NCBI RefSeq assembly: GCF_009903625.1
Contig: NZ_CP047569.1
Location: 1,334,501-1,398,500 of the forward strand
DNA: 64,000 nucleotides
Direction of reading: 5' to 3'
Source: Microbulbifer sp. ALW1
Lineage (GTDB): Bacteria; Pseudomonadota; Gammaproteobacteria; Pseudomonadales; Cellvibrionaceae
In this document: positions 1 to 64,000 of the stretch, one piece after another
Position numbering within the stretch: position 1 is the first letter of the stretch
Layout: every line of letters begins with the position of its first letter
Notes under the pieces: model-generated
What the model was told of the DNA's origin: nothing
The model's input: only the letters and a program-made list of their open reading frames with translations
Database searches by the model: none
Program-made: the position numbers and the translations under genes

Positions 1-1
1 C

Positions 2-475
2 CTGGCCGTCAAGCCCGAGCCGGATCTGGCAGACACCATGATGATGCCCGGACTGGCGCTGATTCTGGATGCGCCGCGGCGGGGATCGCTTAAACGCGGC
101 AGCCCGATTTATTATCGGCAGGTGCAGGTGGGCAAGGTGACCGGTTACCAGCTGGGGGAACTGGCGGATCGTGTTTACATCTATTGTTATATAGAACCCG
201 AATTCCGCACCCTGGTGCGAGAGCATTCCAGGTTCTGGAATGCCAGCGGAATGGATGTGAATTTTGGCCTCAAGACCGGGCTGGATGTGCACACCGAGTC
301 TGCCCAGGCCCTGCTGGCGGGAGGCATCGCCTTCGCGACACCGGACAATCCGGAAATGGGGCTGGAAGTGGAATCTGGCAGCCACTATCCACTGTATGGC
401 AAGGCCGAGCCCGAGTGGTTGCTATGGAGCCCGAAAATCGAGCTTTACCCGGCACTGGAAGACAGTTTCAAATAA
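2..475 (+). CDS. pqiB: PqiB-like MCE-domain protein, C-terminal end (partial)
   Basis: This is the C-terminal part of a paraquat-inducible protein B/YebT-type protein, an inner-membrane-anchored periplasmic MCE protein thought to move lipids between membranes. The gene begins before the window; the reading frame is open from base 2 and stops at 475. The visible segment holds an MCE repeat: a GLALILDAP stretch, then GSPIYYRQVQVGKV, the family's typical repeat opening. The tail after the last MCE domain is short. The neighbouring pqiA-type gene would lie upstream, outside the window. The family assignment rests on these motifs; PqiB and YebT cannot be told apart from the fragment. Confidence 0.8.
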   Translation: MAVKPEPDLADTMMMPGLALILDAPRRGSLKRGSPIYYRQVQVGKVTGYQLGELADRVYIYCYIEPEFRTLVREHSRFWNASGMDVNFGLKTGLDVHTESAQALLAGGIAFATPDNPEMGLEVESGSHYPLYGKAEPEWLLWSPKIELYPALEDSFK

Positions 476-549
476 ATTTGCTCCGCAATACACGGAACAG
501 CTTTTTTTGTTGCGATCAGAGCAGAAAACAGAAGGGAAAGGAAAAACGG

Positions 550-1137
550 ATGCGTAATAGAATTAGCCGCCTGGCGTCGGGATTACTGGCCTTTGCAGGA
601 CTGGTCGGACTGGCCGGGGGCGCTCTCACAGGCTGCAGCAGTCCCACCCAGATCGATCGCATCGAATCGCGCACGCCGCCGGTCAGCTTCCAGACCTACG
701 CCTGGGGTACTGAAGTGTTGAGTGCCGACACCGGAGCCCCGGCGCAGCTGGTGGAGCTGGATACCGAGCTGCGCCAGACCCTCGGCGCGCTGCTGCAGTC
801 CCGCGGCTACCGACAGGTACAGGGGGTGGATAATGCGCAGATGGTGGTGGACTACCAGATCGCGGTAGTGGAAGAAGAATTTGCCGGTGATCCCACCAAC
901 GAAAGCTGGGATGCGCAATTCGACAGCAACGCCCAGTCCGGGGTGGTGGAATTGCCTTCGCGCACCGGTGCGCCGCGGGTCACGCTGTCTGTGGGCATCG
1001 GCCCGCAAAATGCCATGCCCATCTGGGGCGGCAGCGCCACCAAGTTGATGGTGCGCCCGGAGGACAAGAACGAACGCCAGCGCATCCTCAACAAGGCCAT
1101 TGGGGAATTACTGCAGGATTTACCACCGGCCTCTTGA
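550..1137 (+). CDS. DUF4136-type lipoprotein
   Basis: This is a predicted 195-residue outer-membrane or periplasmic lipoprotein. The N-terminus has basic residues (MRNRISR), a hydrophobic stretch and a lipobox ending GALTGC, so Cys is the likely lipidated residue after signal peptidase II cleavage. The rest fits the DUF4136 pattern: an early TYAWG segment, then helices with LGALLQSRGYRQV, and a DYQIAV strand. The reading frame is open far upstream, but the ATG at 550 follows a GGAAAGG-like ribosome site and begins the signal peptide, so it was chosen. The function of the family is unknown. A second, diverged DUF4136 gene follows at 1255. Confidence 0.7.
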   Translation: MRNRISRLASGLLAFAGLVGLAGGALTGCSSPTQIDRIESRTPPVSFQTYAWGTEVLSADTGAPAQLVELDTELRQTLGALLQSRGYRQVQGVDNAQMVVDYQIAVVEEEFAGDPTNESWDAQFDSNAQSGVVELPSRTGAPRVTLSVGIGPQNAMPIWGGSATKLMVRPEDKNERQRILNKAIGELLQDLPPAS

Positions 1138-1254
1138 CCGGTAGGCTTTCCAGTGAGCGGCCGCTGATGGCCAGTGCTCGGATAATCAACCAATAACAGT
1201 TTCGGCAGGGACGCCGGTGCTCCAAACGCATACCAACGCATCGCGGGAGAACAC

Positions 1255-1821
1255 ATGGCTTTGCTGCTTAAATTTCGTACGGCTGCCCTGCTGGGGCTGA
1301 TTCTGGCCCTGGGGCTCACGGGCTGTACAACCCCCAACCCGGTGGCCGTGGACTACGACCCATCGTTCAAATTCGCCAACCTGCGCAGCTACTACCTGCT
1401 CGACACCCTGGCCAATGGCCCTGTTTCGCCCTTCGAAAGCAAGCGTGCCAGCCAGGCCGTCGACGACATCCTCAAGGGAAGCTACCAGCCCGCAGCCAGC
1501 CGTGACCAGGCGGACTTCCTGGTGCGGGTACAGCTGTTCAGCACCGATAAAGTGGCGGTCTACGACGACCCCTTCAGCATTTACGGCGGCTACCGCTACT
1601 TCGGTTTTGGATGGCGGGCCCCGCTGCGGGTGCGTGAATACCGTGAATCCACCCTGATTGTGGATGTGCTGTCGCCGGAAGAGGCCCCCCTGTGGCGGGG
1701 CAGCATGCCCACGGTAGCGGGGCGCTACGAGTCGCCGGACCAGCAATTGCTGCAGCTGCGCGAAGAGGCCGCCCTGATTCTTGCACGCTTCCCACCTTAC
1801 AATGATGTCGGTTACGACTGA
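1255..1821 (+). CDS. DUF4136 lipoprotein
   Basis: This predicted 188-residue lipoprotein has a hydrophobic leader and the lipobox LGLTGC near residue 24. The mature part starts with the DUF4136 hallmark of a Tyr-Asp-Pro-Ser-Phe segment (VDYDPSFKFANLRSYYLLD), and its C-terminus includes an FPP motif. It lies 118 bases after another DUF4136-like gene and 30 bases before nudF, so the three may be co-transcribed. The pair probably arose by duplication, but sequence identity between them is low by eye. Function is unknown; it is presumably an envelope protein. Confidence 0.75.
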   Translation: MALLLKFRTAALLGLILALGLTGCTTPNPVAVDYDPSFKFANLRSYYLLDTLANGPVSPFESKRASQAVDDILKGSYQPAASRDQADFLVRVQLFSTDKVAVYDDPFSIYGGYRYFGFGWRAPLRVREYRESTLIVDVLSPEEAPLWRGSMPTVAGRYESPDQQLLQLREEAALILARFPPYNDVGYD

Positions 1822-1851
1822 TTGTCCGTTTTCGATTGGGAAGAATCTTGC

Positions 1852-2496
1852 ATGAGCAGTGATAAAACGGACCTCAAACCGCAGTTCACCCGCGGTGCGG
1901 TGGATATCCTGTCCCGCAAAACAGTCTACGACGGTTTTTTCAAGATGCACAAACTGCGCCTGCGCCACCGCCTCTACCGCGGTGGCTGGGGTGGCGAAAT
2001 GGAACGCGAGCTGTTTGTACGCGGGCATGCGGTGGGGGTGCTGTTGTTCGACCCCGAACACCAGTTGGTGGCACTCATCGAGCAGTTTCGCATTGGCGCC
2101 CTGGAGCGCGAGGCGGGTCCCTGGTGCCTGGAGGTGGTAGCCGGCATGGTCGAAGAGGGCGAGTCCCTGGAAGACGTCGCCCGGCGCGAACTGCAGGAAG
2201 AGGCCGGCCTGGAGGTGCAGGAACTGCACTTTATCCGCAGTTACCTGCCGAGCCCCGGCGGAACCTGCGAGCGGATGCACCTTTTTTGTGCCTGTGCTGA
2301 CTTGCGCGGGATCGAGGGCCATTTCGGGCTGGCGGAGGAGCACGAGGACATACGCCTGCGGGTATTCCCTCTGGAGACGGTATTGGAGGCAGTAAACAGC
2401 GCTGATGACGCCATCGACAATGCCGCCAGTATCATCAGCCTGCAGTGGCTGCAGCTGAATCGGTCACGGCTGGAAACGGGAGCGACGCGCGGCTGA
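1852..2496 (+). CDS. nudF: ADP-ribose pyrophosphatase (Nudix hydrolase)
   Basis: This 214-residue enzyme should hydrolyse ADP-ribose to AMP and ribose 5-phosphate in the cytoplasm. The Nudix box is complete, running from GMVEEGE through ARRELQEEAGLEV with the metal-binding REL-EE core. The N-terminal strand domain (KTVYDGFFKMHKLRLRH) is typical of the NudF dimer. A TTG start at 1822 is possible, but the ATG at 1852 has a GGGAAG ribosome site at proper distance and was preferred. It starts the block nudF-yqiB-cpdA-yqiA-parE, the same order as in Escherichia coli, which strengthens the call. Confidence 0.92.
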   Translation: MSSDKTDLKPQFTRGAVDILSRKTVYDGFFKMHKLRLRHRLYRGGWGGEMERELFVRGHAVGVLLFDPEHQLVALIEQFRIGALEREAGPWCLEVVAGMVEEGESLEDVARRELQEEAGLEVQELHFIRSYLPSPGGTCERMHLFCACADLRGIEGHFGLAEEHEDIRLRVFPLETVLEAVNSADDAIDNAASIISLQWLQLNRSRLETGATRG

Positions 2497-2656
2497 ATGG
2501 TTGCAGCTTTTGCGACCAATTTCCGCGGTATTGCACGGATATTGCACCCGCACAGTGGTGATATGACAAGAATGCGACCAATGGCGCCGGCAATCGGTGG
2601 TGGCGCGGATATTTTGAGAGATGAATCACGGCGCGAACTCAACAGGAGTGTCGATA

Positions 2657-3178
2657 ATGGCGGTACCGGCAGGCACTGGCCGCAGCAAGGCGGCATCACA
2701 GATCCGGACGATCGCAAAAGAGCGATTTCGTGTGGATCTGCCCACCTATCATGCAGACTGTGATGCCAATTATCTGCGCCTGTGCAAATTGATGCCGGAG
2801 CTCGCAAGTAACCAAAGCTGGCGCTACCAGATGCCCGACGGCACCCTGGAAGTGGCGGTGCTGGAGCGCAGCAGGTACACCACAGAGGTGAGCCTGCAAT
2901 CCTCCGCGCCGGAACCCGGCAGCAAGGACAAAAACTGGCTGGCTCCGCCTCCCATTACCGTGCGCCTGTATCACGATGCGCGCATGGCGGAAGTGGTGGC
3001 GGTGGACGGTCAGGGGCCGATCGGTGGCGACGGACTGAATTTCAGCTATCCCAACCCGGCCATGCACAGTGAAGACGAGCGCCAACAGGTCAACCGGTTC
3101 CTGAGCGAATGGTTGGCTCATTGCCTGGCAAATGGACGCGCGGAAGTCGACTTCACCCTGGGTGGTCGGCGCATCTGA
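2657..3178 (+). CDS. yqiB: DUF1249 family protein (YqiB-like)
   Basis: This 173-residue cytoplasmic protein belongs to the DUF1249/YqiB family. Family signatures are the N-terminal DCDANYLRLCKLMP segment and the strand pattern around VEVLERSRYTTEVSL and PPITVRLYHDARMAEVV. The ATG at 2657 was chosen because an AGGAG ribosome site sits 9 bases upstream. Function is unknown in all members. Its place between nudF and cpdA is conserved in many gammaproteobacteria, which is the strongest evidence for the symbol. Confidence 0.85.
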   Translation: MAVPAGTGRSKAASQIRTIAKERFRVDLPTYHADCDANYLRLCKLMPELASNQSWRYQMPDGTLEVAVLERSRYTTEVSLQSSAPEPGSKDKNWLAPPPITVRLYHDARMAEVVAVDGQGPIGGDGLNFSYPNPAMHSEDERQQVNRFLSEWLAHCLANGRAEVDFTLGGRRI

Positions 3179-3246
3179 ATCCTGCGGACGAGATAGAAAG
3201 CCGGGCATCGCACAAGCGTACATGGATGTTTCGGCAAGGTGAGAAA

Positions 3247-4050
3247 GTGAATAACGCGGCAGTAGAACCAGCAAATCGGCTGATCCAGATAACCGACCCC
3301 CATGTTGGCGGCCGGCCGGATTATCAGTTGCTGGGCCTGGATACTGGCCGCACACTGGACGAAGTGCTCACGGCCGTCGCCGGCAGTGCTGACGCCCCTG
3401 AGCTGATGATCGTCACCGGTGATGTCTCTGCCAACGGCTCTGAAGCCGCCTACCGCCGTTTTCTGCACAAGATGCAGCCGGTCACCACCCCCTGGTTCTG
3501 GTTGCCCGGCAACCACGATAATCCCCAGCGCATGGATGAAATCGCCCCCAGAAGGCGCCCGGAAGTGGTGGCTTTGGGTAACTGGCGTCTGTTATTGCTG
3601 GATACCAGCGTGCCCGGGCAAATCTGCGGTGGTTTCAGTGCCGCTGAGCTGGCGCGTATCGAACAGCTGATTGCCAGCCACAGCGAGCATCCCCTGTTGC
3701 TGATGATGCACCACCAGCCGGTACCCGTTGGCAGCCACTGGATCGATGGCCATATGCTGCGTGAAGGGCGCGAAGCCTTTATCGAACTGGTGCGCGGGGC
3801 GGACAATGTGCGAGCCATTGCCTGGGGACACGTCCACCAGCAGTACGATAGTCAGCTGGATCATATTGGCCTGCACGCCACCCCTTCCACCTCGGTGCAG
3901 TTCACCCCCGGCAGCGGCCCTTTCGCCGTGGACAGTGAAATGCCCGGCTACCGCTGGTTTGAACTCAACGACGACGGCAGCTACAGCACCGGGGTCGAGC
4001 GCGTCGCTATCGCCGAATACAGCGTGGATCTGGCCTCTTCCGGATACTGA
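3247..4050 (+). CDS. cpdA: 3',5'-cyclic-AMP phosphodiesterase
   Basis: This 267-residue metallophosphoesterase should hydrolyse cAMP to 5'-AMP and so lower Crp activity. Metal-ligand motifs are present in order: TDPHVGG, VTGDVS, PGNHDN, MMHHQPVPVGS and AWGHVHQQYD. A GTG start at 3247 follows AAGGTGAG and gives a length close to E. coli CpdA (275 residues); ATG 3226 is an alternative 7 codons earlier. It follows yqiB by 68 bases within the conserved nudF-parE block. The first metal motif reads TDPHV rather than the common TDTHL, which is tolerated in the family. Confidence 0.9.
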   Translation: MNNAAVEPANRLIQITDPHVGGRPDYQLLGLDTGRTLDEVLTAVAGSADAPELMIVTGDVSANGSEAAYRRFLHKMQPVTTPWFWLPGNHDNPQRMDEIAPRRRPEVVALGNWRLLLLDTSVPGQICGGFSAAELARIEQLIASHSEHPLLLMMHHQPVPVGSHWIDGHMLREGREAFIELVRGADNVRAIAWGHVHQQYDSQLDHIGLHATPSTSVQFTPGSGPFAVDSEMPGYRWFELNDDGSYSTGVERVAIAEYSVDLASSGY

Positions 4051-4252
4051 TCCCGGCTTTTCCAATGGAAGCAGGATGATCGGTCATTTCACCGTTAAAC
4101 CTGCCTTTCGTGACTTCGTGATCTATTTTTATTTTAGAATGGCACCTGAATTCGCGGTTTAGCGGTACCGGGTTCAATGGCTGGTCAGGATCGATCACCT
4201 TTGGCCGCCTGATATTTTCTTGTACTTTCGTACTTCAGGAAGTGAGGTCACC

Positions 4253-4951
4253 ATGCTAACAATTTATCGCAAACTTCTTTCTTGGCCATTTCTCTCTAGG
4301 CCGTCTCTCTCCGGGTTACTCCTCTCCCTCTCCCTTGCGCTGCTCGGCGGTTGTGTCCAGCAGGCGACAGTTACCCCGCAAGATACCGAAGACGGCCTGC
4401 TGCCGCGCCAAACCGGGCTGGATAGTGTCAGTGCTGCCTATGCCTTTGACCTGAGTGGCGCCAAGGTTTATCTCGAGCCGGTCAATGTGGCTTACAGCCG
4501 GCGCTTTCCCGGCGCAGGCTCTCCCCTGAGAGCCAAGGACTACGAGCTGGACCAGAAGGATATAGCCCGCCTCCAGGACCTGATGGGGCAGACGTTGACC
4601 GAGCGCTTCCTGGCGCCGCGCCAAAGTGTGTTGGTGAGCGATAAAGCACAGGCGGATTACGTTCTGCAGCTGGATCTGAGCAGCTTCTCACTGGGCGCAC
4701 CGCTGGATCCGCAACCCTGGCTGTGGCGGGTGTATACCGACCAGAGTGCTTACGGTGTGCTCTCCGGTGAGCTGCAGGATAGCAACGGCAATGCGGTGAT
4801 GCGCTTCAGCGACCGCCGTGATATCGGGGAGAACTTTGGTAGCCTCGGCCCCAACGGCCGCTTCGAACGTTTTACCAGTGTCACCTTCTGGACCGACATG
4901 AAAACCGATATGCGCCGCGCATTTGCCAGCCTGGATAAGTCGCTGCAGTAA
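4253..4951 (+). CDS. Predicted lipoprotein (possibly DUF3313-like)
   Basis: This is a 232-residue predicted lipoprotein. The N-terminus has a long hydrophobic leader and a lipobox ending LLGGC near residue 34. The mature domain contains YLEPVNVAYSRRF and an AQADYVLQLDLSSF strand, a layout seen in DUF3313-type envelope lipoproteins, but the match is weak. The ATG at 4253 follows GGAAGTGAGG. The gene is inserted between cpdA and yqiA, which are neighbours in E. coli, and is preceded by about 200 bases of non-coding sequence, so it probably has its own promoter. Function is unknown. Confidence 0.65.
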   Translation: MLTIYRKLLSWPFLSRPSLSGLLLSLSLALLGGCVQQATVTPQDTEDGLLPRQTGLDSVSAAYAFDLSGAKVYLEPVNVAYSRRFPGAGSPLRAKDYELDQKDIARLQDLMGQTLTERFLAPRQSVLVSDKAQADYVLQLDLSSFSLGAPLDPQPWLWRVYTDQSAYGVLSGELQDSNGNAVMRFSDRRDIGENFGSLGPNGRFERFTSVTFWTDMKTDMRRAFASLDKSLQ

Positions 4952-4998
4952 CAGCCTGGTTGCTACAACCTCACCATAACCTCGCCATTTGGGGTAAA

Positions 4999-5022
4999 GC
5001 CGCCGGTACTTATGCCGGCGGC
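4999..5022 (+). terminator. Hairpin between lipoprotein gene and yqiA
   Basis: An 8-bp stem (4999-5006 with 5015-5022, GCCGCCGG) closes an 8-nt loop. No T-run follows, so it is at best a weak or Rho-assisted terminator for the lipoprotein gene. Confidence 0.35.
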
Positions 5023-5027
5023 ATCGC

Positions 5028-5033
5028 TATAAT
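5028..5033 (+). promoter_or_regulatory. Perfect TATAAT -10 box just before yqiA
   Basis: TATAAT ends 8 bases before the yqiA ATG at 5042, so transcription would begin at or within a few bases of the start codon. No ribosome site is visible in the intervening CCCCGCCC. No good -35 box is seen at the expected spacing. Confidence 0.45.
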
Positions 5034-5041
5034 CCCCGCCC

Positions 5042-5671
5042 ATGTCACACCCACAATTCTCTAGCGAACGCCCGCTGCTGATTTATCTGCACGGCTTCCT
5101 GTCATCGCCGCAGTCCTACAAATGCGAGCTGCTCAAAGCCTGGTTGCTTGAGCATCGCCCGGACATCGTCTTTTACGCCCCGCTGGTGTCGCCCTATCCC
5201 GGCGAAGCTTCGGTTGTGCTGGGTAAAATATTGCAGGACTCTATAGGCAACCACCTGGGGCCCATCGGTCTGGTAGGTAGCTCCATGGGGGGCTTCTGGA
5301 GTACCTGGCTGGCCGAGCAGCACCGGCTACCGGCGGTACTGGTCAATCCCGCGGTCAAACCCTCGCGCTTCATGCCCAAATACCTGGGGCAGGACTTGCA
5401 GCCCTACAGTGGAGAAATGCAGACCTATCGCCTTGCCCCCGAAGATGTGGATAAGATGCGGCAACTGGAAGGCAGCGTGGTTGCGCCACTGGCGGGCCGC
5501 TACTGGTTACTGGCCCAGCGCGGGGACGAGACCCTCGACTGCCGTGAGGCGGAGCAGTTTTATCAAGGACAGCGGCAAACGGTGGAAGAGGGCGGTGACC
5601 ACAGCTTCCAGGGATTTGCCCGCTATGCCGAGGCACTGGTAGATTTCCTATTTCCGCCAGACAACAATTAG
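5042..5671 (+). CDS. yqiA: YqiA-family alpha/beta-hydrolase (esterase)
   Basis: This 209-residue cytoplasmic protein has the UPF0227/YqiA fold. It shows the opening LIYLHGFLSSPQS, the nucleophile elbow GSSMGGFWS with the serine at its centre, and a late GDHSFQGF with the catalytic histidine. YqiA of E. coli has been reported to hydrolyse palmitoyl-CoA and nitrophenyl esters; the physiological substrate is not settled. The ATG at 5042 has no visible ribosome site and lies right behind a TATAAT box, suggesting a leaderless transcript. parE starts 94 bases downstream. Confidence 0.88.
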   Translation: MSHPQFSSERPLLIYLHGFLSSPQSYKCELLKAWLLEHRPDIVFYAPLVSPYPGEASVVLGKILQDSIGNHLGPIGLVGSSMGGFWSTWLAEQHRLPAVLVNPAVKPSRFMPKYLGQDLQPYSGEMQTYRLAPEDVDKMRQLEGSVVAPLAGRYWLLAQRGDETLDCREAEQFYQGQRQTVEEGGDHSFQGFARYAEALVDFLFPPDNN

Positions 5672-5765
5672 ATAGAAGATCTAGGACAATCGCTCATAAC
5701 GAGCACTGAGCAAAAAACAACGAATAAGCATCAGCAGTAGGCACCCCGAGGGGTGAGCAGAAATT

Positions 5766-7652
5766 ATGGCCAATTATTCCGCTGAAGATATCGAGGTACT
5801 AACGGGGCTGGACCCGGTGAAAAAACGCCCGGGTATGTATACCGATACCACCCGACCGAATCACCTGGCTCAGGAAGTCATCGATAACAGTGTCGACGAA
5901 GCCCTTGCCGGCCACGCCAAAAAAATCGAGGTGGTACTGCACAAGGATCACTCCCTGTCGGTCAGCGACGATGGTCGCGGCATGCCGGTGGATATTCACC
6001 CGGAACAGGGGCGTCCCGGGGTGGAGGTGATCCTGTCGACCCTGCATGCGGGGGGCAAATTTTCCAACAAGAATTACCAGTTCTCCGGCGGTCTTCACGG
6101 CGTGGGTGTATCGGTGGTTAACGCGCTGTCGAAAGTGGTGGAAGTCACCATTCAGCGCGACGGCCAGGTGCATCGTATTGGCTTCCAGAATGGTGACAAG
6201 GCCTCCGATCTCGAAGTGATCGGCGAGTGCGGCAAACGCACCACCGGCACCAGCATCCGTTTTCTGCCGGACCCGAAGTATTTCGACTCCAACAAATTTT
6301 CGGTACCGCGCCTGCGCCACCTGCTGCGCGCCAAGGCGGTGCTTTGCCCCGGTCTCTCCGTCACCTTTATCAATGAGCAGGACGGCGAATCCGATCAGTG
6401 GTACTACGAAGACGGCCTCAAGGATTACCTGGCCGCGGCCAATCAGGGCTGGGAAGTGCTGCCGGCCGAGCCCTTTGTCGGCAACTTTTCTGCGCAGACA
6501 GAAGCAGCAGACTGGGCGGTGCAGTGGCTGCCTGAAGGCGGCGAAGTCACCGCCGAGTCCTACGTTAACCTGATCCCCACCGCCCAGGGCGGCACCCACG
6601 TCAACGGCCTGCGCGCCGGCCTGCTGGATGCCATGCGCGAGTACTGCGAAATCCGCAATCTGTTACCGCGCGGGGTTAAACTCGGGCCGGAAGATATCTG
6701 GGGTCAGTGCTCTTACGTGCTCTCCGCCAAACTCGCCGACCCGCAATTCTCCGGTCAGACCAAGGAGCGCCTCAGTTCCCGTGAGGCCACTGCGTTTATT
6801 TCCGGTGTGGCCAAAGATGCGTTTGGCCTGTGGCTGAACCAGCACACCGAAGACGGCGACAAGCTCGCCGAACTCTGTATCAGCAACGCACAAAAGCGCC
6901 TGCGTTCGGCGAAAAAAGTCGCGCGTAAAAAAGTCACCCAGGGCCCTGCGCTGCCGGGCAAACTGGCCGACTGCTCCAGCGGTGATACCAGCCGCTCGGA
7001 ACTCTTTCTGGTGGAAGGTGACTCCGCCGGCGGTTCTGCCAAGCAGGCCCGCGACCGCGAATTCCAGGCCATCATGCCCCTGCGCGGTAAAATCCTGAAC
7101 ACCTGGGAAGTGGACTCCAACGAGATTCTTGCCAGCCAGGAAGTGCACGATATCGCCGTCGCGCTCGGCGTAGACCCGGGCAGCGACAACCTGGAAGGCC
7201 TGCGCTACAACAAAATCTGTATCCTTGCGGATGCCGACTCCGATGGTCTGCACATTGCGACCCTGCTGTGTGCACTCTTCCTGCGTCACTTCCGCCCGCT
7301 GGTCACCAATGGCCATGTGTATGTTGCTATGCCACCGCTGTTCCGTATCGACATCGGTAAAGACGTCTACTACGCACTGGACGACGCCGAGCGCCAGGGC
7401 ATTCTCGATCGCATTGCCGCGGAGAAAAAGAAAGGCAAGATCCAGGTAACCCGCTTTAAAGGGTTGGGTGAAATGAACCCGCTGCAATTGCGCGAGACCA
7501 CCATGGACCCCAACACCCGCCGTCTGGTGCAGCTGTTTATCGATGCTGGCGACGACAGTAATCAGTTGCTGGATATGTTGCTCGCGAAGAAGCGCGCGGG
7601 AGACAGAAAACAGTGGCTGGAGAGCAAGGGCAACCTTGCCGAAGTCAGCTAA
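5766..7652 (+). CDS. parE: DNA topoisomerase IV subunit B
   Basis: This 628-residue ATPase subunit of topoisomerase IV, which unlinks daughter chromosomes together with ParC, is full length (E. coli 630). The GHKL ATP site is visible as EVIDNSVDEA, DDGRGMPVD and GGLHGVGVSVVNALS. The TOPRIM domain shows LVEGDSAGGSAKQ and the metal-binding LADADSDGLHIATL. It lacks the extra C-terminal insertion found in many GyrB proteins, and its place next to yqiA supports ParE over GyrB. A strong intrinsic terminator follows immediately. Confidence 0.97.
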   Translation: MANYSAEDIEVLTGLDPVKKRPGMYTDTTRPNHLAQEVIDNSVDEALAGHAKKIEVVLHKDHSLSVSDDGRGMPVDIHPEQGRPGVEVILSTLHAGGKFSNKNYQFSGGLHGVGVSVVNALSKVVEVTIQRDGQVHRIGFQNGDKASDLEVIGECGKRTTGTSIRFLPDPKYFDSNKFSVPRLRHLLRAKAVLCPGLSVTFINEQDGESDQWYYEDGLKDYLAAANQGWEVLPAEPFVGNFSAQTEAADWAVQWLPEGGEVTAESYVNLIPTAQGGTHVNGLRAGLLDAMREYCEIRNLLPRGVKLGPEDIWGQCSYVLSAKLADPQFSGQTKERLSSREATAFISGVAKDAFGLWLNQHTEDGDKLAELCISNAQKRLRSAKKVARKKVTQGPALPGKLADCSSGDTSRSELFLVEGDSAGGSAKQARDREFQAIMPLRGKILNTWEVDSNEILASQEVHDIAVALGVDPGSDNLEGLRYNKICILADADSDGLHIATLLCALFLRHFRPLVTNGHVYVAMPPLFRIDIGKDVYYALDDAERQGILDRIAAEKKKGKIQVTRFKGLGEMNPLQLRETTMDPNTRRLVQLFIDAGDDSNQLLDMLLAKKRAGDRKQWLESKGNLAEVS

Positions 7653-7655
7653 AGA

Positions 7656-7683
7656 TAAAGCCCCGCAATGCGGGGCTTTATTG
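7656..7683 (+). terminator. Intrinsic terminator of parE
   Basis: An 11-bp perfect stem (7656-7666 with 7670-7680, TAAAGCCCCGC) and a 3-nt loop AAT, followed by TTGTTTT, begin 3 bases after the parE stop. Confidence 0.9.
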
Positions 7684-7747
7684 TTTTGGGCAGAAATGGT
7701 GGCAGCCTGGATAGGCGCCCGCCGCCCCTGCAGCGAGTATCAGGAAA

Positions 7748-8083
7748 ATGAGAACCCGGCGAAGAAGAGTGCTCAGTAAAAAATATCGGCTTGTGACAAT
7801 AATGGCTATGGCAGTTACGTTGCTGACGGGGGCTGTAGCGCTATTCGTTAGTGAAGGGTTTTGCAGCAAAAGACATAATGGTCTTTATTGCCATACCGGA
7901 ACTAGCCAACTCTTCCTGAGCTGTTTCCTGGCCTGTTTGGCAATTTCTCTGCTCGTTGGCTTTTTTGAAGTTTACTCTGGCAAGAAAATTGTTTTTTTAA
8001 AGTCCAATTTATCAATGGCTATTGCTTTGCTAAGTATGCCGTTACTTTGGTTGAGTATGTATTTTGCGGATCCTAATGCCTGA
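7748..8083 (+). CDS. Hypothetical membrane protein
   Basis: This 111-residue product is not recognised. It has a basic N-terminus (MRTRRRRVLSKKYR) and three predicted membrane segments at about residues 15-34, 53-73 and 88-105. A small loop contains a GFCSKRHNGLYCH sequence with two cysteines that could pair. The gene is visibly richer in A and T than its neighbours. No clear Shine-Dalgarno site precedes the ATG. A second unrecognised gene follows 20 bases downstream, so the two may form a unit. Confidence 0.5.
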   Translation: MRTRRRRVLSKKYRLVTIMAMAVTLLTGAVALFVSEGFCSKRHNGLYCHTGTSQLFLSCFLACLAISLLVGFFEVYSGKKIVFLKSNLSMAIALLSMPLLWLSMYFADPNA

Positions 8084-8103
8084 CAATCGAAGCTGCCAAC
8101 GCG

Positions 8104-8583
8104 GTGAGTGTCGGTGTGTATGGATATATACATAATGTAATTCAATCTTCCTTTCTGGTAATCACTGCCGTGCAGTATTTTAAAAAGACTCGAAAACTAC
8201 TTTGGAATGCCGGGGCAGCTGTTTTCTTTACCTACGTGGGGTTTCAGTGTGTTTTTGCAGCATTGGAACTGAGCGGTGTTGATTTTCCTGAAATCTGTAA
8301 AAATACGGAAGTTGTCAGTGTGCCATCTCCAGATGGCAATAAAGTTGCCAGGATCGGTTATTCAGATTGCGGTGCATTCACCCGGGTCCAGACCGGTGTT
8401 CTGCTTGTCGACCTGAAAAGTGGCGAGGAATACGGCGGTATTTTCGGTATTGATTCTGAGCCCGGTGATCTCAGGGTTAGCTGGGAGAGTGACAAACTTC
8501 TGGTGTTCTCCAATTTTCCAATGGAAAAGCTTCTGTGGTTCAATCAGAAACCATTTTCCGGGGTGAAATTCAGGATTCAATAG
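8104..8583 (+). CDS. Hypothetical protein with N-terminal membrane segments
   Basis: This is an unrecognised 159-residue protein starting with GTG; there is no in-frame ATG nearby. Two hydrophobic stretches (about residues 10-24 and 33-55) would anchor it in the membrane, leaving a C-terminal domain outside. That domain contains SPDGNKVARIGYSDCGAF, a pattern seen in small lipoprotein-like or DUF5412-like proteins where a Ser-Pro-Asp-Gly turn starts a strand and a DCGA motif follows. It is AT-rich like its upstream neighbour. Confidence 0.45.
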   Translation: MSVGVYGYIHNVIQSSFLVITAVQYFKKTRKLLWNAGAAVFFTYVGFQCVFAALELSGVDFPEICKNTEVVSVPSPDGNKVARIGYSDCGAFTRVQTGVLLVDLKSGEEYGGIFGIDSEPGDLRVSWESDKLLVFSNFPMEKLLWFNQKPFSGVKFRIQ

Positions 8584-8655
8584 GCGTTCGTAGATATCCT
8601 GTCAGGTGGGCCGCGATTTGGGCCGTCAATGTTTATGGATCTAGAGTGTTAAAAA

Positions 8656-8967
8656 ATGGAAGTCGTAAGAAGCAAAGATTTTTCTGCCGAGCGCGCTTGG
8701 GGTGCAAAGGAAATTGCCAATATGGGTGGCATAACCACAAGGCTTCACTGGACGAACGCGCCATACAAGTGGCACGTAAACGATGGTGAAGAAGTATTTG
8801 TGGTGCTGGATGGTGTGGTCGATATGCACTATCGCGTATCCGGCAAAGAAGAAGTGGCTGTGTTAGAAGTGGGGGATATCTTTTTTGCATCCGTAGGCAC
8901 CGAGCATGTGGCACACCCGCGAGGTGAAGTGCGCGTACTTGTGGTTGAGAGCGCGGATAGCGTGTAG
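8656..8967 (+). CDS. Cupin domain protein
   Basis: This is a 103-residue single cupin barrel. Motif 1 appears as the segment with HVNDGEEVFVVLDGVV, where the usual first histidine is followed by E-E, and motif 2 as GDIFFASVGTEHVAHPRG. These residues normally bind a divalent metal. The substrate cannot be told from sequence. The next gene, a GNAT acetyltransferase, starts 36 bases downstream, which suggests joint transcription but no known pathway. Confidence 0.8.
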   Translation: MEVVRSKDFSAERAWGAKEIANMGGITTRLHWTNAPYKWHVNDGEEVFVVLDGVVDMHYRVSGKEEVAVLEVGDIFFASVGTEHVAHPRGEVRVLVVESADSV

Positions 8968-9003
8968 CAAAGTTTGATTTTTTTGCGTGAAGTGTGAGCG
9001 GGT

Positions 9004-9444
9004 ATGCCAAGAATAGCCGAATTAAAAGACAAAGACGGAATATTACAGCTTTACCGGGCATTGAGGCCGAATGATCCCGAGCTGGATTCTGCGGCCTCGG
9101 AAAAGGCGTTGTCAGAAATTATCAAATCCCCAAATGCCGATATCATTGTTGCGGAGCATAACGGCAAGTTGAGCTCTACCTGCATGCTGGGCACTGTGCC
9201 CAGTATGGCAATGGCGGCGCGCCCCTTTGGTGTTATTGAACATGTTATTACCCTTCCGGAAGCGCGCGGCAATGGGTTGGGTAAAGCGGTGTTGACCTTC
9301 GCCCTGAATCAGGCCTGGGATAAGGGCTGCTACAAGGTTCTGTTGCTTTCGGGCGCACAACGTGTGGAAGCGCACCGGTTGTACGAGAGTGTCGGCTTTA
9401 TTGGCGATGTGGAAAAGGGCTTCGTCGCCAAGCCTCAGACTTAG
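9004..9444 (+). CDS. GNAT-family N-acetyltransferase
   Basis: This 146-residue cytoplasmic acetyltransferase has the acetyl-CoA pyrophosphate-binding loop ARGNGLGKAVL at about residues 85-95 (the Q/RxxGxG/A motif) and the C-terminal AHRLYESVGF segment typical of the fold. The substrate is unknown. The GTG/ATG context GAGCGGGTATG gives a weak ribosome site. It follows the cupin gene by 36 bases. Confidence 0.85.
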   Translation: MPRIAELKDKDGILQLYRALRPNDPELDSAASEKALSEIIKSPNADIIVAEHNGKLSSTCMLGTVPSMAMAARPFGVIEHVITLPEARGNGLGKAVLTFALNQAWDKGCYKVLLLSGAQRVEAHRLYESVGFIGDVEKGFVAKPQT

Positions 9445-9590
9445 GTCTGGAGCTGACGCCGACAGCATGTGTGTGACGCTGCTGGGCGCACTATTTCGGC
9501 TAGGGTGCATTTTGTTGGATTCCAATAGGAAATTGCCCTGCGCTTACCTACAATACGCGGCCTTTCCTTCTACAAGCCCCGGTTTCCACC

Positions 9591-10988
9591 ATGTCTGACA
9601 CGGATCACCCCCGCGATTTTCAATCCCTGCCGCTAGAGCAGCCCCTGCTGAAGAACCTGTCGGATCTCGGCTTTGCACGCCTGACGGAAATCCAGGCCGC
9701 TGCGCTGCCGGCGATTGTGGCGGGCAAGGATGTGATCGGCCAGGCCAAGACCGGTTCGGGGAAAACGGTGGCTTTTGGCCTCGGTGTACTGCACAAGTTG
9801 CAGGCGGAGCGCTTCCGGGTGCAGGCGCTGGTGTTGTGCCCCACCCGGGAGCTGGCGGACCAGGTGGCGAGGGAACTGCGCAAGCTGGCGCGGGCGATTC
9901 ACAACATCAAGATTCTGACCCTGTGCGGCGGTATGCCGTTCGGGCCACAGATTGGCTCACTGAAGCACGGTGCACATATTGTCGTCGGCACGCCCGGGCG
10001 TATTGAAGATCACCTGCGCAAGGGCAACCTGGACCTGAGCGAGGTACAGACTCTGGTGCTGGACGAAGCCGATCGCATGCTGGACATGGGGTTTCAGGCG
10101 GTACTGGACCAGATTCTGGCGGCATTGCCGCAACAACGCCAAACCTTGCTGTTTTCTGCTACTTATCCAAAAACCATTGATGCGCTGGCCACCCGGGTCA
10201 TGCGCGACCCGGTGAAAGTCGAAGTAACCGCGGGACACACCCAGAGCACTATCGAGCAACGTTACTACCGGGTGGAAAACAACGAACAGCGTCCTGCTGC
10301 TCTCTATCAGTTGTTGGCGAGCCTTGATGTTTCGTCGGCGGTTATCTTCTGCAACACCAAAAAGGAAACCGATGAAGCTGCCCAGGCTCTGCGCAGTGCC
10401 GGTTTTGCCGCGTTGGCGCTGCACGGTGATATGGAACAGAAGGATCGCGACCGCACCCTGACGCTCTTCGCCAACGGCAGTGCGTCGATTCTGGTGGCGA
10501 CGGACGTTGCCGCGCGCGGACTGGATATCGAAGAGTTGCCAGTAGTGGTGAACTACCACCTGTCCCGCGATCCGGAAGTGCATGTGCACCGGGTCGGGCG
10601 CACTGGGCGTGCGGGCCAGAAAGGCCTGGCGCTGTCGCTGGTGAGCAAGAAGGAAATCTACAAGCTGGAGCGTCTGGAAGAGTTGATGCAGCAACCGATT
10701 ACCTTGCAGGAAATCCCCGCCATTGAAAAAGGCTTCCGGCCCGCTCGTCCGCTCATGTCGACACTGCAGATCGATGGCGGCAAAAAACAGAAAGTCCGGG
10801 CTGGGGATGTGGTCGGTGCTTTGACCGGCGAGGGTGGGATTGACGGTACCCAGATCGGAAAAATTCAGTTGTTCGACTTTTCCACTTTTGTAGCGGTGGA
10901 GCGCACAGTGGCCAAAAAAGCGCTGGGCAAGTTGGCCAACGGTAAAATCAAAGGTCGCAATTTTCGCGCGCGTATTGTCGGGGTCTGA
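9591..10988 (+). CDS. dbpA: ATP-dependent RNA helicase DbpA
   Basis: This 465-residue DEAD-box helicase acts in assembly of the large ribosomal subunit; DbpA is stimulated by 23S rRNA hairpin 92. The order is Q-motif, [31 protein letters not shown], and HRVGRTGRAG. After the helicase core a roughly 75-residue C-terminal RNA-binding domain (VRAGDVVGALTGEGGI... FVAVERTVAKKALGKL) identifies DbpA rather than RhlB, RhlE or SrmB. Length matches E. coli DbpA (457). Confidence 0.93.
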   Translation: MSDTDHPRDFQSLPLEQPLLKNLSDLGFARLTEIQAAALPAIVAGKDVIGQAKTGSGKTVAFGLGVLHKLQAERFRVQALVLCPTRELADQVARELRKLARAIHNIKILTLCGGMPFGPQIGSLKHGAHIVVGTPGRIEDHLRKGNLDLSEVQTLVLDEADRMLDMGFQAVLDQILAALPQQRQTLLFSATYPKTIDALATRVMRDPVKVEVTAGHTQSTIEQRYYRVENNEQRPAALYQLLASLDVSSAVIFCNTKKETDEAAQALRSAGFAALALHGDMEQKDRDRTLTLFANGSASILVATDVAARGLDIEELPVVVNYHLSRDPEVHVHRVGRTGRAGQKGLALSLVSKKEIYKLERLEELMQQPITLQEIPAIEKGFRPARPLMSTLQIDGGKKQKVRAGDVVGALTGEGGIDGTQIGKIQLFDFSTFVAVERTVAKKALGKLANGKIKGRNFRARIVGV

Positions 10989-11023
10989 ATAGATAGTCTG
11001 AATAGATAGTTTGAACGGATTCA

Positions 11024-11055
11024 GGAGCCGCCCAATGTTGGTTGCGGGCGGCTCC
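11024..11055 (+). terminator. Hairpin after dbpA
   Basis: A perfect 10-bp stem (GGAGCCGCCC, 11024-11033 with 11046-11055) has a 12-nt loop. No T-run follows. It lies between convergent genes (dbpA and the HD protein) and may act as a weak bidirectional terminator. A short direct repeat of TGAATAGATAGT precedes it near 10986-11011. Confidence 0.4.
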
Positions 11056-11095
11056 GACTTCAAATCCTACACTGCGATTCTGGCCGCAGTATTGA

Positions 11096-11704
11096 TCACG
11101 CCATTTCTTCGGCTTTTTCCTCAAAAGCCTGCTTATAGAGCGACTTCTTCGGCTTTTCGAAAACCCGCTTCAACATCGGTTCGAAAAACGCCAATGGCAG
11201 CGTTTCACCCTCTGCGTCGAACGCCGGTGCATCGTACTTCTGAATGAATTCCAGCGTCTGCGCGAAGTAGCGGTGCTCACGGTAGTTATCGCGGAGGTTG
11301 CGATCCATACCCAGGTAGTGGAAGAAGTAGTAACCCTGGAAAATCGCGTGATGCTTGATCATCCAGTGATTGGCCTCGCTGACGAAGGGCTCGAGGATCA
11401 CCGCCGCAACATCGGCGTGGTTGTAGCTGCCCAGGGTGTCGCCGATATCGTGCAACAGCGCGCAGATCACATACTCCTCGTCTTTGCCATCGCGGTGGGC
11501 GAGGGTTGCGGTTTGCAGGCAGTGGGTCAGGCGGTCGACCGGGAAGCCGCCAAAGTCGCCTTCCAGCAGTTTCAGGTGGGCGATAACCCGGTCTGCGAGG
11601 CCCTGGGCAAACGGCCCAAAGGCGTCGGCGATGCACTTCCAGTCTTCGGCGCTACCCTGTTCCATATGGGTGAAAGTGGCCCGTGGCGAATTATTATTTT
11701 CCAT
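11096..11704 (-). CDS. HD-domain protein (predicted phosphohydrolase or oxygenase)
   Basis: This 202-residue protein has an HD fold: an early His in HCLQTATLAHRDG, the HD pair in CALLHDIGD, a His in YNHADVAA and a late MIKHH segment. This arrangement resembles the PhnZ/MIOX-like di-iron branch and COG4341 predicted HD phosphohydrolases more than classic nucleotidases. No phosphonate gene is nearby, so the substrate is open. It lies 32 bases after the class II aldolase gene on the same strand and is probably co-transcribed with it. Confidence 0.75.
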   Translation of the reverse strand: MENNNSPRATFTHMEQGSAEDWKCIADAFGPFAQGLADRVIAHLKLLEGDFGGFPVDRLTHCLQTATLAHRDGKDEEYVICALLHDIGDTLGSYNHADVAAVILEPFVSEANHWMIKHHAIFQGYYFFHYLGMDRNLRDNYREHRYFAQTLEFIQKYDAPAFDAEGETLPLAFFEPMLKRVFEKPKKSLYKQAFEEKAEEMA

Positions 11705-11736
11705 TTTTTTACCTTGTCAGATGAATTTCGCAAACA

Positions 11737-12510
11737 TTACTTGCGGTAGCTTGGATCGATACGGTCGAGTTTGCGCAATAGACCTGGCCATGCCAGCTTG
11801 CCGCCCTGGTTGCTGGTGACCTTGTTACCTTCACCGACGATCTTGTCGATGATCGGCTGCGGCACCGGGGTCAGCGGGCGGTTACCGGCGAGGGCGGCGA
11901 CCTGGATTTCACAGGACTTCTGCAGGATAAACATCGCAAGGAAGGTATCTGCCACCGAAGGACCGCAGGTAAGCAGACCGTGGTTGCGCAGAATCATGTA
12001 ATTTGCGCTGCCAAGGTCCCGAACCAGTCGCGCTTTCTCGTCTTCCCTTACCGCAATACCCTCGTAGTCGTGATAGGCCAGGTTGGAAAGCGGGAACAGC
12101 GATTGCTGTGACAGTGGTAGCAACCCTTCGCTGTGCGCAGCCACCGCAACCCCTTCCTCGGTGTGCGTGTGCATGACACATTGCGCATCTTCGCGGGCTT
12201 CATGGATACAGCTGTGAATGGTGAAGCCGGCCGGGTTTACCGGGAAAGGTGTGTCGTCGACTTTCTCGCCGTTGAGGTCGATCTTGACCAGGCTGGACGC
12301 GGTGATTTCTTCAAACAGGGCGCCAAAGGGGTTGATCAGGAAGTGGTGTTCCGGACCAGGGATCCGCGCTGACAGATGGGTAAATACAATTTCATCCCAA
12401 CCGTGGAGTGCGATCAGTCGATAGGCTGCGGCCAGGTCTACCCGCAGCTGCCATTCTTCAGCGCTCACTTTGCCTTCAAGAGACGGAATGGAATCCAGTG
12501 TCGCAGTCAT
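11737..12510 (-). CDS. Class II aldolase/adducin family protein
   Basis: This 257-residue member of the L-fuculose-phosphate aldolase/adducin fold has the zinc-ligand pair in VMHTHTEEGVAVAA and a third His in ILRNHGLLTCG. The N-terminal segment (LHGWDEIVFTHLSARIPG) is typical of the longer, adducin-like branch found in many proteobacteria, whose substrates are mostly unknown. It is transcribed away from a Crp/Fnr-type regulator gene, sharing a 134-base promoter region with it, and probably leads an operon with the downstream HD protein. Confidence 0.85.
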   Translation of the reverse strand: MTATLDSIPSLEGKVSAEEWQLRVDLAAAYRLIALHGWDEIVFTHLSARIPGPEHHFLINPFGALFEEITASSLVKIDLNGEKVDDTPFPVNPAGFTIHSCIHEAREDAQCVMHTHTEEGVAVAAHSEGLLPLSQQSLFPLSNLAYHDYEGIAVREDEKARLVRDLGSANYMILRNHGLLTCGPSVADTFLAMFILQKSCEIQVAALAGNRPLTPVPQPIIDKIVGEGNKVTSNQGGKLAWPGLLRKLDRIDPSYRK

Positions 12511-12644
12511 GGGCTTTCTCCCGTATTTTGTTATTTTGCGTATTGGCTTTTAAGACAGAGCCATTTTAGGTACCGGCGCGTGCACAAGACTGTCAATTGG
12601 TTTACGTTTTCCCGGATGAAGTACTTTCGCAGCAGGAGGCAAAC

Positions 12645-13340
12645 ATGAATGAGTTATTGGTGAGTATTCAGGCCTGCCCGCTGCTGGCAGGTTTGGGAGA
12701 TGAAGCCCGCCAGGCTCTCGCCAGTCTTTGCCGCAGTCGTACTTACTCTGCGGGCGAGATTATTTATCCGCCGGGATCGGTGCAGAGCAACCTGTGCATC
12801 ATCGCCGATGGCCGCGTCCGCATTTGTTCCAGCAACGCCGGCGGCCGCGAGGCCATACTGGCGATTCTCGATGTGGGTGCCTGGTTCGGGGATACGGTTT
12901 TTTCCCCGGGGATGCCAAGGGTTTTCGGCGCCACCGCGCACAGCGATAGCCGGGTAGTGGAAATCCCGGGGGAGGGGCTGCGATCTTTGTTGCAGCGTTA
13001 CCCGGAGGGCTACCCCACCATGCTGGATCAGGTCAGTCGCCGGCTCTGGTCTGCTATGTCAGTGATTCAGGACGATGTATTGCGGGGCACCGAGGCGCGC
13101 ATTGGCAGGCGACTATTGTTTCTTGCGCAAATGCACAATCGTACGGGGACGGCGGGCGGTCAGTCAGTCAGTTTTGCACTTACCCGCGAACTGCTGGCGA
13201 ACATGATGGGCATGACTCGCCAGGGGGTACACGGTGTGCTTAAAAACATTGAAAACCAGGGGTTGATCGAGTTCGCCTATGGGCGCGTGACCATTGCGGA
13301 TCCCGCGCGCCTGCAGCGTTATGTCGACGGATTGGATTGA
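12645..13340 (+). CDS. Crp/Fnr-family transcriptional regulator
   Basis: This 231-residue regulator has an N-terminal cyclic-nucleotide-type beta-roll (YSAGEIIYPPGSVQSNLCIIADGRVRI) and a C-terminal winged helix with LTRELLANMMGMTRQGVHGVLKNIE. The Fnr cysteine cluster is absent, and the cAMP-binding Arg/Ser pair of Crp is not evident, so the effector is unknown. The ATG at 12645 follows a strong AGGAGG site. It diverges from the class II aldolase gene and converges on a bile-acid:Na+ family transporter gene, whose promoter region carries a Crp-type palindrome at 14405-14424. Confidence 0.85.
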   Translation: MNELLVSIQACPLLAGLGDEARQALASLCRSRTYSAGEIIYPPGSVQSNLCIIADGRVRICSSNAGGREAILAILDVGAWFGDTVFSPGMPRVFGATAHSDSRVVEIPGEGLRSLLQRYPEGYPTMLDQVSRRLWSAMSVIQDDVLRGTEARIGRRLLFLAQMHNRTGTAGGQSVSFALTRELLANMMGMTRQGVHGVLKNIENQGLIEFAYGRVTIADPARLQRYVDGLD

Positions 13341-13341
13341 C

Positions 13342-14262
13342 TCAACTTGCGTCTGCCAGCTTGGCATTTTCCTCGGTCGGGTTTGCCGGCTGGCAATCAC
13401 TGGCTTTCACTACCCGTCGGCCATAGCTCACCAGCAGGAAGCCGATGGGGAACATAATCACGCCGTAAATGGCGGAGGGCACCGACATCTCACTGGAGTG
13501 CAGCAGGGTCAGGGTGACCATCAGGCCCAGGGTGCCATTCTTGATCCCCAGCTCGGTAGCAACGGCGAGCCCTTCGCGCTTGGTCAGCCCCGCCAGCTTT
13601 GCACACAGCAGTCCGGCTGCGATACCCAGCAGGTTCAGGGCAATGGCCGCAGGGCCAGCCTGTACCAGCAGCTCCAGAAAGCGATCGCGAATACCGTATA
13701 CCAGCCCGACGACCAGGGCCGCCAGCACAAAGGCGCCGAACAGGCTTACTGCCCCCTCGGCCCGGGTTGCCAGTGCCGGTCTCCACGCCTTCACGAGCAT
13801 GCCGATCGCCACGGGCAACAGGACGATGGCCGACAACATGATCACCGTCTTGGTAAACGGCAGCGCAATTTCCTGGCCGGTACCGAAGTAGGTCTGCAGT
13901 GCGTAGTTGGTAAAGATGGGCAGGGTCATGATGGTGATCATGCTGGCGGAAACCGTGAGCACAATAGACAGTGCCACATTGCCGCGGGCCAACAGGGTAA
14001 ACAGGTTGGACGTGGTGCCGCCGGGGCAGGCGGCGATGATCACCAGACCGACGGCCATGGCCGGGGGCAGTGCCAGTGCCCAGGCGAGGGCAAATGCCGC
14101 CAGGGGCATAACCAGTATCTGCGCCAGTGTGCCGATGATCAGCCCGGCAGGCTTGACCGTGACTTGATGGAAGTCCCGGGCAGTGAGCGTCAATCCAATC
14201 CCGATCATGATGATAAACAGGGCGATTGGCAGTCCAATCGAGACGAGGGGGCCGGATTCCAT
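13342..14262 (-). CDS. Bile acid:sodium symporter family transporter
   Basis: This 306-residue inner-membrane protein has about nine to ten predicted membrane helices. The BASS family signature is visible as IIAACPGGTTSNLFTLLARGNVALS (split here by the loop) and the later ATELGIKNGTLGLMV. BASS proteins carry organic anions such as pyruvate, pantoate or bile acids with Na+; the substrate here is unknown. Its stop codon lies one base from that of the convergent Crp/Fnr gene, so no terminator fits between them. Confidence 0.85.
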   Translation of the reverse strand: MESGPLVSIGLPIALFIIMIGIGLTLTARDFHQVTVKPAGLIIGTLAQILVMPLAAFALAWALALPPAMAVGLVIIAACPGGTTSNLFTLLARGNVALSIVLTVSASMITIMTLPIFTNYALQTYFGTGQEIALPFTKTVIMLSAIVLLPVAIGMLVKAWRPALATRAEGAVSLFGAFVLAALVVGLVYGIRDRFLELLVQAGPAAIALNLLGIAAGLLCAKLAGLTKREGLAVATELGIKNGTLGLMVTLTLLHSSEMSVPSAIYGVIMFPIGFLLVSYGRRVVKASDCQPANPTEENAKLADAS

Positions 14263-14350
14263 AGGAACCTCCAGAAATTATTATTAGACGTGTTGTTTGT
14301 CCTGAGTCGCTGGATAAGGGGCCAGGCGCTCCGGATGCATCGCTATCACT

Positions 14351-14386
14351 ATTCTAGTTAAGTGATTCTAGGTCGACTGATTCTAG
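14351..14386 (-). repeat. Three ATTCTAG repeats upstream of the BASS transporter
   Basis: ATTCTAG occurs at 14351-14357, 14365-14371 and 14380-14386, 14-15 bases apart. Reading on the minus strand they are CTAGAAT direct repeats about 90-125 bases before the transporter start. Their even spacing suggests a protein-binding array rather than chance, but this is not proven. Confidence 0.4.
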
Positions 14387-14404
14387 ATAGGCGCCGGTGG
14401 CGGG

Positions 14405-14424
14405 AATGTCAACTTTTTGACATT
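14405..14424. promoter_or_regulatory. Crp/Fnr-type palindrome TGTCA-N6-TGACA
   Basis: AATGTCAA and TTGACATT form a perfect 8-bp inverted repeat with a 4-base spacer. The half-site spacing TGTCA-N6-TGACA is that of the Crp superfamily. It lies about 145 bases upstream of the BASS transporter (minus strand). A degenerate version, TGTCA-N6-TTACG, is at 12591-12606, 39 bases before the Crp/Fnr gene. A GC hairpin with a 9-bp stem (14432-14453) follows. Confidence 0.45.
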
Positions 14425-14515
14425 TGTGTGTGAGGGCGGCTGCTGCCGCCCTCTGGTGGGTTATCCCGGACTTGCTTTGCGGCTTGTCGGCAAATGCTGG
14501 GGTTACCAATGCAGG

Positions 14516-15121
14516 TCACTGCAGATGAAGGCTATAGCGCACCATGGTGTAGTCGCGGGGGTCGGACTTGCATGCGAACCCCAGCTCCCGGGCGACGTGG
14601 TCAATGGCGTTGTTGCCCGCGGATTCAATGGAGTAGATTTCTTCCAGGCCGTCGACCTTGGCGGCATCTACCAGCTCCTGCAGCAGATATTTGCCGAGGC
14701 CGGCATTCTGCCAGTCGTCAGCAACCACAACGGCGCACTCGCAAGCGCGACCGTCTGGATCGCAGGCGAAGTTGGCGACACCCACGGCGTGCTGGTTACC
14801 GGCTTCATCCTTGTAGAGAGCAATATATGCCTCGTGCTGTGGGTCGTTGTCGGTAAGAATTCTCATCAGCTGTTTACTGACTTGGCCAATGCCGCCGAGA
14901 AAGCGCATGCGGCTGGAGTCGGCGGACAGCCCCTCAATCAACTCACGTTCCAGATCGACGTCCGATGCCTGTACCGGGCGAATGACAACCTGGCGGCCGT
15001 CTCGCAGGGTATATCGACTGTGGTCCAGTGGGCTGTCACTGATGCCGATCTCATTCAGGTCGCCCTCATTGACGCCGCTTTCGAACCATTGGCTGCGTTG
15101 ATTCATGGTCGTGCCAGACAT
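14516..15121 (-). CDS. GNAT-family N-acetyltransferase
   Basis: This 201-residue acetyltransferase has a GNAT domain beginning at YTLRDGRQVVIRPVQASD and the CoA-binding loop DDWQNAGLGKYLLQELVDAA. The opening resembles the C-terminal GNAT domain of protein lysine acetyltransferases of the Pat type, but the large CoA-ligase-like part is missing, so it is a stand-alone enzyme. Three in-frame starts exist; ATG 15121 follows a GGGGAGG site and was chosen over 15166 and 15106. Substrate unknown. Confidence 0.8.
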   Translation of the reverse strand: MSGTTMNQRSQWFESGVNEGDLNEIGISDSPLDHSRYTLRDGRQVVIRPVQASDVDLERELIEGLSADSSRMRFLGGIGQVSKQLMRILTDNDPQHEAYIALYKDEAGNQHAVGVANFACDPDGRACECAVVVADDWQNAGLGKYLLQELVDAAKVDGLEEIYSIESAGNNAIDHVARELGFACKSDPRDYTMVRYSLHLQ

Positions 15122-15202
15122 AAGGCTATCCTCCCCGTTTGCCGCGACTCGAAGAATTTGTGTCACTCAATCTGCGGCCCTCGTATCGGTTTCGTGTCTG
15201 TA

Positions 15203-15244
15203 TACAGAACCGAAAGTACAGAACCGAAAGTACAGCACCGAAAC
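15203..15244. repeat. 14-bp tandem repeat, three units
   Basis: TACAGAACCGAAAG is present twice exactly (15203-15216, 15217-15230), and a third unit, TACAGCACCGAAAC, follows at 15231-15244. It lies 80-125 bases upstream of the GNAT start codon. Confidence 0.6.
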
Positions 15245-15460
15245 GTCGGTATTGCCGTTCACGTTTCCCCGAGTCCGGGTTCACGCTTGTTATTGCTAGT
15301 TCCCGGCTATAGCACCATCGGCAGCGATTCTACAGCCGCAGGGAAATCCTACGGTGGCGCCAGTGGCAGCCAAAGGTTCCACGGGGCTCGAAGGGGATTT
15401 CGGGCGAAATAGTGCCTGTGCGACACCATTGCAAATAAAACTGGGCAGTCTGACGCCCTG

Positions 15461-15469
15461 TGGTATAGT
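15461..15469 (+). promoter_or_regulatory. Extended -10 promoter candidate for rhlE
   Basis: TGG-TATAGT matches an extended -10 element (TGN before TATAGT). No good -35 is seen, which is tolerated with an extended -10. The start point would be near 15476, giving a long 5' leader before rhlE at 15799. Confidence 0.45.
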
Positions 15470-15798
15470 GCCGCGGCTGGCGCTAACGCCAGTTGCGTCA
15501 TCTGTAGGCCGAGACTGTTTTCGGCTCATTTCTGGAACGCTGTACTCAACAGTGTGTCTGAACCTCCTCTACTGAATGCCGCACCGTGCCGAAGTGAAAC
15601 TTTCGGCTACTGCCTTTGGCGGCGAATTTGAAGCTGACCCGTGGAACATGGGTTTTTCGATCTGTTCACAGCAGCACAGCTTCCCCCAAATTTTCTGACC
15701 GGATCTATTCCCTGACACTGGGTGCCGGAACCACAAACTCGCGAACTGCACAGTCGCTATTGCGCAGTCGCACATTCGTTAATTGAAGAAAGAAATTT

Positions 15799-17274
15799 AT
15801 GTTGTTTGAAGATCTCGGCCTGGTGCCGGAAATTGCCCGCGCCGTTGCGGAACAGGGTTACACCAAGCCCACCCCGATTCAGGAGCAGGCGATCCCTGTG
15901 GTCATGCGCGGCGGTGATGTGATGGCGGCGGCGCAGACCGGTACCGGTAAAACCGCCGGCTTTACCCTGCCATTACTGCATCGCCTGAGCAGCGGCAAAC
16001 GCGCCAGCAATAACCAGGTGCGGGCGCTGGTGTTGACGCCGACCCGCGAACTGGCGGCGCAGGTTTTTGATAATGTGCAGAGCTACAGCAAAAACCTGCC
16101 GTTGCGACACAGCTGTGTATTCGGTGGGGTGAAGATCAACCCACAAATGATGCGCCTGCGTGGCGGTGCCGACATCCTGGTAGCCACCCCGGGCCGCCTG
16201 CTGGATTTGTACAATCAGCGCGCGATCAAGTTTGATGCACTGGAAGTGCTGGTACTGGACGAAGCCGACCGCATGCTGGACATGGGCTTTATCCACGACA
16301 TCAAAAAAATTCTGCGGGTACTGCCGGCCAAGCGCCAGAACCTGCTGTTCTCTGCGACTTTTTCTCCGGAAATCCGCGCCCTGGCCAAGGGGCTGGTGAA
16401 TGATCCGGTAGAAATTGATGTAAGCCCGCGCAATACCACCACCCAGACGGTACTGCAGAAGCTGCACCCGGTAGACAAAGCGCGCAAGACCTCGTTGCTC
16501 AGTCACCTGATCAAGGAAAACGACTGGCATCAGGCCCTGGTCTTCAGCCGCACCAAACACGGTGCCAACCGCCTGGTGACCCAGCTGGAGAAGAGCAAGA
16601 TTTCTGCCGCGGCCATTCACGGCAACAAGAGCCAGAATGCGCGCACCAAGGCCCTGGCCGATTTCAAATCCGGCAAGGTTCGTATTCTGGTGGCGACGGA
16701 TATTGCCGCGCGCGGTATCGACATCGATCAGCTGCCCCAGGTAGTGAACTTTGATCTGCCCAATGTGCCGGAAGATTATGTGCACCGTATTGGCCGCACC
16801 GGCCGTGCCGGCGCCAGCGGTCGCGCGGTGTCTCTGGTTTCTGCGGATGAAATCAAGCAGCTGCGGGATATCGAGCGGCTGATCCAGAAGCCCATCGAGC
16901 GCGAAGAAATTGAGGGCTTTGAGCCGGATCACCAGTTACCCGAATCCGGAGGCAAGGTTGGCAAGGGCGCACAGGTGCGTCGCGACGGTGCCCCGCGCAA
17001 GAAGCCGGCCAACCGCCGCGGCGCTTCCGACGGACGGGATTCCGGAAACCGCTCCGGTAATAGCGAAGGTCGATCCGGCAATCGCTCGGGTAACCGCGGT
17101 AACAGCAACCGGCGCTCTGAAAACGATGCGCGCGGCAATCGTCAGGACGGAAATCGCAGTGGTAATCGCCAGGATGGCAATCGCAGTGGCAACGGCGACT
17201 CGCGCGGCAATCGCACTGGCGGCGCGGATCAACGTCCTCGCCAGCGTCGGGCCCGGCGCAGTGAAACGGCGTAA
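15799..17274 (+). CDS. rhlE: ATP-dependent RNA helicase RhlE
   Basis: This is a 491-residue DEAD-box helicase. It opens directly with the Q-motif region [16 protein letters not shown], as RhlE proteins do, and carries [27 protein letters not shown] and [10 protein letters not shown]. After about residue 385 comes a low-complexity basic tail rich in Arg, Gly, Asn, Ser and Asp with RSGN- and RQDGN-type repeats. RhlE helps ribosome maturation and mRNA decay, often in the cold. A long leader and a strong downstream terminator fit a monocistronic, post-transcriptionally controlled gene. Confidence 0.9.
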
Positions 17275-17303
17275 TTTGACGCCCTGCTAGAAAATTTTTC
17301 CAC

Positions 17304-17334
17304 AAAACGGCGAGCTTCCAGCTCGCCGTTTTTG
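17304..17334 (+). terminator. Intrinsic terminator of rhlE
   Basis: A 12-bp stem (AAAACGGCGAGC, 17304-17315 with 17321-17332), loop TTCCA, and T-rich end. Confidence 0.9.
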
Positions 17335-17493
17335 TTGGTACTCACTTACCTGCCGCACTCGGCAGGGCCGCAATGGCGCCTTTCCCGGGGTACTGAATCG
17401 GGGCGCGGCACCGGTCCTGTTCATCTGCAGCTTCTCTCCGCCAGAGTTCCCGTCATATAGATTTCATGACTTGTTGGTATTAGTATTTCGCGG

Positions 17494-17513
17494 CAATGAC
17501 AGCGTTGTCATTG
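17494..17513. promoter_or_regulatory. LacI-family (NagR-like) operator candidate
   Basis: The 18-base core AATGACAGCGTTGTCATT lies in a 20-base near-perfect palindrome centred on CG, the layout of LacI-family operators. It closely resembles the motif I recall for NagR, the N-acetylglucosamine regulator of Shewanella and relatives (AATGACA-RCGY-TGTCATT type). It is 120 bases upstream of a gene with a chitin-binding module, which fits. Confidence 0.6.
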
Positions 17514-17597
17514 TCGGGTGTGGTGAGATGCAATTCGCTTTATTTCTTGCTGCCACCGCTTTGCGCACCCGGAAAGGTGCGTGAATTCGAAGTACTT

Positions 17598-17615
17598 GAG
17601 GTTGTCCACAACCTC
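17598..17615. promoter_or_regulatory. Perfect inverted repeat just before the CBM5/haem gene
   Basis: GAGGTTGT and ACAACCTC pair perfectly around CC. It ends 17 bases before the start codon and would lie in the 5' leader, close to the ribosome site AGGGACAG. It could be an operator or a translation-masking hairpin. Confidence 0.4.
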
Positions 17616-17632
17616 GTTTTAGGGACAGAGTT

Positions 17633-19231
17633 ATGTATCGATCTATCCGTGCCAATGCGTCCGCATTGGTCCTGGCAGCTTCTGCCGTTTTTACTTCTGC
17701 TACTTCCGCACAGGCCAGCCAGGTGGATTGCACCGCAGTGCCTGATTGGGACTCGGCCAGCGCCTATGCCAGTGGCGCCCGGGTGGTGGAGAACCAGCAG
17801 CGGTATACCGCCAACTGGTGGAACCAGAACACACTGCCTTCCTCGCACCATGGGGAGTGGGGTGAGTGGACGCTGGATGGCGCCTGCTTGCCAGTATTTC
17901 ACGCCGTGGACATCGACAAAGAGTTGCTGATTCGCGACCTGTCGGTGGTGGACTCGCAAGCGGCCATCAGTGGCGAGCTTTCCTGGGTGCATCTGATTGA
18001 ACAGATGATGCCGCAGGAGAATCCGACCAACGCGGAAAAAGAAGCGTTTGTTCTGCACTGGCTCAACAGCTACCTCAACCAGCAGGTCATCAACGAGGAC
18101 GTCGTGGCCACGCGCCCGCAGATACAGACGCTGTTTATCGAACCCTGGCGGGGTATGAGCTTTAGCCTGAGCCAGGGCACCAGCGATGCGCTGAATTTCG
18201 ATATTCACCTGTTCCGTTTGCTGGCGATTGTCTACCGCCCGGACCTGCACACCCGGGATGCCAGTGGCCAGGTCACCAGTGGTGGTGAGGCGCGCTTTGT
18301 ATTCAGCTTTAACCAGCCCAGCAGCGGTGGAACCCTGCCGGCCAAGGTCATCTTTGAGTACGGCCTGGAAGCCAATTCGGAAGAGGAGCTGCTGGCCTGG
18401 GCCGAGGGCTTCCACGCACTGGGTGCACTGGAGTTTGGTGAACAGTACAACCAGCAGCTGATCGCCTTGACCAACCGTTTTACCGGTAAAAATACCGTGC
18501 CACACAAGCCCAATGGCAATGCGTTGAACCAGCTGCGCACTAATGAGCTGCCCTTTGCGGATCCCTGGCAGCTGCGGGAGTTCAAACTCAGCGCGGAAAC
18601 CGGCTTGCTGGAGCCCGCGACCGTCGCACAGACCCCGGCGGATGATGTGAACGGCACCCAGCTGTTCGCGGACTACGTCAACAGCGCGGAAGCCGAAATC
18701 CTCGATGGCAGCTATGTGGTACCGCTCCAGTTTGCCGGTGAGCCATTGCTGGGTGGTGCTTCCGATGCCGAGATCGGGCGATTTGCGCGGCCGGTAACTA
18801 CCTGGAACGGACCCGGAATCCTGAATAATGAGGCGCGGCATATCGTCGGCCTGAATACCTGCAGCGGTTGCCACGGTACCGAGACCAACACCGAGTTTTC
18901 CCACGTGGTGGAGCGTGAAGTTGGGGAAGTCGCTGAGATTTCAGCGTTTATGAGCGGAGTCGTGATCAATTCGGCCACCGGGGAAGAGGAACCGTTTGCG
19001 GTTGAAGATCCGGTGAGCGGCGAACTGCGTCAATTCCACGAGCTGGATGATCGCAAAACCATTATGGACTGCCTGCTGGAGCGCTGCTTTGCCAGTGCAA
19101 CTGATACTGTAACCGTGGCGGCGCGATCCTTGCGCAGTGCCGTTCCACAGGAAAGCACCGTGGCAGTAAAGAGTGCGGAGGCGATTGCGTTTGAAGCATT
19201 AATGGCGGAGCGCCGGGCGCGCGCGCATTGA
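17633..19231 (+). CDS. Secreted protein with CBM5/12 chitin-binding module and CxxCH haem motif
   Basis: This 532-residue exported protein has a signal peptide ending near TSAQAS (residue 29). Residues about 33-85 form a CBM5/12-like module: a cysteine, SAYASGARV, exposed aromatics in RYTANWWNQN, GEWGEWT and a closing cysteine. After it comes a long region with no domain I recognise. At residues 410-414 a CSGCH motif follows LNT and precedes GTETNTEFSHV, resembling the single c-type haem site in some exported proteins of unknown role. It could be an electron-transfer or surface protein acting on chitin. An upstream NagR-like site and a downstream terminator make it a single-gene unit. Function not established. 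Confidence 0.65.
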   Translation: MYRSIRANASALVLAASAVFTSATSAQASQVDCTAVPDWDSASAYASGARVVENQQRYTANWWNQNTLPSSHHGEWGEWTLDGACLPVFHAVDIDKELLIRDLSVVDSQAAISGELSWVHLIEQMMPQENPTNAEKEAFVLHWLNSYLNQQVINEDVVATRPQIQTLFIEPWRGMSFSLSQGTSDALNFDIHLFRLLAIVYRPDLHTRDASGQVTSGGEARFVFSFNQPSSGGTLPAKVIFEYGLEANSEEELLAWAEGFHALGALEFGEQYNQQLIALTNRFTGKNTVPHKPNGNALNQLRTNELPFADPWQLREFKLSAETGLLEPATVAQTPADDVNGTQLFADYVNSAEAEILDGSYVVPLQFAGEPLLGGASDAEIGRFARPVTTWNGPGILNNEARHIVGLNTCSGCHGTETNTEFSHVVEREVGEVAEISAFMSGVVINSATGEEEPFAVEDPVSGELRQFHELDDRKTIMDCLLERCFASATDTVTVAARSLRSAVPQESTVAVKSAEAIAFEALMAERRARAH

Positions 19232-19248
19232 TCTGACGATCGAAGAGA

Positions 19249-19277
19249 AAAAGGCGGAGCACTGCTCCGCCTTTTTT
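19249..19277. terminator. Bidirectional intrinsic terminator
   Basis: The stem GGCGGAGC/GCTCCGCC (19253-19260 with 19264-19271), loop ACT, is flanked by an A-run on the left and a T-run on the right. It serves both the plus-strand CBM5/haem gene and the minus-strand peptidase gene. Confidence 0.85.
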
Positions 19278-19287
19278 AAGGTGGTTT

Positions 19288-20583
19288 TTAACTTTCTTGC
19301 TGGCTGGCGAGGTAATCCAGAGTCAGCTGGGTAATCGCTTTGGTGCCTACCTTGAGCGCGCTTTCGTCCACGTAGAAACGCGGCGAGTGATTGCTGGCGG
19401 CAGTGGCAGGGTTGGTGCCTTTTGGGGTGACACCCAGGAAATAGTAGAAACCGGGAACTTCATTGGCGAAGAATGAGAAGTCTTCAGCACCGGTAATTTT
19501 CGGAATCAGCATCACCTTGTCGTCACCGGCCGCGGCTTTAAGTGCAGGTACTGCAGCTTCGGTCAGCGCCGGGTTGTTACTGGTCACCGGGTAGCCTTCC
19601 AGAATTTCCACTTCCGCGGTAGCGCCGCTGCTCTCGGCAATTTTCTCCGCGGTGACTTTCAAGCGTTTAAAAATTTCCTGGCGATTATCCATATCGAAAT
19701 TGCGAATGGTGCCATTCAGGAAGACGCTGTCGGGAATAATATTGTTGCGCACACCGCCGTCGATCTTGCCGAAGGACACCACCGCGGGTTCCTTGGTGAT
19801 ATCTATCTGACGGCTGACGAGGGTCTGGGTGCCCATCACAATCTGCGCGGCAGCGGTGATCGGATCGACACCGCCCCAGGGGCGGGAGCCGTGGGTCTGG
19901 CGACCTTTTACATTGATACGGAACTCGTCGGAGCTCGCCATCAGCGGCCCGGAACGGTAGCCGATCACGCCCGCCGGCAGGCTGGAGCTCACGTGCTGAC
20001 CGAATGCCACGGCGGGTTTGTACTTCTTGAACAAGCCTTCTTTCAGCATCAGTTCCGCGCCGCCCTCTTCGCCATCAGGCGCGCCTTCTTCCGCGGGCTG
20101 GAAAATAAACAGCACATTGCCTGCCAGCTCATCACGCATATCCGCCAGCACCTGAGCGGCACCCATCAGCATGGCCACATGGGTGTCGTGACCACAGGCG
20201 TGCATCACACCCACTTGCTCGCCGTTGTATTCGGTCTTTGCCTTGGAGGCGAAGGGAATATCCACCTGCTCGGTAACCGGCAGTGCATCCATATCCGCGC
20301 GCAGCGCCACGGTAGGGCCGGGCTTTCCGCCCTTGAGCAAGCCGATCACCCCGGTGTGGGCAACACCGGTTTCCACTTCCATGCCGAGGGACTTCAGGTG
20401 TGCGGTGATGTATTTGGCGGTTTCGAATTCGCGGTTACCCAGCTCAGGATTCTGGTGCAGGTGGCGGCGCCATTCGATGACCTTGCTTTCGGTCTGTGCC
20501 AGTTGTTTGTCGGCATCCGCGGCTTGTGCCTGGAGGGCGGTGGCGGCGAGTGCGAGAGCGATTGTTAATGTTGTTTTTTTCAC
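19288..20583 (-). CDS. Exported M20D-family amidohydrolase/peptidase
   Basis: This 431-residue member of the M20D (hippurate hydrolase/N-acyl-amino-acid amidohydrolase) family has metal ligands in HACGHDTHVAML, PAEEGAP and the late ITGAEDFSFF, and a family opening WRRHLHQNPELGNREFETA. GTG 20583 with an AGGAA site gives a clean signal peptide (KKTTLTIALALAATALQAQA), so it is likely periplasmic. The amidohydrolases AbgA and AbgB that cleave p-aminobenzoyl-glutamate are of this superfamily, and an AbgT transporter gene lies nearby at 21893, but this enzyme is exported, unlike AbgAB. Natural substrate uncertain. Confidence 0.85.
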   Translation of the reverse strand: MKKTTLTIALALAATALQAQAADADKQLAQTESKVIEWRRHLHQNPELGNREFETAKYITAHLKSLGMEVETGVAHTGVIGLLKGGKPGPTVALRADMDALPVTEQVDIPFASKAKTEYNGEQVGVMHACGHDTHVAMLMGAAQVLADMRDELAGNVLFIFQPAEEGAPDGEEGGAELMLKEGLFKKYKPAVAFGQHVSSSLPAGVIGYRSGPLMASSDEFRINVKGRQTHGSRPWGGVDPITAAAQIVMGTQTLVSRQIDITKEPAVVSFGKIDGGVRNNIIPDSVFLNGTIRNFDMDNRQEIFKRLKVTAEKIAESSGATAEVEILEGYPVTSNNPALTEAAVPALKAAAGDDKVMLIPKITGAEDFSFFANEVPGFYYFLGVTPKGTNPATAASNHSPRFYVDESALKVGTKAITQLTLDYLASQQES

Positions 20584-20598
20584 AAGAAATTCCTGTTT

Positions 20599-20635
20599 GC
20601 AGTGCATGGCCGATTGGCAGGTAACCATGCACTGC
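20599..20635 (-). other. Intergenic hairpin between GH43 and peptidase genes
   Basis: The perfect 11-bp inverted repeat GCAGTGCATGG/CCATGCACTGC has a 15-base loop. In the minus-strand transcript it lies between the GH43 stop and the peptidase ribosome site. No T-run follows, so it is more likely an mRNA-stabilising or processing hairpin than a terminator. Confidence 0.45.
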
Positions 20636-20643
20636 TGCAAGAA

Positions 20644-21642
20644 TCAATCCTTGTGGGCAATGCTGCTCTTAACCCGCTCGGAGAAATCCGCTACACCCTG
20701 GTCAGTGCGCACCACTTTCTGGATGGTGCCATCTTCGTTGAAGTGCAGGTATTCGGCGGTGGAATAGCGCTGGCGCTTCTCGCAGCTGGACACCGGTGAC
20801 TGCATCCAGCGGTGGTAAAACAGAATCCACTGTCCCTTGTATTCGACGATGGAGTGGTGGTTGTTGCTCTGGTTCTCCTGATCCATGAAGATACCCTTGT
20901 ACTCCCAGGGCCCCAGCGGCGAGTCGGCCATGTAATAGGCGAGCTCACGGTTGTTTTCCGGCATGGTGAAATAATATTTGCCGTCGTGCTTGAAGACCCA
21001 GGGGCCTTCCATCTTCGGCTCGTGGCCACCCATATCCATCTTCTGGAAATCGCCCTGGATACTGCGCATATCCTCGGCCATCTCTACCACGTAGTAATCA
21101 AAGCTGGTGCCGTGAAAATACAGGTAAGCCTTGCCGTCGTCGTCCATAAACAAAGCCGGATCGTTGGCATAGGGGGTACGCCACAGGGGGGCATCGATGA
21201 CATCTTTGAAGGGACCCGTGGGCGAGTCACTTTCGGCAATGCCAATGCCCATCCACTTGGTGCTCTTCTCCGGATTTACCCGATCCTTGTGACCGGTGCC
21301 CGCGGGAAATACCAGGTAGTATTTGCCATTCTTGTAGGCCGCATCCGGTGCCCAGGCATAGTTGTCGGCCCAACTGAGGTCGTCCACCGACAACACGGCA
21401 CCGTGATCTTCCCAATCCACCAGATTGTCCGACGAAAACACATGCCAGTTTTTCATCCAGAAATCCTGCTGGCACTCCTCGTCGTGAGAGGTGTAGAGGT
21501 ACATCTTGCCGTCGCTCCACACGTGGGCAGACGGGTCGGCGGTTTTGATGTCGCTGCCGAAATCGAGGGGGTTCTGGGCCTGGGTGGCGCTGGCGTTCAC
21601 CAGAAAGGACAGCAGAGATGCCTTGAGGATGTTTCTTTTCAT
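20644..21642 (-). CDS. Exported glycoside hydrolase family 43 enzyme
   Basis: This 332-residue five-bladed beta-propeller enzyme probably acts on arabinose- or xylose-containing glycans. The general base Asp is in TADPSAHVW, the middle Asp in YANDPALFMDDD and the acid Glu in EPKMEGPWVFKHDGKYY, all expected for GH43. A signal peptide ends near NASATQAQ. ATG 21642 was chosen because AAGGAG sits 6 bases upstream. It stands between the AbgT gene and the M20D gene on the same strand. The exact specificity (xylosidase, arabinofuranosidase or galactosidase) cannot be read from the sequence. Confidence 0.85.
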   Translation of the reverse strand: MKRNILKASLLSFLVNASATQAQNPLDFGSDIKTADPSAHVWSDGKMYLYTSHDEECQQDFWMKNWHVFSSDNLVDWEDHGAVLSVDDLSWADNYAWAPDAAYKNGKYYLVFPAGTGHKDRVNPEKSTKWMGIGIAESDSPTGPFKDVIDAPLWRTPYANDPALFMDDDGKAYLYFHGTSFDYYVVEMAEDMRSIQGDFQKMDMGGHEPKMEGPWVFKHDGKYYFTMPENNRELAYYMADSPLGPWEYKGIFMDQENQSNNHHSIVEYKGQWILFYHRWMQSPVSSCEKRQRYSTAEYLHFNEDGTIQKVVRTDQGVADFSERVKSSIAHKD

Positions 21643-21767
21643 GCTCACTCCTTCACGGCAGCTTCGAAAGCTGCCTGACCGTTTGTTATTTTGGTCTGGC
21701 CGATTCTACTGAAGGAGCTGTTGAGATGCTAATGAAGCGCAGAAACTTAAATTGAAGGGAAAGTGGT

Positions 21768-21857
21768 GGGTAACCCTTTTTGAAAGCGTCGGCGACATGG
21801 ACGTCGCCGACGCAGCGTACAGGGATGTATCCACAGCGGTTTCAAAAAGGGTTACCC
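21768..21857 (-). repeat. Nested palindrome element, copy A
   Basis: Outer arms 21768-21785 and 21840-21857 are perfect 18-bp complements (GGGTAACCCTTTTTGAAA). The inner stem GCGTCGGCGAC/GTCGCCGACGC (21786-21796, 21803-21813) has a 6-nt loop. The 26-nt core lies at 21814-21839 on the minus strand. It sits downstream of the AbgT gene. The core and inner stem match copy B; the outer arms largely do not. Confidence 0.85.
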
Positions 21858-21892
21858 AGCGCTTGCCCGCCACCGAGGGGCGAGCAGAGCAC

Positions 21893-23494
21893 TTACATGG
21901 TGAAGTAAGTGGCCGCTCCGGGGCCAACCGGCAGGCCGGCTACAAACACCCAAAGGAAGAAGAGTGCGGTCCAGCCGATAAAGAAGAAGATCGAGTAAGG
22001 GATCATGGTCGCGATCAATGTGCCCATTCCCAGGTCTTTCTTGTAGCGGGTGGCGAAGGACACGATCAGGCCGAAGTAGCTCATCATCGGCGTGATGATG
22101 TTGGTCACCGAGTCGCCGATCCGGTAGGCGGCCTGGATTACTTCCGGCGCATAACCCAGCAGCATCAGCATGGGAACAAAGATCGGCGCGGTTACCGCCC
22201 ACTGCGCCGAGGCACTGCCCAGGCTCAGGTTGACCACACCACACATCAGGATAAAGAAGAAGAACAGGATCGGGCCGGTGAGGCCGATGCTCTGCAGGGC
22301 TTCCGCACCCAGCACCGCAAAGATGGTGCCCAGATTGGTCATTTTGAAGAAGGCCACAAACTGCGCGGCGAAGAACACAAGCACGATATACATGCCCATG
22401 GTGCCCATGCTTTTTGACATGGCATCGATCACATCGCGGTCATTCTTCATGGTGCCCACCACCTTGCCGTAGACAAAGCCCGGTACCGCAAAGAACACCA
22501 CAATCAGGGCGACAATGCCTTTCAGGAAGGGGGAGCCGGCTACGGCACCTGTCTCCTGATTTCGCAGTACACCCCACTCCGGCACGATGGTGAGTGCCAG
22601 CAAACCGCACACCGCAAGTACCGCGAGGCCGGCGTATTTCAGGCCGCGTTTCTCGGTGTCGGTCAGGGTGGTCATCTTGTCCTGTGACAGATCCACGGAA
22701 GCTTCGCTGCTGTCGTACTTGCCCAGTTTCGGTTCCACAATTGCCAGGGTCACCCAGCTACCCACAATGGTGATCAGGAAGGTGCTGACGATCATGAAGA
22801 ACCAGTTCACCTCGGGCCCCACGACATAGGTGGGGTCGATCATGTGCGCGGCGGATTCGGTGATACCGGACAGCAGCGGATCCACGGTGCCGAGGAACAG
22901 GTTGGCACTGTAACCGCCGGATACCCCGGCAAAGGCCGCGGCCAGACCCGCCAGCGGGTGTCGGCCAAGGGAGTGGAAGATCATCGCCGCCATGGGGATC
23001 AGCACCACATAGCCGAGCTCGGAGGCGGTGTTGGAGATGATGCCGGCGAATACCACGATCACCGTAACGGTGCGTTTGGAGGCCTGCAGCACCATACCGC
23101 GCACCGCGGCAGACAGCAGCCCGGAGTGCTCGGCAATCCCCACACCCAGCAGGGCCACCAGTACCGTGCCCAGGGGCGCAAAACCGGTGAAGTTGGTGAC
23201 AAGTGTTGTGACTATGGTCCTGAGACCTTCGCCAGAGAGCAGGTTGACCACATGGATAACGCCATCGGCAGCACGACCGGCAGCACCTTCGGGGCGGGGA
23301 TCCGCCACTGACAGGCCAAAAAAGGACGCGATGCCACTGATCAGCACCACACCCACAGCAAACAGGGCGAACAGGGTAATGGGGTGGGGGAGCAGGTTAC
23401 CCAGCCATTCCACCGTATCGAGGAAGCGGGTAAAGGCCGTTTTTTTCGTGGCGCCGGCGGGCTGGATGTCACTGGGGGATGTGGATGTTGTCAT
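21893..23494 (-). CDS. abgT: AbgT-family transporter
   Basis: This 533-residue inner-membrane transporter has about 11-13 helices and hairpins. AbgT hallmarks are the N-terminal RFLDTVEWLGNLLPHPITLF, then NFTGFAPLGTVLVALLG and AEHSGLL, and a C-terminal VGWT/PVGPGA-type tail. Family members import p-aminobenzoyl-glutamate or, in marine strains (MtrF, YdaH), export sulfonamides. The start is well supported by AGGAGACATA before ATG 23494. A downstream M20D amidohydrolase would fit a peptide-type substrate. The ancestral substrate here is uncertain. Confidence 0.9.
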   Translation of the reverse strand: MTTSTSPSDIQPAGATKKTAFTRFLDTVEWLGNLLPHPITLFALFAVGVVLISGIASFFGLSVADPRPEGAAGRAADGVIHVVNLLSGEGLRTIVTTLVTNFTGFAPLGTVLVALLGVGIAEHSGLLSAAVRGMVLQASKRTVTVIVVFAGIISNTASELGYVVLIPMAAMIFHSLGRHPLAGLAAAFAGVSGGYSANLFLGTVDPLLSGITESAAHMIDPTYVVGPEVNWFFMIVSTFLITIVGSWVTLAIVEPKLGKYDSSEASVDLSQDKMTTLTDTEKRGLKYAGLAVLAVCGLLALTIVPEWGVLRNQETGAVAGSPFLKGIVALIVVFFAVPGFVYGKVVGTMKNDRDVIDAMSKSMGTMGMYIVLVFFAAQFVAFFKMTNLGTIFAVLGAEALQSIGLTGPILFFFFILMCGVVNLSLGSASAQWAVTAPIFVPMLMLLGYAPEVIQAAYRIGDSVTNIITPMMSYFGLIVSFATRYKKDLGMGTLIATMIPYSIFFFIGWTALFFLWVFVAGLPVGPGAATYFTM

Positions 23495-23778
23495 TATGTC
23501 TCCTGTGCGAGTGCCTGCCGGCTAAAAAGTGATCAAATAACGGGCAATCATACAGCAATAATGATGGCGGTGCCTTTGAGCGAAGGGTGCCAGTATTTCT
23601 AGTTGAATTTCATGGATTTTGGGCAATATTTGCCGAAAATACTGGGGGATCGAAGGGTATAGTGCCAGTGCGAAAGGGGCGGGGGGAGCGTTCAACATGC
23701 GCAGATGAAGGCCTGCAATGGGTTTGGCGGGCGCCCGCTGACGCCCGCTCAAACGCAAACCGGTTCAGATGTTGAGGG

Positions 23779-24522
23779 TCAGAATTTATAGCCGAGCCCC
23801 ACCGAATAGACCCAGGGATCTATGTCGACATCGGTGGTGATACGGGTGGTGAAATCGCCACGGGAGCGGAAGTCGATCTTCGCCTTGGTATCGATATCCA
23901 GGTACCAGACCGCCGCATTGAACAGCCAGTTGCTGTCGCGACCGAACATGATGTCTACCCCCAGCTCGCCGGCGAGCCCCCAGGAGTCGTCCAGCTTCAG
24001 GTCCGCCGGGGTCAGAGCACCGAGCACGTCCTCGAAATACTCGTTGGCGACATTGCTGATATCTTCATCCATAAAGGTGGTGAAGTTCACACCGAAGCCG
24101 ACATAGGGCTGCACCCAGGACTCTTTGCACACGGGGAACCACTGCACCGTGAGCGTCGGCGGCAGGTGCTCGATGCTGCCCAGGTCGACTTTGCCCAGCA
24201 GGTTGCCGGGGTTGTTCGGGTCCGGCAGGCCGGCAACGGCGAGGTCGTGTTCGAAGGGCAGTGCCGCCAGCAGTCCAAGACCGAAGTGGTCGGCAAACAG
24301 CCAGGTGGCGGTAATTGTGGCGCTATCACCGGAGTCTACGTAGACCCGGGTATCTTCCAGGAAGGTGCTGCCGTTGATCCGCAACCAGTCGGAATCGTCA
24401 TCGGGGTCTACATAGCCCCAGCCGATACGGGCGATGAAGTCGCCCTGCTCGTAATCTGCCAGGCACTGGCTGGCGCCGAGGGTGGCCGCGAGAATCGCCG
24501 CAGCCAGGCTGATTGCTTTCAT
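23779..24522 (-). CDS. ompW: OmpW-family outer membrane protein
   Basis: This is a 247-residue outer-membrane beta-barrel precursor. A signal peptide ends near QCLA, and the mature part begins DYEQGDFIARIGWGYVDP. It has alternating strands, a PPTLTVQWFP segment and PYVGFGVNFTTF, and ends in the Phe needed for Bam recognition (GLGYKF). OmpW forms an eight-stranded barrel with a hydrophobic channel. The gene stands alone with its own regulatory region. Confidence 0.9.
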   Translation of the reverse strand: MKAISLAAAILAATLGASQCLADYEQGDFIARIGWGYVDPDDDSDWLRINGSTFLEDTRVYVDSGDSATITATWLFADHFGLGLLAALPFEHDLAVAGLPDPNNPGNLLGKVDLGSIEHLPPTLTVQWFPVCKESWVQPYVGFGVNFTTFMDEDISNVANEYFEDVLGALTPADLKLDDSWGLAGELGVDIMFGRDSNWLFNAAVWYLDIDTKAKIDFRSRGDFTTRITTDVDIDPWVYSVGLGYKF

Positions 24523-24717
24523 GCATTCGCTCCTTGAACTTCATGGCCGTGTGGCGCAACACTTTCAGTCTAGCCGGGGATGGAAAAGCGCAATATTTTT
24601 GCGTTTACTCTGGTGACAGGCCGAGTGCTGGTGATTTGGGGCTTGTTGGTCTCCGGGCGCATCGGGATAATGTGATCACAAATTTACTGGTGTGTTTTAG
24701 TGAGCAGTGGTGGAAAG

Positions 24718-25425
24718 ATGAAAATAGGTGTTCTGAAAACCGACGATGTACGCCCGCAACTGGTGGCGGAATTCGGCGAGTACCCGGAGATGTTTGCGGA
24801 CCTGCTGAAGCGTGAAGACCCATCTCTGGAGTTTGTGACCTATGAGGTGCAGCACGGCCACTATCCGGACGATATCGATGAGGTGGATGCCTACTTGATT
24901 ACCGGCAGCAAAACCGGTGTCTACGATGACCAGCCTTGGATTGCGCCTTTGATGGCGTTTGTGCGCGAGTTGCACAAGCGCGAGAAGCCGACCCTGGGGA
25001 TCTGTTTTGGCCACCAGTTGATTGCCCATGCGCTGGGTGGTGAGACGCGCAAGTCGGAGAAGGGCTGGGGTGTGGGGGTGCACAGTTACGAGGTGCAGGA
25101 GACGCCGGTGTGGATGGTGGAGCCTAAGGAGAACTTCAGCCTGTTGGTGAGCCATCAGGATCAGGTGGTGACACCGGCGCCGGGCACCAAGGTGATTGCT
25201 TCCAGCGATTTCTGCCCTTATGCGCTGCTGCAGGTTGGTGAGCACATGCTTACGATGCAGGCACATCCGGAGTTCACCAAGCCCTATTCACAGGGGCTGA
25301 TGGAGCTGCGCAGAGAGGTGTTTGGTGAGGATATGGTGGAGAAGGGCAAGGATTCGCTTTCTAACGATATTCACACCAGTGCGGTGGCGCGGTGGATGCT
25401 GGCTTTTTTGAAGAGTGCTTCGTAG
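24718..25425 (+). CDS. Class I glutamine amidotransferase-like protein
   Basis: This 235-residue cytoplasmic protein has the GATase1 fold. It contains LITGSKTGVYDD, the nucleophile elbow LGICFGHQLIAHALGG with the catalytic Cys, and QAHPEF with the His and Glu that complete the triad. The N-terminal layout (MKIGVLKTDDVRPQL) is that of stand-alone GMP-synthase-like amidotransferases, some of which act as gamma-glutamyl hydrolases. GTG 24700 is an alternative start 6 codons upstream. The natural partner or substrate is unknown. Confidence 0.85.
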   Translation: MKIGVLKTDDVRPQLVAEFGEYPEMFADLLKREDPSLEFVTYEVQHGHYPDDIDEVDAYLITGSKTGVYDDQPWIAPLMAFVRELHKREKPTLGICFGHQLIAHALGGETRKSEKGWGVGVHSYEVQETPVWMVEPKENFSLLVSHQDQVVTPAPGTKVIASSDFCPYALLQVGEHMLTMQAHPEFTKPYSQGLMELRREVFGEDMVEKGKDSLSNDIHTSAVARWMLAFLKSAS

Positions 25426-25466
25426 CTGGGGCGAAAGTTCTATTTGCATTATGTGGCGCCAAAGCA

Positions 25467-25560
25467 CTGGGTGTAAGTTTTTGAAACCGCTGTGAATACA
25501 TCCCTGTACGCTGCGTCGGCGACGTCCCTGTCGCCGACGCTTTCAAAAACTTACACCCAG
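25467..25560 (+). repeat. Nested palindrome element, copy B
   Basis: Outer arms 25467-25486 and 25541-25560 are perfect 20-bp complements (CTGGGTGTAAGTTTTTGAAA), and pairing goes on weakly outwards to 25461/25566. The core is at 25487-25512 (begins CCGCTGTGAATACATCCCTG). The inner 11-bp stem is 25513-25523/25530-25540 with loop GTCCCT. It lies between convergent genes. Confidence 0.88.
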
Positions 25561-25602
25561 CACTTTGGCTTCAGCCCACCTGCATTGCTTCGTTAGCGGA
25601 GA

Positions 25603-26151
25603 TTATTTCCACTTGATATTGCAGCCGATCGACGGCGTCTGATCTTCTCCTGGCTCGTCCCCCGCCAGAACTTTATCCACAGCTGCGCGCAAATCCTTTC
25701 CATCCACCGGCTCATTATTCCCCGGTCGGCTGTCATCAAACTGCCCGCGATAGGCCAGCTTTCCATTCCCATCAAACAAGAAAAAGTCCGGGGTGCAGGC
25801 AGCGTCGAACGCTTTGGCCACAGACTGATCCTCGTCCACCAGATACGCAAAGCGATATCCCCGCGCGGCCACTTCTTTCTGCATTTTCTCCGGGCTGTCC
25901 TCCGGATAGCTGGCAAAGTCATTGCTGTTGATGGCGACGATGCCGAGGCCGGCGGGCAGGTACTGCTCGGCGAATTTGGAGAGTGCGGCGGCAATGTGTT
26001 TTACGAAGGGGCAGTGGTTGCAGATAAACATGACCAGCAGTGGCTTGCCCGCATAGTCGCTGCTGCTGACCAGGGCGCCGGTCGGATCCGGGAGTTTGAA
26101 GCTGGGCATGGACGTGCCCAGTGGAATCATGGTGGAGGGAGTGAGGGCCAT
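25603..26151 (-). CDS. Thioredoxin-like redoxin-family protein
   Basis: This 182-residue protein has an AhpC/TSA-Redoxin fold: SFKLPDPTGALVS, the strand LLVMFICNHCPFVKH with a CNHC active-site-like pair, INSNDFASYPEDSPE and FFLFDGNGKLAYRGQFDD. The long NDxxxYPxDSxxxM segment is typical of the thioredoxin-like family annotated as COG0526 redoxins of unknown partner. A proline-containing TPDFFLF is the cis-Pro loop. No signal peptide is visible, so it is probably cytoplasmic. It begins well apart from the urease cluster, divergent from ureD. Confidence 0.85.
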   Translation of the reverse strand: MALTPSTMIPLGTSMPSFKLPDPTGALVSSSDYAGKPLLVMFICNHCPFVKHIAAALSKFAEQYLPAGLGIVAINSNDFASYPEDSPEKMQKEVAARGYRFAYLVDEDQSVAKAFDAACTPDFFLFDGNGKLAYRGQFDDSRPGNNEPVDGKDLRAAVDKVLAGDEPGEDQTPSIGCNIKWK

Positions 26152-26299
26152 TGGTTGCTCCTTTTCCGAGGCTAGAGATCAATTCTGTTATTTATTCAGC
26201 CGTGTCCGAGTGTACGGCTTTTGTAAGGCCATTTCAGGCCGCGGTTTCTTTTTGCCCTTCACTTCAAACTTTCGACGAGTGCCCGCAGGTAGCGTTCTA

Positions 26300-26311
26300 C
26301 GTCAAATGACG
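26300..26311. promoter_or_regulatory. Shared urea-region motif, copy 1
   Basis: CGTCAAATGACG (a 5-bp inverted repeat around AA) lies 105 bases upstream of ureD and recurs exactly at 38829-38840 upstream of the porin/urt genes. Here it is followed by CATACCCCTCGC. It may be the target of the LuxR-type response regulator at 34311. Confidence 0.55.
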
Positions 26312-26416
26312 CATACCCCTCGCTTCTGAATCTTGTTTCCATTGGCCTTAAATCCAACCTGCTGCCGGGAAAGAGTGAAAGATTTTCCGGGGCGAGAAGC
26401 TGTTGCCAGTGTTTCC

Positions 26417-27301
26417 ATGAATCAACTCGCTATTCCCGAGCCCAGTGCGGCTGAAGCCGTTTCCGCAGGGCGCTGGCACGCGAACCTTGAGCTGCAGTTC
26501 GCGCGCGGGGCGCGTGGCTGCCGGCTGGCGCGCAATCGGCATTCCGGTCCCTTGTATGTGCAGAAGCCGTTCTTTCCAGAGGGGCGGGATCTGGCGCATG
26601 TGTACCTGCTGCATCCACCCGGTGGGCTGGTTTCCGGGGATCGGCTGGATATCCGTGTGGAGGTCCAGCAGGGCGCGGGTGCACTGGTGACGACCACCGG
26701 TGCGGGGCGTGTTTACCGGGCGCGGCAGGACGGCCTGTTGCAGAGCCAGAATACGACGCTGCGGGTCGAGGCCGGGGCGAGCCTGGAGTGGTTGCCGCTG
26801 GAGAATATTGCCTATCCGGGTGCCAATGGGGTTATGCACACGCGAGTGAATCTTGCACACGGGGCGCGGTTTGCAGGCTGGGAGGTTACGTCCCTCGGTT
26901 TGCCCGCCTGCGATGCCACCTTTGCCAGTGGCCAGTTATTACAGCGGTTGGAAATTTTTCGTGAGGGCATCCCGCTACTGGTGGAATCCCTGCGCTTGAG
27001 CGGTGAAGAAATTTTGCAATCACGCGCTGGATTGCAGGGGCTGCCGGTCAATGGACTGCTGGTGATGGGGCCGTTTGCGGAGGCACCTGAAGAGATTGTG
27101 CTGGAAGACTGCCGGGAAATTATCGCAGCGCATGACAAGCGCTGTGTGGCCGGTGTCACCCTGGTCGGCGAAATGCTCGCGGTGCGTGTGTTGGGGCGCT
27201 GCGCGTTTGAAGTGCGTGCACTGCTTACCGATGTGTGGGCGCGTCTGCGGTCGGAATGGCTGGGACGTGCGCCCTGTGCGCCGCGAATCTGGCGCACCTG
27301 A
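26417..27301 (+). CDS. ureD: Urease accessory protein UreD
   Basis: This 294-residue protein is the scaffold that, with UreF and UreG, delivers nickel to the UreABC apoenzyme. Family features are LQFARGARGCRLARNRHSGPLYVQKPF, the LHPPGGLVSGDRL turn, ALVTTTGAGRVYRA and WLPLENIAYPGA. The length is near normal (about 280-300). The ATG at 26417 has a weak ribosome site; the frame is open back to 26333. It leads the ureDABCEFG order. Confidence 0.93.
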   Translation: MNQLAIPEPSAAEAVSAGRWHANLELQFARGARGCRLARNRHSGPLYVQKPFFPEGRDLAHVYLLHPPGGLVSGDRLDIRVEVQQGAGALVTTTGAGRVYRARQDGLLQSQNTTLRVEAGASLEWLPLENIAYPGANGVMHTRVNLAHGARFAGWEVTSLGLPACDATFASGQLLQRLEIFREGIPLLVESLRLSGEEILQSRAGLQGLPVNGLLVMGPFAEAPEEIVLEDCREIIAAHDKRCVAGVTLVGEMLAVRVLGRCAFEVRALLTDVWARLRSEWLGRAPCAPRIWRT

Positions 27302-27346
27302 TTTGTTTTGATATCTATAAATTGAAAAGGCACTGCAGGATTTTGC

Positions 27347-27649
27347 ATGGAATTACTGCCGAGAGAAAAAGACAAGCTGCTGGTGTTTACCGCCGCACTG
27401 CTCGCTGAGCGCCGGCTGGCGCGTGGATTGAAATTGAATTATCCGGAGGCCGTGGCGCTGATCACCATGGAAATCATGGAAGGTGCGCGGGACGGCAAAA
27501 GTGTCGCGGAGCTGATGGGTTACGGCCGCGAGATATTGAATGCAGATCAGGTAATGGACGGCGTTCCCGAACTGGTTCGCGAAGTGCAGGTGGAGGCCAC
27601 TTTTCCCGACGGTACCAAACTGGTGACCGTGCACAATCCCATCAGCTGA
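27347..27649 (+). CDS. ureA: Urease gamma subunit
   Basis: This 100-residue small urease subunit is complete. It begins [23 protein letters not shown] and contains [10 protein letters not shown] and [13 protein letters not shown], all canonical. It assembles with UreB and UreC into the cytoplasmic nickel enzyme that splits urea into ammonia and carbamate. ureB starts 24 bases downstream. Confidence 0.97.
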
Positions 27650-27673
27650 AGCGCTAATTAAAAAGGGTGTGAA

Positions 27674-28000
27674 ATGATTCCCGGAGAAATTCAGGTCGCG
27701 TCAGACAGGGGCGATATCCAACTCAATCCCGGCCGTGAAACCCGCACCCTGCGGGTGGAAAATACCGGTGATCGCCCGGTACAGGTGGGCTCCCATTACC
27801 ATTTTTACGAGGTCAATCCGGCGCTGCGGTTTGAGCGCGAACAGGCGCGGGGCTTTCACCTGAATATTGCCTCCGGTACCGCGGTGCGTTTCGAGCCCGG
27901 ACAGGGGCGCGAGATCGAGCTGGTGGCTTACGCGGGCGCGCGCGAGGTGTACGGGTTTCGTGGTGAGGTCATGGGCCCACTGGACAAGGTCGGGGAGTGA
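27674..28000 (+). CDS. ureB: Urease beta subunit
   Basis: This 108-residue subunit has the canonical MIPGEIQ opening, [20 protein letters not shown] and the [17 protein letters not shown] segment. An AAAGGGTG ribosome site lies before ATG 27674. ureC begins 13 bases after the stop. Confidence 0.97.
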
Positions 28001-28013
28001 GGGGAGTGAAACC

Positions 28014-29729
28014 GTGAGCAGCATGGATAGAGAAAGCTACGCACAGATGTTCGGCCCCACTACCGGCGATCGCGTGCGTCTGGCAGACACCGAACTCTGG
28101 CTGCAGGTAGAAAAAGATTTCACCCGCTACGGGGATGAAGTGAAGTTCGGCGGCGGCAAGGTGATCCGCGACGGTATGGGGCAGAGCCAGCGGCCGTCTG
28201 CCGAAACCCCCGATTTGGTCATCACCAACGCGCTCATTCTCGATCACTGGGGTGTGGTCAAGGCTGATGTTGCAGTTAAAGACGGGCGCATTTCCGGAAT
28301 CGGCAAAGCGGGCAATCCGGATGTGCAGGAAGGGGTCGAAATCATCATCGGTCCCGGCACCGAAATTATTGCCGGCGAGGGTTCGATCCTGACTGCCGGC
28401 GGTATCGATGCGCACATTCACTTTATCTGCCCGCAACAGGTGGAGGAGGCGCTGATGTCCGGCGTTACCACCATGATCGGCGGCGGTACAGGACCAGCTA
28501 CCGGCACCAATGCCACTACCTGCACCCCCGGTCCCTGGAATATTGGCAAAATGCTGCAGGCCACGGACAGCTTGCCGATGAACTTGGGCTTTCTCGGCAA
28601 GGGCAATGCCAGCCTGCCGGAAGCCATTGAAGAACAACTGGAAGCCGGTGCCTGCGGGCTAAAATTGCACGAGGACTGGGGCACTACACCCGCGTCCATC
28701 GACTGCTGTCTGACGGTGGCGGAAAAATACGATGTGCAGGTGGCGATTCACACCGACACCTTGAACGAATCCGGGTTTGTGGACGATACCCTCGGTGCTT
28801 TCAAGGGGCGCGCCATTCACACCTATCACACAGAAGGTGCCGGCGGTGGACACGCGCCGGACATCATCAAGGCGTGCGCCTCGGAAAACGTATTGCCGTC
28901 TTCCACCAATCCTACGCGTCCCTATACGGTCAACACCGTGGATGAACATCTCGATATGCTGATGGTGTGCCACCACCTAGATACCAGTATTCCCGAAGAT
29001 ATTGCCTTTGCCGATTCGCGTATTCGCAAGGAAACCATTGCCGCGGAAGATATCTTCCACGACCTTGGCGCCTTCAGCATGATTGCCTCGGATTCCCAGG
29101 CAATGGGCCGTGTGGGTGAAGTGGTTACCCGCACCTGGCAGACTGCGCACAAGATGAAAGTACAGCGCGGCAATTTGCCGGAGGATGCAGTTGGTGAAAC
29201 TGCCGGCGCCGACAATTTTCGCGCGCGCCGCTATATCGCCAAGTACACCATCAACCCGGCGATCACTCACGGCATCGCCCACGAAGTGGGTTCCATCGAG
29301 TTGGGTAAACTGGCGGATCTGGTGTTGTGGAAGCCGGCCTTCTTCGGCATAAAACCATCGATGATTTTAAAAGGCGGGATGATTGCCGCGGCCCCCATGG
29401 GGGACCCCAATGCCTCCATCCCCACGCCGCAACCGGTGCATTACCGCCCCATGTTTGGTGCCCTGGGTTTGGCCGCGGCGAAAACCTCGGTGACCTTTGT
29501 GTCCCAGGCTGCACTGGACAACAGTGTCGGAGAAAAACTCGGCCTGCAACGCACCCTGGTAGCCTGTAAAAACACCCGCAATATCCGCAAAAAAGACATG
29601 CTGCTGAACGATTGGCAGCCGGACGTCACCGTTGACCCCCAGACCTACGAAGTGCGTGCCGATGGCGAACTGCTTACCTGTGAACCCGCCACGGAGCTGC
29701 CGCTGGCGCAGCGTTATTGCTTATTCTGA
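28014..29729 (+). CDS. ureC: Urease alpha (catalytic) subunit
   Basis: This 571-residue catalytic subunit carries the dinickel centre. Visible are [14 protein letters not shown] (nickel ligands), GLKLHEDWG with the lysine that becomes carbamylated, [13 protein letters not shown], the active-site flap with MVCHHLD, and GHAPDII. GTG 28014 is spaced 7 bases from GGGGAG and gives a length close to other UreC proteins; ATG 28023 is the alternative. Maturation depends on the UreDEFG set around it. Confidence 0.97.
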
Positions 29730-29745
29730 TTGTGAGGAACGCCTT

Positions 29746-30297
29746 TTGACACTGGATATCTACGAGCGTCTCGGTACCGACAGCGAAAAAACGCCCCAGT
29801 ATTCCCTGGTGCTGGACCACCTGCAGCGGGACCGCGGCCGCTTGCGTGCGCAGGCGACCGACGGCAGCGAAGTGCGGATTTTTCTGGAGCGTGGCAAGCC
29901 ATTACAGGTAGGGGAAATCCTGCAGAGCCAGTGCGATAGCTATGTCGAGGTGGTCGGCGCCGAAGAGCCGGTAACCACCGCCCACTGCAATGACTGGTTC
30001 ACCTTCAGTCGCGCCTGCTACCACCTGGGAAACCGTCATGTGAAATTACAGATCGGCAACCGGGAAAGCGCCAATGGATACTGGCTGCGTATTACCCCCG
30101 ACCACGTGCTGGAAGAAATGCTGGAACTGCTCGGACTCAGCCTGACGCGAGAAGAGGCGGTGTTTGTACCGGAATCCGGTGCCTACAGTGGTGGTCATTC
30201 CCATGGGCACTCTCATGGGCACTCTCATGGGCACTCGCATAGCCATTCGTACAGTCATGGAGATAGCCACGATCACCATGAGCATCACCACCACTGA
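29746..30297 (+). CDS. ureE: Urease accessory protein UreE (nickel metallochaperone)
   Basis: This 183-residue metallochaperone binds nickel for urease. It has the peptide-binding N-terminal domain (YSLVLDHLQRDRGRLRA) and metal-binding domain with ACYHLGNRHVKLQI, where the conserved His sits at the dimer interface. A long C-terminal tail carries about 19 His residues. No ATG fits; TTG 29746 follows GAGGAACG and matches the family's N-terminus. Its end overlaps the ureF start by 20 bases. Confidence 0.92.
   Translation: MTLDIYERLGTDSEKTPQYSLVLDHLQRDRGRLRAQATDGSEVRIFLERGKPLQVGEILQSQCDSYVEVVGAEEPVTTAHCNDWFTFSRACYHLGNRHVKLQIGNRESANGYWLRITPDHVLEEMLELLGLSLTREEAVFVPESGAYSGGHSHGHSHGHSHGHSHSHSYSHGDSHDHHEHHHH
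30202..30237 (+). repeat. 12-bp tandem repeats encoding the UreE His tail
   Basis: CATGGGCACTCT occurs at 30202-30213 and 30214-30225, and as CATGGGCACTCG at 30226-30237. Each unit codes a His-Gly-His-Ser unit. The near-identity at wobble positions shows recent repeat expansion. Confidence 0.8.
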
Positions 30298-30952
30298 CGC
30301 GGCGCTGCTGCGCCTGCTGCAGTTGTCCAGTGCCAGCCTGCCGGTGGGCGGCTACGCGTTTTCCCAGGGATTGGAGTACGCCATTGATACGGGCTGGGTG
30401 AAAAACTTCGAACAGACTCGCGAATGGCTGTCACTGCAATTGATGGAATCCCTGGCGCAGGTGGATTGCCCGCTACTGCTGCGTTGCTATCGCGCACTGC
30501 AGCAGGACGATATGGAACAGCTGCATTACTGGAACCATTACGCCCTGGCGTGCCGCGAAACCCGCGAACTGCGCCTCACTGACACCGCTACCGGCAACGC
30601 CCTTATCCGGCTTTTAGTGCAGCTGCAGATTGAACAGCCGCTGGGGAAATCCGAAGCCAGTTTTGTCACCGCCTTCGCCATCGCCGCACATCACTGGCAA
30701 CTGAGCGGGGAAGCCGCCGTACTCGGGCTGGTGTGGGCCTGGCTGGAAAACCAGGTTGCCGCCGTCACCAAACTGGTGCCCCTGGGACAGACCCAGGCGC
30801 AGCAACTGATCGGCGAAATTCAGCAACAGGTACCGGCGGCCATCACCCGCGCAACACAATTACAAGACTTTGAACTCGGGGCTGGCCTGCCCGCGCTGGC
30901 TATCGCCAGCGCCAAGCACGAACACCAGTACAGTCGATTGTTTAGATCCTAA
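30278..30952 (+). CDS. ureF: Urease accessory protein UreF
   Basis: This 224-residue all-helical protein bridges UreD and UreG in the nickel insertion complex. It shows the family opening [26 protein letters not shown] and the CRETRELR segment, and ends YSRLFRS, the conserved C-terminus needed for UreG binding. ATG 30278 overlaps ureE by 20 bases; the frame is open further upstream inside ureE but that part is unlikely to be translated. Confidence 0.93.
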
Positions 30953-30986
30953 CGAGAACCCAATAAGCATCCTGGGGATAAATACC

Positions 30987-31628
30987 ATGACCACAGCCAA
31001 AAAACAGACCCTGCGTGTCGGCATCGGCGGCCCGGTAGGCTCCGGTAAAACCGCGCTGCTGCGTGAACTTTGCGGTGCCATGCGCGAGTACTACGATATC
31101 GCCGTCGTCACCAATGACATCTACACCCAGGAAGATGCCAAGTTCCTCACCCATCACGAGGCACTGAGCGCGGACCGCATTCTCGGCGTAGAAACCGGCG
31201 GCTGCCCTCACACCGCCATCCGTGAAGACGCCTCCATGAACCTCGCCGCCATCGACGAACTTATCGCCCGTCACGGCGAACTGGATGTGGTGTTCGTGGA
31301 AAGCGGCGGCGACAACCTCAGCGCCACCTTCAGCCCGGAACTCTCCGACCTCACCATCTATGTGATCGATGTATCCGCTGGTGACAAAATCCCCAGAAAA
31401 GGTGGCCCGGGTATCACCCGCTCCGATTTGTTGATCATCAATAAAATTGACCTGGCCCCATTGGTCGGCGCGTCCCTCGAAGTCATGGATCGCGATGCCA
31501 AAAAAATGCGTGGCGACAGGCCGTTTGTCTTCTCGAACTTGAAGGTACAAAAAGGCCTCAAAGACATTATCCAATTCATCGTGCGCGAAGGAATGCTGGA
31601 AGAAAAAGTCATTCCGGCAATTGCCTGA
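30987..31628 (+). CDS. ureG: Urease accessory GTPase UreG
   Basis: This 213-residue SIMIBI GTPase powers nickel delivery to urease. P-loop [11 protein letters not shown], the metal-binding Cys-Pro-His in [14 protein letters not shown], the ESGGDNL switch and NKIDLAP specificity motif are all present. Length and order are canonical. The ATG at 30987 follows TGGGGATA. A small His-rich gene follows 38 bases later. Confidence 0.96.
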
Positions 31629-31666
31629 AAACGATCAAAGCAAGAACACAAGTAGTCGAGGAAAAT

Positions 31667-31876
31667 ATGAAAGCAAAAATTCTCTCCAAAATCGTGATGC
31701 TCATGACTCTCGTGAGCGCGAGTCTGGCCACTCAAGCCCACGAAGGTCACGCGCCTGCGGGTGTGGTACACGAAATGCACCATATGCTGTGGATTGTTAT
31801 GGCATTTGCAGTAAGCGCGGTGGCGGTTTTTCTGTTCAGGAAATCGGAAAAGAAAAAAGAAGACACTCAGGACTAA
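31667..31876 (+). CDS. Small His-rich exported membrane protein
   Basis: This 69-residue product is not recognised. It has an N-terminal hydrophobic stretch ending at TQA, which could be a signal peptide, then HEGHAPAGVVHEMHHMLW with six His residues over about 18 positions, one membrane helix (about residues 41-58) and a charged tail KKKEDTQD. The His-rich outside face and its place 38 bases after ureG suggest a role in nickel or metal handling. The His segment recalls the start of HupE/UreJ nickel permeases, which are much larger. A GAGGAA ribosome site precedes the ATG. Confidence 0.7.
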   Translation: MKAKILSKIVMLMTLVSASLATQAHEGHAPAGVVHEMHHMLWIVMAFAVSAVAVFLFRKSEKKKEDTQD

Positions 31877-31955
31877 CAGGGTAACGAAAGCCACGAAGTA
31901 AAGCGCTGAGAAGTGAAGGCAGTGCACCCGGTGCGCTGTCGCCACGACACTAATT

Positions 31956-32336
31956 TCATGGCGTAGTCTGTGAGGCCCGCACCTTGAGCTTGTGCCCCAC
32001 CTGAACAATCGCCTCGATTGCCGGCTTCAACTCCGCCCCCAGCTCACTCAACCGATACTCCACACTAGGCGGTGACGTCGGCATCACCTCGCGAATAACC
32101 ACCCCGCGCTCCTCCAGCTGCTTCAGTCGTGTCGTCAGCATCTTTGCAGAGATCCCGGGAATATCACTTTTCAACTCGGTAAAACGCCGCGCCCGCTCAC
32201 TCAGGAACCAGATAATATTCGGCGTCCAGGCCCCACCAATGACCTCCATACAGGTACTCAACGGGCAACTGGCCGGTGGCGTCTCCACCGGATTTTTTCG
32301 ACGTGGCAGCACCGCAAACTTCCTTACTGTTTCCAA
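31956..32336 (-). CDS. HxlR-family transcriptional regulator
   Basis: This 126-residue winged-helix protein has the HxlR opening CPLSTCMEVIGGAWTPNIIWFLS, then FTELKSDIPGISAKMLTTRLKQLEERGVV, and SVEYRLSELG. Cysteines near the N-terminus can act as redox or electrophile sensors in this family. It is transcribed divergently from a flavin oxidoreductase gene and probably represses it and itself through palindromes in the 151-base gap. Confidence 0.9.
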   Translation of the reverse strand: METVRKFAVLPRRKNPVETPPASCPLSTCMEVIGGAWTPNIIWFLSERARRFTELKSDIPGISAKMLTTRLKQLEERGVVIREVMPTSPPSVEYRLSELGAELKPAIEAIVQVGHKLKVRASQTTP

Positions 32337-32358
32337 ATTATGATCGCCGGAAAATCAC

Positions 32359-32376
32359 CGGTTACCGATCGGTAAC
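32359..32376. promoter_or_regulatory. Perfect 18-bp palindrome, HxlR operator candidate
   Basis: GGTTACCGATCGGTAACC is fully self-complementary. Further GTAACC copies lie at 32391-32395 (part of TGTAAC...GTTACA, 32389-32411) and at 32433-32439, flanking the predicted promoter of the oxidoreductase gene. Confidence 0.6.
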
Positions 32377-32400
32377 CAGGTATCCATGCTGTAACCACAT

Positions 32401-32430
32401 ATTGTAGTTACAAAGCTTCCATTAGTATAT
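32401..32430 (+). promoter_or_regulatory. Sigma-70 promoter of the flavin oxidoreductase gene
   Basis: TTGTAG (32401-32406) and TATATT (32425-32430) are separated by 18 bases. The -10 is followed directly by GGTAACC, and the -35 overlaps a GTTACA half-site, so a bound repressor would cover the promoter. Confidence 0.5.
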
Positions 32431-32487
32431 TTTGGTAACCACTGCCGCTAGACTGCCTCCCGCACACATCAGCCAGGGAGAGTATTT

Positions 32488-33579
32488 ATGCGGAGAGAGG
32501 ATTTTCGTGACAACCCGGTAGCGCAGTCACTGGGGTTAACCTACCCGGTGTTCCAGGGCCCCTTCGGCAGCGGCCACTCCAGTGCCGAACTTGCCGCCGC
32601 GGTGTCCAACGCCGGCGGACTCGGTGCCTACGGCGCCCATCACCTGTCCGGTGAAGGCATTCTTGCGCTAGCCGCGGATATTCGCAAACGCACCGACAAG
32701 CCCTTCAATCTCAACCTGTGGATTCCCCGGGATCAGGAGTGGGGCCAACCCTTCAGCAAATCGCGCGAACAAACCTACCTCAAAAAGATTGCCCCGCTTT
32801 ATCAAGAGATGTCTCTCTCTCCGCCAGCGGCAGCCGAGAATCCGCTGCACGATTACGAAGAGCAGGTGGAGGCAATACTCGCAGCGCGGCCGGCGGTATT
32901 CAGTTTCGTGTTCGGTATTCCCGAACCCTCGATTCTCGATCGCTGTGCCGAGCGCGGCATCAAAACACTGGGAGCGGCGACCACCGTCGCCGAGGCGGTG
33001 GCATTGGAAAGCGCCGGCGTGGATATGGTGATTGCGTCAGGACTGGAAGCGGGCGGCCATCGCCCGGCGTTTTTGACAGAGCCCGAGCCGCGCACTTTGC
33101 TCACTACTTTTGCGCTGCTGCCCAGGGTGCGCGATGCGGTATCGATTCCGGTAATCGCCGCTGGCGGTATTGCCGATCATAGAGGCGTGCGCGCCGCCAT
33201 GGCGCTTGGGGCAGATGCGGTGCAGGTAGGTACCGCGTTTCTCGCCTGTGAGGAATCCGGCGCGAGCGATATGCACAAGCGGCTGCTGCGCGAAAGAGAG
33301 AGTGTCGATACCGTACTGACGCGAGTGGTTTCCGGGCGTATGGCCCGCTATATCCGCAACCGCCTGACCGAAGCCAGTGATGTCTGGGACGATCCGGCGT
33401 TGCCCTATCCATTTCAGATGTCGGTGACGCGGCCGCTTTCCCGCGCTTCCACGGCAAGCAACAACCCCAATTTTGCCACCATGGCGGCCGGTCAAATTAT
33501 CGGCCTGAGTCGCCATGTACACGCGGCAGAGCTGCTGTCTGCGCTGGTGGGCGAAGTCGACACTGTCCCTGAACGGTGA
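32488..33579 (+). CDS. Nitronate monooxygenase-type flavin oxidoreductase
   Basis: This 363-residue TIM-barrel FMN enzyme is of the 2-nitropropane dioxygenase/nitronate monooxygenase family. It has YPVFQGPFGSG at the N-terminus, GGLGAYGAHHL, the EAGGHRP loop and a phosphate-binding IPVIAAGGIADHRGVRAAMALGADAVQVGTAFL. It probably oxidises toxic nitronates or reduces a quinone or enone. HxlR control upstream and a glutathione S-transferase downstream point to a response to electrophiles. Confidence 0.9.
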   Translation: MRREDFRDNPVAQSLGLTYPVFQGPFGSGHSSAELAAAVSNAGGLGAYGAHHLSGEGILALAADIRKRTDKPFNLNLWIPRDQEWGQPFSKSREQTYLKKIAPLYQEMSLSPPAAAENPLHDYEEQVEAILAARPAVFSFVFGIPEPSILDRCAERGIKTLGAATTVAEAVALESAGVDMVIASGLEAGGHRPAFLTEPEPRTLLTTFALLPRVRDAVSIPVIAAGGIADHRGVRAAMALGADAVQVGTAFLACEESGASDMHKRLLRERESVDTVLTRVVSGRMARYIRNRLTEASDVWDDPALPYPFQMSVTRPLSRASTASNNPNFATMAAGQIIGLSRHVHAAELLSALVGEVDTVPER

Positions 33580-33638
33580 ATATCGACCTGTTTCTGCACA
33601 CAACCTCGTTTGAACCCTAATCAACAAAGGATAAAACC

Positions 33639-34244
33639 ATGTACAAACTGTATTACATGCCCGGTGCCTGCTCTCGCGCGATTCACGCATTGATACTGGA
33701 CCTGGACCAGCCGGTAGAGCTGATTGCGCGGGACTCGGTCGAGGACTTTCGTTCGATTAATCCGACCAACCAGGTACCGGTACTGGTAGATGGCGACCTG
33801 GTATTGCGCGAGGGTGCCGCCATTGTGCTGTATTTGCTGAACAAGCACGCGCCCGAATCACTGGGAGCCAGCGCGGCACAACAGGCGGAATTCACCCAGT
33901 GGCTGATGTTTGCCAACGCCACGCTGCACCCGGCCTATGGCCTGCTATTTTTTGCCAGTCGCGGCCTGGAGTCGGACGCGGCGAAAGAGGAAGTTTTGCA
34001 GAAAGCCGCCGCGCGGATTAACGGCCTCTGGCAACTGGTGGAACAGCGTCTTGCGGATCGGCCGGTTATCTGCGGGGAGAAAGTATCGGCGATCGATATG
34101 ATGCTGGCGGTTTACGCCAACTGGGGAAATTACTTTCCGCTGGAGATCTCTCTGGGTAAAAATACCCGGCAGCTCTTTGAGAAAGTGGCGGAATACCCGG
34201 CCTTTGCAAAGGCGGTGGCCGCAGAAGAAGCGGTCGCAGCCTAG
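33639..34244 (+). CDS. Glutathione S-transferase
   Basis: This 201-residue cytoplasmic GST has an N-terminal thioredoxin-like domain (YKLYYMPGACSRAIHALILDL; NPTNQVPVLVDGDLVLREGAAIVLYL with the glutathione-binding cis-Pro and acidic/Ser region) and a C-terminal helical domain with SAIDMMLAVYANW. The GACSRA segment with Cys near residue 10 resembles beta-class GSTs. It follows the flavin oxidoreductase by 59 bases and ends at a strong terminator. Confidence 0.92.
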   Translation: MYKLYYMPGACSRAIHALILDLDQPVELIARDSVEDFRSINPTNQVPVLVDGDLVLREGAAIVLYLLNKHAPESLGASAAQQAEFTQWLMFANATLHPAYGLLFFASRGLESDAAKEEVLQKAAARINGLWQLVEQRLADRPVICGEKVSAIDMMLAVYANWGNYFPLEISLGKNTRQLFEKVAEYPAFAKAVAAEEAVAA

Positions 34245-34257
34245 AAAGTCACGCGAT

Positions 34258-34290
34258 TCAAAACGGGAGGCCGATGGCCTCCCGTTTTTT
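34258..34290. terminator. Bidirectional intrinsic terminator after GST
   Basis: Stem AAACGGGAGGCC/GGCCTCCCGTTT (34261-34272 with 34276-34287), loop GAT, with A- and T-runs on either side. It serves the GST and the minus-strand response regulator. Confidence 0.9.
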
Positions 34291-34310
34291 CGGTATCTTA
34301 TCGCATCGGC

Positions 34311-35261
34311 TCAGGCGTCCGGGTTCAGTGCGCGTATTGCGATGCCCGCCGCCGCCGTACGGTTTTCAACGCCGAGCTTTGAGAAAACGCCTTCGAGATG
34401 CTTGTTGACGGTGCGCGGACTCACCTCGAGAATCTCGCCGATTTCACGATTGGTTTTCCCGTTGGCAATCCAGAAGAGTACTTCCGATTCCCGTCGGGTC
34501 AGCGACAGTTTTTCGCGCAGTATTGTCTCGCCGCCGGGGCCACCATCGTCTATCAGTTTCAACAGGTAGGTGCTGCCGCCGCGCTGCTCGATAAACACCA
34601 CCGCGAGTGGTTTGTGAAAACCCTCCAGCTTTAATTTGTGGCCACTCCCCGGGTTGCGTGACAGCCATAGCTGCAGGTCTGCTGCCATTTTTTGTTGCAG
34701 GCCGCCTTCCATTGCACCGGCGCTGCTCAGCAGGGCATAGGTCTGTGGTGTGGCCCAGTGCATTCGACCCGCCGCATCGACGGTGCACAGGAACTGCCCG
34801 GTAGAGTCCAGGGCTTGGTGGGCGCTGGAGGTCAGGCGTGCATTGTTCAGATGCACTTTCATGCGGGCTAGCAATTCATTCGGCTGAATCGGTTTGGTCA
34901 GGTAGTCGACGCCACCGCTTTCCAGTCCGCGCACGATACTCTCCGACTCTGTCAGCCCGGTCATAAAAATCACCGGAATAGAAGCCAGCTCGGGATCGGC
35001 TTTCAGCAAACGGCAGGTTTCAAACCCATCCAACCCGGGCATGACCGCATCCAGCAGAATCATATCCGGGCGCAGGCGACGGGCGATATTCAGCGCCTGG
35101 TTGCCATCCAGCGCTACCAGTACATCGATTCCCGCCTGTTCGAGGGTGTCGTTGATCAGGCTCAGGGTATCTGGCGAATCGTCCACCACCAGTACGATAT
35201 CACCTGTGTGCGTATCCGCCGTTGACCGGGTGGCACTGGCCGTGTCGTCACCGGGTTTCAT
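34311..35261 (-). CDS. LuxR-type response regulator
   Basis: This 316-residue regulator has an N-terminal receiver (IVLVVDDSPDTL with acidic pair, MILLDAVMPGLDGFE with the phospho-acceptor Asp, VIFMTGL, YLTKPI with the Lys), a middle PAS-like region, and a C-terminal LuxR helix-turn-helix (LTRRESEVLFWIANGKTNREIGEILEVSPRTVNKHL, split motif). ATG 35261 follows AAGGAG and begins 2 bases after the kinase stop, so the two are translationally coupled. It is probably the partner of the adjacent NCS1-fused hybrid kinase and may act on the urea genes on either side. Confidence 0.88.
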   Translation of the reverse strand: MKPGDDTASATRSTADTHTGDIVLVVDDSPDTLSLINDTLEQAGIDVLVALDGNQALNIARRLRPDMILLDAVMPGLDGFETCRLLKADPELASIPVIFMTGLTESESIVRGLESGGVDYLTKPIQPNELLARMKVHLNNARLTSSAHQALDSTGQFLCTVDAAGRMHWATPQTYALLSSAGAMEGGLQQKMAADLQLWLSRNPGSGHKLKLEGFHKPLAVVFIEQRGGSTYLLKLIDDGGPGGETILREKLSLTRRESEVLFWIANGKTNREIGEILEVSPRTVNKHLEGVFSKLGVENRTAAAGIAIRALNPDA

Positions 35262-35263
35262 GT

Positions 35264-38200
35264 TCACTCCTTGATTTCCAGGGCTTCGCTCAAAGGCTCG
35301 AAGCGCATGGTGTCCGCCAGCTGGCGGAATTCTTCAATGCGGTGTGTGGGTACCACCGATTCTGCGGCAATCCGGTCCAGGGTGCGGTGCACGCCGCTGC
35401 GGTAGCCGATGCGCGCGTATGCGAGCAGTTCTGCCAGCAGTGGATGATCCGGCAGTGCCTCACTCGAAGCGGCTCGTCGCGTTTGTGGTTTGGTCGCGGA
35501 TCCGCTGTCGGTGGCGTAAACCCAGGTCAGTTTCAGCAGCTGGGCCATGGTGTCGAACAGCTTCTGGTTCACCAGTGGCTTCACTAGGTAAGCATCGTGG
35601 TGGGCGGGCTCGCTGTCGCCGGGTTTCAGGTGTCGCTCCTGTGCGTCCGCGGAGAGCATCACGATGGGGGCGGCAATACCGCGGGTGCGCAACTGCTCGG
35701 CGAGCTCCAGCCCACTCATGCCCGGCATGGTCACATCCAGCAGGAAAAGGTCGGGCTGTTGCTGCTGCACCAGTGCCAGGCAGTCTTCGCCGCTCTGTGC
35801 CTCCATCATGGAAAAGCCCAGTGGTGTCAGCAGGTCGCCAATCAATCCGCGGTGAATGGGCTCGTCGTCCACCACCATTACGCTGCGGCGCGGCCCTTGG
35901 TAACCGCGTATACGACGTTCCGGCACCTCGCTGCGGTGATCTGAATCCACCCACGATAGCAGCAGGGACACGGTGAAGCGGCTGCCGGCGTTCGGTGCGC
36001 TTTCCATGCGCAGCTCGCCGCCCATGATTTCCGTCAGCAGGTAGGCGATGGTCAGCCCGAGGCCGGTACCGGTGGCCACCGGAGTCGCGCCGTTGCGCAC
36101 CCGCTCAAAGGGTTTGAGGATACGCGCCTGATCTTCCGGGTGAATGCCCACGCCGGTATCCACAATGGTGAACTCCGCTACCTGATTGCGGTAACGAATG
36201 TGAAAATCCACCTGTCCCTCGCGGGTGTATTTGATCGCGTTGGACAGCAGGTTGATCAGTATCTGCCGCAGGCGTTTTTCATCCGCGATTACCGTGGATG
36301 GCAGTGGATTGTGGATATGGCAATAAAACCGGATGCCCTTTGCCTCGGCCTGGGGACGGAACATTTCCACCATCTGTTCGAGCAGTTCCGGTAGCCGCAC
36401 CTGGTTGCGGTAGATATCCAGGCGCCCGGCTTCGATCTTGGAAATATCCAGCAGCCCTTCAATCAGGTCCGTCAGGTATTCACCACTGCGTTTGATAATG
36501 CGCAGGCCATTGCGATGCTTTTCCGGAATGTCCTGCTGCTGGTTGAGCAGCTGCGCGTAACCGAGAATGGATTGCAGCGGTGTGCGGAGCTCGTGGCTGA
36601 TGCCGGAGAGGTAGCGGCTCTTCGCGCTGTTGGCACGGTCCGCCTGCTCCTTGGCCGCTTGTAAGGCGCGGTCGGTTTCCTTGTGCGCTTCGATTTCGTT
36701 CAGCAGCAGCCGGGTCTGGCGGTTCGATTCCATCTGCGCAACGATGCGGCTGTCGTGGGTCAGCAGGAACAGCCAGGCCAACACGCCCGCAATCAGCAGC
36801 AGCACCACAAACAGTGTCCAGAACGCCTGGCTCAGCAACTGTGCCTCCCCGTCATTGGCCGGTTGTAGCTGGCCATAGATCAGTGACAACACGCCGGCAA
36901 TACACACACTGGCGCCCAGCAGCAGAACGGCAAAGCGCCCCAACCGGGAATCCACCCCGTTCACCACGGCCTCCGGCACCAGTATTTTGGCGAAGGTGGC
37001 CAGCTGCCGGGAAAAGCGCGCGTCCGGCTTGCAGGCATCGAGACAGCGGGAGTCGAGTGAGCAACACAGTGAACAGATCGGGCCCTGGTAAGCGGGGCAG
37101 TGGCTCATGTCTGCTGGTTCGAAATCGTTTTCGCAGATACAGCAGGTCTGGGCTGACTGGATGTGGCTACTGACAGCGCGCTCACCGTCGCCGTCGAGAA
37201 AGTCCCGATGACGGGCGAGATAGAAACGGCCGCCGGTTGCCAGCCCCAGCAGTGGTACCATCACAAAGCAGATACCGAGGCTGATAAAGCTGGCAAAATT
37301 TTTCGCCACTTCGCCGAAATGGCCGAGGTAACACAGGATACCGATCACCGATGCCAGCAGCATGGAGCCCACGCCCACCGGATTGAAATCGTACAGATGC
37401 GAGCGCTTGAACTCCACGTAGGATGGACTGATGCCCAGCGGCTTGTTGATCATCAGGTCCGCCGCCAGGCAGCCTAGCCAGCTGATCGCCACCAGGGAGA
37501 AGATACCCAGTACGCCTTCGAGCGCGCGGTAAATCCCCAGTTCCATCAGAATCAGCGCGATGCTCACATTGAACACCAGCCAGACCACACGGCCCGGATG
37601 GCTGCGAGTAAGTCGCGAAAAGAAATTCGACCAGGCGATGGAGCCGGCGTAGGCATTGGTGACGTTGATCTTCATCTGCGAGATCAGCACCATCACGCCG
37701 GCCAGGATCAGCGCCATGGTGGGTGACTGGGTCAGGTAGTTGAACACCGTCTGGTACATGTACACCGGATCGGCGGCCTGTTCGGCAGAGGCGCCGTCGG
37801 TGATCGCCAGGTAGGCGAGGAAGGAACCGAACAGCATCTTGATCACGCCGATAAAGATCCAGCCCGGTCCGGCCAGGGTCAGCCAGAACCACCAGCGCTT
37901 GCGATTCTCCCGTGTTTTTTCTGGCATGAATCGCAGGTAATCCACCTGCTCGCCAATTTGCGCCACCATGGCAAAAAACACCGCACTGGCTGCACCAAAC
38001 AGCATCCAGTTGAACCCCGCTCCCGCCGGATTGTGTTGCGGTGCGTACTGGGTCCAGTCTTCCACCCGGGAGATTTCAAACCAGGCCGCACTGCCCAGTG
38101 CCAGGCACTGCAACAGTAACCACAGCGGCTGGGTGCCGATCTGGAATTTGCTCACCGCGTGAATACCGTGGGTCACGATGGGAATGACCGCCAGCGCGCA

Positions 38201-38713
38201 GAATATGTAGCCGATGGCCGGGGGAATACCCAGCAGGGCATGCAGGGCCGAGGTGAGGATTGCGGCCTCGATGGCGAAGAAGATAAAGGTGAAGGAGGCG
38301 TAGATCAGCGAGGTGATGGTGGAACCGAGATAACCGAAGCCCGCACCGCGGGTCAGCAAGTCGATATCCAGGCCGTGCTTGGCGGCGTAATAGGTGATCG
38401 GAAAGCCGGTAATAAAGATCACCGCGGCCACCGCGAGCATGGCGGCGATGGTATTGATAAAGCCGTAGTTGAGGGTAACCGCCGCAGCGATCGCCTCGAG
38501 GGCGAGAAAGGCGGTGGCACCCAGGGCGGTTTTGGCCACCTGCTCAATGGTAAAACGGCGCCCGCGCACGGCGGTAAATCGCAGTGCGAAGTCCTCTAGG
38601 GTCTCGTCTCCCACCCACTTGTTGTAGGTCCGCCGTACGCGGAACACCTGTTGTGCGGGTCGCATGGCCTGTTGTTCGTTGTCGTTATCGTTGCCCGTAA
38701 ATATTTCAACCAC
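35264..38713 (-). CDS. NCS1-permease-fused hybrid sensor histidine kinase
   Basis: This large (1149-residue) membrane kinase begins with a permease-like domain of about 12 helices (residues roughly 30-500), similar to NCS1 purine/cytosine/allantoin transporters. A cluster of nine Cys (524-561) follows, then two membrane helices, a coiled coil, HisKA with His707 (ISHELRTPLQSILGY), HATPase (NLLSNAIKYT, DTGVGI, GTGLGL) and a receiver (VMVVDDEPIHRG, FLLDVTMPGMSG). A helical tail may be a phosphotransfer module. It likely senses a small N-compound such as urea. The GTG start at 38713 is uncertain; ATG 38665 is an alternative. Compare CrbS and CbrA, which fuse a sodium-solute symporter to a kinase. 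Confidence 0.88.
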   Translation of the reverse strand: MVEIFTGNDNDNEQQAMRPAQQVFRVRRTYNKWVGDETLEDFALRFTAVRGRRFTIEQVAKTALGATAFLALEAIAAAVTLNYGFINTIAAMLAVAAVIFITGFPITYYAAKHGLDIDLLTRGAGFGYLGSTITSLIYASFTFIFFAIEAAILTSALHALLGIPPAIGYIFCALAVIPIVTHGIHAVSKFQIGTQPLWLLLQCLALGSAAWFEISRVEDWTQYAPQHNPAGAGFNWMLFGAASAVFFAMVAQIGEQVDYLRFMPEKTRENRKRWWFWLTLAGPGWIFIGVIKMLFGSFLAYLAITDGASAEQAADPVYMYQTVFNYLTQSPTMALILAGVMVLISQMKINVTNAYAGSIAWSNFFSRLTRSHPGRVVWLVFNVSIALILMELGIYRALEGVLGIFSLVAISWLGCLAADLMINKPLGISPSYVEFKRSHLYDFNPVGVGSMLLASVIGILCYLGHFGEVAKNFASFISLGICFVMVPLLGLATGGRFYLARHRDFLDGDGERAVSSHIQSAQTCCICENDFEPADMSHCPAYQGPICSLCCSLDSRCLDACKPDARFSRQLATFAKILVPEAVVNGVDSRLGRFAVLLLGASVCIAGVLSLIYGQLQPANDGEAQLLSQAFWTLFVVLLLIAGVLAWLFLLTHDSRIVAQMESNRQTRLLLNEIEAHKETDRALQAAKEQADRANSAKSRYLSGISHELRTPLQSILGYAQLLNQQQDIPEKHRNGLRIIKRSGEYLTDLIEGLLDISKIEAGRLDIYRNQVRLPELLEQMVEMFRPQAEAKGIRFYCHIHNPLPSTVIADEKRLRQILINLLSNAIKYTREGQVDFHIRYRNQVAEFTIVDTGVGIHPEDQARILKPFERVRNGATPVATGTGLGLTIAYLLTEIMGGELRMESAPNAGSRFTVSLLLSWVDSDHRSEVPERRIRGYQGPRRSVMVVDDEPIHRGLIGDLLTPLGFSMMEAQSGEDCLALVQQQQPDLFLLDVTMPGMSGLELAEQLRTRGIAAPIVMLSADAQERHLKPGDSEPAHHDAYLVKPLVNQKLFDTMAQLLKLTWVYATDSGSATKPQTRRAASSEALPDHPLLAELLAYARIGYRSGVHRTLDRIAAESVVPTHRIEEFRQLADTMRFEPLSEALEIKE

Positions 38714-38828
38714 CGGGTGCTGCCTACTGCTGGTTTCTCGTCATATTCTTTTTTCTTGCAACAAGAATACCGGATTCTGTGCTGATTACTGCCATCCTTA
38801 GTGTACTTCCCTCCGCATTTCTGAAAAC

Positions 38829-38840
38829 CGTCAAATGACG
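38829..38840. promoter_or_regulatory. Shared urea-region motif, copy 2
   Basis: CGTCAAATGACG is identical to 26300-26311 and is followed by TAGTCACCGGCC and then ACGCGTATAGCTCCCC (38858-38873). It lies between the divergent kinase gene and the porin gene, 115 bases before the porin start. Confidence 0.55.
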
Positions 38841-38954
38841 TAGTCACCGGCCCCAATACGCGTATAGCTCCCCTGTCCCCACGGTCGAATAATCGATAGC
38901 AGCAAAAATAACCAATCGAAACCAAGACCGAGACCAAAAACCAAGGGGACAATC

Positions 38955-40112
38955 ATGGAGAAGTATTCAGGAGGTGAGCGACTGCCAGCGGTATGCCAGT
39001 CGAAGAAAAGGTGGCTAGGTGGCGCCTGTGCGGCAGGGGTTCTGGCGGCGAGCGCCGTATCACTGCCGGTGTCAGCCAAGCAGTACGAATCGGAAGGTGG
39101 GCAGACGTTCAGTATCGGTGCCGGATTTCGCTCCCAGTTCCAGTCGGTGGAAGGGGATAGCGAATTCACCATGCCGGATATCCGCGTCTACACCTCTGGC
39201 CAGCTGAATGACACGGTGAAGTTCACCTTCAATCTGCAGCAACGGGACGGCGACACCGTGGATGTGCTGGATGCGATTGCGCAATTCGAGTTCAGCCCGG
39301 CGTTCAATATCTGGGCGGGCCGCATGCTGACGCCGGCGGACCGCATCGAAATGAGCGGACCTTACTACGGTCTCAGCTGGAACCAGTATCGCCAGCCGCT
39401 CTACGCCTCCGACCAGGGTGGCCAGGCGGGACTCATCGGGCGCGATGAGGGCATTACCTTTTGGGGCACCGCGGGAAAATTCCAGTACGCCGCTGGTAGT
39501 TTTATTGGCCTCGATGAATACAGCAACCAGGACGAGAAACCGCTGTACGCCGCGCGCTTTGCCTACAACTTCCTGAATATGGAAGCCAATCCCGGTTACT
39601 ACACAAGCTCCACATATTACGGTGGTCTCGGCAATATTTTTACCCTGGCACTTTCCCTGCAGAGTCAGGAAGACGGTGTGGGTAGTGCGGAGTCCGCCGG
39701 TGACTTTTCCGGCTGGACCGTGGATATGCTCTCGGAAACAGTGCTGGATGCCGGCGGTGTGATTACCGTCGAGGCGGAATACAAAAGTTTCGATGCCGAT
39801 TACACCCTGGCCTCCCCGCCCACCAGCGGCGATTGCTTCTGTCTGTTTGACGGCGAGTCGGTCTTTGCCACTGCTGCCTACCTGTTTCCGGCCAACGTGG
39901 GCCCGGGCAAATTCCAGCCCTACCTGCGTCTGGTGGAAAACAGCCCCTCCGATGCCGACAGCAGCAGTTCCACCGAGCTGGGCCTCAATTATGTGGTCAA
40001 CAGCCACAACACCCGCCTGAACCTCAGCTATGTCTCCGGTGATGCCAACGCCTCCGGATATGCAGGCGCGGATGTGGATGTGTTGAGCCTCGGCATGCAA
40101 GTTCAGCTTTAA
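38955..40112 (+). CDS. Porin-like outer membrane protein next to urt genes
   Basis: This 385-residue outer-membrane barrel precursor has a signal peptide ending near PVSAKQ. The barrel contains a NIWAGRMLTPADRIEMSGPYYGLSWN segment (the typical porin strand region of the phosphate-selective OprO/P type), many Tyr/Gly-rich strands, and a C-terminal strand ending VQL. An inserted GDCFCLFDG loop with two Cys could form a disulfide. It lies directly upstream of urtA (141 bases) and downstream of the shared motif, so it is probably the outer-membrane entry route for urea or short amides. Confidence 0.75.
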   Translation: MEKYSGGERLPAVCQSKKRWLGGACAAGVLAASAVSLPVSAKQYESEGGQTFSIGAGFRSQFQSVEGDSEFTMPDIRVYTSGQLNDTVKFTFNLQQRDGDTVDVLDAIAQFEFSPAFNIWAGRMLTPADRIEMSGPYYGLSWNQYRQPLYASDQGGQAGLIGRDEGITFWGTAGKFQYAAGSFIGLDEYSNQDEKPLYAARFAYNFLNMEANPGYYTSSTYYGGLGNIFTLALSLQSQEDGVGSAESAGDFSGWTVDMLSETVLDAGGVITVEAEYKSFDADYTLASPPTSGDCFCLFDGESVFATAAYLFPANVGPGKFQPYLRLVENSPSDADSSSSTELGLNYVVNSHNTRLNLSYVSGDANASGYAGADVDVLSLGMQVQL

Positions 40113-40253
40113 ATCTACTGCGCGTGCGCCTGACGGCGTCCGGCGGTGCGCGGAATGCGCATGTATGCCAAATACACTCCGCTTTCTGTGCTCCGGCGGC
40201 CACCATCAGCCACCCGCTCGCTACGATTTAACAAATCTAAAAGGAACTATTCC

Positions 40254-41540
40254 ATGAAACTGAAAAAATTCGTTGCCAGCCTGGCGTTCGCCGCCGGCAC
40301 CAGCGTAGTCAGCGTTGCCGCACTGGCGGCTGAGACCATTAAAGTCGGCGTACTGCACTCGCTTTCCGGCACCATGGCCATCAGTGAAACCACCCTGAAA
40401 GACACGGTGCTGATGATGGTGGAAGAGCAGAACCGCAAGGGCGGTCTGCTGGGTAAAAAGCTCGAAGCGGTGGTGGTAGACCCGGCTTCCGACTGGCCAC
40501 TGTTTGCGGAGAAGGCCCGCGAGCTGCTGACCAAAGAAAAAGTGGATGTGATCTTCGGTTGCTGGACATCGGTATCGCGCAAATCCGTGTTGCCGGTGAT
40601 CGAGGAACTGAACGGTTTGATGTTCTACCCGGTGCAGTACGAGGGTGAAGAGTCTTCCAAAAATGTGTTCTACACCGGTGCCTCGCCGAATCAGCAGGCA
40701 ATCCCGGCAGTGGATTACCTGATGTCCGATCTCGAAGTGGAGCGCTGGGTACTGGCCGGTACCGACTACGTCTATCCGCGTACCACCAACAAGATCCTGG
40801 AGGCGTACCTCGAATCGAAGGGCGTCGCCAAGAAAGACATCATGATCAACTACACCCCGTTCGGGCACTCCGACTGGCAGAGCATCGTTTCCGATATCAA
40901 GAAATTCGGTGGCGCCGGCAAGAAAACCGCGGTGGTCTCCACCATCAATGGCGACGCCAACGTGCCCTTCTACAAAGAGCTCGCCAACCAGGGCGTCAGC
41001 TCCGAGGACATTCCGGTCGTGGCTTTCTCCGTAGGTGAAGAAGAGCTTTCCGGTATCGACACCGGTCCGCTGGTCGGCCATCTGGCGGCCTGGAACTACT
41101 TCCAGGGCATCGACAGCGAGGCCAATGAATATTTCGTCCAGCAGTGGAAAAAATTCATCGGTGATGAAAAGCGCGTAACCAACGATCCCATGGAGGCGAC
41201 CTATATCGGGTTCAACATGTGGGCCAAGGCGGTGGAAAAAGCCGGTTCGACGGACGTGGATTCGGTTGAGCAGGCAATGATCGGCATCGAGTTCCCGAAC
41301 CTCACCGGCGGCGTTGCCAAAATGAACAAAAACCATCACCTGTCCAAGCCGGTATTCATCGGCGAAATTCAGGACGACGGTCAGTTTGAAGTGGTGTGGG
41401 AAACCGAGGGTGTCGTGGCCGGCGATGCCTGGTCTGACTTCCTGCCGGGTTCCAAGGACCTGATTGCTGACTGGACCGCACCGATCAAGTGCGGCAACTA
41501 CAACACCGAGTCCAAGGCCTGCAGTGGTCAGGCTCAGTAA
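40254..41540 (+). CDS. urtA: Urea ABC transporter substrate-binding protein
   Basis: This 428-residue periplasmic binding protein of the branched-chain amino-acid type has a signal peptide ending AALAAE. The UrtA-specific segments are HSLSGTMAISETTLKDTVLMM, FGCWTSVSRKSVLPVIEE, FYPVQYEGEESS and NHHLSKPVFIGEI. ATG 40254 with AAAAGGAAC is preferred over the upstream start at 40146. It leads urtABCDE; all downstream genes overlap by 4 bases. Confidence 0.95.
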   Translation: MKLKKFVASLAFAAGTSVVSVAALAAETIKVGVLHSLSGTMAISETTLKDTVLMMVEEQNRKGGLLGKKLEAVVVDPASDWPLFAEKARELLTKEKVDVIFGCWTSVSRKSVLPVIEELNGLMFYPVQYEGEESSKNVFYTGASPNQQAIPAVDYLMSDLEVERWVLAGTDYVYPRTTNKILEAYLESKGVAKKDIMINYTPFGHSDWQSIVSDIKKFGGAGKKTAVVSTINGDANVPFYKELANQGVSSEDIPVVAFSVGEEELSGIDTGPLVGHLAAWNYFQGIDSEANEYFVQQWKKFIGDEKRVTNDPMEATYIGFNMWAKAVEKAGSTDVDSVEQAMIGIEFPNLTGGVAKMNKNHHLSKPVFIGEIQDDGQFEVVWETEGVVAGDAWSDFLPGSKDLIADWTAPIKCGNYNTESKACSGQAQ

Positions 41541-41591
41541 AGCGGTTGGCGAAATCCACCCAATCTTGATGTAACGAATGCGGAGAGTTTA

Positions 41592-43223
41592 GTGAAGGTT
41601 TTACTACTCAAGCTTTGGATGGCAGCAGTGGCCGTTTTGCTGCTGCCAACCGGCAGTCCGCTGGCGCAAACAGAACCCACAGCAATCGCTGTGGGTTCTG
41701 TGCTCCAGCAATTACCCGGCGCAAGTCTGAAAAAGACCGGCGACCTGGTGCGACAGCTGGAGCAGGCCGGGGGCGCTGAAATGCGTTCTCTATTTGAAGT
41801 GATGCTGGCCGGTGATCTCTACTATGTGAAAGAGAGCGGACAATTGCTGGAGATCCAGAAAAACAGCAGCGGAACCCTGGTGGGCCGGGCGCTGTTTGAT
41901 GGCGCGGAACTCGGGGAGTTCAAATCCCGCGCGGTAAAAAAAATACGTGTAAACAATCGGCTCCGCAGTCAATTGCGCGATGCCATTGCACGAATCGATT
42001 TGCTCCACGGTGACGGGCAGTCGCAGCGCGCGGCGGTACTTGCCATGCTGGGCGATTTGACGCCACAGAATATCCGGCTGTTGGAAGAAGCACAAACAGC
42101 CGGTGTGAACGCCGAAGTCGCCGAGTTGATCAGTCTCGCAGGCGCCATGGTGCAGCTGCGCGACAGCAACAGCACCGCAGATCGCCTTTCCGCAATCACG
42201 ATCATGCAGGGGCGGCTGGAAGCCCCGGTTCGCAATCAACTGCAGCGATTGTCGAACACTGAGAGTGAACAGGATGCCGCGGTCACGGCGGCCGCGCAGA
42301 AAGCACTCGATAAAATTTCCGAACGCATCAAATTCTACAGTCAGATGGAGCAACTGTTTTTTGGCCTGAGCCTCGGCTCGGTACTGTTGCTTGCGGCCAT
42401 TGGCCTCGCCATTACCTTCGGGGTGATGGGGGTGATCAACATGGCCCACGGCGAAATGATCATGCTCGGCGCCTACACCACCTATGTGATTCAGCAGCTG
42501 ATGCCCGGGGCCATTGGCTATTCGCTGCTGGTCGCGGTACCGGCGGCTTTTCTGGTGTCTGGCAGTGTGGGCGTTTTGATCGAGCGGGGCGTCATTCGAC
42601 ATTTACAGGGGCGTCCGCTGGAAACCTTACTCGCCACCTTCGGTATCAGCCTGATTCTGCAACAGGCGGTGCGCAGTATTTTCTCGCCGCTGAATATGCA
42701 GGTGGTGACGCCGGACTGGATGAGCGGTTCCCTGGCGATCAACCCGGTGTTTTCCGTCACCTACAACCGGTTATATATCCTGCTGTTTGCCCTGGCGGTA
42801 TTCGTCGCATTGGTGACAGTTCTGAAAAAATCCTCTCTCGGCCTGAATGTGCGCGCGGTATCCCAGAATCGGGATATGGCCAAAGCCATGGGTGTGCGCA
42901 CGGAAATGGTCGACGCCATGACCTTCGGTCTGGGCTCCGGGATTGCCGGAGTGGCCGGGGTGGCGCTTTCACAGCTCACCAATGTGGGGCCTAACCTGGG
43001 GCAGTCTTACATCATCGATTCCTTCATGGTGGTGGTATTTGGCGGTGTCGGCAACCTGCTCGGTACACTGGTGGGCGGCTTCTCCCTGGGGGTTGCGAAT
43101 AAATTCCTTGAACCGGCCACCGGCGCGGTACTGGCCAACATCATTGTGCTGGTCTGCCTGATCCTGTTTATCCAGAAACGTCCAAAAGGGTTGTTTCCCC
43201 AGCGCGGGAGGGCAGCGGAATGA
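41592..43223 (+). CDS. urtB: Urea ABC transporter permease UrtB
   Basis: This 543-residue permease has an N-terminal signal-like segment (VLLLKLWMAAVAVLLLPTG) and a periplasmic domain of about 250 residues before the usual LivH-like membrane part with FGVMGVINMAHGEMIMLGAY and the EAA-type loop near SLGLNVRAVSQNRDMAKAMG. This long N-terminal extension is normal for UrtB. The start is GTG. It overlaps urtC by 4 bases (ATGA). Confidence 0.94.
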   Translation: MKVLLLKLWMAAVAVLLLPTGSPLAQTEPTAIAVGSVLQQLPGASLKKTGDLVRQLEQAGGAEMRSLFEVMLAGDLYYVKESGQLLEIQKNSSGTLVGRALFDGAELGEFKSRAVKKIRVNNRLRSQLRDAIARIDLLHGDGQSQRAAVLAMLGDLTPQNIRLLEEAQTAGVNAEVAELISLAGAMVQLRDSNSTADRLSAITIMQGRLEAPVRNQLQRLSNTESEQDAAVTAAAQKALDKISERIKFYSQMEQLFFGLSLGSVLLLAAIGLAITFGVMGVINMAHGEMIMLGAYTTYVIQQLMPGAIGYSLLVAVPAAFLVSGSVGVLIERGVIRHLQGRPLETLLATFGISLILQQAVRSIFSPLNMQVVTPDWMSGSLAINPVFSVTYNRLYILLFALAVFVALVTVLKKSSLGLNVRAVSQNRDMAKAMGVRTEMVDAMTFGLGSGIAGVAGVALSQLTNVGPNLGQSYIIDSFMVVVFGGVGNLLGTLVGGFSLGVANKFLEPATGAVLANIIVLVCLILFIQKRPKGLFPQRGRAAE

Positions 43224-44425
43224 GCACAATGAGCACAATGACTCGTACGCTGGAGAAGATGACGGCCGCGATGACCGAGCTGCGCCAGCCTGGCAAGGGC
43301 TCCTCATTGCTGGTGGGGATACTCCTGGTGACGACCCTGGCGATGTCCGCGGCCAACCTGCTGTTACCGGCAGATTCGCCGCTATATGTCAGTACCTACA
43401 CCATTACGCTCATGGGGAAATACTTGTGCTTCGCAATGCTTGCCATGGCGGTGGACATCATCTGGGGATACTGCGGGATTCTTAGTCTCGGCCACGGGGC
43501 TTTTTTCGCGCTCGGCGGTTACGGTATGGGCATGTACCTGATGCGACAGATTGGCGACCGCGGTGTCTATGGCAACCCGGATCTTCCGGATTTTATGGTG
43601 TTCCTGAACTGGCAGGAGTTGCCCTGGTACTGGTTCGGTATGGATCAGTTCTGGTTTGCGGTGTCGATGGCGCTCGCCATCCCCGGCCTGTTGGCATTTA
43701 TTTTTGGCTGGCTGGCATTCCGCTCGCGGGTGACCGGCGTTTACCTGTCGATCATGACCCAGGCGCTGACCTATGCATTGATGCTGGCATTTTTCCGCAA
43801 TGAAATGGGCTTTGGCGGCAACAACGGACTGACGGATTTCAAGGATATTCTCGGCTTTGATTTGCAGGCGGACAGTACCCGTGTGGCGCTGCTGCTGATT
43901 ACTACCTTGCTGCTGGTGATCGCCTTTATCAGCAGCCGCGCCATCGTGGAGTCGCGTCTTGGTAGGGTGATAGTGGCGGTGCGGGATGCCGAGGCGCGGG
44001 CGCGTTTCCTGGGCTACCGTACCGAACACTACAAGGTATGGCTGTTTGTTTACTCCGCACTGATCGCGGCAGTAGCCGGCATCTTGTATGTCCCCCAGGT
44101 GGGCATTATCAATCCCGGTGAATTTGCTCCACTGAATTCCATCGAGGTGGTGGTGTGGGTGGCCGTCGGAGGCCGCGGCACCCTGTACGGTGCCATTGTC
44201 GGTGCACTGCTGGTGAATTACGCCAAAACCCGCTTTACCGCCATCATGCCGGACGGCTGGCTGTTCGCGCTCGGCGCTTTGTTTGTCATTGTTACCGTAT
44301 ACCTGCCAAAGGGCCTGGCAGGCTTGTTGCAGCGTTTTGTCAGTACACAAACCCCGCAGCCCACGCGGGATAAAACGCAGGTCGACAGCAGCCGCGAAGT
44401 GAGCGGCGGAGAGGTGAACGCATGA
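43220..44425 (+). CDS. urtC: Urea ABC transporter permease UrtC
   Basis: This 401-residue LivM-like inner-membrane permease includes CFAMLAMAVDIIWGYCGILSLGHGAFFALGGYGMGMYL (split helices) and the loop VIVAVRDAEARARFLGYRTEHYKVWLF that couples to the ATPases. UrtC pairs with UrtB. The start overlaps the urtB stop (ATGAG), and the stop overlaps urtD. Confidence 0.94.
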   Translation: MSTMSTMTRTLEKMTAAMTELRQPGKGSSLLVGILLVTTLAMSAANLLLPADSPLYVSTYTITLMGKYLCFAMLAMAVDIIWGYCGILSLGHGAFFALGGYGMGMYLMRQIGDRGVYGNPDLPDFMVFLNWQELPWYWFGMDQFWFAVSMALAIPGLLAFIFGWLAFRSRVTGVYLSIMTQALTYALMLAFFRNEMGFGGNNGLTDFKDILGFDLQADSTRVALLLITTLLLVIAFISSRAIVESRLGRVIVAVRDAEARARFLGYRTEHYKVWLFVYSALIAAVAGILYVPQVGIINPGEFAPLNSIEVVVWVAVGGRGTLYGAIVGALLVNYAKTRFTAIMPDGWLFALGALFVIVTVYLPKGLAGLLQRFVSTQTPQPTRDKTQVDSSREVSGGEVNA

Positions 44426-45267
44426 CGAGTTTGAATCAATTCGCAGGCCAGGCGCGCGAACTGTTGCGCCGGGATACCGCTTGGCCGTTTCTGGTACCGC
44501 GTCGGCGCTCGCCGGATGTGTCGAAAAACGTGATCCTGTATCTGGAAGACCTGAGCGTCAGTTTCGACGGATTCAAGGCGCTGAACGATCTCACCCTGTA
44601 TGTAAACGACGGAGAACTGCGCTGCCTGATCGGCGCCAATGGCGCCGGCAAAACTACCTTGATGGATGTGATTACCGGAAAGACCCGGTGCGACAGTGGC
44701 AGCGCCTGGTTCGGCCAGAATATCGACCTGCTGGCTCACGACGAAGCGGAGATTGCGCAGCTGGGGATCGGGCGGAAATTCCAGAAGCCCACGGTATTTG
44801 AAGCGCACACGGTTTTCCACAACCTGGAGTTGTCCCTGCAGGGTAGCAAGGGGGTGTGGAGTGCACTCACCGCGAGTCTCTCCGGCAGCGAGCGCGACCG
44901 GATCGATGAAGTGCTGAATATTATCGGCCTGGAAAATGCCCGCCACCAGTTGGCCGGTGCGCTGTCCCATGGCCAGAAGCAGTGGCTGGAAATTGGCATG
45001 TTGCTGGCCGCCGAACCGCGCCTGTTGCTGGTGGACGAGCCGGTGGCGGGTATGACTGCGGAAGAAACCGAGCGTACCGCAGAGTTGCTGACGTCCCTCG
45101 CCGGTAAACATACGGTGATTGTGGTGGAGCACGATATGGAATTTGTACGCAGTATTGCGCGCACGGTAACGGTATTGCACCAGGGTTCGGTGCTGGCGGA
45201 AGGCACCATGGACCAGGTGCAGAACAACCGCGATGTCATCGAAGTATATCTGGGGGAAGAGGCATGA
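44422..45267 (+). CDS. urtD: Urea ABC transporter ATPase UrtD
   Basis: This 281-residue LivG-type ATPase has Walker A GANGAGKTTLMDVITG, the ABC signature LSHGQKQWLEIGMLL and Walker B LLLVDEPVAGM. An N-terminal extension of about 35 residues precedes the ABC domain and is common in UrtD. The 4-base overlaps on both sides imply tight coupling. Confidence 0.95.
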   Translation: MTSLNQFAGQARELLRRDTAWPFLVPRRRSPDVSKNVILYLEDLSVSFDGFKALNDLTLYVNDGELRCLIGANGAGKTTLMDVITGKTRCDSGSAWFGQNIDLLAHDEAEIAQLGIGRKFQKPTVFEAHTVFHNLELSLQGSKGVWSALTASLSGSERDRIDEVLNIIGLENARHQLAGALSHGQKQWLEIGMLLAAEPRLLLVDEPVAGMTAEETERTAELLTSLAGKHTVIVVEHDMEFVRSIARTVTVLHQGSVLAEGTMDQVQNNRDVIEVYLGEEA

Positions 45268-45959
45268 TCCGGATTGAAAAGCTCAACCAGAAATACGGCG
45301 GAACCCAGATCCTGTGGAATCTCGACCTGGATATTGAAGAGGGTTCCTGCACTTGCATCATGGGGCGTAACGGCGCCGGCAAGACCACATTGCTCAAGTG
45401 TCTGATGGGGTTGTTGCCAGCCAGCACTGGCCGGATTTTGTATCAGGGTAAACCGATTGAGGGCAGCCCGGCACAGGCGCGGGCAAAAATGGGGATTGGC
45501 TATGTGCCCCAGGGCAGGGACATATTCCCGATGTTGACGGTGGAAGAAAACCTGCAGATCGGATTGCCGGCCCGCGGTGACGGCCTCAAAAAAATTCCCG
45601 AGCGGATTTTTGAACTGTTTCCCGTGCTCAAGGATATGCTGCACCGCCGCGGCGGTGATCTTTCCGGTGGTCAGCAACAGCAGTTGGCGATAGGCCGCGC
45701 TCTGGTGATTGATCCGAAGGTGCTGATACTGGATGAACCGAACGAGGGTATTCAGCCCAATATTGTGCGCCAGATCGGCGACGTCGTTACGCAACTCAAT
45801 GAAGAGGACGGGCTGACGGTAATCCTGGTGGAGCAGAAGCTGGGGTTTGCGCGTCGGGTGGGAAAAGAGTTTCGTTTGATGCAGAAAGGTTCAGTGGTTG
45901 CGGCGGACAAGATGTCGAATCTGGATGATGGTTTGATTCGCCAGTATTTGGCGGTCTAG
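45264..45959 (+). CDS. urtE: Urea ABC transporter ATPase UrtE
   Basis: This 231-residue LivF-type ATPase has Walker A GRNGAGKTTLLKCLMG, the UrtE-typical KPIEGSPAQARAKMGIGYVPQGRDIFPMLTV, signature LSGGQQQQLAIGRAL and Walker B VLILDEPNEGIQPNIV. It closes the urtABCDE unit. Confidence 0.95.
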   Translation: MIRIEKLNQKYGGTQILWNLDLDIEEGSCTCIMGRNGAGKTTLLKCLMGLLPASTGRILYQGKPIEGSPAQARAKMGIGYVPQGRDIFPMLTVEENLQIGLPARGDGLKKIPERIFELFPVLKDMLHRRGGDLSGGQQQQLAIGRALVIDPKVLILDEPNEGIQPNIVRQIGDVVTQLNEEDGLTVILVEQKLGFARRVGKEFRLMQKGSVVAADKMSNLDDGLIRQYLAV

Positions 45960-45964
45960 GTAGG

Positions 45965-46015
45965 GTTCAGGCCTAGTTTCCAGGCCCAGGTTTTAGGCCC
46001 TGGGTTTAGGCCCAG
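45965..46015. repeat. Four 12-13-bp tandem repeats after urtE
   Basis: Units of the form TTYAGGCCYAG recur four times (45965-45976, 45977-45989, 45990-46002, 46003-46015). They lie between the stops of two convergent genes and can fold into GGCC-centred hairpins, so they may serve as a transcription barrier. Confidence 0.6.
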
Positions 46016-46018
46016 GTT

Positions 46019-46987
46019 TCAGACAAGAACACGCAGGTAATTGCGATTGCCGTAGTGATGAAACTCTTCCAGCGCACTGTAGGCGAGTTTGATTACATGG
46101 TCATCCTCGCTGTGCAGCGCTTTTTCCCGGATTGCTGTCTGCCGTTGCAAAATATTGTCGATTTCCTCCGACGGAATGGGCTGAATTTTTTTTGGCCCGG
46201 TACTTAAGTACGCAATCACCAGCCCCTGCCAGAAATAGCGCAGTGCACTCTGCTGGCTTTCGCAGTAGGACAGTATCAGTCGCAGTGCGTGGCAACCAGT
46301 GACACCGTGGAGCAGGGTGAAATCCCCCGTGCCCAGGTACGCATCGATGGCGACACGGGCAATGTCTTCGAGGCCCAAAAATTGCGGCTGGATTGGCGTC
46401 TGCAGCCAATCGGGCTGGCCGGTAACAGCCTGCATATGATCGGCGATATTGCCCGGGGCTACGGCAACCTCCGGGTATTTTTCCGCAACCCGGCGAATGA
46501 TGGTTGCGGCTGTCTGCGGAGTGGTCTCACTGCTGCTACTCAGTTCATGGTAGTCGAGGTTCCAGAAGGCCAGCCCCATGGCAATTTCTTCCAGATGGCG
46601 GGCGTCGATGCCGTAGGCGGTGCGGATAAGGCCGTGGAAGGCGGCGGTGGCGATGGCCGGTAGTAGTGGCGGCAGCTCCTGCTGCAGGCACTTGGCGATA
46701 CCTAGCTGTCTGAGCTGCTGTTCGTAGTAGTGCAACACACTGGGAAAGGCGTCGTCGCGGTTGCGGTAATCCGCGGGCTTTTCAATGTCGGCAACGGGGC
46801 TGTATGGGCGCGGGTGCAGGTGCGGGGTGCTGCGGTCGAACGCGTGTTTGAGTGGTTGCGGTCCCGCACTCAGCTTGTCCAGGGCGATCAGCACCATGGG
46901 CAGGTGGTTGGCCAGGCGGTCGCCGTAGTGTACGTGGTAGCGGCTGCCGGCTTCGAGTAGCTGTGCGCAGTCGCGGGTGATACTCAT
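46019..46987 (-). CDS. Questin oxidase-like protein (DUF4243)
   Basis: This 322-residue protein has the DUF4243 pattern: HVHYGDRLANHLPMVLIALDKLG near the N-terminus, TAAFHGLIRTAYGI, WNLDYHEL and a late HGVTGCHALRLIL. Members include the fungal Baeyer-Villiger-like questin oxidase and many bacterial proteins of unknown role; several conserved His residues suggest a metal site. It lies 31 bases after a MOSC-protein gene on the same strand. Confidence 0.8.
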   Translation of the reverse strand: MSITRDCAQLLEAGSRYHVHYGDRLANHLPMVLIALDKLSAGPQPLKHAFDRSTPHLHPRPYSPVADIEKPADYRNRDDAFPSVLHYYEQQLRQLGIAKCLQQELPPLLPAIATAAFHGLIRTAYGIDARHLEEIAMGLAFWNLDYHELSSSSETTPQTAATIIRRVAEKYPEVAVAPGNIADHMQAVTGQPDWLQTPIQPQFLGLEDIARVAIDAYLGTGDFTLLHGVTGCHALRLILSYCESQQSALRYFWQGLVIAYLSTGPKKIQPIPSEEIDNILQRQTAIREKALHSEDDHVIKLAYSALEEFHHYGNRNYLRVLV

Positions 46988-47018
46988 CTTGTGCCCCCTC
47001 TGCTGGTCGCGTTTCCCG

Positions 47019-47828
47019 TCAGCGAACTTCGACCCTATCTCCCAAGTGTATGGTGGCCGGTATCTGGTTGGCAGATGCGGGTGCCAGGTTCATGCCAAAG
47101 TAAATTTGGCCGTCTTCCCAGCGGCGGTAGCTGGCCAGGGTGCGCAGGGGCTCTTTCTGTGCGCGTCCGGTAAACGGGTGCAGACCGGGAATGCCGCAAC
47201 GGGCACAGGGGTGGGTGCAGTCGAATACCAGCGGGCCGTCGTGGGTGTGGATGATGAGGGTTTTCCAGCTGTCTTCGGCAAAGGGTTCGCAGCCACTGAC
47301 TACCAGATTGGGGCGAAAGCGCAGCATGGATACGGGCTCCGCGAGGCGGCCGTTGAGATCGTCCAGGGATGCCTGGCTGATGACCAGCAGTGGCGCGGCA
47401 TCGGCGAAGCTTACCTGCCGGTCTTGCCGCGGGGCCTCCAAGTGGCGCTGGAATTCATTGCCCATGGCAACGAGACGCACTGGGGATTGCAGCTGTTCGC
47501 TGAGCCAGTGTGCGGCTTCGTCGCCGGCATCGCGGGCGCTGACCTCATCGTCCCATACGCGTACCACACGGGCGTTTGCATCGCTGTCTGGCTGGCGGAT
47601 TTCGATGGCGACCCCTTCGGGGTTTTCCAGGCGCACCCCACTGCTGGTCACGGTGGCTTTCAGTTGCGCCATGGGCCGCAGTCGGCGCTGGGTGACGAAC
47701 TGGTTATCGCCATCTACCAGCATCCAGCGGCGATCATTGACCGCGCCGAAGCGGTCCAGTGGCAGGGATTTGCATTTGTGTCCCTGCAGGGATTTAACCG
47801 GGAAATGGTAGAGCGCGGATATTTCCAC
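47019..47828 (-). CDS. MOSC-domain protein (YcbX-like)
   Basis: This 269-residue protein has an N-terminal beta-barrel (ALYHFPVKSLQGHKCKSLPLDRFGAVNDRRWMLVD) and a C-terminal MOSC domain with RFRPNLVVSGCEPFAED and CTHPCARCGIPGLHP. The Cys in the MOSC part is the usual molybdenum-cofactor ligand. The family includes YcbX and mitochondrial mARC, which reduce N-hydroxylated bases. Unlike E. coli YcbX, it has no C-terminal ferredoxin domain, so an outside reductase would be needed. Confidence 0.85.
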   Translation of the reverse strand: MEISALYHFPVKSLQGHKCKSLPLDRFGAVNDRRWMLVDGDNQFVTQRRLRPMAQLKATVTSSGVRLENPEGVAIEIRQPDSDANARVVRVWDDEVSARDAGDEAAHWLSEQLQSPVRLVAMGNEFQRHLEAPRQDRQVSFADAAPLLVISQASLDDLNGRLAEPVSMLRFRPNLVVSGCEPFAEDSWKTLIIHTHDGPLVFDCTHPCARCGIPGLHPFTGRAQKEPLRTLASYRRWEDGQIYFGMNLAPASANQIPATIHLGDRVEVR

Positions 47829-47884
47829 GGATGGCTCCTTGATCCTATGTCTGGAGCGGCAAGAGTACTGGTTAAAGGGGTAAC

Positions 47885-47908
47885 AAAAAAGGCCCGCAGA
47901 CGCGGGCC
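47885..47908 (-). terminator. Intrinsic terminator of the GH43 gene
   Basis: On the minus strand a 7-bp stem GGCCCGC/GCGGGCC (47891-47897 with 47902-47908) is followed by six T residues. It lies 45 bases after the GH43 stop. Confidence 0.85.
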
Positions 47909-47952
47909 AGTGGTAAACCTGTGAGACAAGTTTAACGGAGATGAAATGCCAT

Positions 47953-48930
47953 TCAGGGCTCGGACGGCTTGCCGAACTCTGGAAAGCCCTCTTTATTCCA
48001 GTGAATTGCTTTTACAAAGGTGTGGCGGTTCGGATCCCACAGTGGGTCGCCGACAATTTCGGTGTAGGTGCGCGCGTGGAAAACCAGGATATCTTCGCTG
48101 CCATCTTCGGAGACGGTGAAACTGTTGTGTCCGGGCCCGTAAATACCGCGCTGGTAATCGCTTTCCAATACGGGCTTGGGGGATTTTTCCCAGCTCGCAG
48201 GATTCAGTACATCTGCATTTTCATCCGCCCACAGTAGCCCCATGCAATAGTTGTGATTGGTGGCGCTGGCGGAATAGCCGATAAAAACACGGCCATTTTT
48301 CTTGATCACTGCGGGGCCTTCATTCACCAGGAACCCGATCACTTCCCAATCGTATTCCGGTTTGGTCAGCAGTACCGGTTCACCCACGATGGAGGTGGGG
48401 CTGTCCATTTCGGCGATGTAGAGATTGGAGTTGCCGGCAATACCTGGACCCTTCTGGGCCCATAAATAGTAGTGTTTGCCATGGTGTTCAAACACGGTGG
48501 CATCGAGGCAGAAGGTGTCGATGCCGGAGTCTACCTGGCTGAGTTCCCAGGTGGCGTTCATCGGGTCAGCGCCGGTGGTGGTGAGGGCGTACATCCGGTG
48601 TTGAAAGAGGTCGTGTTTGATTTCCCGCGATGGCGCTGCGGCGAAGTAGATGGCCCAGGTCGGGGCCTGGCCTTCGATGTGGACATGGTGGATTTCCGGG
48701 GCCCAGATCAGGTCAGAATAGGGGCCGGTTTCGGGTTTGGTCCACAGGGTAACTTTTTCGGCCTCGGCGAGGCCGGCGATGGTGCTGGCGCGGCGCAGTT
48801 CCAGGCGGTCGTATTCTGGAACTGAGGCGATAAAGTAATAAAACCCATCACTGTGTTTGTAAATAAACGGATCGGCGCGCTGCTCGATCAGCGGTTGCAG
48901 TAAAGGTTCTGCAATTTTATCTGGAATCAC
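47953..48930 (-). CDS. GH43 exo-arabinanase-like enzyme
   Basis: This 325-residue beta-propeller glycosidase has no signal peptide, so it is likely cytoplasmic. Catalytic residues fit GH43: the base Asp in RADPFIYKHSDGFYYF, a middle Asp in CLDATVFEHHGKHYYLWAQ and the acid Glu in LVNEGPAVIKKNGRVFIGY. The overall pattern resembles exo-alpha-1,5-L-arabinofuranosidases (GH43 subfamily 26), which release arabinose from arabino-oligosaccharides. It lies next to a GPH symporter gene that may import its substrate. The subfamily was recalled from motifs, not searched. Confidence 0.85.
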   Translation of the reverse strand: MIPDKIAEPLLQPLIEQRADPFIYKHSDGFYYFIASVPEYDRLELRRASTIAGLAEAEKVTLWTKPETGPYSDLIWAPEIHHVHIEGQAPTWAIYFAAAPSREIKHDLFQHRMYALTTTGADPMNATWELSQVDSGIDTFCLDATVFEHHGKHYYLWAQKGPGIAGNSNLYIAEMDSPTSIVGEPVLLTKPEYDWEVIGFLVNEGPAVIKKNGRVFIGYSASATNHNYCMGLLWADENADVLNPASWEKSPKPVLESDYQRGIYGPGHNSFTVSEDGSEDILVFHARTYTEIVGDPLWDPNRHTFVKAIHWNKEGFPEFGKPSEP

Positions 48931-48981
48931 TTTGGTACTCCGCTACATCTAATTAGTGTTCTTAATATGTTTTGTGGCGGC

Positions 48982-49088
48982 GCCGGTATCGGGTGCAGGT
49001 TTGTGAGACACGCCGTGAACCCATCCCTGGGGGCTCTGCAAAAACATCCTGTTTTTGAAGGTCTCACAAACCTGCACCCGATACCGGC
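48982..49088 (+). repeat. Nested palindrome element, copy C
   Basis: This is the longest copy. Outer arms 48982-49009 and 49061-49088 are a perfect 28-bp complement. The core at 49010-49035 begins ACGCCGTGAACCCATCCCTG. The inner stem CAAAAAC/GTTTTTG (49039-49045, 49051-49057) has loop ATCCT. It sits between the GH43 gene start and the symporter stop. Confidence 0.88.
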
Positions 49089-49130
49089 ACCTGCTCGGAA
49101 ATTTTTGATTTCTTAACGAATTGCTTTGTC

Positions 49131-50513
49131 TCAGGTTGAAGCTTCCGGAGCGCCTTCTTGTTCTGGTTCGCTTTCAGGCTTCAGCTCACCATTTTTCAGC
49201 GCCGTGTAATACGCATCGGTAATCACAAATTTGCGCATCAGCAGTCCCAAAAGGAAGTGGAACAGGCCGGGGATAATGGTGAGCATCAAGGCGATACCGG
49301 TAAGAGTGAATTCGCTCTGGGTTTCTCCGGCTTCGTATCCGAAATAGGTGAGCAGCAAACCGGTAATAAAGCCGGCGAGGCCGGCGCCGGCTTTCTGGCA
49401 GAAGGAAATTCCGCCGAAGGCGAGGCCGCTCACGCGTTGGCCGGTTTTGGCGTGACCGTAGTCGACGGCTTCGGCGATGGCAGACCAGAACACCGGAGCG
49501 TGCAGGTCAACGACGAAGGAAAGCAGAATGTAGAGCGCGAAGGCCAGTGCAATATCGCCGGGGGATACCGCGAAAAACATCAGGGCACTGAGAATGCCGA
49601 CGAGCATTTGCGACCAGCTGAATAATTTAATTTTGCAGAAGCGCTTGGTGATCCAGGTGGAGGCGACCATGGAGACGATGGAGGCGGCGATACCGGCACT
49701 GGTGAACTGGGCGGCCAGGGATTCGTTGCCGCCGAGGTAGTAGATCGCGTAGTAGAAGGCCACGCCGCCGCGCAGTGCATAACCAATGGTGCCCAGGATG
49801 CAGGCGCCGGCGAGGATCAGCCACTGGTCATTTTTAACCAGCAACTTCAACTGTTGTCCCAGGGGTTGTTTATCCACCACATGCTCGACTCGTTCACGGG
49901 TGGTGAAGAAGCACATCACCAGCAGCAGAACGCCCACCAGGGACATAAAACCCATGGCCAGCTGGTAGCCCTTGGCCATGTCGCCGCCGCCCCAGGATTG
50001 GGCCAGCACCGGCACCGAGGCCACGATGACGACGTTGGCAATCTTGGCAAAGAACATGCGGTAGCCGTTTGCCGACAGTCGCTCCTGCGGATCGCTGGTG
50101 AGCACGCCGATGTAGGAAATGTACGGGATGGCCACACCGGTAAACATGAGTGTGGCAAACAGGTAGGTGACGTAGGCCCACACCAGTTTCGCGTTGTAAT
50201 CGAGGTCCGGGGTGGTGAACAGTAGGAAGACCGCAAAGCCATAGGGAATGGCGAGATACAGGAACCAGGGGCGGAAGCGGCCGTGACGGCCTTTGAATTT
50301 GTCCGTGAGCAATCCCATCAGCGGGTCGCTCAGGGCATCGACCAAACGCGCAGCGAGGAATAGTGTTCCAACATGCGCCGGTTTCAGGCCGAAGATGTCC
50401 GTATAAAAGTACTGCATGAAGTAGAACATGGCTGCGATCATCACGTTCACGGCCATATCGCCGGCACCGAAACCGACTTTTTCCACCACAGACAACTTGC
50501 TCGACTGCTGCAT
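49131..50513 (-). CDS. GPH-family sugar:cation symporter
   Basis: This 460-residue inner-membrane carrier has 12 predicted helices. It shows the glycoside-pentoside-hexuronide signature GFGAGDMAVNVMIAAMFYFMQYFYTDIFG, LVDALSDPLMGLLTDKF and RFRPWFLY. It probably imports an arabino-oligosaccharide or a related glycoside with Na+ or H+, feeding the downstream GH43 enzyme. It is transcribed away from the FadR-type regulator gene, with a candidate operator between them. Confidence 0.9.
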   Translation of the reverse strand: MQQSSKLSVVEKVGFGAGDMAVNVMIAAMFYFMQYFYTDIFGLKPAHVGTLFLAARLVDALSDPLMGLLTDKFKGRHGRFRPWFLYLAIPYGFAVFLLFTTPDLDYNAKLVWAYVTYLFATLMFTGVAIPYISYIGVLTSDPQERLSANGYRMFFAKIANVVIVASVPVLAQSWGGGDMAKGYQLAMGFMSLVGVLLLVMCFFTTRERVEHVVDKQPLGQQLKLLVKNDQWLILAGACILGTIGYALRGGVAFYYAIYYLGGNESLAAQFTSAGIAASIVSMVASTWITKRFCKIKLFSWSQMLVGILSALMFFAVSPGDIALAFALYILLSFVVDLHAPVFWSAIAEAVDYGHAKTGQRVSGLAFGGISFCQKAGAGLAGFITGLLLTYFGYEAGETQSEFTLTGIALMLTIIPGLFHFLLGLLMRKFVITDAYYTALKNGELKPESEPEQEGAPEAST

Positions 50514-50949
50514 GGTGCTTTCTCTCTTATTATCGATCGCTTGTCGTACCGGAGCTTTTATTGCGTTTGTCCGTACGTTTATTTTTTTTGGACGCCCTGT
50601 TTATTGTCCTGAACGGTGAGCGTAGTTCGTTTGGGCGCGACAGAATATATATATTATTGTAATATTAAAGTCAAAGCGCAGGAGGGGTAAGGCCCCGGAA
50701 CCGTGCATCGACTTTTAACTCGCCGGGAATAGGCGTACATTTCGCAGTTACGCTTCCGGAAACGGGCGCGAAACTTCTGTATCCTACCCGGCGGAAATGT
50801 ACAAAAGCTGTGCGATCGTACCAGATGTTGTGCGATTCAGGTCGAAAATTAATCAGTCCGATTTTTTTACCGGTTAGTCCGGGGTAAGGCTGGTTGTTCC
50901 GCTGCATCAACGATTTTCGGAATCGGCGGCACCAGAAAAGGCAAGCATT
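50514..50949. other. 436-base divergent control region
   Basis: Between the symporter and the FadR-type regulator. It holds an AT-rich block (50645-50672) with a TACAATAATA motif on the minus strand and otherwise no gene. Both promoters presumably lie here. Confidence 0.55.
50652..50661 (-). promoter_or_regulatory. FadR-type operator candidate 1
   Basis: TACAATAATA on the minus strand, inside an AT-rich near-palindrome. The same 10 bases occur at 53073-53082 upstream of the dehydratase gene. Confidence 0.45.
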
Positions 50950-51711
50950 ATGGTTAAACAAGTCAGGGAAAATAGGCCGCGCAGCGTGCACGCCTGGGTC
51001 GCTTACGAGCTGGGCACGCGCATCGTGACCGGCTATTACGAGCCCGGTGCCTATATTCCCAACGAGGCCACCATTGGCGAAGAGCTGAATGTATCCCGCA
51101 CGGCATTGCGGGAAGCCTTCAAGATCCTCACGGCCAAGGGGCTGATTGAATCCCGTCCCAAGCTGGGTACCCGGGTACGCCCGCGGGAATTCTGGAATAT
51201 GTTCGACTCTGAAGTGTTGCGCTGGTGTTTTGACTCCACCCCTTCACCGGAATTCCTGCGCTCCCTGTTTGAAGTGCGGGAAATGATCGAGCCCACCTCT
51301 GCCGCCCTGGCGGCCAAGCGTGCCACCGATGAGCAGATCGAGGCGATGGAAAAAGCCTACAAGGCGATGGAAACTGCCGAGCCGGGCACCGAAGAAGTGA
51401 TTCTCACGGATATCGAATTCCATATGGCCATCCTGCGCGGAACCAATAATGAGTTTATGGTTTCCCTGGGGGAGTCGATCAAGACTGCGCTGATGGGGCT
51501 CTTCCGAATCAGTAGCTCCAAAGAGGCGGCCTATCAGGCGTCTTTGCCTGGCCACCACGCCGTGTTCCTCGGTATTCGCGATCGCGATCCGGAGCGTGCG
51601 CGTTTCGAAATGAAATCCCTGCTGTCCAAGTCGGTGCACAAGGCGCTGGATCACCTGGCAGAGGAAGAGGGAAATGCTGGAGCGGACGGCAAGGTAGATA
51701 TTGCGGTGTAA
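50950..51711 (+). CDS. FadR-subfamily GntR transcriptional regulator
   Basis: This 253-residue regulator has an N-terminal winged helix (GEELNVSRTALREAFKILTAKGLIESRPKLGTRV as a split motif) and a C-terminal all-helical FCD domain (FEVREMIEPTSAALAA; DIEFHMAILRGTNN with Asp and His metal ligands; PGHHAVFLGI). FCD regulators of this type commonly sense sugar acids. Placed between arabinose catabolic genes, it probably responds to arabonate or 2-keto-3-deoxyarabonate. It ends at a strong terminator shared with the convergent AraD1 gene. Confidence 0.9.
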   Translation: MVKQVRENRPRSVHAWVAYELGTRIVTGYYEPGAYIPNEATIGEELNVSRTALREAFKILTAKGLIESRPKLGTRVRPREFWNMFDSEVLRWCFDSTPSPEFLRSLFEVREMIEPTSAALAAKRATDEQIEAMEKAYKAMETAEPGTEEVILTDIEFHMAILRGTNNEFMVSLGESIKTALMGLFRISSSKEAAYQASLPGHHAVFLGIRDRDPERARFEMKSLLSKSVHKALDHLAEEEGNAGADGKVDIAV

Positions 51712-51738
51712 TTCCTTTGCCCCCTGGTGCATGTGAAA

Positions 51739-51772
51739 TAAAAAGGGCAGCTCATGGAGCTGCCCTTTTTAT
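51739..51772. terminator. Bidirectional intrinsic terminator
   Basis: Stem AAAAAGGGCAGCTC/GAGCTGCCCTTTTT (51740-51753 with 51757-51770) and loop ATG, with A- and T-runs. It separates the convergent regulator and AraD1 genes. Confidence 0.9.
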
Positions 51773-51789
51773 TTGCGAGTTTGGTTCCC

Positions 51790-52785
51790 TTAGAGGGTTT
51801 TCACCTTGGGAATCACGCGTTCCACCACTTTCAGTGTGTTGCGCAGCGGGCGGCCAAAGGTTGGCGACTCGATTTCAAAGCGGTCGCCGGCCTGGGGCTG
51901 GATCCCGTCACCGAAGCTCAGGGTGGCGGTGCCGAAAAAGTGCACCTGCACATGGCCGGGGCGGCAGAAATTGTTGTACTTGAAGTGGTGGTCTTCCAGG
52001 TTCTCGATGGTGTGGGACATATTGTCCTCACCGCTCACAAAACTCTTCTCCCAGATGATGTCCTCGCCGCGCACAATGCGGGAGATCCCTTCGATATGCT
52101 TGGGCAGCTCACCCAGTAATAGCTCCGGGCCGAAGGAGCAGTGGCGCAGTTTGGAGTGGGCCAGGTAGAGGTAGTTCTGGCGCTCGGTCACATGGTCCGA
52201 GAGTTCATTGCCGATGGCGAAGCCGATGCGGCAGGGAGTGCCGTTAGCGTCATTGATATAGATACCGGCAATTTCCGGTTCCTCACCGGCATCCAGGGCA
52301 AAGGATGGGCTGGGGATGGATGCCTCCGGCGGGATTACGCAGTCGCCATCGCCCTTGTAGAACCACTCCGGCTGTACGCCGGTTTCGCCCTGTGCGGGTT
52401 TGCCACCTTCAACGCCCATTTTGAACATCTTCATGGTGTCGGTCATATCTTCCACCTTGCCGGTGGCGTTCTGGGCGTGCATTGCGGCGCGGGTGTCCGC
52501 GCTGCCCAGATGGGTAAGCCCGGTTCCCGCTACCATCAGCTGGGTGGCCTGCGGGTGGTCGATGGGTGACAGCAGTCGGCTTTCATCGATGATCTGCTGA
52601 TAGTCCAGGCGAATATCGGACAGCAGTGAGCTGGCCAGAACTTCCAGGCCGGTGTTGCTTGCCAGCGCGCGCTGGGCCAGCTGGTATACGGTTTCGACAT
52701 CCTTCAGCTGGTCGATGGTATTGCTGTCGACCACGGCGCCCACTGCGCGCTGGCCGGATTCGGTGGTGAACTGGATCAGTCTCAT
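51790..52785 (-). CDS. gguC: AraD1/GguC-family FAH-fold dehydratase
   Basis: This 331-residue protein has the fumarylacetoacetate-hydrolase fold. The GguC/AraD1 hallmarks are QLMVAGTGLTHLGSADTRAAMH, PEWFYKGDG and AGEEPEIAGIY, with the acidic metal ligands of the FAH family. Members are proposed to dehydrate 2-keto-3-deoxy-L-arabonate to 2-oxoglutarate semialdehyde. ATG 52785 begins MRLIQFTTES, which matches the family start; the frame extends to 52848. It is divergent from the arabonate dehydratase gene, sharing a region with two operator-like sites. Confidence 0.85.
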   Translation of the reverse strand: MRLIQFTTESGQRAVGAVVDSNTIDQLKDVETVYQLAQRALASNTGLEVLASSLLSDIRLDYQQIIDESRLLSPIDHPQATQLMVAGTGLTHLGSADTRAAMHAQNATGKVEDMTDTMKMFKMGVEGGKPAQGETGVQPEWFYKGDGDCVIPPEASIPSPSFALDAGEEPEIAGIYINDANGTPCRIGFAIGNELSDHVTERQNYLYLAHSKLRHCSFGPELLLGELPKHIEGISRIVRGEDIIWEKSFVSGEDNMSHTIENLEDHHFKYNNFCRPGHVQVHFFGTATLSFGDGIQPQAGDRFEIESPTFGRPLRNTLKVVERVIPKVKTL

Positions 52786-52958
52786 CGCTTTTTCTTCTCT
52801 ATTAGCCTGCTGTTCGGGACCACCGGCATCTCTCTGCGTCCCTTTCAAAGCGCTGGTTAAGCGGCGCTGGCCAGGAGCTATACAGTGCCCGGTGGAGGGG
52901 GTATTTTCTGTGCAGCGCCGTGTAAAAAATGTTCTCTGTGACGCTGGCCATTATTAAT

Positions 52959-52973
52959 ATCATACAATATGAT
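52959..52973. promoter_or_regulatory. FadR-type operator candidate 2
   Basis: ATCATACAATATGAT is an inverted repeat (ATCATA/TATGAT around CAA) shared by both divergent promoters. Confidence 0.5.
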
Positions 52974-53072
52974 GTATCTCAATGAGCGCACTTAAAAGGT
53001 GCCACTGAGGCTTGCGATGACAGAAATCGGGGCAAATTGATTCCGAAGCTTGTCCCGATTTTTAATAAGTCA

Positions 53073-53082
53073 TACAATAATA
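53073..53082 (+). promoter_or_regulatory. FadR-type operator candidate 3
   Basis: TACAATAATA inside GTCATACAATAATAG, 31 bases before the dehydratase start; it recurs at 50652-50661. Confidence 0.45.
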
Positions 53083-53113
53083 GTTATGAGAGAGTAAATG
53101 GGGTTCAATAATA

Positions 53114-54850
53114 ATGGCCAGTGATAACAAGAAGACGGTCCTGCGGTCGGCCAATTGGTTCGGTACCCGTGACAAAAACGGTTTTATGTACCGCAGTTGG
53201 ATGAAGAACCAGGGCATCCCCGAGCATCATTTTGAGGGCAAGCCGGTTATCGGTATCTGCAACACCTGGTCCGAGCTGACCCCGTGTAATGCCCACTTCC
53301 GCAAAATTGCCGAGCACGTCAAAAAGGGCGTGATTGAAGCCGGCGGCGTGCCGGTAGAATTTCCGGTATTTTCCAACGGTGAATCCAACCTGCGTCCCAC
53401 CGCCATGTTTACCCGCAACCTGGCCGCCATGGATACGGAAGAGGCTATCCGCGGCAACCCGCTTGATGCGGTTGTTCTGCTGGTGGGTTGCGACAAAACC
53501 ACTCCGGCCCTGCTGATGGGGGCCGCCAGCTGCAATCTGCCCACTATCGTGGTTACCGGCGGCCCTATGTTGAACGGCAAGCACAAGGGCAAGGACGTAG
53601 GTTCCGGTACCCTGGTGTGGCAGGCCCACGAAGAGTACAAGGCCGGCAATATTTCCCTGCACGAATTCCTGAGCGCTGAGGCGAGCATGTCCCGCTCTGC
53701 GGGTACCTGTAACACCATGGGTACCGCGTCCACCATGGCGTGTATGGCGGAGTCCCTCGGCACCAGCCTGCCGCACAATGCCGCGATTCCCGCAGTGGAT
53801 TCCCGCCGCTATGTGCTGGCGCACCTGTCCGGCATGCGCATTGTTGATATGGTGCATGAGGACCTGACCCTGTCCAAGGTGCTGACCAAAGACGCCTTTA
53901 TCAATGCGATTCGCACCAATGCCGCCATCGGTGGCTCTACCAACGCGGTTATCCACCTCAAGGCCATTGCCGGTCGCATGGGCGTGGACCTGAATCTGGA
54001 CGACTGGAAAGAAGGGCGCGAAGTCCCGACCCTGGTCAACCTGCAGCCGTCCGGCAAGTACCTGATGGAAGAGTTTTATTACGCGGGAGGCCTGCCGGCT
54101 GTGTTGCGCCGCCTGGGCGAATCCGGTGCCTTGAACAAGGACTGCCTGACCGTCAATGGCAAGACCATTGGCGAGAACGTGGAAGATGCACCCTGTTACA
54201 ACGACGATGTCATTCGCCCGCTGGACAATCCGCTGGTAGAAAATGGCGGTATCTGTGTGTTGCGCGGCAACCTGGCGCCGCGCGGTGCGGTGCTGAAGCC
54301 CTCGGCGGCAAGTCCCGAGCTGATGAACCACCGCGGCCGCGCGGTAGTGTTCGAAGACTTCGAACACTACAAATCCCGCGTGGTAGATCCGGATCTGGAT
54401 ATCGATGAAACCTGCGTGATGGTGCTGAAAAATTGCGGCCCCAAGGGATATCCAGGGATGGCGGAAGTGGGCAACATGGGCCTGCCGCCCAAGGTACTGA
54501 AAAAGGGCATCAAGGACATGGTGCGTATTTCCGACGCGCGCATGAGTGGCACTGCCTTTGGTACCGTAGTGTTGCACACGGCCCCGGAAGCCATGGAGTT
54601 TGGCCCGCTGGCGGCGGTGCAGGATGGCGACATGATTCACCTGGATGCGCACAATGGTGTGCTGCATCTCGAAGTATCCGATGAAGAAATAGCTGCGCGC
54701 CTGGAAAAACTGAAAGCCGATCGCGTGATCGCCACTACCAGCGGTTATGAGGCCATGTACCGCAATCATGTGATGCAGGCCGACGAAGGCTGTGACTTCG
54801 ATTTTCTGGTGGGCTGCCGCGGTTCAGAAGTACCGCCGCACTCTCACTAA
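53114..54850 (+). CDS. L-arabonate (pentonate) dehydratase, IlvD/Edd family
   Basis: This 578-residue enzyme of the IlvD/Edd family has the three cluster cysteines in GICNTWSELTPCN, LLVGCDKTTPA and SAGTCNTMGTAST, which bind an iron-sulfur cluster, and the late SDARMSGTAFGTVVLH segment with the catalytic Ser. The IlvD/Edd sugar-acid branch (GTLVWQAHEEY; NLAPRGAVLKPSAAS) covers L-arabonate and D-xylonate dehydratases, converting them to 2-keto-3-deoxy acids. The neighbours (AraD1, semialdehyde dehydrogenase, GH43) favour arabonate. A terminator follows, so it is a single-gene unit. Confidence 0.9.
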   Translation: MASDNKKTVLRSANWFGTRDKNGFMYRSWMKNQGIPEHHFEGKPVIGICNTWSELTPCNAHFRKIAEHVKKGVIEAGGVPVEFPVFSNGESNLRPTAMFTRNLAAMDTEEAIRGNPLDAVVLLVGCDKTTPALLMGAASCNLPTIVVTGGPMLNGKHKGKDVGSGTLVWQAHEEYKAGNISLHEFLSAEASMSRSAGTCNTMGTASTMACMAESLGTSLPHNAAIPAVDSRRYVLAHLSGMRIVDMVHEDLTLSKVLTKDAFINAIRTNAAIGGSTNAVIHLKAIAGRMGVDLNLDDWKEGREVPTLVNLQPSGKYLMEEFYYAGGLPAVLRRLGESGALNKDCLTVNGKTIGENVEDAPCYNDDVIRPLDNPLVENGGICVLRGNLAPRGAVLKPSAASPELMNHRGRAVVFEDFEHYKSRVVDPDLDIDETCVMVLKNCGPKGYPGMAEVGNMGLPPKVLKKGIKDMVRISDARMSGTAFGTVVLHTAPEAMEFGPLAAVQDGDMIHLDAHNGVLHLEVSDEEIAARLEKLKADRVIATTSGYEAMYRNHVMQADEGCDFDFLVGCRGSEVPPHSH

Positions 54851-54922
54851 CGGGAAGCGCTGTACACACCAGATAGATTTTCTACAGGTAACCATTAATC
54901 CGGTTTATCACGTTTGACTCCC

Positions 54923-54946
54923 GGCGCCCTTCGGGGCGCCTTTTTT
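54923..54946 (+). terminator. Intrinsic terminator of the dehydratase gene
   Basis: A 7-bp stem GGCGCCC/GGGCGCC (54923-54929, 54934-54940) with a TTCG tetraloop and six T residues. Confidence 0.9.
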
Positions 54947-55059
54947 CACTCAGGCGTACCGGCCCTACCTGTCGACCGGATTCAGTAGAATCCATGCGAT
55001 CCACTCCGCAGAGAGTGGGCGCAGTAATGACAACGAATAATGCATAAAGCGAGCGAGTG

Positions 55060-55830
55060 ATGACGCTGACCAATCAATATCCGAGCCTTAATGGCAAAAC
55101 CGTATTTGTTTCCGGCGGCGGTTCCGGCATTGGCGCCAGCCTGGTGGAGTCTTTTTTCCAGCAGGGTGCCAAAGTTGCCTTTGTGGATATTCAGGAAGAC
55201 GTATCCTCCGCACTGGTCGAGCGACTGCGCAACGAAAGTGCGGCAGGCGAAGTGCGCTTTTACCCCTGCGACCTCACCGATATCAACCGCTTGCAATCGG
55301 TTATTGCGCAGGCGGCGGAAGAGCTGGGCCCCATCTCGGTACTTATCAATAACGCCGCCAATGACACGCGCCACGATTTTCGTGAGGTAACTCCGGAACA
55401 GTGGGACAAGTGTCTCGCCGTCAATATGCGCCACCACTTCTTTGCGGCGCAGGCGGTATATCCCTATATGAAAGCACTGGGAGCGGGTTCCATCATCAAC
55501 CTCGGTTCCATGAGCTGGCACGCAGGTCAGGGTGGCATGCCCGGCTATACCAGTGCCAAGGCATCCATCGAAGGCCTGACCCGTGGTTTGGCCCGCGACA
55601 TGGGCCCGGACCGAATCCGCGTGAATTGCCTGGTGCCCGGTTGGGTGATGACCGAAAAGCAACTGGCCGAGCGGGTCGATGACGCTGCACGCGAAGCCAT
55701 CGACAAGGGCCAGAGTGTAAAAGATCCACTGATGCCGGAGAGCATCAGTGCCATGGCCCTGTTCCTGGCTTCCGACGATGCCTCTATGTGCACCGCACAG
55801 AATTTCATCGTCGACGGCGGCTGGATTTAA
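55060..55830 (+). CDS. Short-chain dehydrogenase (candidate L-arabinose 1-dehydrogenase)
   Basis: This 256-residue SDR has the nucleotide loop VSGGGSGIGASLV, the NNAAND motif, and the catalytic Ser-Tyr-Lys set in GSMSWHAGQGGMPGYTSAKAS. An acidic FVDIQ after strand two suggests NAD+ use. By context it may oxidise an aldopentose such as L-arabinose to the lactone. ATG 55060 lies 3 bases after an alternative GTG; the ribosome site is weak. The aldehyde dehydrogenase starts 18 bases downstream, so the two form an operon with the mutarotase. Confidence 0.82.
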   Translation: MTLTNQYPSLNGKTVFVSGGGSGIGASLVESFFQQGAKVAFVDIQEDVSSALVERLRNESAAGEVRFYPCDLTDINRLQSVIAQAAEELGPISVLINNAANDTRHDFREVTPEQWDKCLAVNMRHHFFAAQAVYPYMKALGAGSIINLGSMSWHAGQGGMPGYTSAKASIEGLTRGLARDMGPDRIRVNCLVPGWVMTEKQLAERVDDAAREAIDKGQSVKDPLMPESISAMALFLASDDASMCTAQNFIVDGGWI

Positions 55831-55847
55831 AAACTTAGGAGAAACCA

Positions 55848-57440
55848 ATGACGATTACCGGAAAACAACTGATCGCAGGCAACTGGGTGGACGGCCGTGC
55901 CGGATCATTTCATGGCGTAAATCCGGCCACCGGTGAAAACCTGGCACCGGCGATCAGCTCCGCGGATGAGTTCCAGGTAACCGAAGCGGTGAATGCCGCC
56001 AGCGCCTGCGCCACGGAATTTGCCAATCTGGCACCGGCCAAGCGCGCTGCATTCCTCAACGCCTGCGCCGACGAAATCATGAACCTGGGCGATGAGCTGC
56101 TGGAGCGTGTCTCTGCAGAGACCGGCTACCCGTTGGCCCGCGCCCAGGGCGAGCGCGGCCGTACCTGCGGCCAGCTGCGCCTGTTTGCAGACTGGATTGT
56201 AAAAGGTGAATACCTGGATGCGCGCATCGATACCGCCATGCCGGATCGTGAACCGCTGCCGCGCCCTGACCTGCGTTCCTTCAATCAGGCACTGGGACCG
56301 GTGGCGGTCTTCGGTGCGAGCAACTTCCCGCTGGCGTTCTCCGTCGCCGGTGGGGACACCGCGGCGGCATTTGCCGCCGGTTGTCCGGTGATTGTAAAAG
56401 GCCACAACTCCCACCCGGGCACCAGCGAGCTGGTAGCCCAGGCGATTGATAAGGCCGTAAAAAACACCGGCATGCCTGCGGGTGTTTTCTCTCTGATCAT
56501 GGGTTCCGGGCGCCGCGTGGGCGCCGAGCTGGTAAAGGCGCCGGGAGTAAAAGCGGTTGGCTTCACCGGTTCCTTGCAGGGCGGTATGGCGCTGTTCAAC
56601 CTGGCCAACGCACGCCCGGAACCGATTCCTGTGTTTGCAGAAATGGGCAGCATCAACCCGGTCGTACTCTTGTCAGAAGCGCTGCAAGAAAAAGCTGAAA
56701 CCATCGCCGAAGGCTTTGTCGGCTCCCTGACCCTGGGTACCGGTCAGTTCTGTGTGAACCCTGGGCTGGTGCTGGCAGTGGAAGGTGAAGGTCTGGATCG
56801 CTTTATCGCGGCCACCAGCGATGCACTGGCCAAGGTCGGCGCAGGTGTGATGTTGAATGAAAATACCCTGGCCGGATACCAGAGCGGCGTTGCCCGCCTG
56901 CGCGATCAGCAGGGCGTGGAACAGGTTGGCTGTGGTGAAGCCGCTGGTGACGATAGAGGGTTCACTTGCCAGGCGGGTCTGTTGACCGTGGATGGTAAGA
57001 ACTTCCTCGCCAACAAAGAGCTGCAGGAAGAAGTCTTCGGCCCCATGTCGCTGGTAGTGAAGTGTCGCGATCGCAGCGAACTACTGCAGGCAATTGCTTC
57101 ACTGCAGGGCCAGCTGACCGGAACTCTGCAGTGCACCGAATCGGAGCTCGCGGGGTACGGCGATCTGGTAGAAATCCTGCGGCAGAAAGTCGGCCGTGTG
57201 GTTTGCAACAATTTCCCTACGGGTGTGGAAGTGTGTCATTCCATGATGCACGGTGGTCCTTTCCCTGCGGCTACCGATGCGCGCTTCACTTCCGTCGGCA
57301 CCATGTCCATCGCGCGCTTTGTGCGCCCGATCTGCTTCCAGAACTATCCGGAAGCACTGCTGCCGGAGGCCCTGAAAAACGCCAATCCGCTCAACATTGC
57401 GCGGCTGGTAAATGGTGAAAAAAGCAGTGATGCATTCTGA
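55848..57440 (+). CDS. NADP+-type aldehyde dehydrogenase (2-oxoglutarate semialdehyde dehydrogenase)
   Basis: This 530-residue aldehyde dehydrogenase has the catalytic Cys in LGTGQFCVNPGL, Glu in FAEMGSINPV and SNFPLAFSVAGGDTAAAFAAGCPVIVKGH (split). It belongs to the branch used in pentose and hydroxyproline pathways to oxidise 2-oxoglutarate semialdehyde to 2-oxoglutarate. Context (AraD1, dehydratase, SDR) fits that role. AGGAGAAACC precedes ATG 55848. Its stop overlaps the mutarotase start. Confidence 0.87.
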   Translation: MTITGKQLIAGNWVDGRAGSFHGVNPATGENLAPAISSADEFQVTEAVNAASACATEFANLAPAKRAAFLNACADEIMNLGDELLERVSAETGYPLARAQGERGRTCGQLRLFADWIVKGEYLDARIDTAMPDREPLPRPDLRSFNQALGPVAVFGASNFPLAFSVAGGDTAAAFAAGCPVIVKGHNSHPGTSELVAQAIDKAVKNTGMPAGVFSLIMGSGRRVGAELVKAPGVKAVGFTGSLQGGMALFNLANARPEPIPVFAEMGSINPVVLLSEALQEKAETIAEGFVGSLTLGTGQFCVNPGLVLAVEGEGLDRFIAATSDALAKVGAGVMLNENTLAGYQSGVARLRDQQGVEQVGCGEAAGDDRGFTCQAGLLTVDGKNFLANKELQEEVFGPMSLVVKCRDRSELLQAIASLQGQLTGTLQCTESELAGYGDLVEILRQKVGRVVCNNFPTGVEVCHSMMHGGPFPAATDARFTSVGTMSIARFVRPICFQNYPEALLPEALKNANPLNIARLVNGEKSSDAF

Positions 57441-58494
57441 ACTGAACATGCCCAGCGGGATAGTCGCCTCTGAGCTGCCCATCGGCAGCGGTAATCGACC
57501 GCTGCAGTTGATTACGCTGGAGAACAGTCGCGGTACCCGGGTCACCTTGTGTGACCTCGGTGCCAGCCTGTATTCCATCCACACCAAAGACCGCTATGGC
57601 CACAGCGATAATATCCTGCTGACCTACGCCGATCCTCAGCACTGGCTGGAGAACGATGGCTACCTTGGTGTGACTGCGGGTCGGGTTGCCAACCGCATTG
57701 GCGGTGCGTGTTTTGAACTGGGTGGTGAGACTTTCCTGCTGCCGGCCAACGATGGTGAAAACCATTTGCACGGTGGCCCGGAGGGTTTGCATAGCAAGCG
57801 CTGGCAGCTGGTGCAAAGCGAATCTTCGGCGCGTTTCCAGTCGGTGACTTTTCGCTGTGTCAGTGCAGACGGAGAGGGCGGATATCCGGGTAATCTGGAT
57901 ATTGAGCTGACGTATTGTCTGGATGAGGATGATGCTCTGACCCTGGAGTTTCGTGCGGTAACCGATGCGGAAACGCCGGTGGCGTTGACCAATCACTGTT
58001 ACTGGAATCTGGCAGGGCGTGACGGAATCCTCGAGCATGAGCTGGAGATCTACGCTGACCAGCTGCTGCGCCTGAACGATCAGCTGATTCCTACTGGTGA
58101 GTTGCTCGAGGTTGCGGATACACCGGTGGATTTCCGCAAGCGCAAGCAAATTGGCCGTGATATCGAGTGGTGGCCGGGTGGTTACGATAATTTCTGGGTG
58201 GTGGATGAGACCGCGGACAAGGCTCTGAAGCCGATTGCATCTCTGGTACATCCGTCGTCCGGGCGTGCGGTAAAAATTTTCTCCAGTGAGGCTGGGGTCC
58301 AGTTTTACAGCGGAAATTTCCTGGATGGCAGCCGCAATCGCGATGACGGCTCCCCCATGAATCAGTATGCGGGATTGTGTTTGGAAACCCACGGTTTCCC
58401 GGATGCGCCTAATCACAGTAATTTCCCTTCTGTAATTTTGAAGAAGGGTGAGCAGTACCGGCAGACAACGATTTACCAGTTTTCTGCGGAATAA
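57430..58494 (+). CDS. galM: Aldose 1-epimerase (mutarotase)
   Basis: This 354-residue galactose-mutarotase-fold protein interconverts the alpha and beta anomers of aldoses. Catalytic His is in NLHGGPEGLH and TNHCYWNLAG, and Glu in GLCLETHGFPDAPNHSNFP. ATG 57430 overlaps the aldehyde dehydrogenase by 11 bases; ATG 57412 and 57448 are alternatives. It probably supplies the anomer needed by the dehydrogenase. Two nested palindromes lie just downstream. Confidence 0.9.
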   Translation: MHSELNMPSGIVASELPIGSGNRPLQLITLENSRGTRVTLCDLGASLYSIHTKDRYGHSDNILLTYADPQHWLENDGYLGVTAGRVANRIGGACFELGGETFLLPANDGENHLHGGPEGLHSKRWQLVQSESSARFQSVTFRCVSADGEGGYPGNLDIELTYCLDEDDALTLEFRAVTDAETPVALTNHCYWNLAGRDGILEHELEIYADQLLRLNDQLIPTGELLEVADTPVDFRKRKQIGRDIEWWPGGYDNFWVVDETADKALKPIASLVHPSSGRAVKIFSSEAGVQFYSGNFLDGSRNRDDGSPMNQYAGLCLETHGFPDAPNHSNFPSVILKKGEQYRQTTIYQFSAE

Positions 58495-58537
58495 ACTCTT
58501 TCTTCGTAGTGAAATTTTTGCTGCGAAGGCTTCGGTT

Positions 58538-58627
58538 CGGCAGGGGTATCCGGGACTGTCTGCGAGAGGGACCTCGCAGACAAGCCCCCAGGGATGGGTT
58601 TACGGCGTGTCCCGGATACCCCTGCCG
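58538..58627 (-). repeat. Nested palindrome element, copy D
   Basis: Outer arms 58538-58556 and 58609-58627 are a perfect 19-bp complement (CGGCAGGGGTATCCGGGAC). Inner stem TGTCTGCGAG/CTCGCAGACA (58557-58566, 58573-58582) with a 6-nt loop. The core is at 58583-58608 on the minus strand. Confidence 0.88.
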
Positions 58628-58716
58628 GACTGGAGCCGCCACTAGTGGTTATTCCTTGCCAAGTAAATGCTGCAGGGTAGCGACTAGCTGGCCGTAGTGG
58701 CGCCCCCGTCGCCGGT

Positions 58717-58801
58717 AAGCGGTTCACGAGACACGCCGTGAACCCATCCATGGGGGCTCGGCTGCGGCCATCCAGGCCGCAGACGGTCTCGTGAACCGCT
58801 T
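58717..58801 (+). repeat. Nested palindrome element, copy E
   Basis: Outer arms 58717-58732 and 58786-58801 are a perfect 16-bp complement (AAGCGGTTCACGAGAC), and pairing continues outward with two mismatches to about 58706/58812. The core at 58733-58758 is identical to copy C but for one base. The inner stem CTGCGGCC/GGCCGCAG (58762-58769, 58775-58782) has loop ATCCA. Confidence 0.88.
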
Positions 58802-58923
58802 CCCGGCAACGGGAGCTTCGCGTCTGAGTATCTAGTGTTCGTTCACAAAGATGGGTGGACCTACAAAGGGAGCCAAGCTCCCAACAATAAATATAAACAA
58901 TCCAAAGTGATGAGGAGTCCGCT

Positions 58924-59868
58924 ATGAAGATCTCTCGAATCCTGTCTGGCGCTTTTGCCCTGGCCTTGTGTGCCAGCCAGAGTGCACTCGCAACCACCAT
59001 TGGTTTTTCCCAGGTCGGCTCGGAAAGTGGCTGGCGCACCAGCTTCAGCGAGTCGGTCAAAGCGGAAGCGGAAAAGCGTGGTATCACGCTGAAGTTCTCC
59101 GATGCCCAGCAGAAGCAGGAAAACCAGATCAAGGCGGTGCGCAGTTTTATCGCCCAAGGGGTCGATGCGATCATGATTGCGCCGGTGGTGGAGACTGGCT
59201 GGAAGCCGGTGTTGCGCGAAGCCAAACGCGCGCGGATTCCGGTGGTTATTCTCGACCGCAATATCGATGTGAATAACCAAACGCTGTTTCTTACCCGCAT
59301 CGCTTCCGATTTTGTTGAGGAGGGACGTCGTGCGGCGCAGTGGTTGATGGATGAAACCGGCGGTAACTGCAAAATTCTCGAGCTGCAGGGTACGGTGGGT
59401 GCTACCGCGGCGATTGACCGGATGAAGGGGTTTAATGAGGTGATCGCCGAGTACCCCAATGCGGAAGTCGTGCGTAGCCAGACCGGTGAATTTACCCGTA
59501 CCAAGGGTAAAGAGGTAATGGAAGCCATGCTCAAGGCGGAGAGCAGCGGTAAGGATATTTGTGCGCTCTGGTCCCACAACGACGAGATGGCCATTGGTGC
59601 CATTCAGGCGATAAAGGAAGCGGGGCTGAAGCCGGGTAAGGATATGCTGGTGGTTTCTGTGGACGGTGTGCCGGATTATTTCAAGGCGATGGCAGATGGC
59701 GATGCCAATGCTACGGTGGAGCTGAACCCGCATCTGGGGGCGCCGGCGTTTGATGTGATTGAGGCCTACCTGAAGGGCGATCGCAAGGTGGAGAAACTGA
59801 TTACCACCACCGGTGACCTGTTTACCCAGGAAACCGCCGCTGCAGAATACGCGAAGCGCTCAAAATAA
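58924..59868 (+). CDS. ytfQ: Pentose/furanose ABC transporter substrate-binding protein (YtfQ-like)
   Basis: This 314-residue periplasmic sugar-binding protein has a signal peptide ending ALCASQSALAT. The YtfQ motif GFSQVGSESGWRTSFSES, the DAIMIAPVVETGWKPVL region and LDRNIDV are typical of the galactofuranose/arabinofuranose branch. In this cluster the ligand is likely arabinose. ATG 58924 follows AGGAGTCCGC. It leads ytfQRT-yjfF and the lactonase gene. Confidence 0.92.
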   Translation: MKISRILSGAFALALCASQSALATTIGFSQVGSESGWRTSFSESVKAEAEKRGITLKFSDAQQKQENQIKAVRSFIAQGVDAIMIAPVVETGWKPVLREAKRARIPVVILDRNIDVNNQTLFLTRIASDFVEEGRRAAQWLMDETGGNCKILELQGTVGATAAIDRMKGFNEVIAEYPNAEVVRSQTGEFTRTKGKEVMEAMLKAESSGKDICALWSHNDEMAIGAIQAIKEAGLKPGKDMLVVSVDGVPDYFKAMADGDANATVELNPHLGAPAFDVIEAYLKGDRKVEKLITTTGDLFTQETAAAEYAKRSK

Positions 59869-59902
59869 TAGAACTAGGCGCGATAGCCGGCAGGTAAACA
59901 CC

Positions 59903-61429
59903 ATGACGTTGTTAAGTCTGAGCAAAGTCGAAAAGCGCTACCCGGGGGTTAAAGCCCTGGACGGCGTGGATTTCCAGTTGCGCGAGGGCGAGGTCCACGC
60001 GCTATTGGGGGAGAACGGGGCTGGGAAGTCCACGCTGGTAAAGGTGATGACCGGTGCGCTGCAAGGTGACGGTGGCAGCATGGCCTATCTGGGTGAACCG
60101 CTAAAGCTGAAGAGTACCGCGCACGCGCAAGCCGTGGGTATCAGCACGGTTTACCAGGAGGTCAACCTGTTGCCCAATCTTACAGTGGCACAGAACCTGT
60201 ACCTGGGGCGTGAGCCGAAAAAGTTCGGGTTGATCGACTGGAAGCGGATCAATCGTCAGTCAAAAGAAGTACTGAAGCGCTTTGACCTGGATATTGACGT
60301 TACCCGGCCGCTATCGACGTTTTCTGTTGCGATTCAGCAGTTGATCGCCATCGCTCGCGGTGTGGATATGTCGGCGAAGGTGCTGGTGCTGGATGAGCCC
60401 ACCGCGAGTCTCGACGCGGAGGAATGCGAGAAGCTATTTTCCGTGATGCGCGAGTTGAAGGCCAAGGGCATCGGCATTGTGTTTATTACCCACTTTCTCG
60501 ATCAGGTATACGCGGTGTGCGATCGCATCACTGTGTTGCGCAACGGTCAGCTGGTTGGGGAGTTCGAGGCGGCCAGCCTTCCTCGCAGTGCGCTGGTAGG
60601 GCATATGCTCGGCAAGGAGCTGCAGGCGGAAACCAAAGTTCAGGCTGGAGATTTACAGACTGGAGAGTTGCAGGCTAAAGAGCAGCGGGAGCAAAAGGCA
60701 CTCGCGGAAACCTTACTGGAACTGGATGAGGTTGCGGTGCGTGGTTCACTGCACCCCACCTCCCTGAGGGTGCGCCGCGGTGAGGCGGTGGGCCTAGCGG
60801 GCTTGCTCGGCTCCGGGCGTTCAGAAGTCTGCCGTGCGGTCTTCGGTGTGGATAAAACGACCGGCGGTAAACTGACCTTCAAAAACTCGCAGCAGAACTT
60901 TTCACAACCCGCGGAAGCCATTGTTCAGGGGTTGGCGCTGTGCCCGGAAGACCGCAAGACCAGCGGTATCGTTGGCCCGCTATCTATTCGCGAAAATATC
61001 GCGTTGGCACTACAAGCGCGACGGGGCTGGTGGCGTCCGATGAACCGTGCCGAGCAGCAGGCGCTGGCGGAGCGGTTTATCGCCGAGCTGCAAATTGCGA
61101 CACCGGATGCGGAAAAGCCCATCGAACAGTTGAGTGGCGGCAATCAGCAGAAAGTCATTCTCGCCCGCTGGCTGGCCACCAATCCGCAATTGCTGGTACT
61201 GGACGAGCCTACACGTGGCGTCGACATAGGTGCACACGCAGAAATTCTCAAGCTGATCAAAAAATTCTGCGGCGACGGCATGTCTCTGTTGGTAACCTCT
61301 TCCGAGCTGGATGAGCTGGTTGCCTTCTCCGATCGTGTTGCAGTAATGCGTGATCGCCGCAAGGTGGCGGAGATCGAGGGCGACGACATTACCGAAGGCA
61401 ATATCATGCAGGCGATTGCGGAGGCGTAA
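59903..61429 (+). CDS. ytfR: Sugar ABC transporter ATPase (YtfR-like)
   Basis: This 508-residue protein has two ABC domains in tandem, as usual for sugar uptake ATPases. The first has Walker A GENGAGKSTLVKV, a degenerate signature (STFSVAIQQLIAIARG) and Walker B VLVLDEPTASLD. The second has a degenerate Walker A (GLLGSGRSE), signature LSGGNQQKVILARWL and Walker B LLVLDEPTRGVD. The ATG at 59903 starts MTLLSLSKVEKRYPG. Confidence 0.93.
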   Translation: MTLLSLSKVEKRYPGVKALDGVDFQLREGEVHALLGENGAGKSTLVKVMTGALQGDGGSMAYLGEPLKLKSTAHAQAVGISTVYQEVNLLPNLTVAQNLYLGREPKKFGLIDWKRINRQSKEVLKRFDLDIDVTRPLSTFSVAIQQLIAIARGVDMSAKVLVLDEPTASLDAEECEKLFSVMRELKAKGIGIVFITHFLDQVYAVCDRITVLRNGQLVGEFEAASLPRSALVGHMLGKELQAETKVQAGDLQTGELQAKEQREQKALAETLLELDEVAVRGSLHPTSLRVRRGEAVGLAGLLGSGRSEVCRAVFGVDKTTGGKLTFKNSQQNFSQPAEAIVQGLALCPEDRKTSGIVGPLSIRENIALALQARRGWWRPMNRAEQQALAERFIAELQIATPDAEKPIEQLSGGNQQKVILARWLATNPQLLVLDEPTRGVDIGAHAEILKLIKKFCGDGMSLLVTSSELDELVAFSDRVAVMRDRRKVAEIEGDDITEGNIMQAIAEA

Positions 61430-61430
61430 C

Positions 61431-62498
61431 GTGAGTAATCTACAAACGATCGCGGGCCAGGCGAGTGCCCCGGAAAAAGTCACACTGCCCAAGCTTAACG
61501 GCCGCTATGTATGGCCGATGCTGGGGCTCCTCTGCCTGCTGGCCATCAATTTGGTCATGGCTCCGGAATTTTTTCATATCGAAATCCAGGATGGACGCCT
61601 GTACGGCAGCCTGATCGATGTACTGAATCGCAGTGCACCGGTGGCGCTGCTGGCGATTGGCATGACCCTGGTGATTGCCACCGGCGGCATCGATCTGTCT
61701 GTTGGTGCGACCATGGCCATTGCCGGCGCAGTGTGCGCCAACCTGATTGTGGGTGGTGTGGATAACATTCTGTTGTTGATGGCCGCCGGTCTCGCCGCGG
61801 GCCTGGTAGCGGGTGCGGTGAACGGTGGGCTGGTGAGCTATATGGGGATTCAGCCGATCGTGGCTACCTTGATCCTGATGGTGGCCGGGCGCGGAATTGC
61901 GCAGCTGGTCAACGCCGGCCAGATCGTGACTTTCCAGAACGATGCTTTTGCGTTTCTCGGCACGGGCGCTTTCCTCGGGCTGCCATTTCCCATCGTGCTG
62001 GTGCTGGTGGTGTTTGCACTGGTGCAATTGCTGATGCGTAAAACCGCACTGGGTTTGTTCGTGGAAAGTGTCGGTTGTAATGCCGGAGCCAGCTATTACC
62101 TGGGGATCAATCAGCGTGCGGTAAAAATGATGGTTTACTGCATTGCCGGTGTCTGTGCTGCACTGGCGGGCATGATCGCTGCGGCCGATATTCAGGGCGC
62201 GGATGCCAATAATGCGGGCCTGTGGCTGGAGCTGGATGCGATTCTCGCCGTTGTAATTGGCGGTGCATCCCTGATGGGCGGGCGCTTTTCCATTCTGTTG
62301 TCCCTTGTCGGGGTGCTGGTGATCCAGTGCCTCAGCACCACCATCATCATGAGTGGTCTGCCGGCAAAATTTAACCTGTTGATCAAAGCGGTGGTGGTTA
62401 TCTTTGTGCTGCTGCTGCAGTCGCCGCTGTTCCAGCAACAGATGGCTGCGCTTGTTGCATCCTTCAGAAAAAACAAACACGCAGGGGCGCAGGTATGA
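61431..62498 (+). CDS. ytfT: Sugar ABC transporter permease (YtfT-like)
   Basis: This 355-residue inner-membrane permease has 8-10 helices and the family motif GMTLVIATGGIDLSVGATMAIAGA. GTG 61431 is one base after the ytfR stop, with GGAGG upstream, so coupling is tight. It overlaps yjfF by 4 bases. Confidence 0.92.
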   Translation: MSNLQTIAGQASAPEKVTLPKLNGRYVWPMLGLLCLLAINLVMAPEFFHIEIQDGRLYGSLIDVLNRSAPVALLAIGMTLVIATGGIDLSVGATMAIAGAVCANLIVGGVDNILLLMAAGLAAGLVAGAVNGGLVSYMGIQPIVATLILMVAGRGIAQLVNAGQIVTFQNDAFAFLGTGAFLGLPFPIVLVLVVFALVQLLMRKTALGLFVESVGCNAGASYYLGINQRAVKMMVYCIAGVCAALAGMIAAADIQGADANNAGLWLELDAILAVVIGGASLMGGRFSILLSLVGVLVIQCLSTTIIMSGLPAKFNLLIKAVVVIFVLLLQSPLFQQQMAALVASFRKNKHAGAQV

Positions 62499-63472
62499 TT
62501 CAGTCTCTCGCCAATTCCAGATTCACCGCACTGTATGTGACCAGCGCTCTGTTTGTGCTGTTGTTCCTCGCGGGTGCTTTGCAGTTCGACGGATTCGGTA
62601 GCACCCGAGTGGTCGCCAACCTGTTTTCCGATAATGCCTTTCTGGTCATCACAGCCATCGGCATGACGTTTGTGATCATCTCCGGTGGTATCGACCTGTC
62701 GGTGGGGGCAGTGATCGCCCTGACGGGTGTGGTGTGCGGGCTTTTGATCGGTGAACTGCAGTGGCACCCGCTGATCGTTTTTCCGATGGTACTGATTGGT
62801 GGTGGCCTGTTTGGCGCTTCCATGGGCGCGCTGATCCACTACTACAAACTACAGCCGTTTATTGTCACGCTGGCGGGTATGTTCCTGGCCCGTGGCATGG
62901 CGACGACCTTGAGTGAAGAGTCGATCCCAATTGAGCACCCATTTTATGACGCGGTAGCTGATTTCGGTCTGCTTTTGTCCGGCGGTGCCTGGGTTGGGGC
63001 ATCCACACTGATCCTGTTTATGGTGCTGATTGCGGCCATCCTGCTGGCGCATTTCAGTCGCCTCGGTGGTTTTATCTACGCACTGGGAGGCAGCGCCCAG
63101 TCCGCTCAGTTGATGGGCGTGCCGGTGGCCCGAACCACCATCAGTATCTACGCGATCAGTGGATTCCTGTCTGCTCTTGGTGGAATCGTCTACTCCTTTT
63201 ACACATTCTCAGGATATTCTCTGGCCGCTGTAGGTATGGAGCTGGATGCCATTGCGGCGGTGGTGATTGGTGGTACCCTGTTGACCGGCGGATCCGGCTA
63301 TGTGGTAGGCACCCTGATCGGTGTGCTGATCATGGGGGTTATCCAGACGTATATCTCCTTTGATGGCACCCTGAACAGTTGGTGGACCAAGATCGTGATC
63401 GGCCTGCTGCTGTTTGCTTTCATCGGTATGCAGCGACTGCTCACCCGGCGGCAGGCTGCAGCGGCACACTAA
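62495..63472 (+). CDS. yjfF: Sugar ABC transporter permease (YjfF-like)
   Basis: This 325-residue permease has GMTFVIISGGIDLSVGAVIALTG, VTLAGMFLARGMATTLS and the loop GGSAQSAQLMGVPVARTTISIYAISG. It pairs with YtfT to form the channel, as in E. coli YtfT-YjfF. Confidence 0.92.
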   Translation: MIQSLANSRFTALYVTSALFVLLFLAGALQFDGFGSTRVVANLFSDNAFLVITAIGMTFVIISGGIDLSVGAVIALTGVVCGLLIGELQWHPLIVFPMVLIGGGLFGASMGALIHYYKLQPFIVTLAGMFLARGMATTLSEESIPIEHPFYDAVADFGLLLSGGAWVGASTLILFMVLIAAILLAHFSRLGGFIYALGGSAQSAQLMGVPVARTTISIYAISGFLSALGGIVYSFYTFSGYSLAAVGMELDAIAAVVIGGTLLTGGSGYVVGTLIGVLIMGVIQTYISFDGTLNSWWTKIVIGLLLFAFIGMQRLLTRRQAAAAH

Positions 63473-63526
63473 TTGCTACCCATAGACGATAAAAAATCAG
63501 GCAATACGGAATAAGAGAGGGCGCTC

Positions 63527-64000
63527 ATGCTCGAAGTACAGCGCATTGACGCGATCGAAGTCGGCAATACCCTGGGTGAAGGGGTGCTGTGGAACCACAA
63601 AGAGCAGAGTGTCTGGTGGACCGATATCCACGAGTGCAAACTCTATCGCCTGTCCTGGCCCGGCCGTGAACTGGAGGTATTCGATACCCCGGAGCGCCTG
63701 TGTGCCTTCGCCTTCACCGACCGTGAAAACTGTATTGTCGCCGCGTTTGAAACCGGCTTCGCCCTGTTTGATTACCGACAGGGCAAGATCCTGTGGCAGA
63801 AAACCCTGCTGGAAAAGGGCAGTGGCCTGCGCTTCAACGACGGCAAGATTGATCGGCAGGGGCGTTTCTGGGCGGGTACCATGGCGGAAGATGGCCGCGA
63901 AGACGCTGCAGGTGTCCTCTACTGTCTCGAGGCCAATGGTGTGGTCAGCCAGCAGGAAAGCAATATCTTTATTTCCAACGGCTGCTGCTGGGATGTGAAC
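63527..64000 (+). CDS. SMP-30/gluconolactonase-family lactonase (partial)
   Basis: This is the first 158 codons of an SMP-30/LRE-family enzyme; the gene runs out of the window. ATG 63527 follows AGAGAGG. The propeller motifs LGEGVLWNHKEQSVWWTDI, LRFNDGKIDRQGRFWAGTM (metal-binding Asn and Asp) and FISNGCCWDVN are canonical. It likely hydrolyses L-arabino-lactone to L-arabonate, the step between the SDR and the dehydratase. Confidence 0.88.
   Translation, partial: MLEVQRIDAIEVGNTLGEGVLWNHKEQSVWWTDIHECKLYRLSWPGRELEVFDTPERLCAFAFTDRENCIVAAFETGFALFDYRQGKILWQKTLLEKGSGLRFNDGKIDRQGRFWAGTMAEDGREDAAGVLYCLEANGVVSQQESNIFISNGCCWDVN

Follow-up and report, generated by a model that had tools for sequence, protein, structure and literature searches.

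A YPAL-type palindromic element in Microbulbifer, with a fold biased to one strand and stems that turn over in matched blocks

The stretch of DNA analysed here (the window; 64,000 nucleotides of Microbulbifer sp. ALW1, contig NZ_CP047569.1, positions 1,334,501 to 1,398,500) contains five copies, A to E, of a nested palindrome with a conserved core and stems that differ from copy to copy. What kind of element are these copies, and how do stems of differing sequence stay paired? An earlier note, made from the letters of the window, had proposed freely covarying stems under selection for a folded structure. All five copies lie where that note had placed them: a search of the window with the covariance model R1, trained on 37 copies from other genomes, returned only these five (E values of 1e-12 to 3e-18), the next-best match having an E value of 0.74, and this search together with the folding score of copy C (below) puts the copies beyond chance. 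The outer arms are indeed perfect, 16-28 bp long and different in sequence from copy to copy, and both the conserved 26-nt core and the inner hairpin with its TCC loop are present. Overlooked had been that the core folds into a hairpin of its own, again with a TCC loop, and that copies A and D are on the minus strand. Copies in the host also reach further out, to about 118-123 bp with ends GTGGCG ... CTTC. The copies and the parts of copy C are as follows, the outer limits of copy C being taken from the ends common to host copies.

21754..21873, minus strand: copy A, full element (R1 match 21773-21852, E 9.9e-13), with perfect arms at 21768-21857; 3' of the AbgT-transporter ORF 21893-23494(-)
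25453..25572, plus strand: copy B, full element (R1 match 25473-25554, E 7.1e-14); between the converging ORFs 24700-25425(+) and 25603-26151(-)
48974..49096, plus strand: copy C, full element, GTGGCGG ... CTGCTC (R1 match 48996-49074, E 4.6e-16)
48982..49009, plus strand: left outer arm of copy C, 28 bp, perfect
49012..49034, plus strand: hairpin 1 of copy C (GCC, unpaired GTGAA, CCCA, loop TCCC, TGGG, GGC)
49036..49060, plus strand: hairpin 2 of copy C, loop TCC (GGA on the opposite strand, reading CAGGATG), folded on both strands
49061..49088, plus strand: right outer arm of copy C
58525..58642, minus strand: copy D, full element (R1 match 58543-58622, E 2.6e-18), first of the inverted pair D/E; 3' of the aldose-epimerase ORF 57412-58494(+)
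58697..58819, plus strand: copy E, full element (R1 match 58719-58799, E 8.4e-17), second of the inverted pair D/E

Each copy forms a three-way junction that consists of a long outer stem and two hairpins with TCC/GGA loops. Read in one orientation (A and D reversed), the copies are built alike: the left arm is followed by CGC[C/T]GTGAA, slightly altered in places, and then come hairpin 1, GCT, hairpin 2 and the right arm. Hairpin 1 reads CCCATCCCTGGG, CCCATCCATGGG or TACATCCCTGTA. Folding of copy C gives a z score of about -10 as RNA (one strand) and of -11 to -12 as DNA (both strands), with the three-way junction on both strands; hairpin 1 of this copy is folded on both strands as well, and its stem covaries in other genomes. 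When no sequence was demanded, a hairpin after the core was present in 84 of the 118 named copies listed, and TCC lay inside 82 of these 84 loops of hairpin 2. In some copies of the host and its relatives the GTGAA bulge is replaced by an alternative module of 14-16 nt (AGCTAGGCGCCCCCC-like; stretches L001, L024, L050 and L055, for example); orthologous copies that agree in their arms can differ in this module (pair 14 of the genomes G088 and G091 compared below).

The element is present in high copy number in the host. The exact core has 37+48 = 85 matches and a reversed-pattern control has none; a loose pattern gives 51 forward and 96 reverse matches (control 0 and 2), the reverse ones being partly counted more than once, and a looser parser finds 82 distinct copies in the host stretches read. 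At least one loose match occurs in 136 of 144 genomes of the family, low counts meaning little because control matches reach up to 3 per strand. Copy number is patchy and varies strongly, with 0 to 77 forward loose matches within a single genus. In an evenly drawn sample of 398 Pseudomonadota, the exact core is found in 24 of 137 genomes of the host's class (our own row count) and in none of the 261 from outside it. Named carriers among the matches listed include Stenotrophomonas, Xanthomonas, Halomonas, Marinobacter, Shewanella, Rheinheimera and Microbulbifer, the copies of the last resembling the host arms most, by eye. In viral contigs the core occurs in three stretches only, and a 61-nt query for plasmid carriage, a weak one since arms vary, had no match among 72,556 records. 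Escherichia coli has one copy, similar to the Yersinia sequence, in 5 of 5,426 genomes. In wastewater E. coli this copy (L355 and L356, around 3001-3061) adjoins an alcohol dehydrogenase gene and an IS5-type element; the neighbourhood was read in two of the five records, one plasmid and one chromosome, and the gene is the same in both. As far as the searched literature reaches, with subscription papers largely outside it, the spread across the host's class is new.

Most host copies stand in tandem or convergent gaps. Among 78 copies examined, 71 could be classed: 59 tandem, 10 convergent and 2 divergent, with 28 of the tandem copies oriented as the genes and 31 opposite (a cruder gene call puts 6 of 54 in divergent gaps). 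A larger mixed set of 258 copies contains 68 same, 95 opposite, 51 convergent, 12 divergent and 32 unclear cases; the slight excess of opposite copies, which have GGA in the mRNA, is not relied on here. From stop codon to the start of the perfect arm the median distance is 49.5 bases (38 ends). By simple custom gene and terminator calls, another canonical terminator is found at 1 of 38 element-bearing 3' ends versus 66 of 359 others (P 0.011), and the element occupies 5 of 137 divergent gaps versus 35 of 355 others (P 0.026). The flanks of the copies have no T run after the outer stem, so the element is not a canonical intrinsic terminator, and the only terminator-like site called around copy C is outside the element. 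At locus A the copy is present in 2 of 28 relatives (G079 and G086) besides the host, and in 9 of the 28, as judged by eye, a GC hairpin followed by a T run lies on the gene's strand close to the copy's place. Also, of 39 pairs of close neighbouring copies 36 are inverted, 29 in the order +-.

The outer stems carry a mark of which strand folds. We counted the first internal mismatch of the outer stem, one per copy, in 258 copies (own, genus and named, those of the same genus being partly dependent): on the TCC strand it is A.C in 61 and G.T in 12 (P 5e-9), and another mismatch in 69. An A.C on the TCC strand is a G.T or G.U wobble on the GGA strand. The A.C:G.T ratio is 18:2 in the host's own copies, 8:2 in the genus (P 0.11 alone) and 35:8 in the named copies; by gene direction, it is 18:4 for same-sense, 15:4 for opposite and 14:3 for convergent copies. 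Since the ratio is alike in all gene directions, which strand folds is set by the element and not by transcription, and a single-stranded DNA step, or the element's own transcript, accounts for the bias better than selection in mRNA.

On balance, we think that the copies are probably a non-autonomous element, one strand of which must fold for it to spread, and which now serves as a 3'-end structure. REP elements likewise depend on single-stranded folding. Spread would need the GGA strand to be folded as a single strand, and a trans-acting factor, unlinked to the copies, would recognise the core and the two loops. Once a copy has settled, its stable fold would end or protect the transcript of the upstream gene, and a filled site would tend to stay filled because of this role. 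A 3'-end role is likely, and it may be a by-product, as the wobble side does not follow the direction of transcription.

It is possible, if rather doubtful, that the element is purely selfish, that it folds for mobility only and that its placement after stop codons reflects tolerance. The wobble side that is independent of transcription, the inverted pairs, which are as in REPIN/BIME, and the patchy copy number within one genus would all fit such an element. However, site and orientation are kept in 16 of 20 copies between genomes of 93% identity (see below), and 3' ends with an element less often have another terminator, both of which argue against this reading.

Our analysis gives no sign of a linked gene for mobility. 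A co-occurring RAYT gene, which the earlier note had proposed to look for, is not borne out, since counts of Y1 transposases do not track the loose-pattern copy number (rho -0.04, n=48). The host has two matches to PF01797, one broken and one open and weak (26.9 bits, cut-off 23), and no association of the copies with an active Y1 transposase was found. No linked transposase or cargo gene was seen among 545 flanking proteins, whose largest cluster spans 8 loci and, by eye, resembles housekeeping enzymes. The host also encodes a Y1_Tnp-like protein (L072, 1003-1866, minus strand) with NMVQ at what we take to be the position of the HUH motif; judged by its sequence it is possibly a domesticated, inactive relative, and many genomes of the genus have matches comparable to it in length and score.

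Another reading concerns the loops. Both hairpins present CANGGANG when the GGA strand is read, and by this likeness the copies could be an RNA platform for CsrA/RsmA, in which a CsrA dimer could bridge the two hairpins and the copies would be CsrA sites in 3' untranslated RNA, or sponges; we consider this unlikely. The GGA-strand loops fit the motif CANGGANG in many copies, a minority having only CAGGANG or GGA. For hairpin 2, CANGGANG is found in 70 and CAGGANG (five-base-loop form) in 7 of the 92 named copies that could be parsed; the corresponding numbers are 37 and 34 of 81 in the host and 34 and 27 of 66 in the genus. GGA is fixed by the parser in these counts, the count free of this bias being the 82 of 84 loops given above, and hairpin 2 is unparsed in 17 named, 1 host and 1 genus copy. 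CAGGA(U/C)G is also the repeat motif of CsrB. In addition, the wobble strand of the element is the GGA strand, and CsrA is found in 134 of 144 genomes of the family. Copies A and B carry GTACAGGGATGT, which agrees with the SELEX consensus RUACARGGAUGU in the accessible part of PMC7652899 (the CsrA/RsmA consensus is drawn from the available text of that paper and of PMC6849547), where bridging of sites 10-63 nt apart by CsrA is reported as well. In Pseudomonas putida, according to the available part of PMC7937890, three Rsm proteins pull down intergenic RNA flanking ISPpu8, one such RNA being described as a long palindromic region; the palindrome downstream of PP_3547 in strain KT2440 is a candidate relative of the element.

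Several observations stand against the CsrA platform. Gene orientation is near even (95 opposite, 68 same), so that many copies have no GGA in the upstream mRNA and keep the same wobble side; the Rfam model RF02770, treated below, is built on the TCC-loop strand; and the SELEX hairpins in the accessible text of PMC7652899 mostly have at most 4 contiguous pairs, whereas hairpin 2 is longer. Genomes of the genus with at least 5 CsrA matches have fewer copies (medians 4 vs 29.5; n=11 and 30), and copies and CsrA matches are negatively related across the genus (rho -0.51, n=42), although these genomes may be one clade. Four genomes, G092, G093, G097 and G106, have 18-27 CsrA matches each and few loose matches to the element (1-7 forward). 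If the GGA loops do bind CsrA/RsmA, the copies would amount to dozens of mobile regulator sites in the 3' regions of many genomes.

How the stems stay matched was followed first across genomes and then at orthologous sites. Alignment A1 consists of 37 gapless copies, all with the spacing that is most frequent in 68 core-containing named rows, these rows being drawn from 72 parsed named copies of the 118 core-holding stretches listed. In A1, 95.4% of cells are paired versus 36-46% with slid partners, a figure inflated because the parser had demanded stems. Two-sided changes occur in 358 cells, a value no shuffle reaches, versus 100 in shuffles of the selected rows, and affect 25 of 31 pairs; further pair types number 61, no higher than the 61.8 of shuffles, which counts against covariation. 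Among 115 named copies listed that were unselected for stems, a copy's own arms share a perfect run of at least 10 in 46, whereas arms swapped between copies do so in 0.1% of 2,287 pairs; the run is missing in the other 69, in some through inserts or imperfect arms. The letters of the hairpin-1 stem that the pattern left free are complementary in 111 of 115 copies, and the pair next to them is always C/G (79) or T/C (36). Thus selection on folded structure, as the earlier note had claimed, is supported by the two-sided changes and the swapped-arm control, and its picture of freely covarying stems proves only half right, as the orthologous sites reveal.

Two species of the genomes compared, G088 and G091, share 93% identity across 176 kb of alignment. 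A stretch of 600 kb in G088 has 20 copies, 16 of which could be parsed in G091 with site and strand unchanged; of the remaining four, two are present in altered form, one is unclear and one lies in a rearrangement. The 16 ortholog pairs comprise 256 arm-pair positions: 211 are the same, 37 differ on both sides yet still pair, 6 differ on one side and 2 otherwise. All 37 two-sided changes fall in 8 of the 16 ortholog pairs and none in the other 8, and a switch in hairpin 2 class accompanies the arm changes in 7 of the 8 that changed; among the 8 pairs with unchanged arms, the core differs in two, one of which has a one-sided change. The arms at these sites are therefore all-or-nothing, more uneven than gradual compensation would make them (Poisson P about 6e-5). 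At changed sites the intergenic DNA near the copies differs too. The 1.16-kb flanks of orthologous copies are 79-99% identical, and transfer on the kilobase scale is not supported as the source of the changed stems, the flanks having 95.0% identity at the 8 changed sites and 94.9% at the 8 unchanged ones. At locus A the arms are exactly or nearly common to three species and the inner stem has changed on both sides.

Simple duplication of copies, which the earlier note had named as the explanation that matching arms would call for, is set aside in part: intact donor arms are rare at other host loci, but group-1 arms resemble each other beyond shuffles. Identical 20-nt left arms occur in 2 pairs among the 46 host copies of group 1 (column-shuffled mean 0.16, maximum 4) and in none among the 33 of group 2. 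Arms with at most one difference form 11 pairs in group 1 versus 2.7 in shuffles (maximum 9), and those with at most two differences 47 versus 17.5 (maximum 36); the figures for group 2 are 0 versus 0.3 and 4 versus 2.6. Group-1 arms are thus mutually related, and duplication followed by change is possible for this group. No empty site alignable base by base was found, G088 and G091 having nearly all sites in common. In G079 locus C is a shortened site that looks like a remnant, and the short palindrome GTGGCGGTGTCGCCACC at the orthologous place of copy C (L197) is probably what a deletion has left of a copy.

One quite speculative and rather unlikely account of this turnover is that filled sites are fixed, oriented slots whose occupant is exchanged in place by a folded single strand, the loops being recognised by a partner. 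The replacing strand would be the GGA strand, as single-stranded DNA or reverse-copied RNA, coming from another copy or from outside; one event would give arms and hairpins new yet matching stems; and a conserved partner, possibly CsrA/RsmA, would recognise the two invariant loops. If this is true, each slot holds its own, nearly unique stem sequence.

Ordinary compensatory evolution, in which point mutations in each stem are followed by compensating ones, as the earlier note had assumed, is improbable. It is consistent with the strong covariation across genomes and with limited two-sided changes at orthologous sites (the inner stem of locus A; pairs 10 and 12), but the confinement of all 37 two-sided changes to 8 of 16 pairs, beside only 6 one-sided ones and a switch of hairpin 2 class in 7 of the 8, speaks against it. 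The copies stand where terminators stand, but that they are plain inverted repeats or canonical terminators arisen independently is ruled out, to a probability close to nil, by model R1, by a 25-nt core common to distant genera with 0 control matches, by the lack of a T run after the stem and by the nested design. The non-autonomous element that settles as a 3'-end structure is the most probable reading. Within the literature searched, both its strand-bound fold and its turnover in blocks are new, and a fold kept on one strand with stems that turn over as matched blocks offers a direct test of the spread and symmetry of palindromic repeats.

Comparison with known systems places this element. 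Like REP, REPIN and BIME sequences, the host copies stand 3' of genes, form inverted close pairs and, as we infer for them, fold as a single strand; the GTGG end recalls the GTAG tag of REP, and is not kept in all genera. Unlike REP, a hairpin of 20-40 bp in the accessible part of PMC3733652, the host copies are three-way junctions of about 120 bp, so a short palindrome with a GTAG-type tag does not describe them. Short GTGGCG..CGCCAC hairpins were considered as a separate family of REP insertion targets and rejected (7 matches per strand versus 6 in the control). The TwoAYGGAY family (RF01731) also has two hairpins with GGA loops, and a link to CsrA has been proposed for it in the available text of PMC4333381; identity with it was rejected, as E-value scans of copy C and seven loci gave no RF01731 match. 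At Rfam gathering cut-offs the five window copies have no match, at E values up to 10 the surroundings of copy C have only two unrelated weak matches, and a literature search with core sequence strings returned no related paper by title. Elsewhere in the window, 28166-28449(-) matches Rfam RF02514 (5_ureB_sRNA; 84 bits), a family discovered in Helicobacter pylori that may also be a broader structure. In the available part of PMC9029176, RF02514 is, like Ysr224, among the most prevalent sRNA labels, Ysr224 being one of the 20 most prevalent bacterial sRNAs.

The closest likeness is to YPAL and to Ysr224, and the earlier note's view that no known element could be recognised is here overturned. 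The host copies almost certainly belong to the YPAL kind, as a variant. YPAL is the Yersinia palindromic sequence (reportedly De Gregorio, 2006; Delihas, 2007). It is the same as RU-2 (PMC2229807; PMC2759123 in its accessible part), and the Y. pestis RU-2 sequence printed in the accessible part of PMC2759123 holds the same core and TCC-loop hairpin; when folded, it forms an outer stem and the two hairpins and, in addition, a further small hairpin. Like YPAL/RU-2, the host copies have the core CGCCGTAAATACATCCATGTAGGCTCG, a second hairpin with a TCC loop and an outer stem, and are intergenic, present in tens of copies and without a linked gene. RU-2 is 168 nt long with an outer stem that is imperfect in its fold, whereas the host copies have about 120 bp, arms that are mostly perfect and locus-specific, and GTGGCG/CTTC ends. 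YPAL makes target duplications of 3-26 bp at targets that span or adjoin dyad symmetry, has moved recently, and may affect the stability of upstream transcripts (PMC2229807); it has been described in Yersinia and Erwinia and, at low copy number, in E. coli (PMC2759123 in its available part, among other sources). Ysr224 (Yersinia sRNA 224, RF02770) is filed as an sRNA in Rfam. The alignment of RF02770 spans the core together with hairpin 2, and on the same strand, with 34 matches in the host at E values of at most 0.01; none of the 34 reaches the gathering score of 70 bits, and since the best scores 43.7 bits, the host element is a variant of the YPAL kind and not a member of the Ysr224 family of Rfam. 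The label Ysr224 thus appears to mark the edge of a class-wide, high-copy structured element.
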